A DNA stretch of 64,000 nt, taken from NCBI GenBank assembly GCA_905250025.1, contig CAJNOJ010000159.1, forward strand, positions 62,001-126,000. The letters run 5' to 3'. Position 1 is the first letter of the stretch, and every line of letters begins with the position of its first letter. Of the stretch, positions 1-64,000 are shown piece by piece. Under the pieces are notes generated by a model. That model was not told the origin of the DNA. It made no database searches and saw nothing but the letters and a program-made list of their open reading frames with translations. A program made the translations under genes and the position numbers. The DNA is from Adineta ricciae (taxonomy: Eukaryota; Rotifera; Eurotatoria; Adinetida; Adinetidae).

Positions 1-1411
1 TTCTGTCGCTCGGAAATTTCATCTTACTTGTCCATCAAGATCTTGATTTTTGAGCAATTCTGTATCTAACTTAACTTGCAAATTATCAACTGTACTTCGA
101 AAAGTGTGTTCTTTTTTTCGTAGAGCAGCTAATTCTGCTTCTTTCACTTGCAATACATCAGTTCGTTCACGTAGAGCACGACGCAGTTCGTCGAGTTCTC
201 TTTCGTATTCTTTGGATAATGCTTGTAATCGTGTCACTTCTTTCAATAGGCCACTTCTTTCGTCACTTAACTGGAACAAACAAATGGAATACAAAGATAT
301 TTTCTTAGAAGGGAAGAAATTTACTTTGTCACGAAGAAGTTGAGCATCGTTATATCGAGCTTCTTGCGTTTTCGCTTCTTGCCGAAGGATTCGTATTTCT
401 TTCTGAAAACAAAGTGAGTGGTGACTAAACTAAGTCAACGACAGAGACAAACGAACTTCCAATTCCGCCACGATGCCTTGTAATCGATCTCGATCTCGAC
501 TGATAATTTGATGATCGTTCAAAGTTCGTTGTAAATTACTTGTTTCTAACTTTGAATGTCGAAGATCATCATTCAAAAGTTTATTTTGATTCAATTGTTG
601 TTCGAACTGAAAGGCAAATTGAACATTTGATTTGTCAAAGAAAGAAATATCAACCTGTTGTTCCAAAACACGAATTTTATCCTGAGTATTTTTCAATTCA
701 TCTGACGTAACCCGTGTTCGGTCACGAAGTTGTCGTAATTCCTGATCATGCACACGACGTTCTTGCTCGAGAGCATCTCGAGCGCGTCGTAAACTATCCA
801 GTTCATCGAGAAGTTGTTGCTTTTCAATATCAAACTTTCCTACGCACAAGTCACCCGGTTTTTCTAAAGAAATATCCGAGAAATGCAAACTTACGACGAA
901 GTTCATCTAATGCGATTGTTAGGCCATGGTTTTCGCTGGCGACTTGTTCGTATTGAGACGATGTTTGAACCAGACTTCGTTGTAAATCGGAACGATCCTG
1001 TTCGGCTTGGTGAGAACGATGGGCCAATGTTGATGTTTTGTTCAATTGGTCACGCGTATATTTATAGTTAAGGAAAATGAAAAAGAAAGAAACAATACCT
1101 ACGCTTAAATACACAGCGAAAAAGGATATAGATAGTGACATTCGGTTTCGAGATAGTAAATTTGTTCTTGTAATTGTTTGATGTATTCATCTTCAAGACC
1201 CTGGACGGGCGGTTTCGATAGTTTATTCTGCGCACTGTTCGATCGACTAACAAAGAAAAGCGATAAGTAATGTTATGTTGCGAGATTCTTCTAAATTTAC
1301 TTTAAAGTTTGCTTTTTCGTAGTTCGTTTGGGACTTGACGATCGATTGGTATTGGTTTTTGTCGCTTGCCATGCTTGAGGATTCAGCATTGATGCCGAGC
1401 AAACTGAGCAT
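1..1411 (-). CDS. coiled-coil protein, 3' part outside the window
   Basis: Several minus-strand exons encode continuous heptad-rich, Arg/Glu/Leu-rich coiled coil. Readable exon bodies lie near 30-271, 338-403, 465-610, 655-840, 895-1065, 1140-1245 and 1290-1411, with short introns carrying AG/GT signals on the minus strand. The likely start is the ATG at 1411, beginning MLSLLGINAES; an early exon carries EDEYIKQLQEQIYYLE, a typical coiled-coil entry. No enzymatic motif is present. Composition suggests a centrosomal, basal-body or axonemal structural protein, but I cannot name the family. The gene runs off the left edge, so the C-terminus is not seen. It is divergent from RAB4, with about 315 bases between the two ATGs. 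Confidence 0.6.
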
Positions 1412-1725
1412 TTTAGTGCGGTTATCGTCGCCATTTGAGATGTCAAATGTTCGTTTTTTTTTCAATTGTATTAGACTATACTACAAAACCACAAGAATGT
1501 CTGATTCCATTCATGAGAAAGTTCTTTATTCAGTTCTCCTTGACAATCCTCATTGTATTTCAAGCGAACAACTCATTGTCGCTAGTTGCCTCGAGTCGTT
1601 CTTTTTTTTATTTGCTTCTTTTTTTAACCGATGAGAACGAATGATAGTCAACGAGCGAGCGAAGGTATTTATTATTATTTTCCTACGTCATTCTTATTCC
1701 GACTTTACGTCACAAACAGGGAGTT
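1412..1725. promoter_or_regulatory. divergent intergenic region, coiled-coil gene / RAB4
   Basis: About 315 bases separate the ATGs of two divergently transcribed genes, so both promoters must lie here or within the first exons. It is AT-rich with T-runs; no clear TATA box was recognised. Confidence 0.4.
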
Positions 1726-2719
1726 ATGTCTGAGTCAACAGAAGCCTATGGTAATTGATGAAACTTATTCGGAAGGGAATACTAGTCATAATCTTGTTTT
1801 GTTCAGAGTATTTATTCAAATTTCTGATCATTGGCAGTGCATCAACCGGAAAATCTTGTATTTTGCATCAATTCCTCGAAAATAAATGTAAAGAGACTGT
1901 TTTTCTACCGGCCAAGTCAGTGAATTGCTTTCTATTTTAGTTAAAGAAGATATTACACATACTATCGGCGCTGAGTTCGGTTCGAAAGTGATTAATGTAA
2001 ATCAGAAAAATGTCAAATTGCAAATTTGGGATGTATGACCATGAGAACATAGTCAAATTTTTCTTCTAATTATTCCGTTCGTTTTAGACAGCTGGCCAAG
2101 AACGATTTCGATCGGTAACACGTAGTTATTACCGTGGAGCATCGGGTGCCTTGTTAGTCTACGATATCGCAAAGTAAAAAAACGAAATCGGTCGATATCT
2201 TTTCATTAACAGTCGAATTTCAGTCGAGAAAGTTACAACGCCGTTGCTAATTGGTTATCCGATGCTCGTTCATTGGCCAGTCCGAATATTGTTATTATAT
2301 TATGTGGAAATAAGAAAGATTTAGATGAACAACGACAGGTGACTTTCGACGAAGCCAATCGATTTGCTGAAGGAAATGGTAGGATGAATAGTTTTGTTTG
2401 AATTGAGCAAAAACGCGTTCTTTGTCAAGATCTAATGTTTCTGGAAACATCTGCCAAAACGAATGAAAATATCACGGAAAGTTTTCTGAACTGTGCACAG
2501 AAGATTCTAAACAAGATCGAATCAGGTAATGTCACGAATTGTCGTTTATGAAGAAAATGGTTTGTCTTTTCTCCTTCAGGTAGTATTGATCCGTATCGAA
2601 TGTATTCAGGCATTCAATTTAATCGATCACAAGCTGCTAATCGATATAATCCAAATGCCAATGATAGTTCCGCTAATGAAAGATTACAAAAATCAACAAA
2701 TAATTGTGCATCATGTTAA
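1726..2719 (+). CDS. RAB4: Rab4 small GTPase
   Basis: Seven exons (1726-1750, 1807-1887, 1941-2032, 2088-2173, 2224-2378, 2430-2525, 2580-2719) join in frame. The protein begins [18 protein letters not shown], as in Rab4, with P-loop GSASTGKS, switch [10 protein letters not shown], switch II DTAGQERF, base-binding NKKD and ETSAK. It ends CASC, a C-x-C type geranylgeranylation signal. Rab4 controls fast recycling from early endosomes. The Rab4-specific stretch [20 protein letters not shown] supports the assignment. All introns are about 50 bases, matching the compact architecture of the window. Length (about 216 residues) is normal for Rab4. Confidence 0.95.
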
Positions 2720-3961
2720 ATAGCATTTCGTCTATGTGATTCTCGTCTGATGATCTGAATATTTCTTTCAATCGATAAAACAACTTACAGTAGTTTTCTC
2801 TTCTTGTATAATCCAATAATGAGCATTCCCTTATTTTGTCATTCTAAATGCCGACAGTGCTCTCGCTACGCGCATTTGTGTTGCTATATATATATCGATG
2901 CTTGTTTTCTCATCATGTTGTCTCTCGTCTTTATCCATGTATTTGCTTCTTGAGTTCCTAACTATCGGTGACATTTTATTTATATCATATAGACATAGAG
3001 ACAGAAATGGATTACAATCTCACACATGATTTCAAAAATATAATATTCTATCGAACTTAATGAACCTTTGATGTGTTATTTAAGGGCTCTACCTGTGTAC
3101 TTCGAGTACGCAATGATTATCGTCGAGCGTGAGATAACGCTTCTCGGAGCAAATCTTTCTCATCGCTGATTTGTCGATATTGCTTGATCTCAGCTATGAC
3201 ATAACCTACGATGGAGTGTTTTCTTTATAAATACGCATTTTCGTAGGTCAAGCACCGGATGATCAAGTGGGTGTGGGAATATTTTATAATAATCGACGGA
3301 CTCGGCGTTTAACGGGAACATTCGTCGAACCTTTAGACTTGAGTATAAAAAGACAAAAGTCATCTTGTGCGAAATGCTCGTAGTACATTGGCAATTACTG
3401 GACGAATAAAACTACTTTTTTCCCAATGATTAGAAAGCTGTATAGATAGACAGACGGTGCAAGTAGATCTACCAAAATATTAATGACGGTCTTGTAATGA
3501 TTGTTGCGAACTAGATCGAACATTTCGAATTGAAAGCATTTTCTCAAAGACCGATGAATTTTTTTGTGCTAGTTAGGTTTTATTTTGTTTGAAAAATTCT
3601 CGGTTTTTCTTTATACAGAAAAATATGAGGAATGTTTATGAAATCTTAGAATCATTTGAACTTACCAAAGAATTCGTTTTAAATTGAAACAATGACTCAT
3701 AACATCGTCCGCAACGTCACAATTGTTTGTCTGTCTCTTCGCCGAACGCGAAATAATAAAAAAAGAAAAAAAGAAATTGCGACACGTGTGACAACAAGAC
3801 TGAGCCGCGGTTCTTTTTCTCACGAATTGTAAAGATGCGTAAACTTCTTTCCTCTAAAATCCTGACAGCTTATTTGTTATGTTGGAAATTTTTTGATTTT
3901 GCTGGAATACTCCCCAGGCTATTTTTTTTTGTGTTTCAGACACACACAGAAGTGACAAAAT
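2720..3961. other. intergenic, no gene seen
   Basis: About 1.24 kb of AT-rich DNA between RAB4 and the helicase fusion gene. No convincing ORF, RNA gene or repeat is seen. Confidence 0.5.
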
Positions 3962-6900
3962 ATGAGTTCGTTACGAAACAATGCGAATGAATGGTCGGTG
4001 AAGGTTTTAGGTCTTTCGACCGATGTAGGTGGTACTGAATTGTCAATACAATTTGACGTTAACCCGCGACGTATAAGTATTCACAAGCCTCAGTCAGATT
4101 CATCTGAGCAGTATGCATTAATCGGTGAGTTTTCAAGTGAAACTAAAGCTCTTGAATTTGTCTCAGCATGGAATGAGGCATTTCGTTTTGGACAAGCTGA
4201 GTTGAGGTGCGAACTTTACAGCGAACGAGACAATGAGCGCATACTAGACGAATGCAGTAACAACAGATCAAATACTTCAAATTCGAACCGTTCTATTGAT
4301 GATGATGAGAAACCATCATGTTACGCTGGTAGGAAAGACACCAACAGTCGAACCATTGAATAGGCAAGGTCATTTATATTATTAGAGCCATCAATCGACG
4401 ATCCATATGCTTCTCAACAGCGATCGCGCTCCAAAGACATACCGTGCCGTCACGGTGATCATTGTTTCAATGCTGACTGTCCTTATCGACATTCTCCAAA
4501 CTGGAATGTATGTAAGTATGGGGCACAATGCACAAGCTTTCATTGTACAGCAAATCATCCACGCACTCGTAAGGATAAATGTAGATATGGGAGTGGATGT
4601 CGAACAAATAGCTGTGCCTTTCTGCATCCGAACAGGAATTCTGATGATAAACGATCACGAAAGGATCGATCAATTTCACCTGTTCGATCGCGCGACGATG
4701 ATTCTTCTCAGGTGGGTTCTATTTATTTCTATGCTACATCACTCATATCGTTCGATGAAATAGAAATCTTGCAGTACAACAAATGAAAGATCTAATGATC
4801 AGCGAAGACAATCATACCAACATTGCAAATCTGAGGAGACACGAATGAATGATCGGCAGAACGCATCACCAGCAATTTTTGCAGCAAGAACTGAATTTTG
4901 TGAACGCCTTCAGAACGAGAGGATACTGATCGTTGTAGGTGAAATAGGTACTGGCAAGAGTACTCAATTGCCGCAGTATGCAGCTGAATGCTTTCCGGAT
5001 GATCTCATCGTTTCTGTTCAACCGCGACCAGTGTCAGCTATGCTTCTAGCAAATCGAGTCGCCGATGAATATGATGGCGCACCCGCAGGCAACTCAGTTG
5101 GCTATCAGATTGGATACGATCATAAGCGAAAGAACGATTGTGTAGTCGGCACGAATATAATGTTCATGACAGATACAGTTTTTCTATATGAATATCAGAA
5201 AGATCCGAATTTGAGTCGCATACGCGTATTGATCGTCGATGAAGTTTACGAACGATCGTTAAATATAGATATTATCATTGGTATTGCTAAACTTGTATTA
5301 ATGAATCGACCAACGGACTTCTACATTGTTATCGCTTCGACAACAACGAATCTACAATTATTCGTAGACTATTTCGATGTTTCTTCCGCTTTAGTCGTTC
5401 GTCCAAAGAATCCAACATATTCTGTCCCTGTTGAAAATCGATTGCCGCCCGACGGCTGTCCAAATCACAAACTTATCGAAGTACATGTCATACCCACTCT
5501 GTTAAATTTCTATCACAAACATCGAGAACATACAATTGTATTTTTGCCCGGTCAACGAGATATTGAAAAAGCAATTCAAGTTTTTTCCAATGATATACCG
5601 AAAGATTGCATTGCACTGCCACTTTATGGATCACTGTCATACGAAGAGCATAGGCAGATCTTAGAATTCGACAGCAAATCGCCAGACAAACGAATGGTTC
5701 TCTTTTGTGCGAATATTGCTGAAACATCAATACCAGTCAGGAACATTCAACTTGTTATTGATACTGGTTTTATACGTCAATCGCGTTTCGATGCACAATA
5801 TAACTGGAACGTTTTGGAAACAGTGCGCATATCGCGCTGTTCTGCCAGTAAACGTCGAGATTTAGTCAGCCATTCGAAATATGGGCGATGTGTCCGCTTA
5901 TATGATGATAGAGACCTGAAAGATGAGTGCATCGAGCCTGAAATTCTTCGTGTTTCGTTCGAGCTTCCTCTTCTTCAATTCAAACGTTTAAATATTGATC
6001 TACATACATTTCCATTTGTAACGAAACCTCTTACAAACACAATACATCATTCGACAGATGTTTTAACACAGTTATGTTGTCTTGATAAACATAATGACAT
6101 AACACTACGCGGCCAACTTTTTTCCGAACTGTCGATTGATCCTCGTCTAAGCGCGTTCATGACCAATATTTATACCGAACAGACCGAAAGTCAACGCTTA
6201 CTACCATTGATAACTACTATTGCTGCAATACTGTCTACACCCGGTTCGTTGTTTTCATCGAAAGGAACTGTGGATCGTCACGATGTTGATTTACAGCACA
6301 GCGCCACACTGGATAATAATAAATGTAGTAGTGATCTGTTTCGTCTTTGCTCGATGTTTGACGAATGGAAATCTGCTGGTGAAATTGACCGAAAAACCAA
6401 CAAATGCCAACGATGCCGTAAAACATTCCCAAGTGATGTAGATTATTGCCAATCGTGTCGTATTAAACATTCATCCATGAATGGGCTCAATAACCAAATT
6501 CTTGAGCATATCGAAAGTTCAACAGAATTCTACAGAGGAACAATCACAGATCCACGCTGGAATTTAAAAACTGGAAGTCGATCGTTTCATAAAAAATGGT
6601 CCGATGGCGATATCATTGGTAAACATCTGGCCAAAGTTTTCCCTACACACGTCGGCCATTTACTCGTACCACATCTACCTAACGAAGGTGCTCGTCTCAT
6701 TGAAAGCGATATACGTGTGACTATCGCCAATAGAAGTATTTATACTCAACATGCACATGAATGTGCACAGCAGTATTTCGTTGCTACACTTATCACACAG
6801 GTATCATCTGGAAGATATACTATCGATCGACTGCATCAAATTCCGACCCGCGATGTTCCCGTCTCACCGATGCAGCAAATACTCGTACGCGAAAATATCG

Positions 6901-9620
6901 GAGAATCGACTGGCAATAAGATTCGAGCTGAGCTGAGCAATATCTTGTCGGAATCATGGGCAAAATGGCTCGTGTACGACTACGATCGATTATCATCTCG
7001 TTTGGCCGTTTGGGGTTTGAAAGGCGATCAAGCTCGGTTAGAATCGATTTTAGCGCCGATGTTATCGAGAGCAAATATAAAAAACATCGAGTGTGGTTCT
7101 GTTCGAGCGACATTTCAAAATGGTTTGATTTGCTCAGCTGTAGAAATTATGGAGGACGATCTTCGACTTTGTCTGCAACGAGTTCCATGTGAAACATTCG
7201 ACGAATTACAAGTCTGGTTTAGAATCAAACTGAACATCACTCGACATGATATTCGAGAGAATAACTTTCAAGAATGTAAAACCAAACACAAAAATAGCAG
7301 TGACGATGACGACGACGACGACGATGACGATGCCTACGAAGCACCACCGTTTTACATTGTACTGAAGTCAACAGAAGCTTTTCAAAGAGCAATAGCCAAT
7401 CTGCCAGCACATCATATATGCTCTCAACAAGCTTTATCGCTATCGACTACAGGAACACATATGGATGAAAAAGATTCATGGGGTCGCCGGTTAGTATTAA
7501 CCATTCCTGCCAGTAGCACTTCTACCAATGGCAAAGACATCTTAAATCGATTGATTCCGCATGCTGTCGATTGTCATGGATTGGGCCAGCGAAGAAGCAT
7601 ACGGGATCAGCCAGGTATTCAATTGATTAATTTACCGAGAGACACAGACAAATCATTCGTGCGAAAAATTTTACAACCGATCAATCCATTAAAGATCAGT
7701 TTACGACAAACACATAAGGATAATATAGGCTCATCATCAGCTCATATTTTCTTTGCTGATCAGCAGCAGTGTCAACAAGCGAAAGCGACTCTGCAGTCTG
7801 GCTTTTGTCAAAAACCAATAACAATTACTGTCCGAAGTCAAGCAAACCGTCAACTCGTACAAAAAAGTGTCACGCCAACTCTCAGTGACTTAGCGAGTAA
7901 ACATTCTAATGGCCAGAAATTTCTCGTCACAGCGACGCATCGTGAGTCAGCACTTCGATTATACAAAGAAATCATTCCAAAACTGGAGAGTTCATGGACA
8001 ATTGACAGTTCAGCAACGGTGACTGTTACTCATCCTCATCTTTATCCTGATTTCGATGCACTTATCGCCCAAATCGCCAAACAGTTTGCGGTTCAAGTTC
8101 AACAGCAACCCGTCGTTAAAAGACAACGAAATGGCCATACTGCTGTTCGATGTTTCTTTAGCAACGGTAGTCCACAAAAGACAGCCGCAGCGGCAGCTAT
8201 GCTTTCTCAAGCAACATCGCCAATTATCATCAAGATGACAAGCGATCGACAGAAACAACTGTTTGATGAACTTTTCTCACGGAATATTATTCAAGAGTGG
8301 GCAACTAAATTAAAACTCGAAGTTTGCCGAAGAGAAAGATCACACGTATGGATTGAAATTCGTGGTCCACAAGTACAACAAGGTGAGCTCATGCGTCAAA
8401 TAGGCGATTATTCCGATAAATTCGATGAACGATTCCGTGTACTTGAGTTAAAGTCAACAGTAGCTAACTTTTTTGGACGTAGGAAACTAGCGGATGTTCA
8501 GCTTGAAGCTCTCAACGATACTTGGTCAAATTGGGGTTGTTCTGTGGCTTATAAACCGAAAACGAGATCGATTATTATCTACGCAGATCCAGATGCCAGT
8601 CAATCATTGATCGATTCGTGCGTAACAGAAGTGAAACAGTTACTAACAAAGCTTTCTGCCGATGGTAATGTCACTCGAGACCAGCAAAAATGCGTGTTTT
8701 GTGGAAAGTTATCATATTCAACAAATACATTACGGGCCTGTGGTCATGCGTATTGTCGATGCGCATCAACTCATTTAAGTTCAACTTATCCCTTACAATG
8801 TAACGAACCGAAGTGTAAAGCGAATATCGCTATAGAAGACTTATTTGAAATCTTTCTTGAACGAGAAGCACTTCTAACCGTGTGTAAAAAGGCCATACAA
8901 ATTTATTTTAATAATAATGCCAAAACTTTGGATCAAGCCTTTTGTCCGAGCACGGAGTGTTATGCTTTAATTAAAAAATCACGTGGTTATCAAACATGTT
9001 TTTCTTGTGGACGAGATATCTGTCCATCTTGTTCCGTGATTGACAATGATGCGCACATTGGAAGAACGTGCAAAGAGCGTGAACAGTTCGAAAAAATGGG
9101 TGACTTTCTCACTAATTTGTTTAAAACCGCTGAGAAATTTGCACGTGATAATTGGTTGCCCACCTTACCACCTATAATTCGCGTTGATTATAACATGGCA
9201 CTGGTAGATCACTGTGCATCGCTGAAACGATTCTACAAAGGCGCTGAGTCTCTAGGCTTTTCTGCACCACCTGATATGGCACGAGGATTCTTTGCATTTC
9301 ATGGCACGGCTGCAACAGCTATCAAACCGATCTGCACCGACGGTTTTGATCCTAAACGTCGCAGTGGTCAAGCTTGTGGTCCCGGTGAGTACTTCGGTGT
9401 AACAGCAGCAATCTCTCACGGTTATTGCCGTCCACTGAGTCCACAAGGACCGTATTCTATGATCATCGCCTTTCTACTCAACTGTCCTCAGTTGAGCACC
9501 CGACCAGGCTTTTGTCACGTGATGAATAACCCCATTGATTGGTCAGCCGCTTACAATGCACCGGTGGTTGTCGTTTCCTATGGCACCCAGTCTAGTTGTC
9601 AATCACCATTAGCAAGTTAA
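3962..9620 (+). CDS. RRM-like / CCCH / DExH helicase / RING-IBR / ADP-ribosyltransferase fusion protein
   Basis: Three exons (3962-4328, 4386-4711, 4764-9620) join in frame to give about 1849 residues. In order: an RRM-like N-terminus; three tandem Nab2-type C-x5-C-x4-C-x3-H fingers (about residues 143-204); a DEAH-family helicase core with Walker A GEIGTGKST (about 290) and HA2 region; a C-x2-C/C-x2-C zinc ribbon (about 777-800); an Asp run near 1078; RING1 (from about 1541) and IBR (about 1623-1670); and a PARP-like ADP-ribosyltransferase domain with FHGT (His about 1744) and GPGEYFG (Tyr about 1774). The helicase is atypical: motif II reads DEVY, motif III is altered and the QRxGRxGR motif VI is absent. 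No RING2 follows the IBR; the ART domain comes instead. RING-IBR-helicase proteins resemble plant DEAH11/12. An RNA-linked ubiquitin/ADP-ribose role, possibly in defence, is inference. Confidence 0.85.
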
Positions 9621-10340
9621 CAGGATTACGATTGAGTGAAACATGCAGTGTTTACTTTGTATGACATGCAATTTTATATTCCTGAACTTTCTTTAAATAA
9701 TTGGTTAAACATTGATTGAAACTTAGAGTGCAAATACATCTTTCTCAATGTTAGTAATAATAACAGCCTGGCATCATGACATTTTCGATAGAGAATGACA
9801 TAAAAATAAAAGCACTTAAAAGTAAAAAGTACGATTCAATTAGAAAGAAAGCGAAAAGAATTGCTTTACCGTGAAGCACAGAAGACCTCGAGTGTTTCTG
9901 CAAATATATTTGTCAAATAAAAATCTCGCAAGTTCGTGTGAAATAGAATAATTTCCTTGGAAAATCACGATATCATCAAAGTTCTCTATGTGTTGCTATC
10001 GACATCTTTCTTACGATCATAACGAATGGCGCATTGTATTCACCATTAATCAATCTTCTGCAGTACAAAATACATCCCTCCATTCATCCATCTATCTATC
10101 TTTCCTTCTGTTGTTTTCTACAGAGTTAGGCGTTCACCAGAGCAATTTTCTTTTCTCGAGTTCTGCGACAAGAACGTTGAGTTTGATGAATAGAGAATGT
10201 CTTTATTCCTCTTTCTCTGGCGAAATGTAACGAGAAAAAAAAAGAAAAATACGGCTCGGTACATTAACCCTCAACATATAAATGCTGCTTGTTTTGCAAA
10301 GAGAACGTTCTCATTCTAAACGGGCGGAATCTCACCAACC
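9621..10340 (+). promoter_or_regulatory. intergenic with TATA-like box before pyruvate decarboxylase
   Basis: About 720 bases without a gene. A TATA-like ATATAAAT lies at 10276-10283, some 60 bases before the ATG at 10341. The ORF at 9988-10230 has no family features. Confidence 0.4.
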
Positions 10341-12623
10341 ATGTCGTCAAAGAAAATCACGATTGGAAACTATTTACTTCGACGTTTAAAAGATCTAGGC
10401 GTCGATATAATCTTCGGTGTACCTGGTGACTATAATTTAGTATGTCTTTTCTTTAACTTTTATCTTGTGCAAATATCACTTGTTTTTCTTTTTGTTTCAT
10501 ATCAGCCGTTTCTTGATCAAATTGAAGGTAATGTACCCATGAAAAGATTATTTCGATGTAACTCATCGTCATCATTCAGATTTCGGTAGCATTCAATGGG
10601 GTAACAATTGTAACGAATTAAACGCGTCCTATGCAGCAGATGGCTATGCACGTATTCGAGGCATCGGAGTGAGTCACACAAGTGCAAAAGAATATATACA
10701 TGATCATGTTGACGTTTAGGCAATTGTAACAACATTTGGTGTTGGAGAATTGTCTGCTATTAATGGTAAAAACACGAGTGTTTGGCAAATATGATTTGTT
10801 TATAATAAAGTTCTTTAGGCATTGCTGGTTCTTATGCTGAAATGGTTCCAGTTGTGCATATTGTTGGCACGCCACCAACAGCTTCTCAAGCAAGTGGGGC
10901 TATTCTTCACCATACATTAGGCAACGGAGATTTTCGTGCATTCGCAAACATGTACAAGGAAGTGACAGTATGTGTTCAGTTGATATGTCAGTCGTCCTAA
11001 ATCTTCACGTTTGGTTGTTTTTGTCTTTCATAGATTGCTCAAGCCAATTTAACAAAGACAAACGCTGTCGAAGAAATTGATCGTGTTCTTACCCAATGGT
11101 ACAGTTATTCACTTTCGCATGTTCGAAAAACGAATGTCGATTTTTAGTTTGATGAAGGGTCGTCCAGTTTATATCGGCTTAGCAGTTGATCTTAGCGATT
11201 ATGAGCTTAACATCGACCCAGCGGAAATCAAACCATTGAATTTGGCTACGCAACGCAATCCGAAAGACGAACATGAAGCGGCTCTTGAAGCAATTATTGA
11301 TATTGCTAAACGAGCGCAAAACGCCGTGGTTATTGTTGATGCGTACGTAACAAAAGATACCTGTCAAAGCGAAAATTTCTTTACGCTTTCTTCTCCTATA
11401 GCTGTGCGATTCGACATGAAATGATGAAGAAAGTTTTAACTTTTCTTGATCGTACGAAATTACCTGTTTACGTAACACCGATGGCCAAAGGTGGTATCGA
11501 TGAGAACCATCCCCAATTTCGCGGTGTATTTTCCGGTAATTGTTCAACCGAACAAGTTCAAAAGGAGATTTACGATGCCGATCTCATTCTTTCAATCGGA
11601 TCGATGAACAGTGATTTCAATACCGGTGGATTTACCTATCGTTTATCTCGAAAGAAAACAATCGGTAAATCTCTATCAATTCTATGAAGAACAAATCGAT
11701 TTGTATCTTTGCAGAATTTCACACCTATCATACGAAAATCTTTCATGCTATCTACGACAAAGTTGACATGCGTCAGTTATTACCCGACTTAACCGAACAA
11801 TGGCCAGCGGAGTTGGTCCGCGATAACAAGAATCTCAAACCGTTTGAAATCCCACCACCTGCATTAGATGCAAAATCGGACGCTATTGTCCATGAATATT
11901 TCTGGAATAAATTATCAGACCTCATTCCCGAGAACTCCATAATTGTCGCTGAAACGGGTACATCCGAATTCGGTAAGTGTGATTGATATTTTATAACAGC
12001 TTAACGTTTGGTTCATATTCAGGTATTTTCAATATGCGCGCACCGAAAGGCGCAACATTTTTAACGCAGATTCTATGGGGTTCGATTGGTTATTCTGTCG
12101 GTGCAGCATTAGGTGCATCGTTGGCAGGAAAGAAGGACAATCGACGTGTTTTCGTCTTCGTTGGAGACGGTTCGTTTCAAGTAAACATAGATGAATTGCT
12201 GGTAAATGAGTCAAAAGCATTGTTCTTCTTTTTCAGCTTGTTTGCCAAGAAATTTCTTCGATGTTACGTTTTCAAAGCAATCTAGTTCTCTTATTATTGA
12301 ATAACGACGGTTATACAATCGAGAAATTGATTCATGGACCTGATCGTGCTTACAATAACATTCAAATGTGGCGTTATCATAAAAGCTTCGAATACTTCGG
12401 TAATGGTTTAAAACAAAATCGTCCGCAGGCAACAACAGGTTTCGCTGGTCAAGTCAAAACACGTGATGAATTCGAAAAAGCCATGCAACAAGCTGTTCAA
12501 GAAACAGAGAAACTCCACTTTCTCGAAGTCGTTATGCCACCGATGGATGCACCGCAAAGTTTAGTCCTTACAATTGAAGGCACTCGAGAATACAAGCGAC
12601 GCGAGCGTGAAGGTCAAGAATAG
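10341..12623 (+). CDS. pyruvate decarboxylase-type ThDP enzyme
   Basis: Eleven exons (10341-10439, 10506-10527, 10580-10668, 10720-10765, 10819-10967, 11034-11098, 11148-11342, 11402-11664, 11715-11972, 12023-12180, 12237-12623) join to 576 residues, the usual PDC length. The start [16 protein letters not shown] and [10 protein letters not shown], the cofactor-activating Glu in [16 protein letters not shown], the His pair in ILHHTLG and the ThDP/Mg motif GDGS...NNDG are all present, so it should be catalytically competent. PDCs convert pyruvate (or related 2-oxo acids such as indolepyruvate) to the aldehyde and CO2 in the cytosol. The family is typical of fungi, plants and bacteria, not animals. 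Introns show it is resident in a eukaryotic genome, so an old horizontal acquisition is the simplest inference. Confidence 0.93.
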
Positions 12624-12751
12624 ATTCGGAACAATGAACACGTCATATCAGTCTATTTGTTTTTGATGTAGTAGAATTCATTTTAGTTCAAATAAAGACA
12701 TATTTTATTTTTAGTGTCGTAATTTTACATCGACATTTTCCATTGCAGATC

Positions 12752-14483
12752 ATGACGGAAAATCAGTGTTGCGAAAAAAGTGAGAGTGACGCATGGAATA
12801 ATTATAATCTGTTCACAACGACAACGGAATGTACAGAGGAGAAAACCATTGAATTTCAAGGTAAAATACCAGAATGGTTGAAGGGCAATTTGTATCGAAA
12901 CGGACCCGGATCGTATGAGATCAATAATGATGCCGCAACGACATTTAATCATCTCTTTGATGGCTTCGCCTATATACAAAAATATAGTTTCGATGGGCCA
13001 TCACAAACAGTTCGTTTCCGCGGCTCCTTTGTCAAGTCTCGTACGTACAACGAATCCACCAAGAATGGACAATTAATGATGCGACAATTCGGTACTGATC
13101 CATGTAAATCAATCTTCGGTCGATTTCAATCATTTTTCTATGGCAAAGATCCAGCGACAGCAACTGATGATACTGGTGTTACTGTTCAAATGGTGCAAAA
13201 CGAATTATTAGCATTGACCGAAATTCCTGTTGGCAATGTTCTTGATCCGGACACACTTGAACCCGTCGGTCCACTTGTCACTCTGCCTTTCGGTCAACCA
13301 AAGGAGTCGACCATCATGTCGACAACCACCGCGCATGTTATGTACGATGCTAAACGTAAAATGACAGTCGGTTACAGCAGTCGAGCGACGAAAAATGGAA
13401 ATTTTCTCGATGTCGTTTTTATTCCGGAAGAACCGGAAGAGGAAGGAACCAAAGGTAAACGAAATTTGTTTAATCTCGATTGCATATATTGAATATTCCT
13501 CTCTAGAAGATGATAATGATCATATTGATAAATTATTTGAATCGGATCGTCGTTTTGTCCATTTAACAACGAATATGAGTGAACGCGCTAAGAAATACAA
13601 TCATCGTATTAAGAAAACCACCAAGGCATTTCGTTTCCCATCAAATCATACATGCTACATGCATTCAGCATCGATCAGTGAAAATTATCTGATTCTTAGT
13701 GAAATTCCACTTCATTTCGATAAATTCTACGGTCTTTGGTTTTTAATGTCCGGTGGAATTGCTTCGTCGGCATTCAAATGGAATGGAGATACATTGCCCA
13801 CCTACTTTCGCGTCATCAGTTTAGACACCGGCGAACAAGTTGCTTATATTCCGGGACCAGCATTCTTCCATTTTCATCATGTTAATTCTTATGAAAGCGG
13901 AGAAAATAAACGAAAGATTCTCGTCGATATCTGTGCGTTTGATGATCAGCGAATTATCGATGAATTGCACTTGGATAAATTACGCGACAATATTTTCCCA
14001 TCGGGTGGTGGGTATCTTCGACGATTCGAACTGGATTTAGACGGCAATACATGTTCCGAACCAAATGCGAATGCACGAGAACCAAAGGGCAATCATTGTT
14101 TCAGTTATTCACATAGTCTCGTGCCTGTTCAATTTGAATTACCACGCATCAATCCAAATTTTATCGGTAAACCTTATCGATATGTTTATGGGGATCGAGC
14201 AGTACCAGGACGATTGTTTGATGCATTAATCAAACTAGATCTTGAAACAAAACAAGAAGTTTGCAAATGGGAAGAACCATATACATCACCAAGTGAACCG
14301 ATCTTCGTTCCTAATCCCGATGGATCTAGTGGTGAAGACAACGGAGTTGTCTTATCGGTTGTTTTAGACCAAAAAGCAAAACGATCGTTTCTATTGGTTC
14401 TTGATGGCAGTAATTTCAAAGAATTGGCACGTGCTTATCTTCCAGTACATATACCTGCATCTTTTCATGGCAATTTTTATTAA
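12752..14483 (+). CDS. carotenoid oxygenase (BCO/RPE65 family)
   Basis: Two exons (12752-13454 and 13507-14483) give 559 residues. The N-terminus has WLKGNLYRNGPGSYE and FDGFAYIQKY, typical of beta-carotene oxygenase/RPE65. The four iron-binding His contexts are visible: TTAHVMYD, CYMHSAS, FHFHHVNSYE and PASFHGNF. The family cleaves or isomerises carotenoids and retinoids with non-haem iron; substrate cannot be told from sequence. Only 128 bases separate it from the upstream decarboxylase stop, on the same strand, and TTTCCATTGCAG lies 3 bases before the ATG. That fits a trans-spliced downstream gene or a 5'UTR intron. The neighbouring decarboxylase need not share a pathway. Confidence 0.93.
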
Positions 14484-14771
14484 GGATGATTTTTCTGTCT
14501 ATTTTTTATATTTAACTACATATACCGGTTAGACGAGATTTAATTTTCTTTGATTGTCTTCTTACGTAGTCTTCAAAAGATATAAATAAAACGTTGCCCG
14601 TGAACGCTAAGATACGTTGTTTAGATTTTGAGAATCATTTCGCAAAACAGTTCGTTCGTATTTTTATTAAAAATAAACAAGATGAAAATGCAAATCACTT
14701 TCATCAACGGTTCATTCATTTCGCATAAAACAAAACAGAAGTAAAATCATTATCAAATGCTTCCATTCTCT

Positions 14772-16222
14772 TCATTTTCGTTTAAAACCAAACGGCTTTA
14801 AATCACTTTCTGACAACGAACTGTCCAACGATTCAGATGAAGACGATGGCGATGAGACCTTTTTCGATGAAATAACCGGTAAAACTGGTTTCGTTCCCTT
14901 TCGATTGAAGATCAAGGCATTGTTGTGCTTTTCAACGATCGTTTTCGTGGATTCACTATACACAGTTCTCGATTCGGTCGTCGTACGAGTTTCTTGTCGG
15001 GAATGAGATAATGGTGCTAAATTAGATTTTTGTTCGAGAAATTTCTCCGCTGCTTTGAGTTGTTCATTCGTTGTTGAAATTTTCACTGGGATCGGTCGTT
15101 TATTTTCGTTATCAGCATTCTCTTTTTTCATTAATTCCATGACTTGATCAATGACATCTAAATTTTTGAGCAATTCTTTAATATTCATTTCTAAATCGCC
15201 AATCATGGTTATATCGTGTGTTCGCGGGGATAGGAACGTTCCGACAACTTGTCGATTAATTAACAGGCGCACCGTTGAACGTGAGACTGACTCGACAATG
15301 TCCGAAAAAGGTGCAACAGCTAACGAAGTACCCATTACAATACAGCAATCACAGTTGGGTAGATCACGTGAGTACATATCGAATCGACGTGGAAGATCTT
15401 CGCCGAAGAAAACAATATCTGGTTTGATCACACCAGTGCACCGAGAACTTTTCGTACATCTTGGTATTTCATCATCGAAGATTCGCTGACGAATGTCTTC
15501 GGATGCATATTTTTGGCCACAGCGTTGACAAGTTGCGGTCATAAATGTTCCATGTGCTTCGACAATCTTGTCAGCTGGAATTCCAGCCACTGAAAGAAGA
15601 AAAGCTTCATGTAAAAAGGTGTCCTTTTCATTAGAAACAAATTACTTCGTTCGAGTCCATCAATATTTTGTGTGTAGACACGATGAAGAATATTCTGATC
15701 GTGTAAATATCGAATGAAATAATGAATTACATTCGGAAGATATCGACCAGGATAAAGTTCTTTCGCTAAATGAAAGAATGGCTTCGGATTACGGTAGAAA
15801 TAGTCCAGTTCGAAGATCGCTTCTGGATACGGAATATTATAACGTCGAAGATTGTCATATAAGCCTGTTCCTGGTGTTCTAAATGAAAATATTTTTTGTC
15901 TAAAGCTGATCGTAGAAATGTTTCATTACCGAAAATCAGGAATACCACTGGGTGTTGAAATTCCTGCTCCGGCTAGAACAACAATGCGTTTGTATTTCCC
16001 GTTTTTAATTGATTCGATGAGATTATCAAGAGCAGCTGCTTTCGAAGAAGATTGCCGATTAGCTCTGAACAGCAAGGTAGGAAATAACTGGAAAATAATG
16101 GAAAGAGAATTGACATACGGTTTTTTATTGATTTGAACCTTAGAAAACTTATTGGACAAGTCTTTCAAACCACTAGTAGCATTTGTTTGCGTTGGCCGAG
16201 GTTGAGGAAGTTTACGGGACAT
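14772..16222 (-). CDS. class I sirtuin (SIRT2/SIRT3-like NAD+-dependent deacylase)
   Basis: Four exons (16119-16222, 15930-16064, 15646-15878, 14772-15589). NAD-binding motifs are [14 protein letters not shown] and TQNIDGLER; the catalytic His is in VEAHGTF; a four-Cys zinc site is CQRC...CTKSSRC; followed by [19 protein letters not shown] and [14 protein letters not shown] and [15 protein letters not shown] are SIRT2/SIRT3 hallmarks. No clear mitochondrial presequence is seen. A Ser-rich basic tail ([15 protein letters not shown]) follows the catalytic domain. The first intron is 54 bases, a multiple of three without a stop, so reading through it would only insert residues. An acceptor TTTTTAG lies 6 bases before the ATG. 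Convergent with the carotenoid oxygenase. Confidence 0.92.
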
Positions 16223-16559
16223 GGAAACTAAAAATAAGAGTTGTTTCCAATGAAAACAAAATATTCCATCCGCTGAGTCATCGACACCATTAACGGAATT
16301 GACGTGACTGTGTATAACTTACAAAATAACTTGAACGTTTTGTGGAAAACTCCACTCGAGATCATACAAAAAAACTGTACATAACGAAATCTGAAGCGAA
16401 AAGGAATGATTTTATCATCTAGAGTAAAATGTGTTGATTGACTACACGAAAGTGAGAAGATTTAATAAATAGATAAAAAATACATGCAACGTAAATGAAT
16501 TAAAACGGAATGTATGATAGAATTTGACTTGTACAAGAGAAAAGTATGTATTTTGAAGT
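16223..16559. other. short intergenic, sirtuin / SNX4
   Basis: About 340 bases between the sirtuin start and the SNX4 stop, both on the minus strand. It must hold SNX4 3'UTR and the sirtuin promoter or trans-splice region. No other signal was recognised. Confidence 0.4.
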
Positions 16560-18510
16560 TTAAATTGGTGTTTGTCCACTAGAGAAACTATCGCGAATAT
16601 TTGTCCAACTTTTCAAAGCCTAAATGAACGGAAAAGTCAAAATCGATTCCAATGATGAGAAACAAATAAACAAACCGCTTTAGCAATTCGAGCTTGAAGA
16701 AGGCAGTATGAACGAAGGATTTCACGCATTTGTTCTTCTTTCATTGTTTTATAGAAATCAAGTTCAATCAGAGCATTTTTATTGAATTCTCTACATCAAA
16801 TCAGAGGGAATTGTACGAATATCCTTTCAAATCATGAAAATTTTACTTCACACGAATATCTGCGTTTTGGCAATGTAGAACCGCGTCATTAATATCCGAA
16901 TCCATGGTTTCGATTTTCGCATAACGCGTCTGATCGTTTTCACCAAACAGTTTCGATTTCAATGCATTGACTGAAAAATTCATTTTCCCAGTTGCCTATT
17001 GAAAGATCACTTTCAATCACATGTAACATCAAACCATTCAACTCACATAGGCATCGCGTTGAGTTCGTTTAACTCCTAACGTCGTTTCCTGTTTCGAATT
17101 ATCTTCGACTAATTGTTCGTGTTTTTCGACTACTGACCTGTATGAACATCAAAACGAGATTCTTATCAGTGATAAACACGTTTTCCTACTTGATAACATC
17201 ACAATAGGATGCTTGATGTTTTAAGAAATCCATTAGTGCGTCCTCCTCATGAAGATATTCTTCAATTTGTCCCGCAAAACTATGCAAATATGCGTAAAAG
17301 CAAAAGAATTCATGGTGAAGAAGATAGTACCTATCGAGAAAATGTCCCGCGCGTTGTAGTGAATCGCCGAGTTTATCTTCCGTTGTACTCCACTCGCTGA
17401 ACAATCGACCAAGTTGATTATGCGACTGATAATATAGAAATATGCGGTCGGCGAGTTTCTATTCGTCGGAGATGAACAATTCGTATCAAGAAAAGACAAC
17501 ATATTTTTTAAACTTACTGCACGTGCTCGGAGAACATTGTGCAGAACATTATTCAAATCGATCGCGTATTGATAGGCATCAAGAAATCGTCTAAAGACAT
17601 TTAGATTTCAGTCGAAATCAACGGTTATTCATTTGTCTTACTTATCTTTTGTGCGTTCATGTTGCATCAAGTTCAGTTTAAACGAAGGAATCAAAGATTC
17701 GGACTAGAATACAATTACAAATGAGAATTAGTCATTCATTCTTACACGAGAGCAACGTTTGCTTTCTATTAATAGAATCGAAAGCTAATTAACAAAAGCT
17801 TTTCTATGGGTTTATCGGATACGGATCAGTGGAGTGGAAAATAATTAAAAATTCTTCCGTAAATACACGACGTTCTTCTGCTTTTCGAGATCAAGTTGTT
17901 GTATAACGTTCCTTACTTTGTTAAGTACATGACTGGTGTCTACAATGTGTTTCCAACCATCGTTCTGGAGTAAAAATGTTTGAACAGCGGAGTCTGCTGA
18001 AAGAGTTGGATGAGCACAAACATGTTGAAGAAAGCGCTACAACAGAAATCAGTACAAAGCTGTATTTGATAAATGAGTTCATACTTCAAGTAAAACACGT
18101 CGTCGTTCGACCACTTCAACACTGGTTCGATCTTGATGCGATTTGGACCATGTATGAGAGATCTTTTGAGAAGAAAGTTTGTTTCTATCATCAAATCGAG
18201 GAAGATTCCTACCGTTTTCTCCGGGAGAACTGGAACGATAACCCACGAGTATTTCGCGACAAGGTAATTTCGTAAAGTTTCAAAGTCTGAATATCGACGA
18301 AAGACACAGATCGATTCATCCTCTTTATTTGCCTTCAATCTGGAAAGATAATTCGAGATCTGCAATGCAAAAGATTACAAGTTGCACTTACCGACACTCA
18401 ATCAAGTAGACGATGTAACAATCTTGAATCGCAATACTCGAATTTCGTCGTTCGGTGTTGGATATCTGAATATCATATTGATCAAATAATGTGGAATGCT
18501 CCTCCGTCAT
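16560..18510 (-). CDS. SNX4: sorting nexin 4 (PX-BAR)
   Basis: Multi-exon minus-strand gene. The first exon starts MTEEHSTLFDQYDIQIS, then a PX domain with VFRRYSDFETLRNYL and VPVLPEK (phosphoinositide-binding RRYS and the proline loop). BAR-region exons follow, including VFSEWSTTEDKLGDSLQRAG, close to SNX4. The C-terminal exon reads LKSWTNIRDSFSSG. SNX4 drives recycling from early endosomes and autophagy-related sorting. TTTCAG lies directly before the ATG at 18510. The first intron begins after the codons for LIECR. Some middle exon borders (16850-17750) were not resolved by eye. Divergent from the CCCH gene, with 241 bases between the ATGs. Confidence 0.88.
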
Positions 18511-18751
18511 CTGAAACGAATCCTAGTTACAATTTGTGCTTTTTCCGAACGCGCCTGTAAATATAAAAAGTACGAAAAGCTAAAGACACATTCAATTCAT
18601 ATTCATAACTTAACTCTTCTCTTCTCATTTTTTTAACAAAAGATATCTGCAACATTCATTCTCGACATGTATTGATCATCTATTTTAATCGATAGAGAAC
18701 GCCAATGAAAGATCAAACTTCAAGTACGAATTTGTTGCATAGATATCGAAG

Positions 18752-19480
18752 ATGAACTCTTTCCTTTCGGTCAAAGGTCTGCCTAATTTTCAACCAGGAA
18801 CAAGCCTAGCGAATGCGATTGGTGACCGGCTATCAATAGATGATTCCAACGAAACTTTCCAAGCGATGTCGTCAATAGTAAGTCGAACCGAGTCCAATCA
18901 CGACAGCGAAGGACGATCGATAACTGAATTAGAAAATCGTAAGTGAAAATGTTCAAGAGCTACTAAAGTTTGCTTATATCAATCAATAGTGAAATATAAA
19001 ACAGAGTTGTGTCGCAATTTTTCTATCTATGGTTTATGCTCCTATTTATCACGCTGTCAGTTTGCACATGGATACGAAGAATTACGTTCTCGTACACGAC
19101 ATCCGAAGTACAAAACTGAACTGTGTCGAAATTTTCTTTTGGGACATTGTAAATACGGCACACGATGTCAGTTTTTACATAAAACAGAAGATATCAAAGG
19201 AAACTCCCACACAAATGAGTCTATAGCAGCGATAGGAACGTATTTATTGACAAATCTACTCGCTCAATCAGCTGTTCTAACGAACTTGAACTCGACACTT
19301 ATTACTCCTCCATTTCAACCGCCCGATCGAATGTCACTTCCGTATCATTGCGGCATCGGAATGCAGCAACTTCATTTGTCTCCGAATCTCTTTCACAGAG
19401 CATCTCTTCCACAAAATCAAAACAACAATGATTATCCGACGTACGATTTTTCCGGTGAAGTCGGTCGAAAACTTATCTAG
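18752..19480 (+). CDS. TIS11/ZFP36-like tandem CCCH zinc-finger protein
   Basis: Two exons (18752-18938, 18990-19480) give about 225 residues. Two CCCH fingers each have the lead-in KYKTELC and are separated by a short HPKYKTELC linker, as in tristetraprolin proteins, which bind AU-rich mRNA elements and recruit deadenylases. Finger 1 is the normal C-x8-C-x5-C-x3-H. Finger 2 reads [19 protein letters not shown], giving C-x7-C-x5-C-x3-H, one residue shorter than ZFP36. The N-terminal exon is Ser/Asn-rich; the C-terminal tail is Pro/Asn/Leu-rich. A family member is certain; orthology to a particular paralogue is not. Confidence 0.9.
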
Positions 19481-19752
19481 AAAATCTCTTCTTTTCTAAT
19501 AAAAAAGACCGCTTTTGGAAAAGTACTAATTGCAGTGTCATTTCATTACAAGGCTGTATTTATCCGTAACGTGTAATGTTATTCCTTCCGGGAAATACGT
19601 TTCGTGAGAAAGATGAGGTTGGAATTCTACTGACACGACTTTTCTGAAGAAAAAACAAACAGATATGAATGACGTTATCGAGTCATTCGTTTTCATGTTT
19701 TGGATACTTTATTCATTAAACATACAACATTGATGAGGATGGGAGAAGTTTG

Positions 19753-20061
19753 TTAGCCGATATTTTTATACCGCCGGATGACTGTTGGTAGAGCGAGAAG
19801 CGTTCGAAGATTTTCACTGGCTTTCGTGATTAATTCGCCGTTGAGATGAGCTTCGAGGGCTTCTTCGGTTGACCAAGCTTGAAGCAGTGTCAACTGCGCC
19901 TGATCGTTGTAATTTTCGCATAATTCATATTTCAGACACGATCGTTCTTTTTTTGCTTCGGGTACGACTGCAATTAAGATTTGTTTAGCTTCTTTTGCTT
20001 TCTCAGGGAACGGCCAAAGATCAGCGACAACATAAACTACGGATTTCCTTGCGTCTGTCAT
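19753..20061 (-). CDS. ABM-domain (antibiotic biosynthesis monooxygenase-like) protein, copy A
   Basis: Single-exon gene of 102 residues with the dimeric ferredoxin-like ABM/YgiN fold pattern: VYVVADLWPFPEKAKEAKQ, then a Cys-Leu-Lys-Tyr strand (SCLKYELCEN), a TLLQAWSTEEALEAHL segment and RYKNIG at the end. Bacterial relatives are small cofactor-independent quinol or polyketide oxygenases, or simply binding proteins. Substrate is unknown. TTATTTCAG directly precedes the ATG. It is divergent from copy B, and the shared block layout (CLKYxLxxN, AWxxEEAxExHL, RYK) shows they are paralogues. Confidence 0.8.
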   Translation of the reverse strand: MTDARKSVVYVVADLWPFPEKAKEAKQILIAVVPEAKKERSCLKYELCENYNDQAQLTLLQAWSTEEALEAHLNGELITKASENLRTLLALPTVIRRYKNIG

Positions 20062-20626
20062 CTGAAATAAGTCAAAGAAAAAGTTTTTTTTTCACAAATT
20101 TCAATATCCGCTTGAACTGCTTTATATTCTCTGGCTGTCAACATTCGTCAAGGTATTGAGTAGAAAAGGAGCTGAAGGAGGAAAAACGAGCAATACTTTA
20201 CAATTCTTCATCTTCTCTAAGTCTAATTGAATTGTTAACTTTTATTTTTTGCGCTAGCAGAACAAGTTTCTTTCCTGTAAAAAAAGAGGAAAATCCTTCC
20301 TAACCCAGTGAGAGAAGAGAAATATATTACAACAAGCAAGTAAGTTGTTTTTTTATCTCATCTAGCAAACCAGGAGAAAAGAATGTGATGTCAGGGAGAT
20401 GAAAAAAATATATTCTTCTATTTCTTCTTGTTCGTTCTCTATCTAACATACTGACTTGCTCATCTGTGTTCATCCGGCATTCTGTTGACGATGAAAATTA
20501 ACAAAAAACGAGAAGAGTAAAGGAAACATTTACCGTCTTTCTCTCTTGCTTAACTCATTTTACAACTATCATCGGCCACATTAAACATTCGTTTCTTAGT
20601 TACTTCATTCCTAATTACTTACCAGC
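20062..20626. promoter_or_regulatory. shared divergent upstream region of the ABM pair
   Basis: 565 bases between two divergent ABM genes, pyrimidine-rich and AT-rich. Probably holds both promoters and a 5' leader for copy B, whose ATG follows TTACCAG by one base. No motif was identified with confidence. Confidence 0.4.
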
Positions 20627-20980
20627 ATGTCGCATTCGGTAATCCATTGTGTTATCGATGTTTTCGTCAAACCACATGCCGAAGAAAAAGTTCGTGAACT
20701 CCTCGCCGGTATACTCGAACCAACGCGAAAAGAAGATGGATGTTTAAAATATAAATTATTCCAAAATATGGCCGATCAATGCCAGTTTACATTGATTGGT
20801 GCGTGGGAGAACGAAGAAGCGTTCGAAGATCATCTACAATCGGATCATTATCGGAAAGCCGATTCATCGATGAAAGACGATGTATCTAAAACGACTGAAG
20901 TGAAACGATATAAATACATTCAAACCGATCCGAGTAAAATGGCCGATACAAAAAGTAGTGGCTTCTGTGTTTTAATCTAA
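20627..20980 (+). CDS. ABM-domain protein, copy B, with CaaX terminus
   Basis: Single exon of 117 residues. The core repeats the copy A pattern: VIDVFVKPHAEEKVRELL, GCLKYKLFQN, GAWENEEAFEDHL and VKRYKYIQ. Unlike copy A it has an extra 15-20 residue tail ending GFCVLI, which fits a CaaX prenylation signal (Cys, two aliphatics, Ile). If used, it would put a bacterial-type enzyme on a membrane. Enzyme activity and substrate are unknown. The tail composition (Ser/Lys/Asp) is a typical flexible linker before a lipid anchor. Confidence 0.82.
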   Translation: MSHSVIHCVIDVFVKPHAEEKVRELLAGILEPTRKEDGCLKYKLFQNMADQCQFTLIGAWENEEAFEDHLQSDHYRKADSSMKDDVSKTTEVKRYKYIQTDPSKMADTKSSGFCVLI

Positions 20981-21103
20981 TATTTATAAAATTAAGAAAA
21001 AAAAACATCAAGAAACTTTTGGCTTTTTTATTTGTTTGTTCGTGTATCTTTCAAATAAAAACTACAACATCGATTTTGACAAAAACAAATAGATATGACT
21101 AGA

Positions 21104-22782
21104 TTAATTGATTTTTAAGCCTTGAAAAACTAATTTTGATAGGACATTACTTTTGTCTTCAGCTTTGGCGGATTTCGATAAACGCCATTGACGAAATGCC
21201 GGCATATTATCGAGAATATCTGATGGGATGAATACAAAATGCACGCAAGGACCACGCTGGTCAGCTGTTGCTTCAACTTTTTCTTTGGGTTGCACCGACC
21301 CTTGACATAAATGAAATAACTTCTTACCGATTGTTTCGAGCTCATCATGGTGCTCCACATTCTGAAATATTCATCCGTGAACATTTAAGTTAAAACTGTG
21401 TTTTCATACTTCGTAATTTTGCTTTGGGACATTCTCAAAGCCATGAATAGCTCCAAATAAAGCGCCAGCAATACACCCTGTCGCATCACCATGACCACCG
21501 TGCAAAGCCGCTCGTTTACACAATTCAGACCATGATCCGCGGCACGTTAATAAAGCGTTATAACTAGATCAAAGAAAAACATCATTATCAAAGAAAGTAC
21601 GGCCTTGTCTTGCATACGCTAGTGCAATGCAATCAGTTCCACTTGCACCCGCCCATCCAGCATGGGAAAACTGCCGATAGAATTCATCGCGTTGGTCAAG
21701 ATCTTTGACATTCGTTTCTTGTTGAGGAATAAAATTTCTCCAAAAGGTTTCAAACGACAACCTGATCCAAAAAAATGTTTTTAATTCCAGTCTTGTTTAC
21801 TTCAAGTTGAACTCCTTACCAACTTCGCATATTTTGTGCTAGATCAGGTCGTTGTTGCGTCTGTATGTAATCTTGAACAGTGGGTAGAATCTCGATTAAA
21901 GACTGACTCCATGTTTTGACTGGTTTATTTTGAATAGCATAGGAGGTAAATAATGCCGAAGTAAATCCACCGAGAAAACCCCAAGTATGCGTATGTGTCA
22001 TACGTGAGATTTCGAGGGAAACTCGCATGAGATTTTCGAACTCCGAAGGTTGAGAGTAACGCAGACCAATGACCATCGATCGAACAGCGGCTGTACAGTC
22101 ATTTGATCTATAATTTAGAATGCTTTTTTTTATACTTTTTTCATGTTGTTGAAGATCTTTTACACAGCAGAATATGGTTGTGACCAATCTTTCTCTGATA
22201 AACGACTAATTGCCGATACAGTACTTGAACCTTGATGAAAAACAAGGATAGTTTAACATAGGATATTGTGATATAGACATACTAGGATGACGATTTTTTA
22301 GGTCATTCAAGATTTCTTTGAATTTTTTCACTACTCGTGAATATAATGCCGGTGACGGGTCCTTCTCGCCATGTTCAACAAGAGCTGCGAAATAGAATAT
22401 CAGAATTGCAGATATTTCGTGCATTTAGACAACATTTCGATATCTACCTTGGCCAACAGCGATATGAAGTATTGTATCATCACTAACACGCCATTGTGGA
22501 ACTAGAAATAATCGATAGATCAATCAAACAACTATCAACATCAACACTCACGTTCGATTCGAATGTCTTCAATCTGACCAAATCTCTCGTTTAATTCACG
22601 ATGAATATCTCTACCGTTACTATTAAACTGCCATATTCCGCTTCGATATCTAAAACGAAGAAGAAGAAGAAGCAGGAGAATAACAACAAAAAATATACAA
22701 TTCAGTCCTACCCTAATGCATCTCCGGCGCCACTCAATACCAAACAAGCTTTATATCGATCTAATAATTGATTTGTCGTCAT
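21104..22782 (-). CDS. ADPRH: ADP-ribosylarginine hydrolase-like (ARH1 family), altered metal site
   Basis: Multi-exon minus-strand gene. It starts MTTNQLLDRYKACLVLSGAG and has the ARH1 hallmarks: GDALGYRSGIWQF, WRVSDDT (first metal site), NDCTAAVRSMVIGLR, SRMTHTHTWGFLGGFTSALF and an AGWAGASGTDC block. ARH1 removes ADP-ribose from arginine. The second metal motif, HGGDSDS in human ARH1, reads HGGHGDATG here: the first Asp has become His and the Ser has become Ala. The other Asp remains. Catalysis could be weakened, altered or lost. The gene is otherwise full length with no frame break, so it is probably under selection. Divergent from the SAM gene, 224 bases apart. Confidence 0.9.
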
Positions 22783-23006
22783 TTGTTTTCATACATTCTC
22801 GAAGATGACTGACTGACTGACAACTTGAAAAATAATACATAGATACTCTACACAAACATCGATCAATACTGATTGGCTGTCATGCACATCCAATGGGAAT
22901 CTACACGTCAGTTTGTATGAATGATGAACTTGAGAGAATTGTATCGTGTCCAATCACGGGACATAAATCTGATTGAACACGTGTAAATCAAGCAGAAACT
23001 AGAACA

Positions 23007-24020
23007 ATGGCATCGGTAGCAAAATGGCTTGATACATTCACATGCAGCAAATATGCTGAACGATTTGAACAACTTGGTTATTCGACTTTACAATCAGTAA
23101 TGTTCTCCTCCTTCTTCTTCGCTCTGTAAAATGCATAATCATCATTTTTATTTTAGGTATGTCAATTGACCAGTGCGCAACTTCAGAACTTAGGTGTATG
23201 TCCTGCTGATATCTACACCATTATGGAAAATGTTTTACTTCTGAAGCAAAGCGTGAATAGTTCGTTTTCTTTACGCTTCAATCTCCACTGATTATTTCGT
23301 GTGATTCTCATAGGTCTTAACTCACCTCGATATCTCGATTTGACATCTGAACCACCGCCAACATCGTCCTTCTCACCGGCCGTCCACCTCCCATTCGAGA
23401 ATTCGTTTTCACAACAACCACCTGCTGATATGATCTATCGTGGAAGTGCTTACAATCTTCATCCTCCTCACTTTTATCCGCCAAATCAACGAGTAATGAC
23501 ATATCCTCCGTGGAATAATCATCAACCGATGCCACAATTTCCCCATCCACAAATTCCAGCAAATCGACCGATCATTCCAATGAATGAGTCCCATCCACAT
23601 CCACTTCAATCACTTGAACGACTAGTTCACCTACCCGAATCTCAAGTAATTTTCATCTCTAAGATGAAAAACAAATCTACTCTTTTTCTTTAGGTAATTG
23701 ATCCAAAAAGCATCGTCAACGAAACAGTCGAACCACTCTCTCCATTCTTGGACACATTACCTACCACATCGATCGTCAGCAATCTATTTGCCAACGAACA
23801 ATCGATCGTCGAACAGAACTCGAATGGATTCAAACGTTCATCGTCTGAGAATGATCGAGGTGACACCAACAAACGATATCGAACAGATCTGAACACAGAT
23901 GATTCGGTTGTCAATAATCATCCTGTTGTCACGAGTTTATTGACCAGAACTGTAAACAGTTCGAGTTCACGAACTCCATTACCATCGATTACCTTACTAC
24001 AGCAAAAACACAGCAATTAA
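23007..24020 (+). CDS. SAM-domain protein with Pro/Ser-rich tail
   Basis: Four exons: from 23007 to about 23099, then about 23159-23254, about 23315-23644 and about 23695-24020. The first two encode a SAM domain: WLDTFTCSKYAERFEQLGY, LTSAQLQNLGV and an IYTIMENVLLLK helix. The rest is low complexity, rich in Pro, His and Ser (FYPPNQRVMTYPPWNNHQ), with a short basic patch NKRYR. SAM domains oligomerise or bind RNA. I do not recognise the orthologue; adaptor or regulatory roles are possible. Splice borders are approximate. Confidence 0.75.
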
Positions 24021-24821
24021 ACGATTACTCGAAGAAGATTTTGAATTGTATAGAAAAAATCATTTTAATTCGCATGTAAATATACGAAGATTTCTTGCTT
24101 TGAAGTGAAAAAAAAACACTTCAAATTCATCTTCATTCCATTGAGATTAGAAATTGCATAACTCAATGAAAAATCTGATGCATCGCATTGAATATTCCAT
24201 CAAATTGTCGTGTTTTCTTCTCATTTAAAATTAATCATTCTTGTCCTGATTCAAAGACTCTGTGTGAAATAAATTCAATCTGACATTCATTCTATTCGCA
24301 TACATAAATATTGACAATGATGAATTTCGATCGAAAAATTTAGTTAATATTGACAATCGTTTGTTCTCAGGAGGATTCCCGAAGAAAACATTGTCAGACT
24401 CCATGCATGGAATACTAACACATACAAAAAGCGACAGAGTAGACGATGTTTTCTTTGAATTAAAGTAAGTTTGTCCTATTGAAATACTTGAAAATATCAT
24501 CGACAGTCGGTTGAAGTACTTGATTGTCTAACAATAATCATCTTCTGTAAATGAGATAATAGAATTACATGAGTTGAGAAGAAGAAATTGTTTGTAACCG
24601 AATGATGTCAAGGACTATCGATCATCATTAAATATCTTCTTTACATTGTTAAATCTAATGATGAAAATAATCTTTTCTTCTCTTCTTCATATAAGAACAT
24701 TCAATAAAAGCCGGATTTCAATTGAATGTAGGAAATACTCTAGAGTATTATTACGGTAATGAATAGACGAAGAAGAAAGCAAGCAAGCAAGCAGATGCGA
24801 CATTGTCGAGCTGCTTTTTCC

Positions 24822-24921
24822 NNNNNNNNNNNNNNNNNNNNNNNNNNNNNNNNNNNNNNNNNNNNNNNNNNNNNNNNNNNNNNNNNNNNNNNNNNNNNNN
24901 NNNNNNNNNNNNNNNNNNNNN
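24822..24921. other. scaffold gap (100 N)
   Basis: Exactly 100 consecutive N, the usual placeholder for a gap of unknown size. A short AGCA repeat just upstream and an AT dinucleotide run (about 24967-24986) downstream suggest simple repeats broke the assembly. Confidence 0.98.
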
Positions 24922-25100
24922 TCCAGAGCAGTTCTATAATTGAATGAGAGTGTCATTGGCAGATCTATATATATATATATATATACTCACAGACATCAAA
25001 TAGCAGATCTAGCACCTTTGTAATGTAGAGATATGTCATCGTGATAAGTACATTTGGTGTCAATCATGATTATGAACTCTCTGATTACACAATATTGATA

Positions 25101-25352
25101 TCAAGTGAGATCCATATGTTCTTTTTTTTTTCTTTTGCGTTGATTAATCTCCAATTTGATTTTGTTTTCCTCGCAAAAAGCACGTAGCTGTGCTGTTTTT
25201 GTCTGAAATATCAATCTATCTGGTGCCGACTTCTTCTCTTTCGCGTTGATACGACGAACCAGCTGCGTTTTCGACGACATTTTCTGTCGTCGTATATCGA
25301 ACTCGCAAGTAGAAGAAATAGCTGTTAACCTATTCCGATTGATTTGTGACAT
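25101..25352 (-). CDS. small basic hypothetical ORF
   Basis: 83-residue ORF, Lys/Arg-rich and predicted helical (LRAFCEENKIKLEINQRKRK near the end). No domain recognised and no splice context. It could be a real small basic protein or a chance ORF; its non-simple composition is the only support. Confidence 0.25.
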   Translation of the reverse strand: MSQINRNRLTAISSTCEFDIRRQKMSSKTQLVRRINAKEKKSAPDRLIFQTKTAQLRAFCEENKIKLEINQRKRKKKEHMDLT

Positions 25353-25905
25353 TCGCAAGATCTTATCTAGTCGTCTTTGCTTAAGTCAACAAAAGCAATT
25401 TAGATGAAAGATGATATCCCATGAATAATTCATTGAGTTAGTAGATTTCTTTCGTTATTAATCGTGTACTTAGACAACGATATCTCGAAAGAAGTTTATT
25501 ATATCATAATAAATTTAGATTTACTTCCTGTCTGCTTTCTTCTTGTTCTTCGTCTTCATCGTATCTCTCACTTCTTTTTCTTTCTTCTCGATTTGTGTTA
25601 ATGTCCTTGATGATGTGCGGTTCGCATAAAACAAAACGAGTGATTTACTCTGGTTGATGGATGTTCTAAGTAGACATCAAGGGGAGAGACAAGCAAGAAC
25701 ACTTGTTGTTTTCCTAAATCTCTGTTAATAACCTCTGTTAGACACATTTCCTCTATCCGACGAATAATGTCTCCAATGAATAGAACATCCGACGAAATCG
25801 ATCCGATCGATTTTCACTTGTTTTTTCAGATAGAATCTGACAAAACTAATACGAAACGTTTTATCCCTATCGAATTTATGTTATCTAAATATTACCTTTC
25901 ACCCC

Positions 25906-28078
25906 ATGATCCACAATAACATGCATATGGATCTACTAGCAGATGTATATTCGGCTACGACGAGTCGTACACAATCTCCACTGTCGATTTCCATGGCGAT
26001 GTCCAATGAAACCAGTTTAAACAATGATTCAACGAAAACAATCATCCCGGAGCAATATCAAGTGATCCTATTGAGTTTTGCCTATGGTATTATATCTCTA
26101 CTCGCAGTTGTGGGCAATTCATCGATTATCTATATCGTTATACGTAATCGACATATGCATTCAGTAACAAATTACTTTATATGTAATTTAGCGCTAGCTG
26201 ATTGTCTAGTCGCATGTTTTGCAGTTCCGTTTCAGGTAAAATTTTCCTTCGGTATTTGTTCAAAGCAAAAAACGTCGCATGTCTTTTTTTCCTCTCGATT
26301 CAGTTTCAAGCTGCAGCTTTACAAAAATGGGTTCTGCCACATTTCCTCTGTAAATTAGCTCCATTTGTACAAATCCTATCTGTTGATGTGTCCATCTACA
26401 CATTAGTTGCTGTTTCACTCGATCGTTATCACGTTATGCTTCATCCCTTAAAACCGAAATTATCGACGAAAACAGCCTTTCTTATATTCATTATTATCTG
26501 GCTTGTTGCCTTTGCTTCATCAAGTCCGAGTCTATTTTTCTATAATGTCTACTTCATTGATGATTATGGTTATCAATGTTTACCCTATACACATGAAAAC
26601 CACCTGTCGACGAATGTAACTCTGAAAGCGAGCACATCATTCGATATTCACAAGATTTACATTGTTTATAATATTTATTCTCAATATGTCATCCCGTTCG
26701 TAATTATAAGTGGCGCCTACTTTCGCATCGGCTCGCATTTATATTTTTCCGAGCCTGTCGGCCAAACCAAGTACCAAGAAGTGATTACACGAAACAAACG
26801 GAAAGTAGGATGATTAATAGTCGTGAACCTGATAGCTAAGAAACACTAACCTTGACAAATATACAAAAATACCAGATGTATATCCGATCATGCTGTGACA
26901 ATCTTTATTATTTAGAAAGAAGAGTAATTATTCGATAGAAAGATGGATTGAAAGATAATCGCTTGTAAATCTAATTCACCGGGTTTGCTTTTCATCAAGG
27001 AAAAACTGCTTAGAGAACGAGATCATACATATGTTAAAGATATCGTTGATGATTCATCTTATTCTTCAATTCATTCATGCTTTAGGTCTTGAAAATGCTC
27101 TTCGTTGTCGTCGCATTATTTCTCATCTGTTGGTTTCCATTGCAACTATACAATTTCCTTGTTATTTATAAACCTGAAATTAATGAGTAGGTGAAAACAA
27201 ATCTCACACGATCCTAATCGACCGATGTTTTCACCTTCTAGTTTTAAACATATCGTCGTCATATGGTTATGCGCGAATTGGCTGGCTATGTCGAACTCAT
27301 GCCACAATCCATTCATATACGGATTTTGTAGTGTAGGTTAAACATACTACAAGACAAATGAACCGTTTACCTTCGTTTATAGACCATGACAGGCACTAGT
27401 TTCTATAATTGAGACGCATGAGACTATAACTGAGTATATGAAGGAATACAATTTAATTACGTTTCATTTAGATATAATAACTTCAAGCGATCAAACGTGT
27501 TAATAAAGAAAAAGAAATTAGTCCCACTGAACAACATGACTAGAATGTACTTGATCACATATTGTCCTTCTTTTCTTTAACTTGTCTTCGTTGTCGAACG
27601 ACTATTTCTCTGTTCATTTGCTCTATTTTAGGCGAGATTCAATCGCGAATTTCGTAAATTATACTCATGTTTGCCGTGCATCGATTCGAATCTGTTACAA
27701 GGGGATTTGAATGAACATCGAACAACACTTCCAACGATCAATCCGATCCACGTTCGACGTTTGACTGCGCAACAACATTCACCGAACTTGTCATCACAAG
27801 CACGTACGCGTCAAAATACGACAACATCGCTGAATAGTATACCAATGAGTAGTCAATCGTCATCTATCCCACTGAATCCTCATCAGGAGAAACGGCGTCA
27901 CTTCTTCTTTTCAAATCGTCAATCAAATCATTTACTCGCGCATCCCAAGAATTCTTACTACAGTTGCAAACTGAATCGATCGATAAATAATTGTGAAAAA
28001 TTTCTCCTCGAACAAGATTTAGCCAATTCAGCGCAAGAAAATGATCTTCTATTAATTCATTCGACACGCTTTGTCTAG
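25906..28078 (+). CDS. rhodopsin-like peptide GPCR (tachykinin/RYamide/NPY-type)
   Basis: Five exons (25906-26235, about 26305-26804, 27086-27186, 27242-27332, 27632-28078). Seven hydrophobic helices with class A marks: GNSSIIYIVIRN in TM1, NLALADCLVACF in TM2, SLDRYHVMLHPL after TM3, CWFPLQLYNF in TM6 and NSCHNPFIYGF in TM7. VPFQFQAAALQKW at the TM2/TM3 loop is typical of RYamide/tachykinin-like invertebrate receptors. The N-terminal region has potential N-glycosylation sites (NET, NDS). The long Ser/Asn-rich C-tail has many potential phosphosites. Two introns of about 300 bases are long for this window. The ligand cannot be named from sequence. An alternative in-frame start is the ATG at 25921 or 25927. 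Confidence 0.88.
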
Positions 28079-28913
28079 TTTTTGGCCTTTCTTTGTCGGT
28101 CCTTTTTCCCATGTCTCTCTCTCTCTCTCGCTCTCTTTCTGTCTAGTGTTGTGAAAAAAACACTATTTGTACAATGTCAATACGTCTGTTAGAATTCATC
28201 TGATATCTCAATTAAATATTTAAAGGTCCCATTTCTTTCTCAATGATAATAATATAAAAATAACAACTTTATAATAAACTTTAATTACAACCAAAATAGA
28301 CAACATGTCTCAAGTAGTTTTCTTGAGATTCTATCAATTTTTTCCATGAAAATCTTCTCACTTATTCGACCTTGATCGATTGATAGAGGTATATATCGAT
28401 AAATTTTTTTTCTCATGCTACCTTTCCTCAATCAATGTTCGTCGCTACATATTCATTTTTGAAAAATCAAAAAATCGACTGTTCGTTCTCTTCGTGTTCG
28501 GTTTGTTTTCCTTTCTGACGAGGCAAAAATTGCCGTAGATAATGTGGTTTCGTGGTTACTGTCCGAGGACATGACTAGTCGCGATCTATGTTGACAGATT
28601 TTTTTCTAACCAATTGCTTTAAGGACATCAGAAGGCAAAGAGAAATATTGCGGCAAAAAAGGCAGAGAAAAATAGACAAGGATGTGTAATCAATCATACG
28701 CATCGTTAGGCACTAACTGCTGCTACCTGTACAATTAAAGTCGGGTGAGGAGGTGAAAAAGAAAGAGAGAGTGAGAGAGAAGAGAAGAGAGAAATACAGA
28801 GAAAGAGAGAAAGAGGAGAGGTGAACACAATCCTATCTAGTATATAAACACTGATCTATCCAGAACATCAATTACTACCTATTCTCCATCGTACGCGACA
28901 CATAAACACAAAT
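28079..28913 (+). promoter_or_regulatory. upstream region of EF-hand gene with GA-rich tract and TATA box
   Basis: About 830 bases without a gene. A purine GAGA-type tract runs from about 28755 to 28820, and a TATATAAA box sits at 28841-28848, 66-73 bases before the ATG. This looks like a strong focused promoter. A TC-rich microsatellite lies at about 28114-28140. Confidence 0.5.
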
Positions 28914-30880
28914 ATGTCCAACTACGAGTACACTTCATATTCGTCAGCATCAGGCTCAGGTGGTGCTGCCGGAGGTTTTGATGTAGCCAAAGCAATATTC
29001 AATCAAGCTGATACCAATCAAGATGGTACCATTGATCGAAGCGAATTTCAGCAATGGGCAGGCGCGGCAAGTAACGCTGGTGGCAGCACTGTTGGCGCTT
29101 CACAATTTGACTTGAATGCCTCAGGTAGTAATGCCAATTTTGAATCATCCTCATTCGAATCATCAGGCTACGGTGCCGCTGGTGCCAGTTCGTCGTCATT
29201 TGAAGCATCGAGCTTTGCTAATGGTGCTACACTTGATGCTGGTGCTACTAATGGAAGTAACTTTCATGCATCGTCATCAACATTTGAATCGTCAGCAACT
29301 AATGGCGGTGGTGCTGCTGGATATGATACTACAGCAGTAAATCAAGCTGCTAACTATACAGCTGAAACCAATGCTGCTTGGTCGAAATATGGTGCCGAAG
29401 TACGTGGCGCTGGTCTCTATGTTGATGCCAATCCACAAATTATTCGTCGACCTGCATCAGGTGGTGTTCAAACCTATACACAAAACATCAAAGTACGATT
29501 TCTTCAACCACCACCAATTCCACCACCAGGCGTAAGTGACCGATGATTTTATTCGTTTCCTCCTTCGTTGACTATTAATTGCATACTTTTCTAGCCACTC
29601 ATCATCAAAGAGGTGCGCCCACCTCAGCCACCACCACTTCCACCTCTTCGTATCAAACAACAAGCGCCACCTCTTCCACAACCACCTCCACTTATCCTCC
29701 GTGAAAGACCACCACAGCCACCAGCTTCACAAGGTGCACAAACAGTTGTCCGTAAACTTCCAGCTCTCCCAGTCCCACCACGATCAGTTATCATCGAACG
29801 TATTCCAGCTGCTCCGCCTCGTCCACGTAGGTTCTAATAAATTTTCTTAGGATAAGTACATTCTATTTCATACACTACGTTTGATTAGGTGATATCATTA
29901 TTGAACGTTGGATTCCTTATGGAGCTTCTGCCAAACGAAAAACTATTGTTCAACGTGCTGAAGCCGCTAAAGACTATCCTAAACCACGCAATATCATCAT
30001 TCAATATGAACCAGTTCAAGTTCGTGTTGTTCGACAATTCCAACGATTGGGTGTCACTCAAGAAAGCCCACAAGCCTATCTTGAAAAATACGGTACACAA
30101 TTACTTGATGCACAAACTCTTGTTCAACAAGCTCGTGCTGCCGGTGTTGTTGAAGATATTGTAAATATAGAATGAATGTTTATGTACAAATGCATTTGCG
30201 TTTTTTTTTGTTTCTAGTCACCACCGGGTGTTCCAGCTGCAGCTGGTAGCCGATCAGGATCAGTGACACAAGAAAACGCATATGGTGCTACTGGATCTGG
30301 CAGTCGATCAGGATCAATTGCTCATGAATCAGCATTTGGTGTCACAGGTGCCACCAGTGCTATAAGATCAGGATCAATTAGTCATGAATCCAACTACGGT
30401 CTCGGTGGTGGTGATATTGCAGGATCAGATTTAACTGGTGTCACTGGTGGAGACATAGGTGGTGCTACAGCACAATTCTCCTCCAGCACATTTGAAGGTT
30501 CACAAATTGGTGCAACTGGTAAGTAACCGAATGTCTATCTGTATTGTGATCCTTCGAAACAATTTGATTTTGAAGGTGCTTATAACGGTTCCGGTTTCGA
30601 AAGTGGCTTAGCTGAAGGATCTGGTGCTAACGGTGCCTATGCTACATCAGGCTTCGAATCATCAGCTTCATATTCAGGCGCAGCTGGCGTTACTGGTTTC
30701 GAAACAGGTCTCACTGGTGCTGATGGTGGTTTCGGTTCATCATCATATGAATCAGCAAGCTTTGGTGCTGGTGTTCCAGGCTTTGACGTTGCTACTGCCA
30801 CATTCAATAATGCTGATAAAAACAAAGACGGTAGTGTTGATGCCGATGAGTTCAAACAATTCTACCAAGGTGGATTATAA
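28914..30880 (+). CDS. Pro-rich, Ser/Ala/Gly-rich protein with EF-hands at both ends
   Basis: Five exons (28914-29531, 29595-29826, 29889-30160, 30218-30518, 30576-30880). One canonical EF-hand loop lies near the N-terminus (DTNQDGTIDRSE) and another near the C-terminus (DKNKDGSVDADE), both in a similar context (GFDVA...F..AD). Between them are Ser/Ala/Gly repeats, a polyproline block (RPPQPPPLPPLRIKQQ) and a charged conserved-looking core with DIIIERWIPYG, YPKPRNIIIQYEP, QVRVVRQFQRLGVTQ and LLDAQTLVQQARAAGVVEDI. That core resembles structural Pro/Val repeat proteins of epiplasm or cortex, but I cannot name the family. A secreted role is not supported, since no signal peptide is seen. Likely an abundant structural Ca-binding protein. 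Confidence 0.85.
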
Positions 30881-31834
30881 ACGCACTCACAGAATTTAGC
30901 TCGATTTTTTACTTTCTTTTGCAACGATATTCTCTGTCTAACTTTTTTCTTCTCACTTATTAGTTTAAGGAAACTATTTTTTATAATCAGTATCCTTTTA
31001 GCGTTCGTAATTCATGCTTCGTCTCAATCAGTATATATTGTGCTGCAGGTTTTTTTAAATAAAAAAATCAAAATCATAGAAGAATAAAGTCGACCGATGA
31101 TTTCTACTTGAGTTTTTATTTTAACTTATTTACAAGGTGTATATGTGTTCTCAGACAGGCAAACAGACAGACTCCGGCGCGTCTTTCAATTGTCAATGCT
31201 TGACAATTAAGCTTCCTTGAACAAATACGACAGAACCAGAAAATAAAGGACAACAGATCGATAGCAATCTTCGATTTAAAAATAGACGATAACAAACCAT
31301 GCAAAAAAATACATAAGCAAAAAGAGAGAAAAAAAAAGTTGATAAGATAAAAAACAAGATAGCTCCACAACATTGGTTTTTAATCATCAATGTGTACATG
31401 TGCAATTATTAGAGGCGAGAGAAAACGAAAAAACTTACTCATCGACAAGTACATGCATTCGATGAGTTGAGACACAATCATTAGATGAAATGATACGCTT
31501 CATCAAGAGTTACGTTGGTATTTCGTAAAAAGTTGGGAAGAAGAAAAATATTTGTGGTCAAGAAAGCTGGAAAAAAAAATTCAATAATATTTTTCTAACT
31601 ACACATGACACGGACAAATTACATGTCGAAGAGAAAAAGGTTAATATCCAGTTAGTCGGCAGAGCAATTTTGTTTTTTTACACGTCCTTTTTTTTTTTAT
31701 TGCCGATTCGAACTTCAAGGTCATTGGATTTGTGACTTGCCCGTTTCATCTTATATCAATCAATGTTGACATGCAAGAAATCAAATTTGACAGAAACTGA
31801 TTGCTTTTTTGTTTTGTTGAAATTGGAATATATT
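30881..31834. other. convergent intergenic, no gene seen
   Basis: About 950 AT-rich bases between the EF-hand gene and the FAM81-like gene. Includes both 3' ends; polyA-like AATAAA motifs are present. No ORF has family features. Confidence 0.5.
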
Positions 31835-32859
31835 TTAAATAAGAACGGTCATGCTTCGAAGTTTTTCAATTTCCCTATCTAATTTTTCTTCTGTTACCTT
31901 AATTCGTCCATCGGTGATGCGCTGTAAGGTTTCGACCGAACCTTCGAGTGATTCGAAACAACCGCGCATCTCTTTCTTTACTTTATCCAGATTGGTCATT
32001 GTTTTCTGATACTTTTCATCGAATTTCTTGTAAACAGTTTTCTCCACTGACTGAAAAAAAGTACTTTAATAAGCAAAACTTTCGCTTCGAACGACATTTA
32101 CTTCGTTGTTTCGTTGTAAATCGGATATTGCTCGTCGGCATTGGTCTTCTAATGCCACCGATTTTCTTTCAAATTGATGGATAGCATCGTCAATTCGTTT
32201 ATCCAAACGTTCCTAAACAAGCGAAAACGAGATTGAGTAGGAAAATGACATTTTTCGTACATATTTCTCCAATGATCGTTTAATTTCCTCGAGTTTTTGA
32301 TTCATTTTCTGTTCCGCACGTTCCCGTTCTGCATCTTCTTGTGTTTTGCTTTGAAGTATCTGATTTCGCAGTTCATCAACAAATGCATGTGAACGAGAAT
32401 CAGCTGTTGACAAAGCTCGAGCTGTATCAGTTTCGAATGTCCGTAAGAGTGTTTGCTGTTCGTTGAACATTCGATCAACACGTTGACTCAGTGATGAAAT
32501 CTATCCAATCGAATGAAACCAAAGTTCAAATACAACTCGACAAAAGAAATTACTTCGACTTTGATCTCTTGATAACGTTGTAGACTCGATCGATTGGTTT
32601 CCTGTTGACTGTTGATCACTTCTCGTAAGCCATGAGACATTTGTTCGACATCATTCTGTAACTTTTGTACAATCGCATCCGTTCGCGACATTTTGATCTG
32701 TAAATCCATATTTAATTGTCTTAATTGCTCGTCAAATGCTTGTTGATTTCCACTCAATTTCGCTAGTGAACTCTCTCGCATTGCGGTTTGACTGCCCAAT
32801 GCTTCGATATCACTGTTCAATTTCTTGCAAACTGCCGATAAAACCTGCACTTGATCCAT
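31835..32859 (-). CDS. FAM81: FAM81-like coiled-coil protein
   Basis: Minus-strand gene of at least four exons (near 32554-32859, 32264-32500, 32105-32212 and 31835-32050). It starts at the ATG at 32859 (MDQVQVLSAVCKKLNSDIEAL); an in-frame stop lies upstream. The whole protein is coiled coil with FAM81A/B-like order: VCKKLNSDIEALGSQ, TLLRTFETD, FVDELRNQILQSK, ending with EEKLDREIEKLRSM. FAM81 proteins have been tied to synaptic or ciliary settings; the function is poorly known. Family assignment rests on layout and short matches. Confidence 0.65.
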
Positions 32860-33414
32860 CGTTTCCGTTCGCAAATCGGACGTTCAAATGGCAATTTTCA
32901 CTGTCAATCAAACGTTCCTTTTAGCGAACGTTACTACGCAACAGCCTTGTAACAGTTACTAAACGCGTTTAATTTATTTGACAAAGATGGCGTTAAAATA
33001 TGCATTAGAATATTTATTATCTTGGAAATAGAATTCACAAAAAAAATGTCGACTACCACAACGAAATTTCACAACGAAAAGAAAGAAAAACGTGATTTTG
33101 GTTTTTTTTTTGTCGAAAGAATTTTTAGAAGAACAAAAATAGATCAAGATCGAAATTTTCAGTTTTGATTCAACACGAACCGATTACACCTTATCGAGAT
33201 GTTCGAGAAAAATAAAAGAAGAAGGAAGACATCATTATGACAACTGATGCTTATTATTATTAAAAAGAAGAAGAACAAAAGGTCCCTGTTTACAAATATA
33301 AAGAAGAACAATTATCATCATTCAAAGCTCTTATTCACGGCGAAAATCAATGTTTGTGTGTGTGTTTTTTTTCTACACAACCACGTGGATTAGAATTCAC
33401 AAAAGAAAAAAATT
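32860..33414. other. intergenic, FAM81-like / rabphilin
   Basis: About 555 bases, AT-rich with A-runs, holding the rabphilin 3' flank and the FAM81-like promoter. No other feature seen. Confidence 0.4.
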
Positions 33415-36262
33415 TTATCGAGATGTTTGAGAATCTCGTTGCCCTAATGCCGAAGAAAACACTTCAGGTTTTAACTTATGCCACATGTCAATCCATTGAT
33501 CAGGAGACTTCACCATCAATAGCCAATGTTTCAAATCATCACCTGACGCCGATTGGCCTAATTGGAACCCTCCTAGAACAAAAGAATATCCTCAATTATT
33601 TACAATCATGATATTCGCGTTTCCGCGAAGAAAATTAAAGCACTTCAGTCAAGCACTTTCTAGTCATGACATTCTACATAAATATTTCAAGATGAAAAAT
33701 CACCCATGGACTGATATTTTGACTAGTCAACATGCAGAGAGGTGTTGTGGATTCTAATCAGAGTCTTACTTACCAATATAATCATCCTTCTTTCCCATAT
33801 CTTTATCATAAACTGTTATTTGCAATGTTCGGCTAATTAAATCTTGTAATTGTATATGTGAAAAGATGAACTCTTCATTGAATTCCGGTTGGAGAGTATG
33901 TTTTTTCACCGAAGTTTTGAAATTCCATTTAACATTCATATCAATCGAAGGAAATAGCAATAGTTTACAATAAGGATCGGATGTTTGTCCGAAATCCATG
34001 GGTAATAATTGACACCCACGGATGACTTTTACATGAAAATTACTTGTTGACTTTGAATACATCAAACTAAGAAGGATTTTACCACGTTCATTCTTATCTT
34101 CATCCGTCGGTAACTAAACACAAAAGTAAAAATAGAACATGCCGCATATTTGATGACGATAAGAGTTTAAACATGTGGGTACTGTTGATATACAATCAAT
34201 ATTTACATGAATCAACACACCCATCGATTTTTAAACGTTTATCCAGTCGGAAAATAAGCTTCGTCATTCCCTTAGATCAACTATGCAACAAAATCAACAC
34301 AAGCGGAGACAATAGGTATACAAAAAACAAAGCAAAATAATGACAAGTGTTACCTCAATATCCTAAAATTGTCCGGGATAATCAGAAAAGACGAATAAAG
34401 ACAGATAGATGAACTTACCTCAGTCTTGTTTTGTAAATAAACGGAATAAGCTTCTCGAGCATCTGGTCGAATGGTCGATAATTTCAGACGATATTCACCG
34501 AGAAAATCAGAACCAACTGAATCCTCGTCATACACCGAAAATCTAGCGATGGAACTCAATAAATGATTTCGAAACACTCGAGTGATAGTCCTACTTTAGA
34601 GTTCTGTTTTTCATATCATCTAAAGATATTCCATTGTAAACGAGTGTTTCATCAAAATCAGGATTTAACGTTCGACGAATGGTATGGCTTCGTAGTTTCG
34701 TTGCCTAGATAATTCATTTTAGTAAAAGTTTGCGCAAAATGTAAATGTTTTACCTTAGCAACACCAGGAACAAGATGTAGTTTCACATAAGGATCGGAAA
34801 GTCCATTGGAATCAAACGATCGAAGGTTTCGTGCTCGTAGTAACGTGATTGTCAGAACATTCAACGATTCTTTCCAAATGATTTCAAAATCTAACATACC
34901 GAAGCCTGCAAAAAAAGATCAAATAGCATCGTATTATCAAATTCGTTCACTAACCACAATCATCAATGGGCGATGAAGTATTGATAATCACAGAGTTCGA
35001 TGGACGAATATTCGAGGGTGAAGGTGTCATTCCAGATATGATAGATGATAGTGGAGAATGATTCGATTGAGTTTTAGGAAGATATTCTTCGATGGAAAGT
35101 TCTACAACAAGAAAGGAAGAATGTTATTCAAGAAATCGAAACTTCGTCGTACCTTTTGAACTCTGTTCGTCTGCTTTCGATGAGTCAATACTTCCATCTC
35201 GATCAGGTTCGTCAATCGAATTTGCATTTTCAAACACAGGTTGGAAAGAGTTCATTGTCGGATAATTATTACTCGATAGTGCTAGAAGCGAACAAAGAAG
35301 CTCAATAAACACTCTTATAATCTAGAGCAAACCTGATAAAGGTGAATGTCGGTCAGGTAATCGACTTGCTTTACTACTTCTTCGATCATCTAAACTCAAA
35401 TCATCATCACTTGACGTATCATTGCCTAAAAGAAAGTTTCATTCGATCGATCACCGTCAATTCAATAACAAAGATTTACTCTTCACTATGTTAACAGATA
35501 CATTCGATGGAGTTGTTTTGACTTTTGCCGGTAAGCTCGATCGTGACGGTAATGCCCGGAAAAACCAAGCACCAGATTTTTTCCATACCTATAACACCGA
35601 GTCAAACTCACGTTCAAACCTCAGGTACACAAACAATGGATGATCCTACTTCGCGATTTTCACTACAAATTTTACATAGATTAATGAGCTGTTGATTAAA
35701 GATCGTTTCAATCGAACATTTATTACACACCGCCTGAGGGAAGATTTTTTCATAATCAATAAATATTCGGTTTTTCTTTCATTATCTGATTACTTTATGA
35801 CAGTCTACACACAAGACAGATGATGCACCTAACATGCCGAAGCCGTCAGCACATAGAACACATTGTGTTGATCCATTGCCAGTGGCGTGCTTCTTCATGT
35901 TTTCCAATCGATCGATGAGTTTGCTGAATAGAAAGCAACAGAGCTAATCGAAACAAAAAATGCGATTAATTGTCTTTACCCGACACGTTCTTGTTCAAGA
36001 AGTTCGATGCGTTGAGCACGATCGAGAACTTTCTTAATTCGTTCAAGTTCTTCATCGCGTAATGATTGATTTGGACTCGAGATAATCGGATTAGTTAAAC
36101 GCGTCACTGGCGCTGGTCGACCGGAATGAAATGACCAACCGGAATTGAGTCTACGAGCAAGACATAAGAAAATGAGGATTCATTCGTCTGACTTTACTTT
36201 GCTCGAAGTTGTAATTGTCGATCATTGGGACAAACAAAGGCGCTATTTCCGGCGTCTTTCAT
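33415..36262 (-). CDS. RPH3A: rabphilin-3A
   Basis: Multi-exon minus-strand gene. The first exon starts MKDAGNSAFVCPNDRQLQLR. A Rab-binding helix (QRIELLEQERVGKLIDRLE) and FYVE-type zinc finger (QCVLCADGFGMLGASS, then CVDCHKAVCNKC and CKIC) match rabphilin. A Ser-rich linker leads to C2A (SFDSNGLSDPYVKLHLVPG; VYDEDSVGSDFLGEY, Ca-binding Asp kept) and C2B (QTSDPYCKL; VYDKDMGKKDDYIG). The last exon, 33415-33572, encodes GFQLGQSASGDDLKHWLLM and the stop. Rabphilin is a Rab3/Rab27 effector in regulated exocytosis. TTTTTTTCAG directly precedes the ATG. Middle linker exon borders are not fully resolved. Confidence 0.92.
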
Positions 36263-38413
36263 CTGAAAAAAAACACGAATCGGTTTATTAAAAGTATTAT
36301 ATGCACGCATTCATAGCTGCTGCAAACAGAAAGGAAAAGAAGAATCGTTTAACAGTGGAATCATGTTTGGCATTAAATAGAGAAATACGTCAGCGCTACA
36401 GTCTGCGATAAATAGACGTCGATGCAAGTGACATGACGATAGTTTGGTCGACGACATAATGAACTAAAGACAAACATATTAGAAACGAATCTATTTTGAT
36501 ATTAAATAAAGAAACTATAGTCACGTCTGTTTTGACTAAATCAATAGTTTATACAGGAAAAAACAAATCGTTTTCTCATCCTCATGTTTTTCGACCTCGA
36601 TTAGAACATCAGCAGGAAAAGTTTTAACGAACACGCGTATATTTGCTTATAATTGCATATTAATCGAATCGACATGAATCACACAATCATTTATCAAAAC
36701 TAGATGACGATTAATTTTTTTTCCTGTTCTTTCTTTTCAACAAATGAGAAACTCTTGCTGACACAGCTGCCTAATCAATTGACCTTACTCGTATTCGATG
36801 TGAAAGAAGAAGAATTTTCTTTTTCTCCGAGGGTTCACTTTAATTAGTCTAAAGAGAAAACTTCTTCGAAAAAAAAAGAAGTCTAGTGTTTCCTTTTCTT
36901 ATTCATCTTAATAACAAGAGAAGAAAAATCACTTGAGACTTGTCGATGATCACTTCTTGTTACTGATGATAATGATGATGATGATGTTGTTGCGCGAAAT
37001 GAAATATCATGCTTTCATTATATGACTTCACTCATCTCTTTCCCAAACAATCGTTGTCACTCACGTATTCATACGAAAGTATAGGACGCGACATGACAGG
37101 CAGGATGTCGTGCATCACAAGGTGTTCGATAAGAAGAAAAAACTCGCTGTTAGACGAACTAGTTCAGCGTATATCCGTCGTTAGGAGAGAAAAATGTTAA
37201 ATAAACATGCACAAAGAAACTTACAATACTCTAATGAGATTGGAAGAGAAAAACATGTTGGTCCTATAGGTTCGAACAAAATATTTTCAAGTGTCTGCGT
37301 TAGCTGACGAGCTAAGACTCGCTATTGTTTCCGTTTACTTCTCCAACGAGTCCACCAACAAGAAAACACATCATCAATAGCGACATGTATGATAATAACA
37401 TGCTTGAAAACAATCTACAGGATGAAAAGTCGTTTCCATTCCACACTATAATTCTTTACCCTTTTCACTTTCTCTTTTGTTCTTTAGAGACAAAGAGACA
37501 TCAATACAAAAAGAAAGAAAGAAAGAAGAAAATGAGAAAAAAAAGTATCTAATGTGTTTCTCTTTTTTTCCTAGATCGTATTCACCATATTTTTTTGCAA
37601 GAGTACGGCAATTACAGGAAGAAATTTCGCAAGAAACTCTCGCGTATTATTTATCACTGAAATTGAATTATTCATACAGACTTGCTCTCGTATTTCCAGC
37701 CGACTCTCTTTCATTGTCTACGTTAATTAACCTGTAAATTTCTTTTTCAATATCATGACATTTAGAGGATAAGTGAAAGGTATTGTTTCTATAAATAATT
37801 ACCGTATGACGTTCTATGCCGATGATTAGTTTAACACCAGATCTATATTTGTTTGCTGAAACTGACGCACAGGTGTGTGTTTTCATGGAGATTCTCTGAG
37901 CTGATTAATATCTTATGGAAGAAAAATGAATATATGGAAATTTTTTCATTAAAGTTTCTTAACGATATATTTCTAAAGAGCTAAACAATCATCGTAATTA
38001 GATGTGCTATATATAGCAAAACTAGCAGGTAGAAACTTGATGATTAAAGTAGATAAATAATGAGAAGAGGTAAGTTTTTCTATTTGAATGATTTCTGCTC
38101 GCCGAAGTGCGGTTGAGAGGAAAACACAAGATACGAGAGATGGAAATAGAAAGCTCATGAACTAATTCGAGTTGACAAAATTTTCACGAATTTGATATGA
38201 TTCGAATTGAAGTGTGCAGTAAAGTGATAATCTGATTAATTGTGATGAGTTAATGAAAGCGGACGGATTCAAGAAAAGATGCGCTGGTAAACTGCTCGTG
38301 TAAATAGATAGTTTATTCTGCCCAAACTTGTCGGATTCGATTTTATCAACCCGCACAATCAAAATATGAAATTTGTATTAGAAAACAATCGCTTGAGTAG
38401 AAATGACTAAGTT
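36263..38413. other. gene-poor interval upstream of rabphilin
   Basis: About 2.15 kb with no supported gene. ORFs here have no recognisable domains. A GATGAT microsatellite sits near 36965-36988. It probably holds the rabphilin promoter and the TMEM68-like 3' flank. Confidence 0.5.
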
Positions 38414-39622
38414 TCATTGCATCTTTTCAATGGTACCGAAAATGTATCCTTTCCAAAAGTTTCGTAACGATTCAATTCGTTGTTTAACAGCATTTCTGTA
38501 AGATTTTCCATGTGGTTGATGTTGACTAATTAAATTTTGTAAACTACATCGACAACGTTCAACGACCTTTGAATACAATGTGGCAAATATTAAACAAAAT
38601 TCTATCAAAAACCACTTACGTCATCGATGGTATCTTTAGACATGTCATATTGCACCGGATCACCTACATATAATGTTAGTTGAACAGGTATTGGAATTTG
38701 AATCCATGTCATGATGAACCAAACAAGACCGCCAACTGCATGTAGAAATGGTGTTAAAAATGGTATTTCTAATTTGAGAATGGAAGAATATAAACGGCCA
38801 AGGCCAAGAAGATTCCAGAGGAAAAGGATAGGGTTCCATCGCATCTCTTCTTGATTGGCCATGAATGTTGGGATAATCGGAACGTTTGCTTGCGTTGCAA
38901 CATGAACAAAACCTTTACCTACAAACTAAATGTCGTCAAACACATATCGAAAACTTCATCTAACGTACGATTTTCCGGCCAACACACTTTATATGCATTC
39001 TCATGGCCGACCATTGCTTCTTCAACCCCACCTACATTCTATGGTTAAATCGAATGGATCTTTATCTCGAAGTTTTACCTGGAATGACCACCACCCAAAA
39101 TCCACTGTTTAGCAAAGATACGGCAGTATCGCGTTTACCCGGTACACAACCCATCAAACGTAGAAATGGAAAAAAAAACATTACTTGACGATGTACCAGA
39201 GCTCTAATTACACATTCACAAATGCAAGAAATTCATCGAATAGATCATCTACCGAACGACCCGACCAGTTTTATGATACGTAGACACGAGCGTCGCTTGC
39301 ACATCGGCAGTATGTGTCGAATGACGAGATATGAAAAGACAACCTTGTTCTGGATCGACCTTCTCCATTCCAACAACTATAGTCACATGTATATTCACAT
39401 AAAATCACATCTTCAGATCTTATTCTTACTCTGAAATCCGTGGATATAAGTAAATGCATAATAATAAAACAGTGTTAACAAGCGGAAATACCATATATCA
39501 CCGAGAATCTTATCTGGCAGAAAAGCCATCCGTGTGCGCACTGAATATCGGTGAGCTTCTTCTCGTATGTCGGGATCAACGATATTTTCATCGGTTTTCT
39601 TTTTCATATCAACGAATTCCAT
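38414..39622 (-). CDS. TMEM68: TMEM68-like PlsC/DGAT-type acyltransferase
   Basis: Minus-strand gene starting at the ATG at 39622 (MEFVDMKKKTDENIVD). Domain order: a hydrophobic segment (IWYFRLLTLFYYYAFTYI), the acyltransferase motif SRHSTHTAD (His-x5-Asp spacing as in TMEM68 YHGAIPID), a PGGVEEAMVGHENAYKV block equivalent to the PGG motif, KGFVHVATQANVPIIPTF, then VQLTLYVGDPVQYDMS near the end. TMEM68 relatives acylate mono- or diacylglycerol at the ER. At least five exons with short introns. TTTTAG lies 6 bases before the ATG. Exon borders between 38900 and 39400 are approximate. Confidence 0.82.
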
Positions 39623-39802
39623 GTCCTTCTAAAATGTATATTCAAAGATCTTTCTGTATTGTATACAAAAAAAAAGCGAAAGCAGGCGAAAGTGAGTTCA
39701 GATTTTGATAGAATTTTCTTCTCGAGAATAAACAATCATAACGAAAAAATAAAACGTTTGATGCTCTTTGTTTTTTTGTTAATAATGTTCGAAAAATTGA
39801 AA

Positions 39803-40565
39803 TTATTGTGGATAACTTGTTCCACGTGTTGTTTGATTTATACCAGCCGTAGCGACTTCACGAGCTGCTCCACGAACGGTCGGACTAAAAACGAACATCT
39901 ATCTACTAATGGATTTATTCGAAAAGATTCTATTCACTTGTTGACAAATGCCGACTGAAATTCACGTTGCGCTTGTTCAAGTGTTGCTCCCGATTGACGA
40001 TACAAACGGTGTACCTAAAACGAGTCGATGTTATAAGTTAAAACAAATCATCAACACACATAAAACATCTGAGCTCGAGCAATCAAAATTCTTTTCTTAA
40101 AAACAATAACAGCACGATACCCTATTGAAAGCAAGATCAAAAACCCATATTCGTCGGATTTATCTTTACAGAAAATTCTCATCTTTTCTCGTGAAAAGCT
40201 GAACTGATCTATTGAGCTTACCTTAATTAATAATAAACCATCAGCAGCAGCAACGATTCCAAAGCTTAGTGTCACAATCATCACAATAATACCGACGATG
40301 ATTTTACTTCCACCGGATGAGAATAGTTTCACCATTAATATAAAACCGCTAGAAGAAAAATAACAATATCATAGTTTTAACATTACAAACAACAAGGTTT
40401 AGCGAGTAAAAGATAATTATCATGCAAAAGACAACAGTGAAGATAACAAAAAACCAGTTGATTTACCATCCGAGATTAGCAACACCAAAGAATTGTAAGA
40501 TGGTTATGACGATTTGAATGAAGAAGATGAGAAAAAAGATCATAAAGCTGTATGCACTGTCTTCT
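39803..40565 (-). pseudogene. SCAMP: SCAMP, 5'-truncated (C-terminal half only)
   Basis: Minus-strand exons encode the SCAMP C-terminal half: EDSAYSFMIFFLIFFIQ and ILQFFGVANLGW (TM3), then FILMVKLFSSGGSKIIVGII with VTLSFGIVAAADGLLLIK (TM4), then VHRLYRQSGATLEQAQREFQ and a tail ending TTRGTSYPQ. The N-terminal NPF region, TM1, TM2 and the amphipathic CWYRP segment are missing. Only about 166 bases lie between the most 5' exon and the stop of the kinase gene, and an unresolved base (N) is at 40676 inside them. SCAMPs are post-Golgi recycling proteins. No stop or frameshift is seen in what remains, so this may be an assembly break rather than a dead gene. Confidence 0.75.
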
Positions 40566-40675
40566 CTAGATGAAATTAGACAAAAAAATCATGGTTAATG
40601 AAAGTCAATCATCAATTTATGGATGTATCGATTAGATTTGGTTTCGAAAGGTTAATAGAATTAGATTAGGCAATG

Positions 40676-40676
40676 N
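40676..40676. other. ambiguous base N
   Basis: A lone N inside the spacer between truncated SCAMP and the kinase gene, marking local assembly uncertainty. Confidence 0.95.
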
Positions 40677-40731
40677 GATGTGTCATTGTAGAAGAAAAAT
40701 AAATAGAATAAGAATGACAATAATATCCATT

Positions 40732-42363
40732 TCAGATATTACTGTCATCTTTATGATTAATCGAAGTTGATCTGTTAATTTTCTCGTAATTCTCATCAAT
40801 GGCTTTGATATTTGCATTTGTGACAATCCATTGATGTTGAATTACTTCGTTTAATGGCATGCGATCTTGAGGATTACGACGAATCAACTAAATGATCAAA
40901 TTTCATCGAAATTTAGTACAATGAAATGTCGATTTTTTACTTGACTAATAAGATCGCGAGCATGTTGAGATATGTTCGGTGGAAATGACAAATCAATCGT
41001 TCGTATCAGACGAATAGTATCTTGTTGCGTAGGGCTATCGAATGGAGGTTTGCCTACGATCTATAAACAAAGTTGAATAGAAAATTTAACTCGTTCGGAT
41101 TAGTACCATTTCATAGGTGAATACACCTAAACACCAAAGATCGATTTTTTCGTCATAGCCATGTCCATTGAGCATTTCCGGTGCTAAATAATCCAGTGTA
41201 CCGCACAGAGTTGTTCGTCTGTTTAGATTCCAACGAATAAAGAACTTCAATGTTATTGTTTGAAAATTCAACTCACTTGTTTGCTTCAGTGCTCTCTGCT
41301 GACCAACCGAAATCAGCTGAAAACAGGACGAAGCATACTTATCGACTAGATCAATTAACACTGTGTTTACCTAATTTGAGAATGCCATAAATGCCAATGA
41401 GAATATTTTCCGGTTTGATGTCACTACAAAACATCGTTCTTCAGTTGATCATTGGGCTTAAGGGTAATTTTCTTACCGATGAATAATTTGCTTCGAATGG
41501 AGATAGGACAATGCATTGCAAAGTTGATAGACATACTAGAAGAAAAGTAGTAGGTTTCCTGGTGAGAGAGCTACTCTTAGATGAAAGGTATTTACACCAG
41601 CAGCTTCGGTTTCTTTGAGAATTTTTTCTTTTTGCATACGTCGATATAATTCTCCACCGGGTGCATATTCCAGAAGTAGGAAAATTCGTTGTTCATCGTG
41701 AAAAAATCCATACAAACGCAGAATATTCGGATGTCTGAAACCGCATTGTTTTCTTTCAAGCGAGATCAAGATTTATCGAAAGAGTTTCTTACTTCAAACG
41801 ACTCTGTATGGATATTTCACTTATCAATTGTTTGGCTAAGCGAGGAGTCGATATCTGATCTTTGATGATCGCCTGCCAATACACATAAAATGCATTCGTC
41901 AGAATAGTTTTACAAGCCAAATCATACTTTCAGTGCAACAATGTATTTGCTCTTCTTTTCACGAACACAATAAACATGACCAAAACGTCCGCGACCTAAC
42001 GGTGCTCCTATTTCGAAATCATTGATTGTCCATTGTCGTCTACGAAAGAAATCTCTCGAATCTTATTCAAACTGAGCATCAAGATTACTCACTGAGGTGT
42101 TTTCGATGCTGCTGCTGTTGCTGTTGTTGTTTCATCCAGATGATTTGTGATCAAATCAGCATTAGATGTCGAAGAGGATGAGGCAGTATGTTGCTTCCGA
42201 TTGTCTTCACTATGTTTCTTTGAGTCGCCTCCCAAGAAGTATTCTCTATAAATATCAAACAAATGTTCAAACGGCATTGAGAGAAACGTCCGAACTCGTA
42301 CGAAGGTATCGGTCGATTTTCCACATTTCGATTTTGTAGTACTGAGCGTGATGATGATTTCAT
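40732..42363 (-). CDS. AURK: Aurora-type serine/threonine kinase
   Basis: Minus-strand gene with many short introns. The start at 42363 ([13 protein letters not shown]) joins the next exon through a 56-base intron. Kinase motifs: glycine loop [17 protein letters not shown] lysine, [29 protein letters not shown], catalytic [19 protein letters not shown] and the Aurora activation segment [15 protein letters not shown]. The N-terminus is short (about 75 residues) and low complexity (Thr/Ala/Ser), like Aurora A/B N-tails, with no other domain. The C-tail after the kinase domain is NHKDDSNI. Auroras act at spindle poles and kinetochores in mitosis. Divergent from ROPN1L with 300 bases between ATGs. 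Confidence 0.92.
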
Positions 42364-42663
42364 TCTTCTCTTCTTTTTCTAACTGACAACAGCACGATTG
42401 ATTGAGTCTGTCTTCTTTGTTTCGAGCCTCAAATTCCTACGAACCAATCATATTCGACTGCGCCACAATCGCTGCGAATGAGAAACTGAACGTCAGTTCC
42501 TCCCACAAATCCTCATTAAGATGTCAAATATTCTATAAAAATAATTTTTTTGACATATCAGTTCCAAATGACTGGCGATGTATAATGAGATAATCTAAAT
42601 GGTTGAAAATTCTATTGACATGTTTACATCGAATACAACCACAAGCGTTCATTTTGAACAAAT

Positions 42664-43891
42664 ATGGCGACAAATGAACCATATTATACAAGCGAGCAAA
42701 TTTCAATTCCATCCGAATTTCCGGACATATTACTTCAATTTTCCAAAGCAGCAATACGCACACAGCCAACAGACGTATTGGCATGGAGTGCAGCGTAAGT
42801 TAAATGACTTCTTTTGATGTTTTTATGAGCTTTTCCTTATAGATACTTCCGAGCATTAGCAAATGGTCAAACACCGCCGATTAAAGAACGTAGGAACATC
42901 ATTTTTTCTGTTCAAACGATTGTATATCACAAATTATATAGGTATGGAGATGCCTGTTGCGACACAAAAGATCGACACAGGTTTAACTATGGGTCTATTG
43001 AAGATCTTACATAGACAGGTAATCTCTTCAATGAAGTAATCAAGATTTGCTTTGAAAATATTACCAGTAGCTAACAAAGAACCATAATAATTATAGGCGC
43101 AGTTCTTCTGTGCTAGAATAGAGGGTATAATTGATTTTAAGTACATAACTTTTCGCTTGTCAGCTATTATTGAGGGTGACAAAAACACATTAATTATAAT
43201 GTGTAATCTTAGCATGAGAAGACGACATTAATAATAGGTAGATGTTTTAAGCATAGTGAAAGAGGAAGCAAGTTGAACTGTTTGGATATTCTTATGTAGA
43301 TAGAATCATTTGTTGCATAAAAGGAGACTGATCAAGCAGAAATTTGATCTTAATTAGGGTAATATGGGAACATTCGTGACATAAGAGCCGACTTAGAAGG
43401 ATTTTTCGGTAAATGATTGATTTGTTTTAGTTTTCTTCGAAAGGAACAGTTCCGTTAAATGAAATCCAGAATAAATACCAAGATTTGAATATCCCACAAG
43501 AACAATTCGATGATATTGTACAAATCGGTGGATTCAACGGAGATGTACAATGGGAACATTTTCTAACTGTAGCCATGACAAAAATATCAAAAGTATGCAA
43601 CTTTTCCTATTTATATTTTATATTGTCATTCTTTTCTCATAGAGTTTGACGGATACATTAATAAAGATATGTGAGCTGTTGACAAGCGATCCTCCGGGTG
43701 CTAATGCTCGAATTCCGTTCGATCAGTGGAAGAAATTCTATCGATATCTAGCTGAACTCGATGGTGACATTCGGCAAGAACAGATTCAGGAAGTCATTGA
43801 TTATCTAGCGAACGAATGGGTTATCCGGCAAAATGGAATGATCCATCCACGCAACTTCATTCATCCTGAATGTCCCAAATTAGAAGCATAA
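42664..43891 (+). CDS. ROPN1L: ropporin-1-like protein (ROPN1L / radial spoke RSP11)
   Basis: Five exons (42664-42794, 42843-42889, 42942-43020, 43431-43592, 43643-43891). It starts with an RIIa-type docking domain: IPSEFPDILLQFSKAAIRTQ, VLAWSAAYFRALANG, followed by MEMPVATQKIDTGLTMGLLK, a near-diagnostic ROPN1L stretch. The C-terminal half has ICELLTSDPPGANARIPF and FYRYLAELDGDI as in ROPN1L. RIIa domains bind AKAP amphipathic helices; the protein belongs to the radial spoke stalk in cilia. The 410-base third intron is the longest here. Length (about 222 residues) is normal. Confidence 0.93.
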
Positions 43892-44121
43892 TTATTTCCT
43901 TATTACACAATCAGCCAGATAGAAACACAATACATCAGAACCTGTCTACATGTTGTTCGTCTTGTGTGTGCAATAATTATCTTTAGTAGTCAGAATCTCT
44001 AAACAGTGCTTTCGTTATTGTTTCGTAAATAATTTAGAATGATTTATTTGTTTGATATAAAAGCAATCTCTATCGAACATTTCTTTCATAGATCTGAAGT
44101 ATTTGCAGAAAAGAACATTCG

Positions 44122-45135
44122 CTAGGATCGATTAGTTTTGAGCTCTTGTTTGAATTTCTCAACTTCGGATTTGATAGTTACAACATCGGTGTTCAGTACC
44201 CATTGATGGAATTCTTCGTCCGTTTTGCCAAATCGTCTTTCGAAATTGCGCATATGTACAGGAATCATTTGTTTCTGACCACCAATATCAAGGAAGTCTT
44301 TACCGCTGTACTTTTCACGAAATTGTCGTTTTTCATCGCGAGCGTTTAATCCTTTTTCATAGGCGTCTTGTTTGTCGAAGAAAGTCAACGCTTGTTGACG
44401 AACATCGCGAGCAAGTTCATCACGATTTTCAATTGGTTGCTCTCGCGGAATTTCGTGTTCATCTAAGAACGCTATGAATTTTATATAGATCGGACGTTTC
44501 GATGTTCGTTGTCGATGTGCATGGTTAAGTTGATCGTCATCAAAATACTGACGACGAAAGTATTTTCCTTCGACAATCCATTGGAAGAATTCATTGGCAT
44601 TCTCAAATCCTTTTGCATACCGTTCATAGTCATGACCGAGAAAAGCGAAGATATCTTGAGGATTCGATGATAGTAAAAGTTTTGTTGATGTCGTAGTTGG
44701 ATCGAATTCTTTTGTATGTACATTCATCCATAGGCCTTGAATACCGTATTTCAATCCAATTTTATGACAAACATTGCCGATTAAACCACCGAGATCTGAG
44801 TAGGAGAAATAAACAATGGCATTGTGGAATTCTTCTTGTGGAACAAGAATAAAATCAACTTGAAATTGTTCGACATCGAATGAATAAACATCGCCGTTTT
44901 TGAAGATTTCCGTTGGGTGAAATAGTTCTTCGATTAAATCGTGAAGTTTTACCGATGGTGGACATACCATAAGAACATCCAAATCACCGAATGACTCTTT
45001 ACATGGAAATTCTCTTGGAACGTCGCATTGATCGATATGTTCACGCACTTTGCTCAGAATACGTTCTTTCAATCTCAAATATTCGTCGCGTGCATAACGC
45101 CTAGTCACCACGTTTTTCAACGCATTCCCACCCAT
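44122..45135 (-). CDS. intronless nucleotidyltransferase-fold protein
   Basis: Single exon of 337 residues, starting MGGNALKNVVTRRYARDEY. The start at 45135 is the first ATG; the longer frame begins with GTG. The pol-beta-type metal motif SFGDLDVLMV supplies two Asp, and EQFQVDFILVP, a strand with Asp, fits the third carboxylate. Later segments: GNVCHKIGLKYGIQGLWMN, DIFAFLGHDYERYAKGFEN and HRQRTSKRPIYIKFIAFLDE. This layout recalls uncharacterised nucleotidyltransferases of viruses, phages and fungi, but I cannot name the family or substrate. All neighbours are intron-rich; an intronless gene here suggests late acquisition or retroposition. No frame damage, so it may be active. Confidence 0.75.
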   Translation of the reverse strand: MGGNALKNVVTRRYARDEYLRLKERILSKVREHIDQCDVPREFPCKESFGDLDVLMVCPPSVKLHDLIEELFHPTEIFKNGDVYSFDVEQFQVDFILVPQEEFHNAIVYFSYSDLGGLIGNVCHKIGLKYGIQGLWMNVHTKEFDPTTTSTKLLLSSNPQDIFAFLGHDYERYAKGFENANEFFQWIVEGKYFRRQYFDDDQLNHAHRQRTSKRPIYIKFIAFLDEHEIPREQPIENRDELARDVRQQALTFFDKQDAYEKGLNARDEKRQFREKYSGKDFLDIGGQKQMIPVHMRNFERRFGKTDEEFHQWVLNTDVVTIKSEVEKFKQELKTNRS

Positions 45136-45481
45136 CAGTTGTTGTTTTGTATGTCGGTTACTCACTTACATTTTACATCTTATATAGAAGAACGAAAAAT
45201 TTTCTTCTCATGCAATGGTTATTGCACAATATTTGTAGAATATGAGCTATGATGAAACATGCTTATTCATTTGATGAGAGGAAGCATTACATTAGGTAAA
45301 GTATGCGCTGTAAATCCAAATAGGTTTTTTAGCGTCGAACGCCGGTTTTATGACTGTTTATTAATAAAAATCGTTTGGCAGGACTATTCTGTCTTTCATG
45401 GTAATCGAAGGATCTCTAATAAAATACACTAAACAACTGATGGCATGATTACATAAAGCAAGTAAACGAAGAGGAAATATA
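45136..45481. other. intergenic, nucleotidyltransferase / UGP2
   Basis: About 345 AT-rich bases, both flanking genes on the minus strand. UGP2 3'UTR and the nucleotidyltransferase promoter are expected here. No motif recognised. Confidence 0.35.
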
Positions 45482-47649
<2,168 letters not shown>

Positions 47650-48376
47650 TCTCGTGTTGAATTTATCAAAAAAAAAACAATCTAGAAATAATCGAATTCA
47701 AGGTATAAAAACGTGCTTTATATCACAAGATAATTTGGGTACATTGACCGCATTTTTTACGTCTATAGTAGACGATGTGCGAAGATCGAATAGGAAGCAT
47801 CGGGATGCATCGACGAGTCATCGATAGAACGGGAAAAAAAAAGCCAGTAGGATTTTTTTTTTGCTTACAACCACCACGAATCTCTTGGCTTAAAGTGATT
47901 GTCTGAGACTAACTAATATCCAGTGAAAAAGAAACAAACATTCGGATAGGTATAGAGGTGAATAAGTGCAGAACAGAAATCGCGATACGACTCATAGCTG
48001 TTGCTTAATATCTTCGATAAACAATCAGTTGAGACATGGTAAATAGTGAACAAAAGTAAATTGCTGAATATATTTGAATACTTTCTCGTTTGCACGAAAT
48101 TTACTTATTGACTTGAAGAAGCAGATTTGTTTCATTTCATTTTATCGAAAAGAAAAGAAACGAAGAATAATTCTTGTGGGCCTCATAGGGGGATCAGTAT
48201 GAATGAAAACGTTAATGGAAGCAATGGGTTTGAAGAGGTCGCCATTACTCATGGATCTTCAAAGAACAGAACTAGAGAAAAACACGACTGCGGCAGCTTT
48301 TGCGTGTAACAACAGATTTTATCTTTACTTAATCAGAAAAAAGAAACATATTTACAGACAAAGTTCGAATGTTCAT
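47650..48376. other. intergenic, UGP2 / coiled-coil SAM gene
   Basis: About 725 bases without a supported gene. The plus-strand ORF at 47435-47827 overlaps UGP2 exons antisense and is not credible. Confidence 0.4.
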
Positions 48377-51300
48377 TTATACATCGATTCGATTGGATTT
48401 GAATGTTAATAATGAAGTGAAATATTGTTGTGCTTCGTAAATAATGCGTATCGATGGACCATGTGGTATGCCAAAACCTTGTAATTTCCTCTCGTCCACA
48501 AATGCTAATTCACAAAAGCCGATATTTTCTTTTTCAAATATGGAAATATACTCTTGATAATTTAATAAAGTAAGAAAATAATGAAGCAATACTTCGGTAC
48601 CAAAGAATCTAAATGAACAATCCATTTGTACAAGAAAATATTATGATATGTTCATACAAAAATAAAACATGATTTTACTGTTCGATTTTTCGTGCATGTC
48701 GAGGATCAATGATGGTAGTTGGACGTGGACTGCTCGGGGTGAACATATTGATGGAATTGGTGGTGTTTATTGCCGCCAAATGTTGAACACTGGCAGATAG
48801 GAGACGAGTTGGCTGATGGGATATTTGTTGTCGAAGTTCAGCGACCTCGGCGCGCAGATCAGCAACTTCATCTTTAACGCCACGCTGAAGTTGAACTTGT
48901 GCAGATAATTTCGCGATGGACTCAGCTAATGTTACTATAGAGGATTCGAGACGAGTGAAGCGTTGATTGATTTCTCTGAAAACATGTACATTGATCGTAT
49001 TTTTGAGAAGAAAACTTGAGTAGAGCTAATACTTCATATCAATACTTGGCTGACGCATGGCGAGCATTTTCCGGAAACGATGTTTTCGTTCATTACGCTC
49101 TACTGTAGAGGCAGCATTCGTCTTCGCATTGTCTTTGACGGTTTCAGCATCATTATCTAATACTCTGAATAGATCTTCATACATTATCTGAAGACCTAAC
49201 AAGGATTTCAAACGTAAACATAATCTGAATAAAATTTCATCAACGAACTATTCAATTGTTTGCGTAACTGTCGAATTTCTTTCGAACTATAACTGGAACT
49301 ACGTCGAGTCAGATTGGGTGTGGATGTACGAACGTGTGAATGTTTGCGTAATTTAGTTGCACTGAATTCACTAGTTAAGTCTGACCAAACGTCACTGACT
49401 AAATCACTTGCCGCATGATCATTATGATGAGCGACATCTAAACAGGAAACAACGGTAAGAGTGTCGACGTGTCCAGAAACAATGAACGCTTTTACCGTAA
49501 TCTTTACTTGGTATTTCGGTGACAGTTATTTCTGATTCTGACTCATCATCGTAAAGGTTAAGTCGACTCGTCGGCCGATCACCTCTGATGTTTTTACGAT
49601 CGATTAGTGTTTCTGAACTCGCTCGAAGTGGATTTTCATTCCGACGTGATCTATCGGTATGATTATTCAGATCTTTACTTGCTGGAGATGATGGTGGTAC
49701 TGACAGAAAAAGTCGATTACTCGTATCTTCTTGGTTTATTGCTGATACACTATCGTTATCGTTCAGATGAGTGTGCGTTCTTCCGTGAGTCAATCCTTGT
49801 TCATTAGAATGCACAGGCTTGGTAGAATCTTTGGTTCTGGTCGAACGACGAGGTGTTGGAGGTGGAGAATAGGAGGGCTGTTGTTCCATAGTAACATTTG
49901 GTTGTACATTGATAACTTGCGGTGATTTTCTTGACGCAGATATTCGTCTCATGTCGTTGTGGGATTCGATTTGTGTCTGACGGGAATTCGCATAAGTTTC
50001 AACTAGAAAATGAAGTATCACGAAAACTCTTTTTGGTTATAGTAATGTGTTCAATACGATACCAGTAGCGATGGATGAAGTTGGATGCGGTAATTGGTGG
50101 CGATTTTCTTGTGCTGAACTTTGAAACTGGGGATGAACACTGACCTCTGGTAGTGCTCGTTGATGTTTGTCGGATGGTGATGAATGTGAAGCAGGGGATA
50201 GTTTACGAGATTTAACTTTTTGTTGATTGGTTTCAGTTTTACTAGTCTAATATGAAGGTTGTGATGAATATAGTATAATTACTGATCTTTACTTTAGACT
50301 TCGTGGTATGATTATTGAACACTGCATTATCTGAATTGGATGGTTGGACATCGACTTCCAAGTTAGTTGAAAAAGCACGTAGCGGTGTTGACGTACGAGC
50401 ATTCACATAATCATTTATCGCCGCTGCTGTCGATCGTGTAACGATCAGTGGACCCGTTCCAGTTGTCACTCGATGCTGTGATGTACTCGTTGCTGCAAAA
50501 AAATTCGTCGGCCGTCGTGATGTGAGGTCAGGTGGTAAAGGTTTTTTCGTTTCATTCGATCCTTGAAAATAATAGTTTGTGGATGTTGTCGTGCCCGTAT
50601 TTTGGTAAACTACTGGTCGAGTAGTTGTCGGTCGAGTGGTAAACAGTTCATTGAGAGTTGTTAATGAGCGTGTTCCTGGCATAGGTGAATTGAGGGGATC
50701 TGGACGTAGCTTATTCGCTGTTTGTGCTAAAGCCATATTTACATTTTGTATTGTTGCTTCGGTGTGTGAACGAGCGAAACCATTTGTCTACAAGCAAGGA
50801 TAAATTAACTTTGTAAAAGTCTTTAGTGAGGGTTTTACATGAGAAGACGAGCGTTGACGACCATCTCTACAAATACAAAAATGTTGATAAGATGAGAAGT
50901 AAAACATTGAAACACTACTGACGAGTTTTCGTTGACTAGTGTTTGTGTGGTGAGAAATTCGCGAACAGGTTTCAATGGCCGTTGAGAAACTTGCGATTCA
51001 ATGTGATTGCCAGGCTAAATTTACCTTCAAATGATGAATACGTACCGAACGAAATCTTCGTGCTCCTTACCGAATGAGAACGCGCCCGATTTTCATCAGT
51101 TTTCACACCAAATATTGTCACTGGCGTTGCATTACTGACCACACTTCGATAACGTTTTGGCACCGAACCTGGTGAACTGAAATTTGTGGTGTATCGCGCA
51201 TCATTTGGTGTTGGTTCAGTTTTTCGGTTGTCTTTTTTCTTGAAATAAAACAAATAAGAAATCGTTCACTCGCTCAATTTTGGTTTTCCTACGGTGAATT

Positions 51301-51554
51301 GTTGCACTTCGGTTTTTTTCGTTCTCATTGATCACGATGATAAAGTTTTGTGAAGAAGAAAAAGAAACGTCGATGTGAAATCGAATTGGAATAAATTTAT
51401 GAATATGTTTATATAAGATACTTGAAAGCCGAAGTTGATGAAAGGAAAAAAATCGATAAAAAAGTAACACTTGAGTAAATATTCTTTATCGAAAGTTTTC
51501 TTTCTTTACCTTCAACTTCCGAATATCAGAATAATCCAAATCAAGCGTAGACAT
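48377..51554 (-). CDS. Ser/Thr-rich, coiled-coil protein with C-terminal SAM-like domain
   Basis: Long multi-exon minus-strand gene. The first exon reads MSTLDLDYSDIRKLK; exons then encode basic, Ser/Thr/Pro-rich disordered sequence (SPGSVPKRYRSVVSN; TRPTTTRPVVYQNTG; PPPTPRRSTRTKD). A coiled coil follows (SKEIRQLRKQLNSS; VKDEVADLRAEVAELRQQI), and the C-terminus has a SAM-like helical block (NYQEYISIFEKENIGF, ERKLQGFGIPHGPSI). The disordered-basic / coiled-coil / SAM layout suggests a microtubule- or cytoskeleton-linked scaffold. I do not recognise the family. Exon borders are approximate; the whole tract shows no frame damage. Confidence 0.65.
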
Positions 51555-52087
51555 CTCTAATTTACCATCGATAGGTGATTTTATTATTGAATGAAACTTA
51601 AATCGTTGACATTTTTTACGCGAACAACGAAATTGTCGTGATCAACAAGAGTGAAGAACGATTGAAATCAGTTTCTTGTACTTACCTGATGAAGCGCTCT
51701 CTCTCTCTCTCTTTCGTCTCGCTGTTATTGTAAAGAACGAAAATATGACATTGTTGCCGAATTGCAAAACAAATGAACGCGACGATTTATATTGCCGTCA
51801 CAAATTTTCGTTGAAAGGATTCGATTTTGAATCGAATGTTTTCGAAAATAATTCAATCGAATTAGCATAGTCAAGATCGTCATGCAATGGAGATATTTAG
51901 TTTGTTTTCCGAAGCCATACGATCGAATGGAATGAATCATCGGCAGCATTAAATGAACCACCGGATGTGCAAGACGAAAAGTTTATTCAACGAATCCAGT
52001 TTGTTTGGTTTATATTTGTTTCAATGAAAATAAGGATTTTACAAAAGAGAGAAGTGAAAAAAAAGAAGATAAGTGTTTTCGGTTAGT
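51555..52087. other. intergenic with TC microsatellite
   Basis: About 530 bases between the coiled-coil gene start and the RSPH9 stop. A CT-dinucleotide run sits near 51695-51712. No gene supported. Confidence 0.4.
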
Positions 52088-53144
52088 TTAGAGCATGAAA
52101 GCTAAGTCTTTGTTTTCTTCACCAATACCACAATAAAGTGAACCATAACGATTTGTGCCTGGAATATGAAAGAATGCCATGCCAGGCCATTTAAGGCTAC
52201 GAATTTGAACTAAACCACTTCCACGTTCGTATTGAACACTCCAACCTAGAAGAATTGCAATTTGATTAGGAGGAATAGCGAGAACGAATATACCTTTCGG
52301 AACATCTTCATCAATGGGATCGAGAAATTGAAGACTTTTCTCGAGAGTACTTCGTTGGACTAAACTTTTCTTTGGAAGATGAATGGGCTCACAAAAATGA
52401 TAATAATTCGATAATTTAGTACTTTCAGCAATGGTCAATCCTGTAAATATCCGAACAGTTACATTGCAAATGCATACAATGTTTACGGTTATACCTTCGA
52501 ATGTACGATTTCGCTGAACATCTCCATTCGGCTGAAGAATGTACGCAGTGTATGGAACAATTAAAGCATCTTGTTCAATTCTCCATAAACTAGCAGCTAA
52601 TCGATCTTCTTCACGTAGAGTTGTCTTGAGAAAAAAATGTGTTCTTTTACAATCAGTTCATCATCATATCGCTCTTACTTTAATTTCTTCGATATTTTCG
52701 TCTTCAGTATCTTCATCAGTTATTTCATATTTAACAACTTCGAAATCATTGGATGGATCTCCGGTAAAACGTCCCTGACACACATCGACTAACTCTTTTG
52801 CTTCTTTACTTGGTGGATTCAACATATTCCAATTGATACAATCTTTGCTAGATATTACAAATGAAAAATAGATTCTTAGAAAAGAAACGATTGAAGCTCA
52901 ATAACAAGTACCTATAGAGAAATTGTCGATGGCGAAGTTCATCTTTTTGTCGGCCTTGAACAATGAAATAATCATCATTAATACCTAAGATTTTTCCCCA
53001 AAAATGAATCGTTTTGAATTTATATTGTTCTTTGAGAATAATCAACGATGTTTGTAATGAAGCACGTTGTTCAGGACTGAAAGCAATACCACTGAACGCA
53101 AGTAAATCAAGATCAAGAATGAAATCTTTAGCTTCGATACCCAT
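52088..53144 (-). CDS. RSPH9: radial spoke head protein 9
   Basis: Three to four minus-strand exons. It starts MGIEAKDFILDLDLLAFSG; hallmark segments are FSPEQRASLQTSLIILKEQY, FWGKILGINDDYFIVQG, the acidic DEDTEDENIEEI region, RNRTFEGLTIAESTKLSNYY, LDPIDEDVPKGIF and the diagnostic end GIGEENKDLAFML. RSPH9 is part of the radial spoke head, which signals between the central pair and dynein arms of motile cilia. TTTAG lies 5 bases before the ATG. The frame stays open upstream of the ATG, but family length favours this start. Confidence 0.95.
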
Positions 53145-54248
53145 CTTCACTAAATATGCAAACGATTCGATGATACAAATAGCGATCTCTTCAATAGAAT
53201 ATGCAACAAGTTCGTATGTAAAATGCGTTGCTGCGAAACCACCATCATCAATTCTAATCGAGTTGACAATTGAGAAAGAGGTCGCTTTTTCACGATTGCA
53301 TGAACAGATTTTCATATTCCATTCCGTTTTACTCAATTCTAATCAGTCTAGTTCGTACAATGGTTCTATCGTTGTTACTGTTTTGAATGAAATCATCACT
53401 TGGGATTATATTTTCTCGGTTCGATACAATCTTGAGTGTGTGCGGATGAGTCTTTTATCGAGTAAAACAATATCCAGAGGGCACGGAAGGGAGAAGGAAA
53501 ATTTATATTTAGAATTACTTTTGTTAAATACCTTCAAATAAAAGTCAATTCGTCAGATACTATTACCATATCTGTAATCTAGTAGTTTTCATAGATTCTG
53601 AGTGGTTCTCGAAGGGAAGGAAGTCCGGCAGAAATGTGCATCAATACAAAACTGTAGACTTCGTCCAGTTGCATCTGGAAAGCTTTCGCAAGCGAATCCG
53701 TAACTAAGATATTCAATGGAAAACAGTCGATATAAATGACGTCGCTAAGAAAACCATAAACTAATTCCTGGCCTCCATCGTGAACTTTCATATTTTTCTA
53801 TTGGTCTGTTTATGAACGATAGATTTATTCTTTTGATGATGCTAACTTAACTCGTTGTAGTCACATTTCCTTAGTTTTTGTGGTTTAAATACGAGGAAAA
53901 CATCGTTTGAATATATATATAGAAACTTGCATAGCATGTAGATGAGTTTGTTAAACTAGGCAGGTAAAAATGCAAATTTTGTCAGCTAAATTAATCTGTT
54001 AAAGTGTGATGAAATGACATGAAGTTGATGTAGTTCGACTGAAGAACATTGTTTGTCTTGATTAGTTTACTGTTTCAAAAAGTTCTCACACATTCAAAGA
54101 AAATCCTATCGTTCAAGATTGATTTTGTATCGTATTCTCAATATAAAGAAACACTATGGAGATGAAATGAAACTCGTTTTCTACGAACTCACATGAAAAA
54201 CCTCAATTCTATACTCTTTTGTCCATATTAGATTGAGAATATTTAAAT
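53145..54248. other. intergenic, RSPH9 / MscS-like gene
   Basis: About 1.1 kb. It holds one small minus-strand ORF (53579-53791, listed separately). Otherwise AT-rich with no recognised feature. Confidence 0.4.
53579..53791 (-). CDS. small hypothetical protein
   Basis: 70-residue single-exon ORF beginning MKVHDGGQELVYGFLSDVIY. Balanced, fold-like composition with alternating hydrophobics, unlike the simple-sequence chance ORFs nearby. No homologue recognised. It could be a real small protein or a terminal exon of a larger gene whose other exons I could not find. Confidence 0.35.
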   Translation of the reverse strand: MKVHDGGQELVYGFLSDVIYIDCFPLNILVTDSLAKAFQMQLDEVYSFVLMHISAGLPSLREPLRIYENY

Positions 54249-55240
54249 ATGTACGGTCGATCATTATGTATGATATCTCGTTTGGCTATAAAAACATCTC
54301 ATGTTGGAAGTCGATGTCTTGTTGCATCCTATAATAATCGTTTACTTGACTTTTCCCAACAACCCAAGCGATATTTAGCTCAACAAATCCCAAATAGACG
54401 ACCACCGGGTCGTATTCGACGATTTCTTCGTTGGTTTGGATGGGGAGCAGAACCAGTTGTATCAACTCTTCCACAACCACCACCACCTGCTACCACAATG
54501 CAACGAGTCAAACGTTTTCTAATGCTCTCACCTTCAATCGAACGGTTTCTCCTTCGATCTCACATTATCGAAGATGAAGATTTAGCAAGATTACTTTCTA
54601 AAACTGCTGCTATATCAATCTATGCAATAATAACAGTGACGACACTTGGCACGCTTGGAGTTGATACAAAACCGCTGCTAGCTGGTATTGGTATTACTGG
54701 TTTTACTATTGGTTTTGCTTTGAAAGAAGTAGCAACAAATTTCATATCGGGAATCTTTCTTGTCATCAATAAACCATTCGTTCGAGGGTGTCGGATCAAA
54801 ATTCATGGAAGTGGCGGTGGAATCGAAGGTAAAGAACAATCTTTATTGAAGTTCTTCTTTATATTCGTATATCAAAATGAAAAAAGGTCTTGTTCATCTA
54901 ATCGACGTTCGATACGTGCATTTAAAAACAAAAGATCGTAAGTACATTACCTGCTTGTCATGAAAAATGAAGATATTCTATTACCGCTGTAGGTGGTATG
55001 GTATTGGTTCCATCAGCAATCGTTTATGTCAACGCTTTTACAGTCTTTCCCGCAGATGACGAAGCAAATGCTGGCTTTTTGGATATGACCAAACCACCGA
55101 CAACGGATGCAACAAAACCACCAGAGCCATCACCAGTATTACCAGCCACTAGTACTTCGAAACAAAAATCGTTAAAGATGAAATTTGAGTCGGAACCAGC
55201 TGGATCCTTCAAAAAATCGTCATTGAATGAAAAACTATGA
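54249..55240 (+). CDS. MscS-type mechanosensitive channel, probably mitochondrial
   Basis: Three exons (54249-54828, 54887-54937, 54993-55240) give about 292 residues. The N-terminus is Arg-rich and acid-free (MYGRSLCMISRLAIKTSHVG...KRYLAQQ), like a mitochondrial presequence. Then TM helices (AISIYAIITVTTLGTLGV) and the MscS pore region: LAGIGITGFTIGFALKEVAT, NFISGIFLVINKPFVRGCRI. The beta domain keeps the GxxEGxVxxIxxRyxxLkTkD motif and MVLVPSAIVYVNAF. The rest is a short Pro-rich tail in place of the usual alpha/beta vestibule. MscS channels release ions on membrane stretch; they occur in bacteria, plants and fungi. Mitochondrial targeting is inferred from the leader only. Confidence 0.88.
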
Positions 55241-55354
55241 AATATTTTTTTTTCTTTCTTTTTTTTCTGTATCATAAGCTTTTTCTAATAGGATTACAAG
55301 TAAAATACAATATTCGTTTGTCATACACACACTTCAAATATCGAACAGCACAGT

Positions 55355-56119
55355 TTATAGTTCGTTCATATCATTTTGTTTAACATCAGGGACACAAACA
55401 CTATCTTCTCGATCGAATACAGGTCGTTGACTCGATTTCGTGCGAAAATTTTCATTGAAAACTCCGCGTGTCCACATTAATGTTTCATCACAAACTTGCA
55501 TAGCCCAATATGCCTTTCGAGGTTGAACCAGCCAATCCGGATCATTGATCAGTAGATCTAGAATATGCGAAGCATTGTACCAATCAACTAAAAGTCGACC
55601 ATCGATCGGTAATTCAGTTTGACGTGAACGTATGTAAGATATCAGTGAATTTAAGTTCGGAAATTTCCAAACGCATTTACTCGCGACTTCAATAATCGAT
55701 TCAATTGCCCGTAGGATCATCAATAACGCAGTTTTGGTTATCGAAGTTGCCAATCGAACTTGTTCGACGTTGTTCTTATTCAATTCCAGCATATGATTGA
55801 ATGTACGTTTCAGTTCGATAAACTTTTCGCTAAGATTATCTAAGTTGAAATTTCCAGTCTTGGCAAATAGAAGTTCATTTTCGAATGCTTTGAAATCGTT
55901 TGCATGAGGGACGGGTGATGTTTGCGAATTTTCCTTTGCTGGTAAATCAAAAGCATATTTGCGTAGTTGTTCATTCTTGTGAAGTTCAGTGTTATGTCGA
56001 AGTTGATCAGCGAGAGCGAGAACATGTGACCAGCGACTACGTGCGAATTGGCCAGTTTGATTCGCACTCGAAGAAGAAGGCTCTTCTTTGTTTGAATTCG
56101 ATGTTGATGATTCACTCAT
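55355..56119 (-). CDS. unidentified alpha-helical protein, 254 aa
   Basis: Single-exon ORF; start chosen at the ATG at 56119 (MSESSTSNSNKEEPSSSS), preceded 8 bases upstream by an acceptor ATTCTAG. A Ser-rich disordered lead is followed by a largely helical body: WSHVLALADQLRHN, KFIELKRTFNHMLEL, TSITKTALLMILRAIESI, FPNLNSLISYIRSRQTE, LLVDWYNASHILDLLIND and KAYWAMQVCDETLMW. No known motif. The four-helix-like amphipathic pattern suggests a protein-protein interaction domain. I do not recognise the family. Confidence 0.7.
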   Translation of the reverse strand: MSESSTSNSNKEEPSSSSANQTGQFARSRWSHVLALADQLRHNTELHKNEQLRKYAFDLPAKENSQTSPVPHANDFKAFENELLFAKTGNFNLDNLSEKFIELKRTFNHMLELNKNNVEQVRLATSITKTALLMILRAIESIIEVASKCVWKFPNLNSLISYIRSRQTELPIDGRLLVDWYNASHILDLLINDPDWLVQPRKAYWAMQVCDETLMWTRGVFNENFRTKSSQRPVFDREDSVCVPDVKQNDMNEL

Positions 56120-57095
56120 GATGTTTTCTAGAATAGAAAAAAAACAGACTAATAAATATATATCGATCGAGGTAAAACACATTTCTTGTTTTCCTTCTTT
56201 TCATCTTACAACGATCAACATTTGTGATAAATCTCGTTCTCGGATAGACTATATAGTCCTTTATTGATTTTTTCTTCTCCTTCTTTGTCGAAGGGAAAGC
56301 TATACTGCAGTTCTGTTAGTTGATGCATCAGTGCATTTATTTCTCCTCCATTTTTCTCTCACCGACTGAGCCAAGAGAAAAAAAAAGAGGAGAAGGAAGG
56401 AACATGTCATTATTTGCACCACTCACGACTGTCAACAGCAGACATTTTCTACGAGCGTTTCTCCTTCCTCGTAGAACCACCCTAATGCCTATGCTTCTAA
56501 CGACAAGAGAAGGGAAACTCACCAGTGACTTCAATCTAATTGTGAGAAGAGAACCAATGTCTTAATAAAATTAATATAAAGATTGTTTGATGTCATTCGA
56601 CGAACAGAAGAAAATCGAACCAGTACGAGTGCATAATCTGGTTTCTTGTTATGAAGCACGTTAAGAGTGATCACTTATTTTGCTTCTTTTATTCTTGACG
56701 TAAAATATATGTAATTCATTAAATTGTGATTGAAAATATTGCTATTTTCTTCTGGGGCGTGATTAATCCCAATTCATCATAGTCATAATTTGACAATTTT
56801 ACGTAAATGATTATTAACAGATGAAAATCGGCAGTTTCCTATCGTTCGCTTTTCGTACTGACTGATAGTGATTGATCATGTGGACCAATTATGTATGAAG
56901 TAACTGTGAGTGGACTTATCTATTATTATTTGTGTTGTATTATTCATCGAAACAAACACTTGATCCGTATCCGTTGTTCACATTCAAACTACTGCAGTGG
57001 ACAAAAATTTCTCTGTGAAAAGTATGTTCCACCGGCGTGAAGGTTCACGAATTTTGTTTAGTAGTAAGAAAAGCGGCACAAAGTGAAATTTTGCC
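56120..57095. other. gene-poor interval
   Basis: About 1 kb without a supported gene, marking the change from dense coding DNA to a damaged distal region. The plus-strand ORF at 56320-56565 has no family features. Confidence 0.45.
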
Positions 57096-58340
57096 GTGAT
57101 CTCAGTCGCCTATGTTTGTGCATTCGATGCTGTCACTAATCGACAATCAAGTATCAATACAACGAATCACGTCAATTGTTGCTGGACAAGTCGGCGCAAT
57201 ATGTATCCAACACAATGGTTTTTATATCCCGATAAGTTTAATACGAAAGTGAAATCGCATCTGACAATCTCCTGTGTGTGGAGTACCAGCTATTGGCGGC
57301 ATTTTTCGTGCATGCATGGCAACTACTTTGGATTCTTATTTCGCTGTTCTTGCTGAGGATAGTGGTGGAAATGACTCTGCTGATGGGAGATTGACGAAAT
57401 ATTATAGTGCATCTTTGACTGGATATCAATCGGGCATGCTTTTTTTACGAAGATCAGAGAATATGCATTTTAGGTTGGTATGGCACCAAAATATCAGTTC
57501 CAATCTGAGGAAATTTGGCTTCGTGCTTCATTCTGCGTTGTACTCGACACGAATTTTAGTATCTCTCGTTTTCACTATTACTTTCCTCAGTCGGAGAAGA
57601 TCCAGTCAAAAAAGTAACATTTCAGGAGAACATTTTTATCCTGTAATGAAATGTCATATTCATTTCGTTTATAGACGATGAATCAGAAAGGTTATTCCAC
57701 AAATCATTATCGTATACAAAATCGACCATCAAAGAATTAATAAGGCCAAAGCATCTTCGTCTATTCCCAATTGGCTTTTGGTCGACTGCTTCCGAAGGAT
57801 TTATCATCGAAGCTTTTGATTGTACACGTATAAAGGGATTGTTTAGAGTTTTATCAACTGCGTAAGGGATGTTGAATATGTCGGTAAGTTTTATCTGTGC
57901 TTCTTAACGAGCCTTGTTTTTTCTCTCTGTAGGACTTACAATGATAATATACGGCATTGCGGCTGTTTTTTCTTCGTTCGCCATGGTGTTCACAGCGGAT
58001 TTGAAATATATGCGTGTTTTATGTTTTCTATCTGCAGCTCTGACGAGCTGCGCAATGTACATCATAATGCTCGTGTGGAAAGCGAATCTCTCACAGATTT
58101 ATCTACTTTTCATTTTGCCGTGCCTTTCAATATTGCTGAGTCGCTAACAGAACCGTTCATCACACGTCTGGTTTGTTTTGGAATGCTTATTATAGCTATT
58201 TACACTGTATTTTTTCTAGTTTTCTACAACGTATTACTGTTGTTTACTCGTCTTCACCGATGGTTTCTGCACGTATGGGGATTGTTTTCAAATTATCTAT
58301 ATCACTGTAGCAATGGCATACTATATAGTTATTGAGTTGA
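57096..58340 (+). pseudogene. UNC93-like major-facilitator pseudogene
   Basis: Remnants of an UNC93-family membrane protein in shifting frames. From about 57285: GGIFRACMATTLDSYFAVLA, then RLTKYYSASLTGYQSGMLF. From about 57735: RPKHLRLFPIGFWSTASEGF. From about 57850: NCVRDVEYVGLTMIIYG and FSSFAMVFTADLKYMRVLCF. Near 58110: LVWKANLSQIYLLF, then a switch to FNIAESLTEPFITRLVCFG. At least two frame changes are needed, one with a stop near 57845 and one near 58120. The order and spacing fit an UNC93-type transporter homologue. The gene is decayed, and several exons may also be missing. Confidence 0.65.
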
Positions 58341-59428
58341 TGTTAAAGCAAATCAGGTCTTCATTTCCTTGAAAGCTTTTACAAAAACGCAAAATTTTCC
58401 ACTATTGAATTGAAAACTACTTGGTGAATGTGATATATTGAAGAAAGTAAATATAGTTTAAGCACTAATGTTCATCAAGCACGTCTGCCTGTCCTTAGTC
58501 GAATAACGAATGCTCTGTGATAGCACAAGTTTCTCGATTTCTTTGGAGGCAGAACAAAATAGAGGCAATCAATAGCAGCTAATAGTTTGTATGCGTCCGT
58601 ATGGCGCAGTGCACATGACTGCCGGCTTTGGACTCTTCCTAGTCTATACGCCAGTTTCAAACGTTACCATAAACGTAAGTCGTTAATGTGCACCAAATTG
58701 AAGTAAGAATGGATACATCTTAGTCGAGTGAAAACTTGTCCGCTCAGTCCCTTACTAATTCAACGCTTTTTCCAATCTAAAAGTCTGACTGATTGGTTTT
58801 ACAACTCTTCACATCAGATCAATTTATATACTAGTATAATTGTTTACAACTGCGGACTTGATAACATCCTCTTCCCGTCCTATGCTGAAACTTACGAATC
58901 CAATGATAATCTCTACTGGTATAGGAAGTGTGAACTCAAGTACATTTCCCCAGCATAGAACTTCAAGGGTCAGCAGTACCTATATACGAATACAAATCAT
59001 TCCAAGATCTGTGCAACAGTTTTCTACTGATTAACTATGATTCTTGTCAACTAACGTCTAGCTTTTCGTCATCCATTCACCCGTAACCGTTTCCAACGAC
59101 GCTTCCATTGTACTTTTCAACTAATATGTCCTTTTTTAACCAAATAGTGCATTGATTTTCAATCTATGTTCAAAATCGAGAACTTTCTGTTATGCGTAAC
59201 ACGACGATCCATTGTTTACTTTTCACAGGCGGTTACACAAAGGAAGCCTACGTTTTTATTTCAATTTATACTTAGCGAAAACAAATATTATTGTCAGTTC
59301 GACTGTCATCTGATCGAATCTTTATTAGATGAAAAATAAAGCAAACAGCGACGGCCATAACTGATGCACGCTGTTAAAAAACAAAATAGCAACAAAAGTT
59401 CAAATGTCCATCAGCTGCTAGTATATCT

Positions 59429-59449
59429 TGTGGGTGAGGGTGTGGGTGA
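59429..59449 (+). repeat. interstitial telomere-like TGTGGG motif
   Basis: Three hexamers in a row, TGTGGG-TGAGGG-TGTGGG, followed by TGA. The bdelloid telomere unit is TGTGGG (established). Similar G-rich hexamers recur in both arms of the inverted repeat near 60930 and 61025. Too short to be an actual telomere. Confidence 0.55.
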
Positions 59450-60840
59450 TATTCATCCAGACGATCTTTGTGTCCGTTAACGTTAACAAAGCCATCCTAG
59501 GTGTGCTGGATGCTGTATAACCCGGAGGCCCACTTAAAACATGATTTTTGTTAAAAATCTGAACTTTATTTGAAGAGAGTCAAAATATCACCAATATGCT
59601 GCTAGGAACAGATTAAAAACATTTTCAGGTCATAATATACTGAGAAAGCGAGCGCAACTCACTGTGCTCTCTGTTGTCGGTCTAGAATATAACTGCTGAA
59701 AGGTTTATTTAATTGTGAGGAAATTTCCAATGTCGTATTGTTACGTCAGAATCTCACTGGAGCTCAAAGATAAGACTGGTTGGACATCTGACTCCTGAAT
59801 TATTGAGAAAATATCGATAATTCTCTGCGGTTCCTTATTGCCTTGCATCTGATACATTTTTCTGCAGCATATCTAACTTTCAAATAAAATCCGAAATGTT
59901 CCTATTGATTCAAGTCTGTTTTGTGCTTGACATATTCATTGATTACGATCATAAACGATATATAAAAGGATCGATCTAAGTAAACTATATCCATTGCTTC
60001 AAATCATATTCCATGTGGAATTGAAACCAGTTTGTTTCTACTTATCCTAAAATCTGATTCTTTTAGAAAAAGAGCCAGTGAATTCCTACTACCTGAAAAG
60101 TGTCGACAAGACAAAGCTATAAGAAAAAATAACCAAATTCCTAACTGAATTCTTATCTTTTTTACCTGTTTCGAGCGTAGTGAAGTGACTTTTTTTGTGT
60201 GTTTTTCTTATCTTCTCTATTCTTTTCCTGTGAGAGTTTCTTTAAAAACCAACAGAAAACAGAAATATTTTTGTCCCCGAAAAAATTCAAAAAGAGAACA
60301 ACGTCATCCCCCCATGTCGCCTCTTTTTTTAGGGCTGCGTCGCAGTTGCCACATTTGTCTAGCCAATCTATTGGACGTTTTTGAATACTAACCGTTAGTG
60401 ATAGTAATCGAGTGTAAAAAGGTATGTAAAAACCATTTAAGCTCATTTTTTCAATTTTCAACTACGAGATAACTTGATACGACGGTGGTAAACTGCGAAG
60501 GGTAAGTAGCACTTAAAATATGATAAGTCATCTTTTTCAACCAACGAGGTTCGAGATCACAATTATCACCGTCAATATGGTTCGACATACTACTTTTTCA
60601 GGTGATGACCGATAGATGCCTGGGTATCATCGATGATGCATAGGTGAGTGCTTTTCATGTATTTTGAGCAATTGATAGGTTGGTGGATGCCGCGAATGGG
60701 TCATGAGCAAGTGAAAAATGGATCATTATTGACGAGAAAAGTGAAGAATGACGGTGAATGGATACGCCTATCGGTAAAAGCAGGATCTCTCTAACGGTCA
60801 GCCGCTTTGAGTGATATTATTTCGTTTATTATAGACGTTT

Positions 60841-61173
60841 TCACGTAGGATACCTTCGGGCAGGATTCGACATTTTCTTCAGCGGATTCATTTCAGCGTA
60901 GGCTCCAATCATAAAAAAGTTTCACCCCACCCTCACCCACACTGTCAATCATCTTAAACCGCAGGTTTTTCTATACTAACAATCATAAACGATGCTTCTA
61001 GATAAGGGTGTAGAAATAAGCGAGTGTGGGTGGGGTGAAAATTTTATATGATTGGAACCGATAGGGCTCGTCGAGTAGCAGTTGGAACCAGCGTTGGTTT
61101 GATTGGAACCTGCGCTCAAACGAATCCGCTGAAGAAAATGTCGAATCCTGCCTGAAGGCATCCTACGTACGTT
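60841..61173. repeat. inverted repeat (foldback/MITE-like), about 0.33 kb
   Basis: The left arm (60841-60944) recurs in reverse complement as the right arm (about 61022-61173). Matching blocks include a CGTAGGAT end, GCAGGATTCGACATTTTC TTCAGCGGATTC, TCCAATCAT and the telomere-like CACCC tract. The right arm carries an additional TTGGAACC-rich insert (about 61055-61110). The loop (60945-61021) is unrelated sequence. Arms of over 100 bases with about 80% identity suit a foldback element, MITE or hairpin-forming subterminal repeat. Confidence 0.75.
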
Positions 61174-61356
61174 TTCGTTGTAAAAATTGTGCTTTTGAGA
61201 CTTTTTAATAAAAAAGAGTAAATGAACCATAACGCACGAAAACCTAGGCGGGTTCATCACCAATTATCATTGTGATAGTAGGTACAAAAGAGCTGAAATA
61301 GAAATAGGAGGTAATCCGATCATTGCATTGCAATCAAAAACATGGGCCGTTGCCTT

Positions 61357-61364
61357 TATAAAAA
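61357..61364 (+). promoter_or_regulatory. TATA box of ART-TPR gene
   Basis: TATAAAAA lies 61-68 bases before the ATG at 61425, comparable to the TATA spacing of the EF-hand and pyruvate decarboxylase genes. Confidence 0.45.
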
Positions 61365-61424
61365 GAGAAGCGAATTTCTTCATTTTCACAAAAAAATACT
61401 TTGAATTTCAGTTTATTGGATAAA

Positions 61425-63569
61425 ATGGGTGCAGAAAAATCAAAATCAAGTTCTACAACGACAATGCACAATAACCAACCGCGACAACGCATGGTTCAAA
61501 ACTACCTCTTAGTTTGCGTGGATGCGAACATCGATCAAAAGGACCAAAACTGTCAGAACACTTTGACGCACTTACGAAGTGTTGTCAATGATGTCAATAT
61601 ATACACTCAACCAGATGCTTGCGTTCAATTCCTCAACAGCATTGGTGACGAAAAAGCTTTCGTCATCACAACGGGATGCTTAGGTCAACACTTCGTGCCC
61701 GAGATTCACGGCATTCCACAAGTGAATGCCATCTACGTCATCTGTGGCAACAAATCCAAACATGAAAACTAGACAAAGAACTGGTCAAAGATCAAAGGTG
61801 TTCACACAAATATTGAAGAAATCTGTGAAGCGCTGACCACGGGTGTTAAACAACATAATCAAGACTCCATCGCCATGAGTTTAATTCCCGTAATAGGAGA
61901 GGGTTCCAATGTCAATCTCAATCAACTGGAACCCAGTTTTATGTACACGCAAATATTTAAGAAGATTCTCCTCGACATGGAGCATGACAGGCAAGCAATC
62001 AAAGACCTGGCCAATTACTGTCGTCAGCGTTTTCAAGACAACTTCGCGGAACAAAGTATTATCGATGAGTTTGAAGGTGAATATCGTCCGGACAAGGCCA
62101 TATGGTGGTATACACGTCAGTGTTTTACCTACCAAATGCTCAATCGAGCACTTCGCACTTTGGATAGCGAAGTTATTATTAACATGGGATTTTTTCTCCA
62201 TGATTTACACAAACAAATACAACAACTACACCAAGAACAGGTCAGTAATTACAGAGGAAAACCTTTCGTAGTCTACCGTGGACAGGGACTATGTAAGACA
62301 GATTTTGACCACTAATCAAAAACTGTAGGTGGTCTTTTGTCTTTTAACAACTTTTTATCCACCAGTACCACACCAGGGAAATCTCTCGAGTTTACCTACA
62401 GCGCTCTCGGTGATCCCGACAAGGTGGGTATCCTGTTCATGATCACCATCGATCCGAATATTGCTAGTACTCCATTCGCATCGACTGGGGATTTCAGTTA
62501 TTTCGAAGACGAAGCAGAGATCCTGTTTTCCATGCACGGCGTGTTTCGAGTCTGTACAAGTACAATTCGACAAACACGTGACGGCACTAAACTTTATCAT
62601 GAGGTGCAACTTCAGTTGACTGCTGATAACGATCCACAACTCCGCGTATTAACCGACCGTATTGAAAGTGAAGTTGGAGGCAATACAGGATGGCAACGTT
62701 TGGGTCGCTTATTGCTAACAATTGAACAGTTGGATAAAGCCGAAGAACTGTACGCTGCGTTACTGGCACAAGCGTCTGATACGAATGACAGAGCACTCTA
62801 TTATCATCAACTTGGCTACTTAAAAAATAATCAAGGTGGTCATAGAATGGCTATCGAATACTATGGAAAAGCACTTGAAATCTGGGGAAAAGCTCTTCCT
62901 TCGAATCACCCTGATTTGGCTACTTCGTACAACAACATGGGAGAGTATTCGAAAGCACTTTCATTCTATGAAAAAGCACTTGAAATCTGGGAAAGATCTC
63001 TTCCTTCGAATCATCCTTCGCTGGCTACTTTTTACAATAACATCGGTGCGGTGTACTACAACGTGGGCGAGTATTCGAAAGCACTTTCATTCTATGAAAA
63101 AGCACTTGAAATCTGGGAAAGATCTCTTCTTTCGAATCACCCTGATTTGGCTACTTCGTACAACAACATCGGTTTGGTGCATGACAACATGGGAGAGTAT
63201 TCGAAAGCACTTTCATTCTATGAAAAAGCACTTGAAATCTGGGAAAGATCTCTTCTTTCGAATCACCCTGATTTGGCTACTTCGTACAACAACATCGGTT
63301 TGGTGCATGACAACATGGGAGAGTATTCGAAAGCACTTTCATTCTATGAAAAAGCACTTGAAATTGGAGAAAAATCTCTTCCTTCGAATCATGCCTGGCT
63401 GGCTGCTTCGTACAACAACATCGGTGCGGTGTACTACAACGTGGAAGATTATTCAAAAGCACTTACTTATTTCGAACGCTCTCTGGACATTCTGCAACGT
63501 GTGTTACCGGCGAATCACCCTTATATAAAAACTGCAAGAGAAAGTGTCGAAATTTGTAAAAGAGAATGA
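61425..63569 (+). pseudogene. ADP-ribosyltransferase-TPR protein with two in-frame stop codons
   Basis: One uninterrupted reading frame of 715 codons broken only by TAG at 61770-61772 (codon 116) and TAA at 62313-62315 (codon 297); no frameshift. It starts MGAEKSKSS, an N-myristoylation-type signal. The ART domain shows the R-S-E layout: Arg in VYRGQ (about 285), STS (about 312-314) and ExE in FEDEAEILF (about 363/365). Then kinesin-light-chain-like TPRs of 42 residues (ALSFYEKALEIWERS, NHPDLATSYNNIG) and a final helix EICKRE. The family is arginine-specific mono-ADP-ribosyltransferase. TTTCAG lies 13 bases before the ATG. Stops could be true nonsense, a haplotype-specific null, sequencing error, or fall inside retained tiny introns (see findings). 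Confidence 0.85.
62943..63446 (+). repeat. 126-base tandem TPR repeat units
   Basis: The GAGTATTCGAAAGCACTTTC unit starts at 62943, 63069, 63195 and 63321, exactly 126 bases (42 codons) apart. Units 63069-63194 and 63195-63320 are identical by eye across all 126 bases. The unit ending at 62942 lacks about 9 residues of one helix. Confidence 0.9.
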
Positions 63570-64000
63570 AGAAGTAGATCTCTATAGTCAGTTTATCGGT
63601 AGCTAATAACATGGAATTCTAATGCTGGAAATATCTTCTGCTACACATTTCCGCTGATGTCCTATGGAAAGACCTGACATGTCGCAGCTAAGAATGCGAT
63701 AGTGATATTAAATCCACATCGCTTGGTTTGCTTTCTTGGATTACAACTGCCATAATTTAAGATGTACTAAATCTTTTCGCGTAAACTCCTAATCTACCAT
63801 TGTCATGGACACCATATTCGGAAAAAATAGTGTTCAGCTCACTACTTTCTGATAAACATTTCAGCGAAGAAATAGAAAAATATCTCGTCTGAAAAGTGAA
63901 AGGTGACGTCAGATTCGAATTGTCTGTCTTCAATTAATACTGTGTCAACCCTTCCTATAGATGTTAATAATCCATGACTAGCTAATAATTAATTAAAAGT
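63570..64000. other. 3' flank of ART-TPR gene
   Basis: About 430 AT-rich bases to the window edge; no gene or repeat recognised. Confidence 0.4.

Follow-up and report, generated by a model that had tools for sequence, protein, structure and literature searches.

A bdelloid rotifer paralog combining a degenerate DEAH-type helicase core, RING1-IBR and a PARP-type ADP-ribosyltransferase domain in the position of RING2

The window analysed here is a 64,000-nt stretch of the Adineta ricciae genome (assembly GCA_905250025.1, contig CAJNOJ010000159.1, positions 62,001-126,000, forward strand). By splice enumeration and translation, positions 3962-9620 of its (+) strand, on which all features described below lie, encode an 1849-aa product from three exons separated by two short GT-AG introns. 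Exon 1 (3962..4328) supplies residues 1-122 and the first base of codon 123, exon 2 (4386..4711) holds the CCCH fingers, and exon 3 (4764..9620) is an open reading frame of 1618 codons plus stop. The introns measure 57 bases (4329..4385), in agreement with the equal length of a separately annotated A. ricciae protein, P0001, and 52 bases (4712..4763). P0001 is also 1849 aa long and identical to the window protein at 1724 of 1849 positions, ungapped and across both exon junctions, with 107/108 identities in the ADP-ribosyltransferase (ART) domain and 231/265 at the N-terminus. The initial annotation had read the locus as one gene with one product, and this is borne out by the presence of RING1-IBR and ART within the single 1618-codon frame and by the length of P0001. 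That two genes, or the parts of an assembly chimera, were joined in silico was rejected and has a negligible probability: besides sharing one frame, the domains keep this order throughout 96 proteins drawn from many assemblies, and a fusion so conserved excludes an artefact in practice.

Exon 1 contains a weak RRM-like segment (approximately residues 10-90). The RRM-like domain originally proposed here is matched by Pfam RRM_1 in 5/17 proteins of the window's clade, hereafter clade A, at E<=0.1 (best 2.5e-4), but the signal is weak and P0001 gives no RRM match in Pfam up to E 1. Three Nab2-type CCCH fingers lie in exon 2 (4445-4633, residues 143-205); the same number is obtained by pattern, with Pfam zf-CCCH_2 under its cut-off in P0001 (E 0.0014). 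Patterns also detect CCCH-like fingers in 10/18 clade-A rows, 26/34 rows of group B (the other bdelloid paralogs) and 12/44 other rows of the family.

The fingers are followed by a DEAH-type helicase core (4896..6140, residues 276-690; Helicase_C scores 27.6 bits on the window ORF), which the initial annotation had recognised without noticing that it is degenerate in clade A. Motif comparison, covering 17/18 clade-A and 28/34 group-B rows under an 80% coverage rule together with 17 'other' rows that include three RBR helicases, finds motif I retained (GEIGTGKST, 4938..4964), motif II as DEVYER in place of DEAHER (5238..5255), STT, and KRRDLVSH at the motif VI site in place of QRKGRAGR (5850..5873). 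Neither DEAHER nor QRxGRxGR occurs in any of the 17 clade-A rows, and motif VI is non-canonical in all of them. The group-B paralog P0018 aligns over the core to DHX15 (E 3e-79) and in this resembles the DHX15/PRP43-type DEAH helicases, whereas the window's clade has neither the DEAH box nor the canonical motif VI, and the window protein itself lacks both the motif II and the motif VI sequences that mark an active DEAH helicase. ATP binding may nevertheless persist, because its Walker A motif is intact.

Near the C-terminus lie RING1 (8691..8816, residues 1541-1582) and IBR (8943..9071, residues 1625-1667), and both zinc-ligand sets of an RBR protein are present. In an alignment of 79 rows, the RING1 ligands are conserved in 74-76 of the 75-76 rows that those columns contain, the shortfall coming from rows with tandem IBRs, which were trimmed at the last match, and all eight IBR ligand columns are conserved in 79/79. 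A 12-row RING1-IBR profile matches RBCK1 (HOIL-1), ARIH2 and RNF31 (HOIP) across both domains, as well as many single-RING proteins; Pfam IBR is found in 10/12 family fragments, and no Pfam RING or IBR model matches the window's own fragment. In the column that follows its final Cys, RING1 has K in 31, Q in 19 and R in 5 of 75 rows; without a fixed Arg there, a canonical linchpin is lacking. The RING1s of RBR ligases are likewise not known to have one. Tandem IBR repeats in three rows, including Pelomyxa and probably Mastigamoeba, indicate that a strict RING1-IBR-E2 geometry is not universal. Where RBR proteins carry RING2, the window protein has a linker (9072..9287, residues 1668-1739), which across the 79 rows spans 67-99 residues with 0-4 Cys. 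RING2 had been reported absent, and a dedicated RING2 profile confirms this: at E<1e-3 it matches 0/96 ART-family rows and 9/9 helicase-RBR comparators, eight of which were training rows. Ten weaker matches in the family (best 0.0055) sit on IBR or RING1, and a hidden RING2 was rejected. With no RING2 and catalytic Cys after the IBR, the window protein is not an RBR ligase.

A PARP-type ART instead closes the chain (9288..9596, residues 1740-1842), as alignment, PDB profile search and Pfam PARP agree. A 21-row profile of the domain gave 112 PDB matches at E up to 1, of which the best 60 are all PARPs; PARP12 is the top match (E 4.5e-8), and PARP12, PARP10 and ZAP are the best-scoring solved relatives. 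Pfam PARP is found in 20/21 isolated family domains, including the window's at 27.7 bits against a cut-off of 26.7 (on the whole window ORF the score falls below it, to 23.5). The original reading of RING1-IBR followed by a PARP-type ART is supported. The His, GxGxYF and S-x2-Y elements align with PARP12. The triad His and Tyr and the nicotinamide-pocket Gly, Ser and Tyr of a PARP are all present: H1744 (codon 9300-9302) in 79/79 rows, G1745 in 78/79, and Y1774 (codon 9390-9392), S1782 and Y1785 in 78/78. E1773 is likewise present in 78/78. The column which, matched by eye, we take to be PARP1's third triad position holds L 61, V 6, I 5, A 2, C 1, M 1 and a gap in 3 of 79 rows, and never E. 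Mono-ARTs typically have a residue other than Glu at this position, and the missing Glu predicts a mono-ART if the domain is active.

The relatives search scored 7998 candidates and listed the best 120 of 366 matches. RING1-IBR followed by ART occurs in 96 of the proteins collected, the window's included (P0025, P0054 and P0076 end inside the ART; P0086 and P0095, which end ahead of the RING, are not counted), from sources that include bdelloids, Hydra, oomycetes, fornicates and Archamoebae. Other bdelloids, molluscs and amphioxus had been suggested as places to find this order. It is present in other bdelloids, but the two named mollusc proteins among the listed matches, P0102 (Elysia) and P0105 (Littorina), have RING2 without an ART, and no match named as amphioxus is among the best 120 of 366. 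A scan of IMG/VR with two ART peptide patterns matched five stretches, none confirmed as a relative. No description of the same architecture was found in one open-access literature library, which is not proof of novelty. The family appears to be undescribed as well as widespread, and its giant members are probably RNA-binding. Many relatives carry two WWE domains after the ART: WWE is found in 31/34 group-B and 37/44 other rows and in 0/18 clade-A rows. A WWE behind the stop codon was considered and rejected, as none was found in six frames of window positions 9001-13000 (best E 0.66). Neither the WWE domains of the relatives nor their absence from clade A had been noted in the initial annotation.

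Between the helicase core and RING1 lies a middle region (6168..8645, residues 700-1525) with an internal zinc-ribbon-like CxxC pair (6405-6458). It is homologous to the middle regions of other ART-family proteins (clade A against the family: hhalign 100%, E 5e-141; like all hhalign figures here, a single-pair value that is not database-corrected) and, via those, to the DEAH11/12-type RBR helicases. Twenty-three ART-family rows, none from clade A, are colinear with nine RBR rows at 99.2% over 617 columns, against 0.8% for HrpA and 0.2% for reversed columns, and with these controls negative a chance similarity was rejected. At the beginning of the region, HrpA itself matches the RBR helicases (95.6%, 82 columns). 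DEAH helicases thus share this stretch in general, and the specific similarity lies in the remainder; the last 400 residues alone give 97.3%. The kinship with DEAH11/12-type proteins first proposed for the window protein thus holds for the wider family but not directly: clade A alone reaches 1.6% (late part 1.8%), hardly more than the 0.3% and 0.2% of the controls run for it, and its link to the RBR helicases runs through that family. In a helicase tree, built by a short search with SH-aLRT support only and HrpA as the sole outgroup, the ART-family helicases cluster beside the RBR helicases; P0097 joins the ART family (support 87), P0148 does not group with the remaining seven RBR rows, group B does not resolve as a single clade, and P0062, P0148 and P0096 form long branches.

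The helicase-type RBR ligases (plant DEAH11 and DEAH12; the 'Plant I/Helicase' subfamily of Marin) share with the window protein a DEAH core and a RING1-IBR near the C-terminus and, at family level, the colinear middle region. They end, however, in a RING2 with an invariant Cys (9/9), where the window protein has its ART. Two Pfam DEAH11-type KH models are matched in 7-8/9 RBR helicases and the other KH/RRM models of this type in 2/9, whereas none is among the 20 Pfam families of 17 clade-A proteins or among the 25 listed, out of 37, for 21 other ART proteins. This RBR subfamily is ancient and has been lost repeatedly, according to one study (PMC2904391). We regard the architecture and homology described here as close to certain.

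The CCCH-type PARPs (PARP12, ZAP/PARP13 and PARP7) resemble the family in their PARP-type ART, with PARP12 as the top profile match, in the CCCH-like fingers and in the WWE domains of many relatives. They are not known to have a helicase, RING1 or IBR, however, and their WWE lies ahead of the ART, whereas in the ART family it is C-terminal where present; no WWE adjoins the ART in any of the 18 rows of the window's clade. A union of ubiquitin-ligase and ADP-ribosylation functions is shared with DTX3L/PARP9 and the MARUbylation of PARP10, in which, according to two reports, a DTX-family ligase works with a separate PARP (PMC11668277, PMC12000418). The window protein differs in having RING1-IBR and ART in one chain, and no DTC model is matched in 17 clade-A proteins.

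The best overall explanation, which we consider probable, is that the gene is a specialised bdelloid paralog within an old eukaryotic family that would have arisen from a helicase-type RBR ubiquitin ligase through the exchange of its catalytic RING2 for a PARP-type ART, and that its product is an RNA-bound scaffold holding the ART beside RING1-IBR. Judged from its sequence, the protein most likely acts as a mono-ADP-ribosyltransferase tethered to RNA, with a dead helicase as its scaffold. The CCCH fingers, middle region and helicase fold seen in the architecture would bind RNA, and the clade-A helicase, whose sequence has no arginine-finger motif VI, would serve as an RNA clamp or scaffold and not as a motor. 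RING1-IBR, its zinc ligands intact, would work in the manner of RBR ligases and dock E2~ubiquitin or ubiquitin alongside the C-terminal domain. The ART, with its full set of PARP nicotinamide-pocket letters and hydrophobic third triad residue, would then attach one ADP-ribose unit, taken from NAD+, to a target close to the RNA: an RNP protein, ubiquitin or the E2, or RNA. We think it likely that the ART is an active mono-ADP-ribosyltransferase and, with slightly less assurance, that its activity would be RNA-directed; coupling to E2~ubiquitin is plausible, and a physical use of E2 or ubiquitin seems rather doubtful. Unlikely in our view is a fuller scheme in which the RNA-bound RING1-IBR would hand E2~ubiquitin to the ART, which would ADP-ribosylate ubiquitin or build an ADP-ribose-ubiquitin hybrid, a mechanism that would be common to lineages as distant as metamonads and animals and would probably serve against foreign RNA. 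If true, it would place the ART in the acceptor seat of an RBR and give E2~Ub a third fate beside RING and RING/HECT-hybrid transfer.

A serious contender, a little short of an even chance, is an independent ART: the domain would be an RNA-guided mono-ADP-ribosyltransferase comparable to PARP7/12/13, and RING1-IBR a mere structural or protein-docking remnant that has no ubiquitin role. The closest solved relatives point this way, and PARP12 and ZAP also combine CCCH fingers and WWE with an ART; the lack of a canonical linchpin and the multiplied IBR fit as well. Yet the RING1 and IBR ligand columns are intact over very divergent lineages, beyond what a bare spacer would need, and a linchpin is not expected of an RBR-type RING1 either. 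Distinctly improbable, by comparison, are composite ADP-ribose-ubiquitin marks, for which RING1 would recruit E2~Ub, the ART would modify a target and ubiquitin would be discharged onto the ADP-ribose. The WWE domains of most group-B and other rows, being ADP-ribose readers, would suit such a scheme. It also has precedents: PARP10 and other PARPs undergo MARUbylation in cells (PMC12000418), and Deltex E3s link ubiquitin to ADP-ribose (PMC11668277). Against it, no Deltex-type DTC is among the 20 Pfam families of 17 clade-A proteins, and the window's clade has no WWE. Altered helicase motifs and the absent WWE could also mean that the clade-A protein is decaying and losing all function, the ART included. 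Long proteins are kept in Adineta, Rotaria and Didymodactylos, however, and the ART keeps its pocket residues as the most conserved segment compared; this domain-wise constraint disfavours pure decay, which we hold to be very improbable.

Evolution has here united an RBR-type RING1-IBR platform with a PARP-type ART in one probably RNA-binding chain, retained over several eukaryotic supergroups, and the ART occupies the site at which ubiquitin is transferred in an RBR. How ubiquitin and ADP-ribose are connected, as by Deltex ligases and in MARUbylation, is a new field, and the single chain allows a direct test of whether an RBR-type RING1-IBR can feed E2~Ub to a non-cysteine. The bdelloid clade provides a natural experiment, because its helicase motifs are gone while the ART is the best conserved of five segments (80% against 59% for the helicase, in 17 proteins without the window's); in group B the helicase is best conserved, at 72% against 62% for the ART (19/34 proteins).

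The gene under study lies on the forward strand of a 130 Mb genome and, by splice enumeration and translation, has three exons (3962-4328, 4386-4711 and 4764-9620) separated by two introns with GT-AG borders, 57 and 52 bases long. Alternative splice choices also keep the frame open; the splicing chosen gives a product of 1849 residues, equal in length to P0001, an A. ricciae protein with its own separate annotation (1724/1849 identical, ungapped). The bdelloid rotifer Adineta ricciae is also the source of the nearest protein found by search. From the N- to the C-terminus, the protein contains a weak RRM-like region, three CCCH fingers (all three spaced C-x5-C-x4-C-x3-H), a DEAH-type core, a long middle region, then RING1 and IBR, which a 72-residue linker joins to a PARP-type ADP-ribosyltransferase (ART) domain just before the stop codon. 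The middle region includes ten consecutive Asp codons (7302-7331, residues 1078-1087), and an acidic run is also present in the consensus of the bdelloid clade to which the protein belongs (clade A).

The core of the initial annotation, that RING2 is missing and an ART occupies its place, is borne out. A RING2 profile trained on eight helicase-RBR proteins (DEAH11/12-type helicase ubiquitin ligases ending in RING1-IBR-RING2) was positive in 9/9 such proteins; eight of these are the training rows, and the remaining protein, P0101, is 95% a copy of a training row. It also matched a further collected protein, P0163 (3e-5), and found RING2 in none of 96 rows of the ART family (proteins with RING1-IBR and then an ART) at E<1e-3; ten weaker matches among these (best 0.0055) sit on IBR or RING1. 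The stretch from IBR to ART spans 67-99 residues with 0-4 Cys (79 rows). Because RING2 was looked for and is absent, the window protein falls outside the RBR ligases. The RING1-IBR profile covers both domains in RBCK1 (HOIL-1), ARIH2 and RNF31 (HOIP), and many single-RING proteins match it too. Zinc ligands are intact in the IBR columns (79/79) and in 74-76 of 75-76 rows for RING1; the Pfam IBR model detected 10/12 family fragments and gave no match to the window's own. Several tandem IBR repeats lie between RING1 and ART in P0051, P0055 and P0062 (probably from Mastigamoeba, one other source and Pelomyxa).

A profile of 21 family ARTs matched 112 PDB sequences (E up to 1), of which the best 60 are all PARPs, headed by PARP12 (4.5e-8), PARP10 and ZAP. 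The Pfam PARP model detects 20 of 21 isolated family ART domains, and the window's full ORF falls below its cut-off (23.5 bits against 26.7). The letters of the NAD+ pocket are intact: every aligned row has the His in 'FHGT' (79/79), and there is likewise no exception at the 'GEYFG' Tyr or at the Ser and the Tyr in 'S-x2-Y' (each 78/78). We take the family spacing, Tyr-8-Ser-3-Tyr, to be that of the nicotinamide-holding residues Tyr896, Ser904 and Tyr907 of PARP1. By sequence, then, the window protein is a PARP-type ART. The third triad position, in a column matched to PARP1 by eye, is L in 61 rows, V in 6, I in 5, A in 2, C and M in 1 each and a gap in 3, and never Glu; since a non-Glu residue here gives mono- instead of poly-ADP-ribosylation, the family ART is predicted to be a mono-ADP-ribosyltransferase. 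The Glu immediately N-terminal to the catalytic Tyr (78/78) looks like a family signature. Genome-wide, the PARP profile matched 125 times at exon level, which suggests a large PARP repertoire in this bdelloid.

RING1-IBR followed by an ART without RING2 proved more general than had been claimed. Three protein searches listed at least 170 proteins (for the third, the best 120 of 366 matches), and at least 95 of these plus the window's carry RING1-IBR and ART; three of the 96 end inside the ART. Their sources include the bdelloids Adineta, Rotaria and Didymodactylos; Hydra vulgaris; Pelomyxa schiedti (Archamoebae); the oomycetes Lagenidium giganteum and Aphanomyces stellatus; Chilomastix cuspidata, presumably a fornicate; the fornicate Kipferlia bialata; and the unclassified eukaryotes TZLM1-RC and GEM-RC1. 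The label m51a1 we take to suggest Mastigamoeba. A WWE domain lies C-terminal to the ART in 31/34 rows of the other bdelloid paralogs (group B) and 37/44 other rows, some of the remainder being incomplete sequences; WWE-bearing members scanned singly with Pfam have two.

The middle region of the ART family is colinear with that of helicase-RBR proteins over 617 columns (hhalign probability 99.2%, E 6.5e-20 for a single comparison), as judged from 23 family proteins, none of clade A, and nine helicase-RBR proteins, among them the molluscs Elysia and Littorina and the plant Cuscuta. Its last 400 residues alone gave 97.3%, and the controls HrpA and reversed columns gave 0.8% and 0.2%. Clade A alone scored 1.6% against the RBR helicases, although the same range was aligned (590 columns), but 100% against the remaining ART-family proteins (E 5e-141). 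This weakens the direct link; the one through the family is strong, and it is the entire ART family that carries the window's relationship to DEAH11/12. A tree built from 62 helicase rows, with HrpA as sole outgroup, puts the ART family in one group adjoining the RBR helicases (support 87 with the collected protein P0097, 100 without it); one RBR row, P0148, separates from the other seven. Helicase RBRs are described in PMC2904391 as an ancient subfamily, detected among both unikonts and bikonts, that has undergone repeated losses. The simplest reading is a single event in which an ART displaced the RING2 of a helicase-RBR ligase; the product would date from early eukaryotes or have been spread by transfer.

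What the initial annotation, right about the replacement of RING2, had overlooked is this wider family and, in the window's own clade, a degenerate helicase and the absence of WWE. Clade A and group B together form one clade (support 100) with the window gene in clade A (support 100), and group B is not resolved as a single clade. Motif VI is non-canonical in 17/17 clade-A rows (KRRDLVSH in the window against QRKGRAGR) and DEAHER is found at motif II in none of 17 (DEVYER in the window); GK[ST] of motif I is retained in 12/17, the window's included. In contrast, group B has DEAHER in 26/28 and QRxGxAGR in 28/28, and motif VI is canonical in 16 of 17 other rows, three of the 17 being RBR helicases. 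WWE occurs in 0/18 clade-A rows, and a six-frame scan of 9001-13000 showed none hidden downstream in the window (best E 0.66). Mean pairwise identity among 17 clade-A proteins is 59% for the helicase, 56% and 66% for the middle parts, 65% for RING1-IBR and 80% for the ART, against 72%, 50% and 45%, 59% and 62% among 19 group-B proteins, so that constraint appears to have shifted in clade A from motor to ART. At least four relatives lie elsewhere in the genome, at loci L009 (two in tandem), L010 and L011; they are 31-47% identical to the window protein by piece, nearer to group B, and have DEAHER and QRxGRAGR wherever the core was read, with WWE at L009 and L011. Locus L012 gave a weak ART match only (E 6e-4) and L013 none. 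The Pelomyxa protein P0088 has a degenerate-looking ART (WYGS, GEYFYL) and retains RING1-IBR, the reverse of the situation in the window, whose paralog has the dead helicase.

Beyond what the sequences show, namely the architecture, family descent, intact NAD+-pocket and zinc-ligand residues and lost helicase motifs, we propose a working in which the CCCH and middle parts would bind RNA, the helicase fold would act as an RNA clamp, the ART would carry out NAD+-dependent mono-ADP-ribosylation close to the bound RNA, and RING1-IBR would dock E2~Ub or ubiquitin. In an RBR ligase, RING1 recognises E2~Ub and ubiquitin then passes to the RING2 cysteine. From the position of RING2, an ART would have ready access to ubiquitin as a substrate, or could produce ADP-ribose to which ubiquitin joins. 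We consider these ubiquitin-linked readings and a plain RNA-guided mono-ART about equally plausible. A role against foreign RNA, from the kinship with PARP12 and ZAP, would be a guess. The architecture is likely to be novel: we recognised no description of a RING1-IBR-ART helicase in open-access full texts, a scope outside which most subscription journals fall. Passages of two bdelloid papers (PMC6264785, PMC12220480) refer to PARP1, to a PARP2_3_4 and to a PARP14-like gene, and in neither did we see the ART family named.

Among the neighbouring genes, coiled-coil-looking exons lie on the minus strand at 19-1186, where the piece 433-906 had no Pfam match. A multi-exon thiamine-diphosphate enzyme gene follows on the plus strand at 10341-12623 (Pfam TPP_enzyme_C in 11983-12282); we take it to be pyruvate-decarboxylase-like. 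Such genes are unusual in animals and may have been horizontally acquired. Next, also on the plus strand, is an RPE65/carotenoid-oxygenase-type gene at 12638-14483 (PF03055, E 5e-31 in 12638-13489), with a following open frame at 13365-14483.
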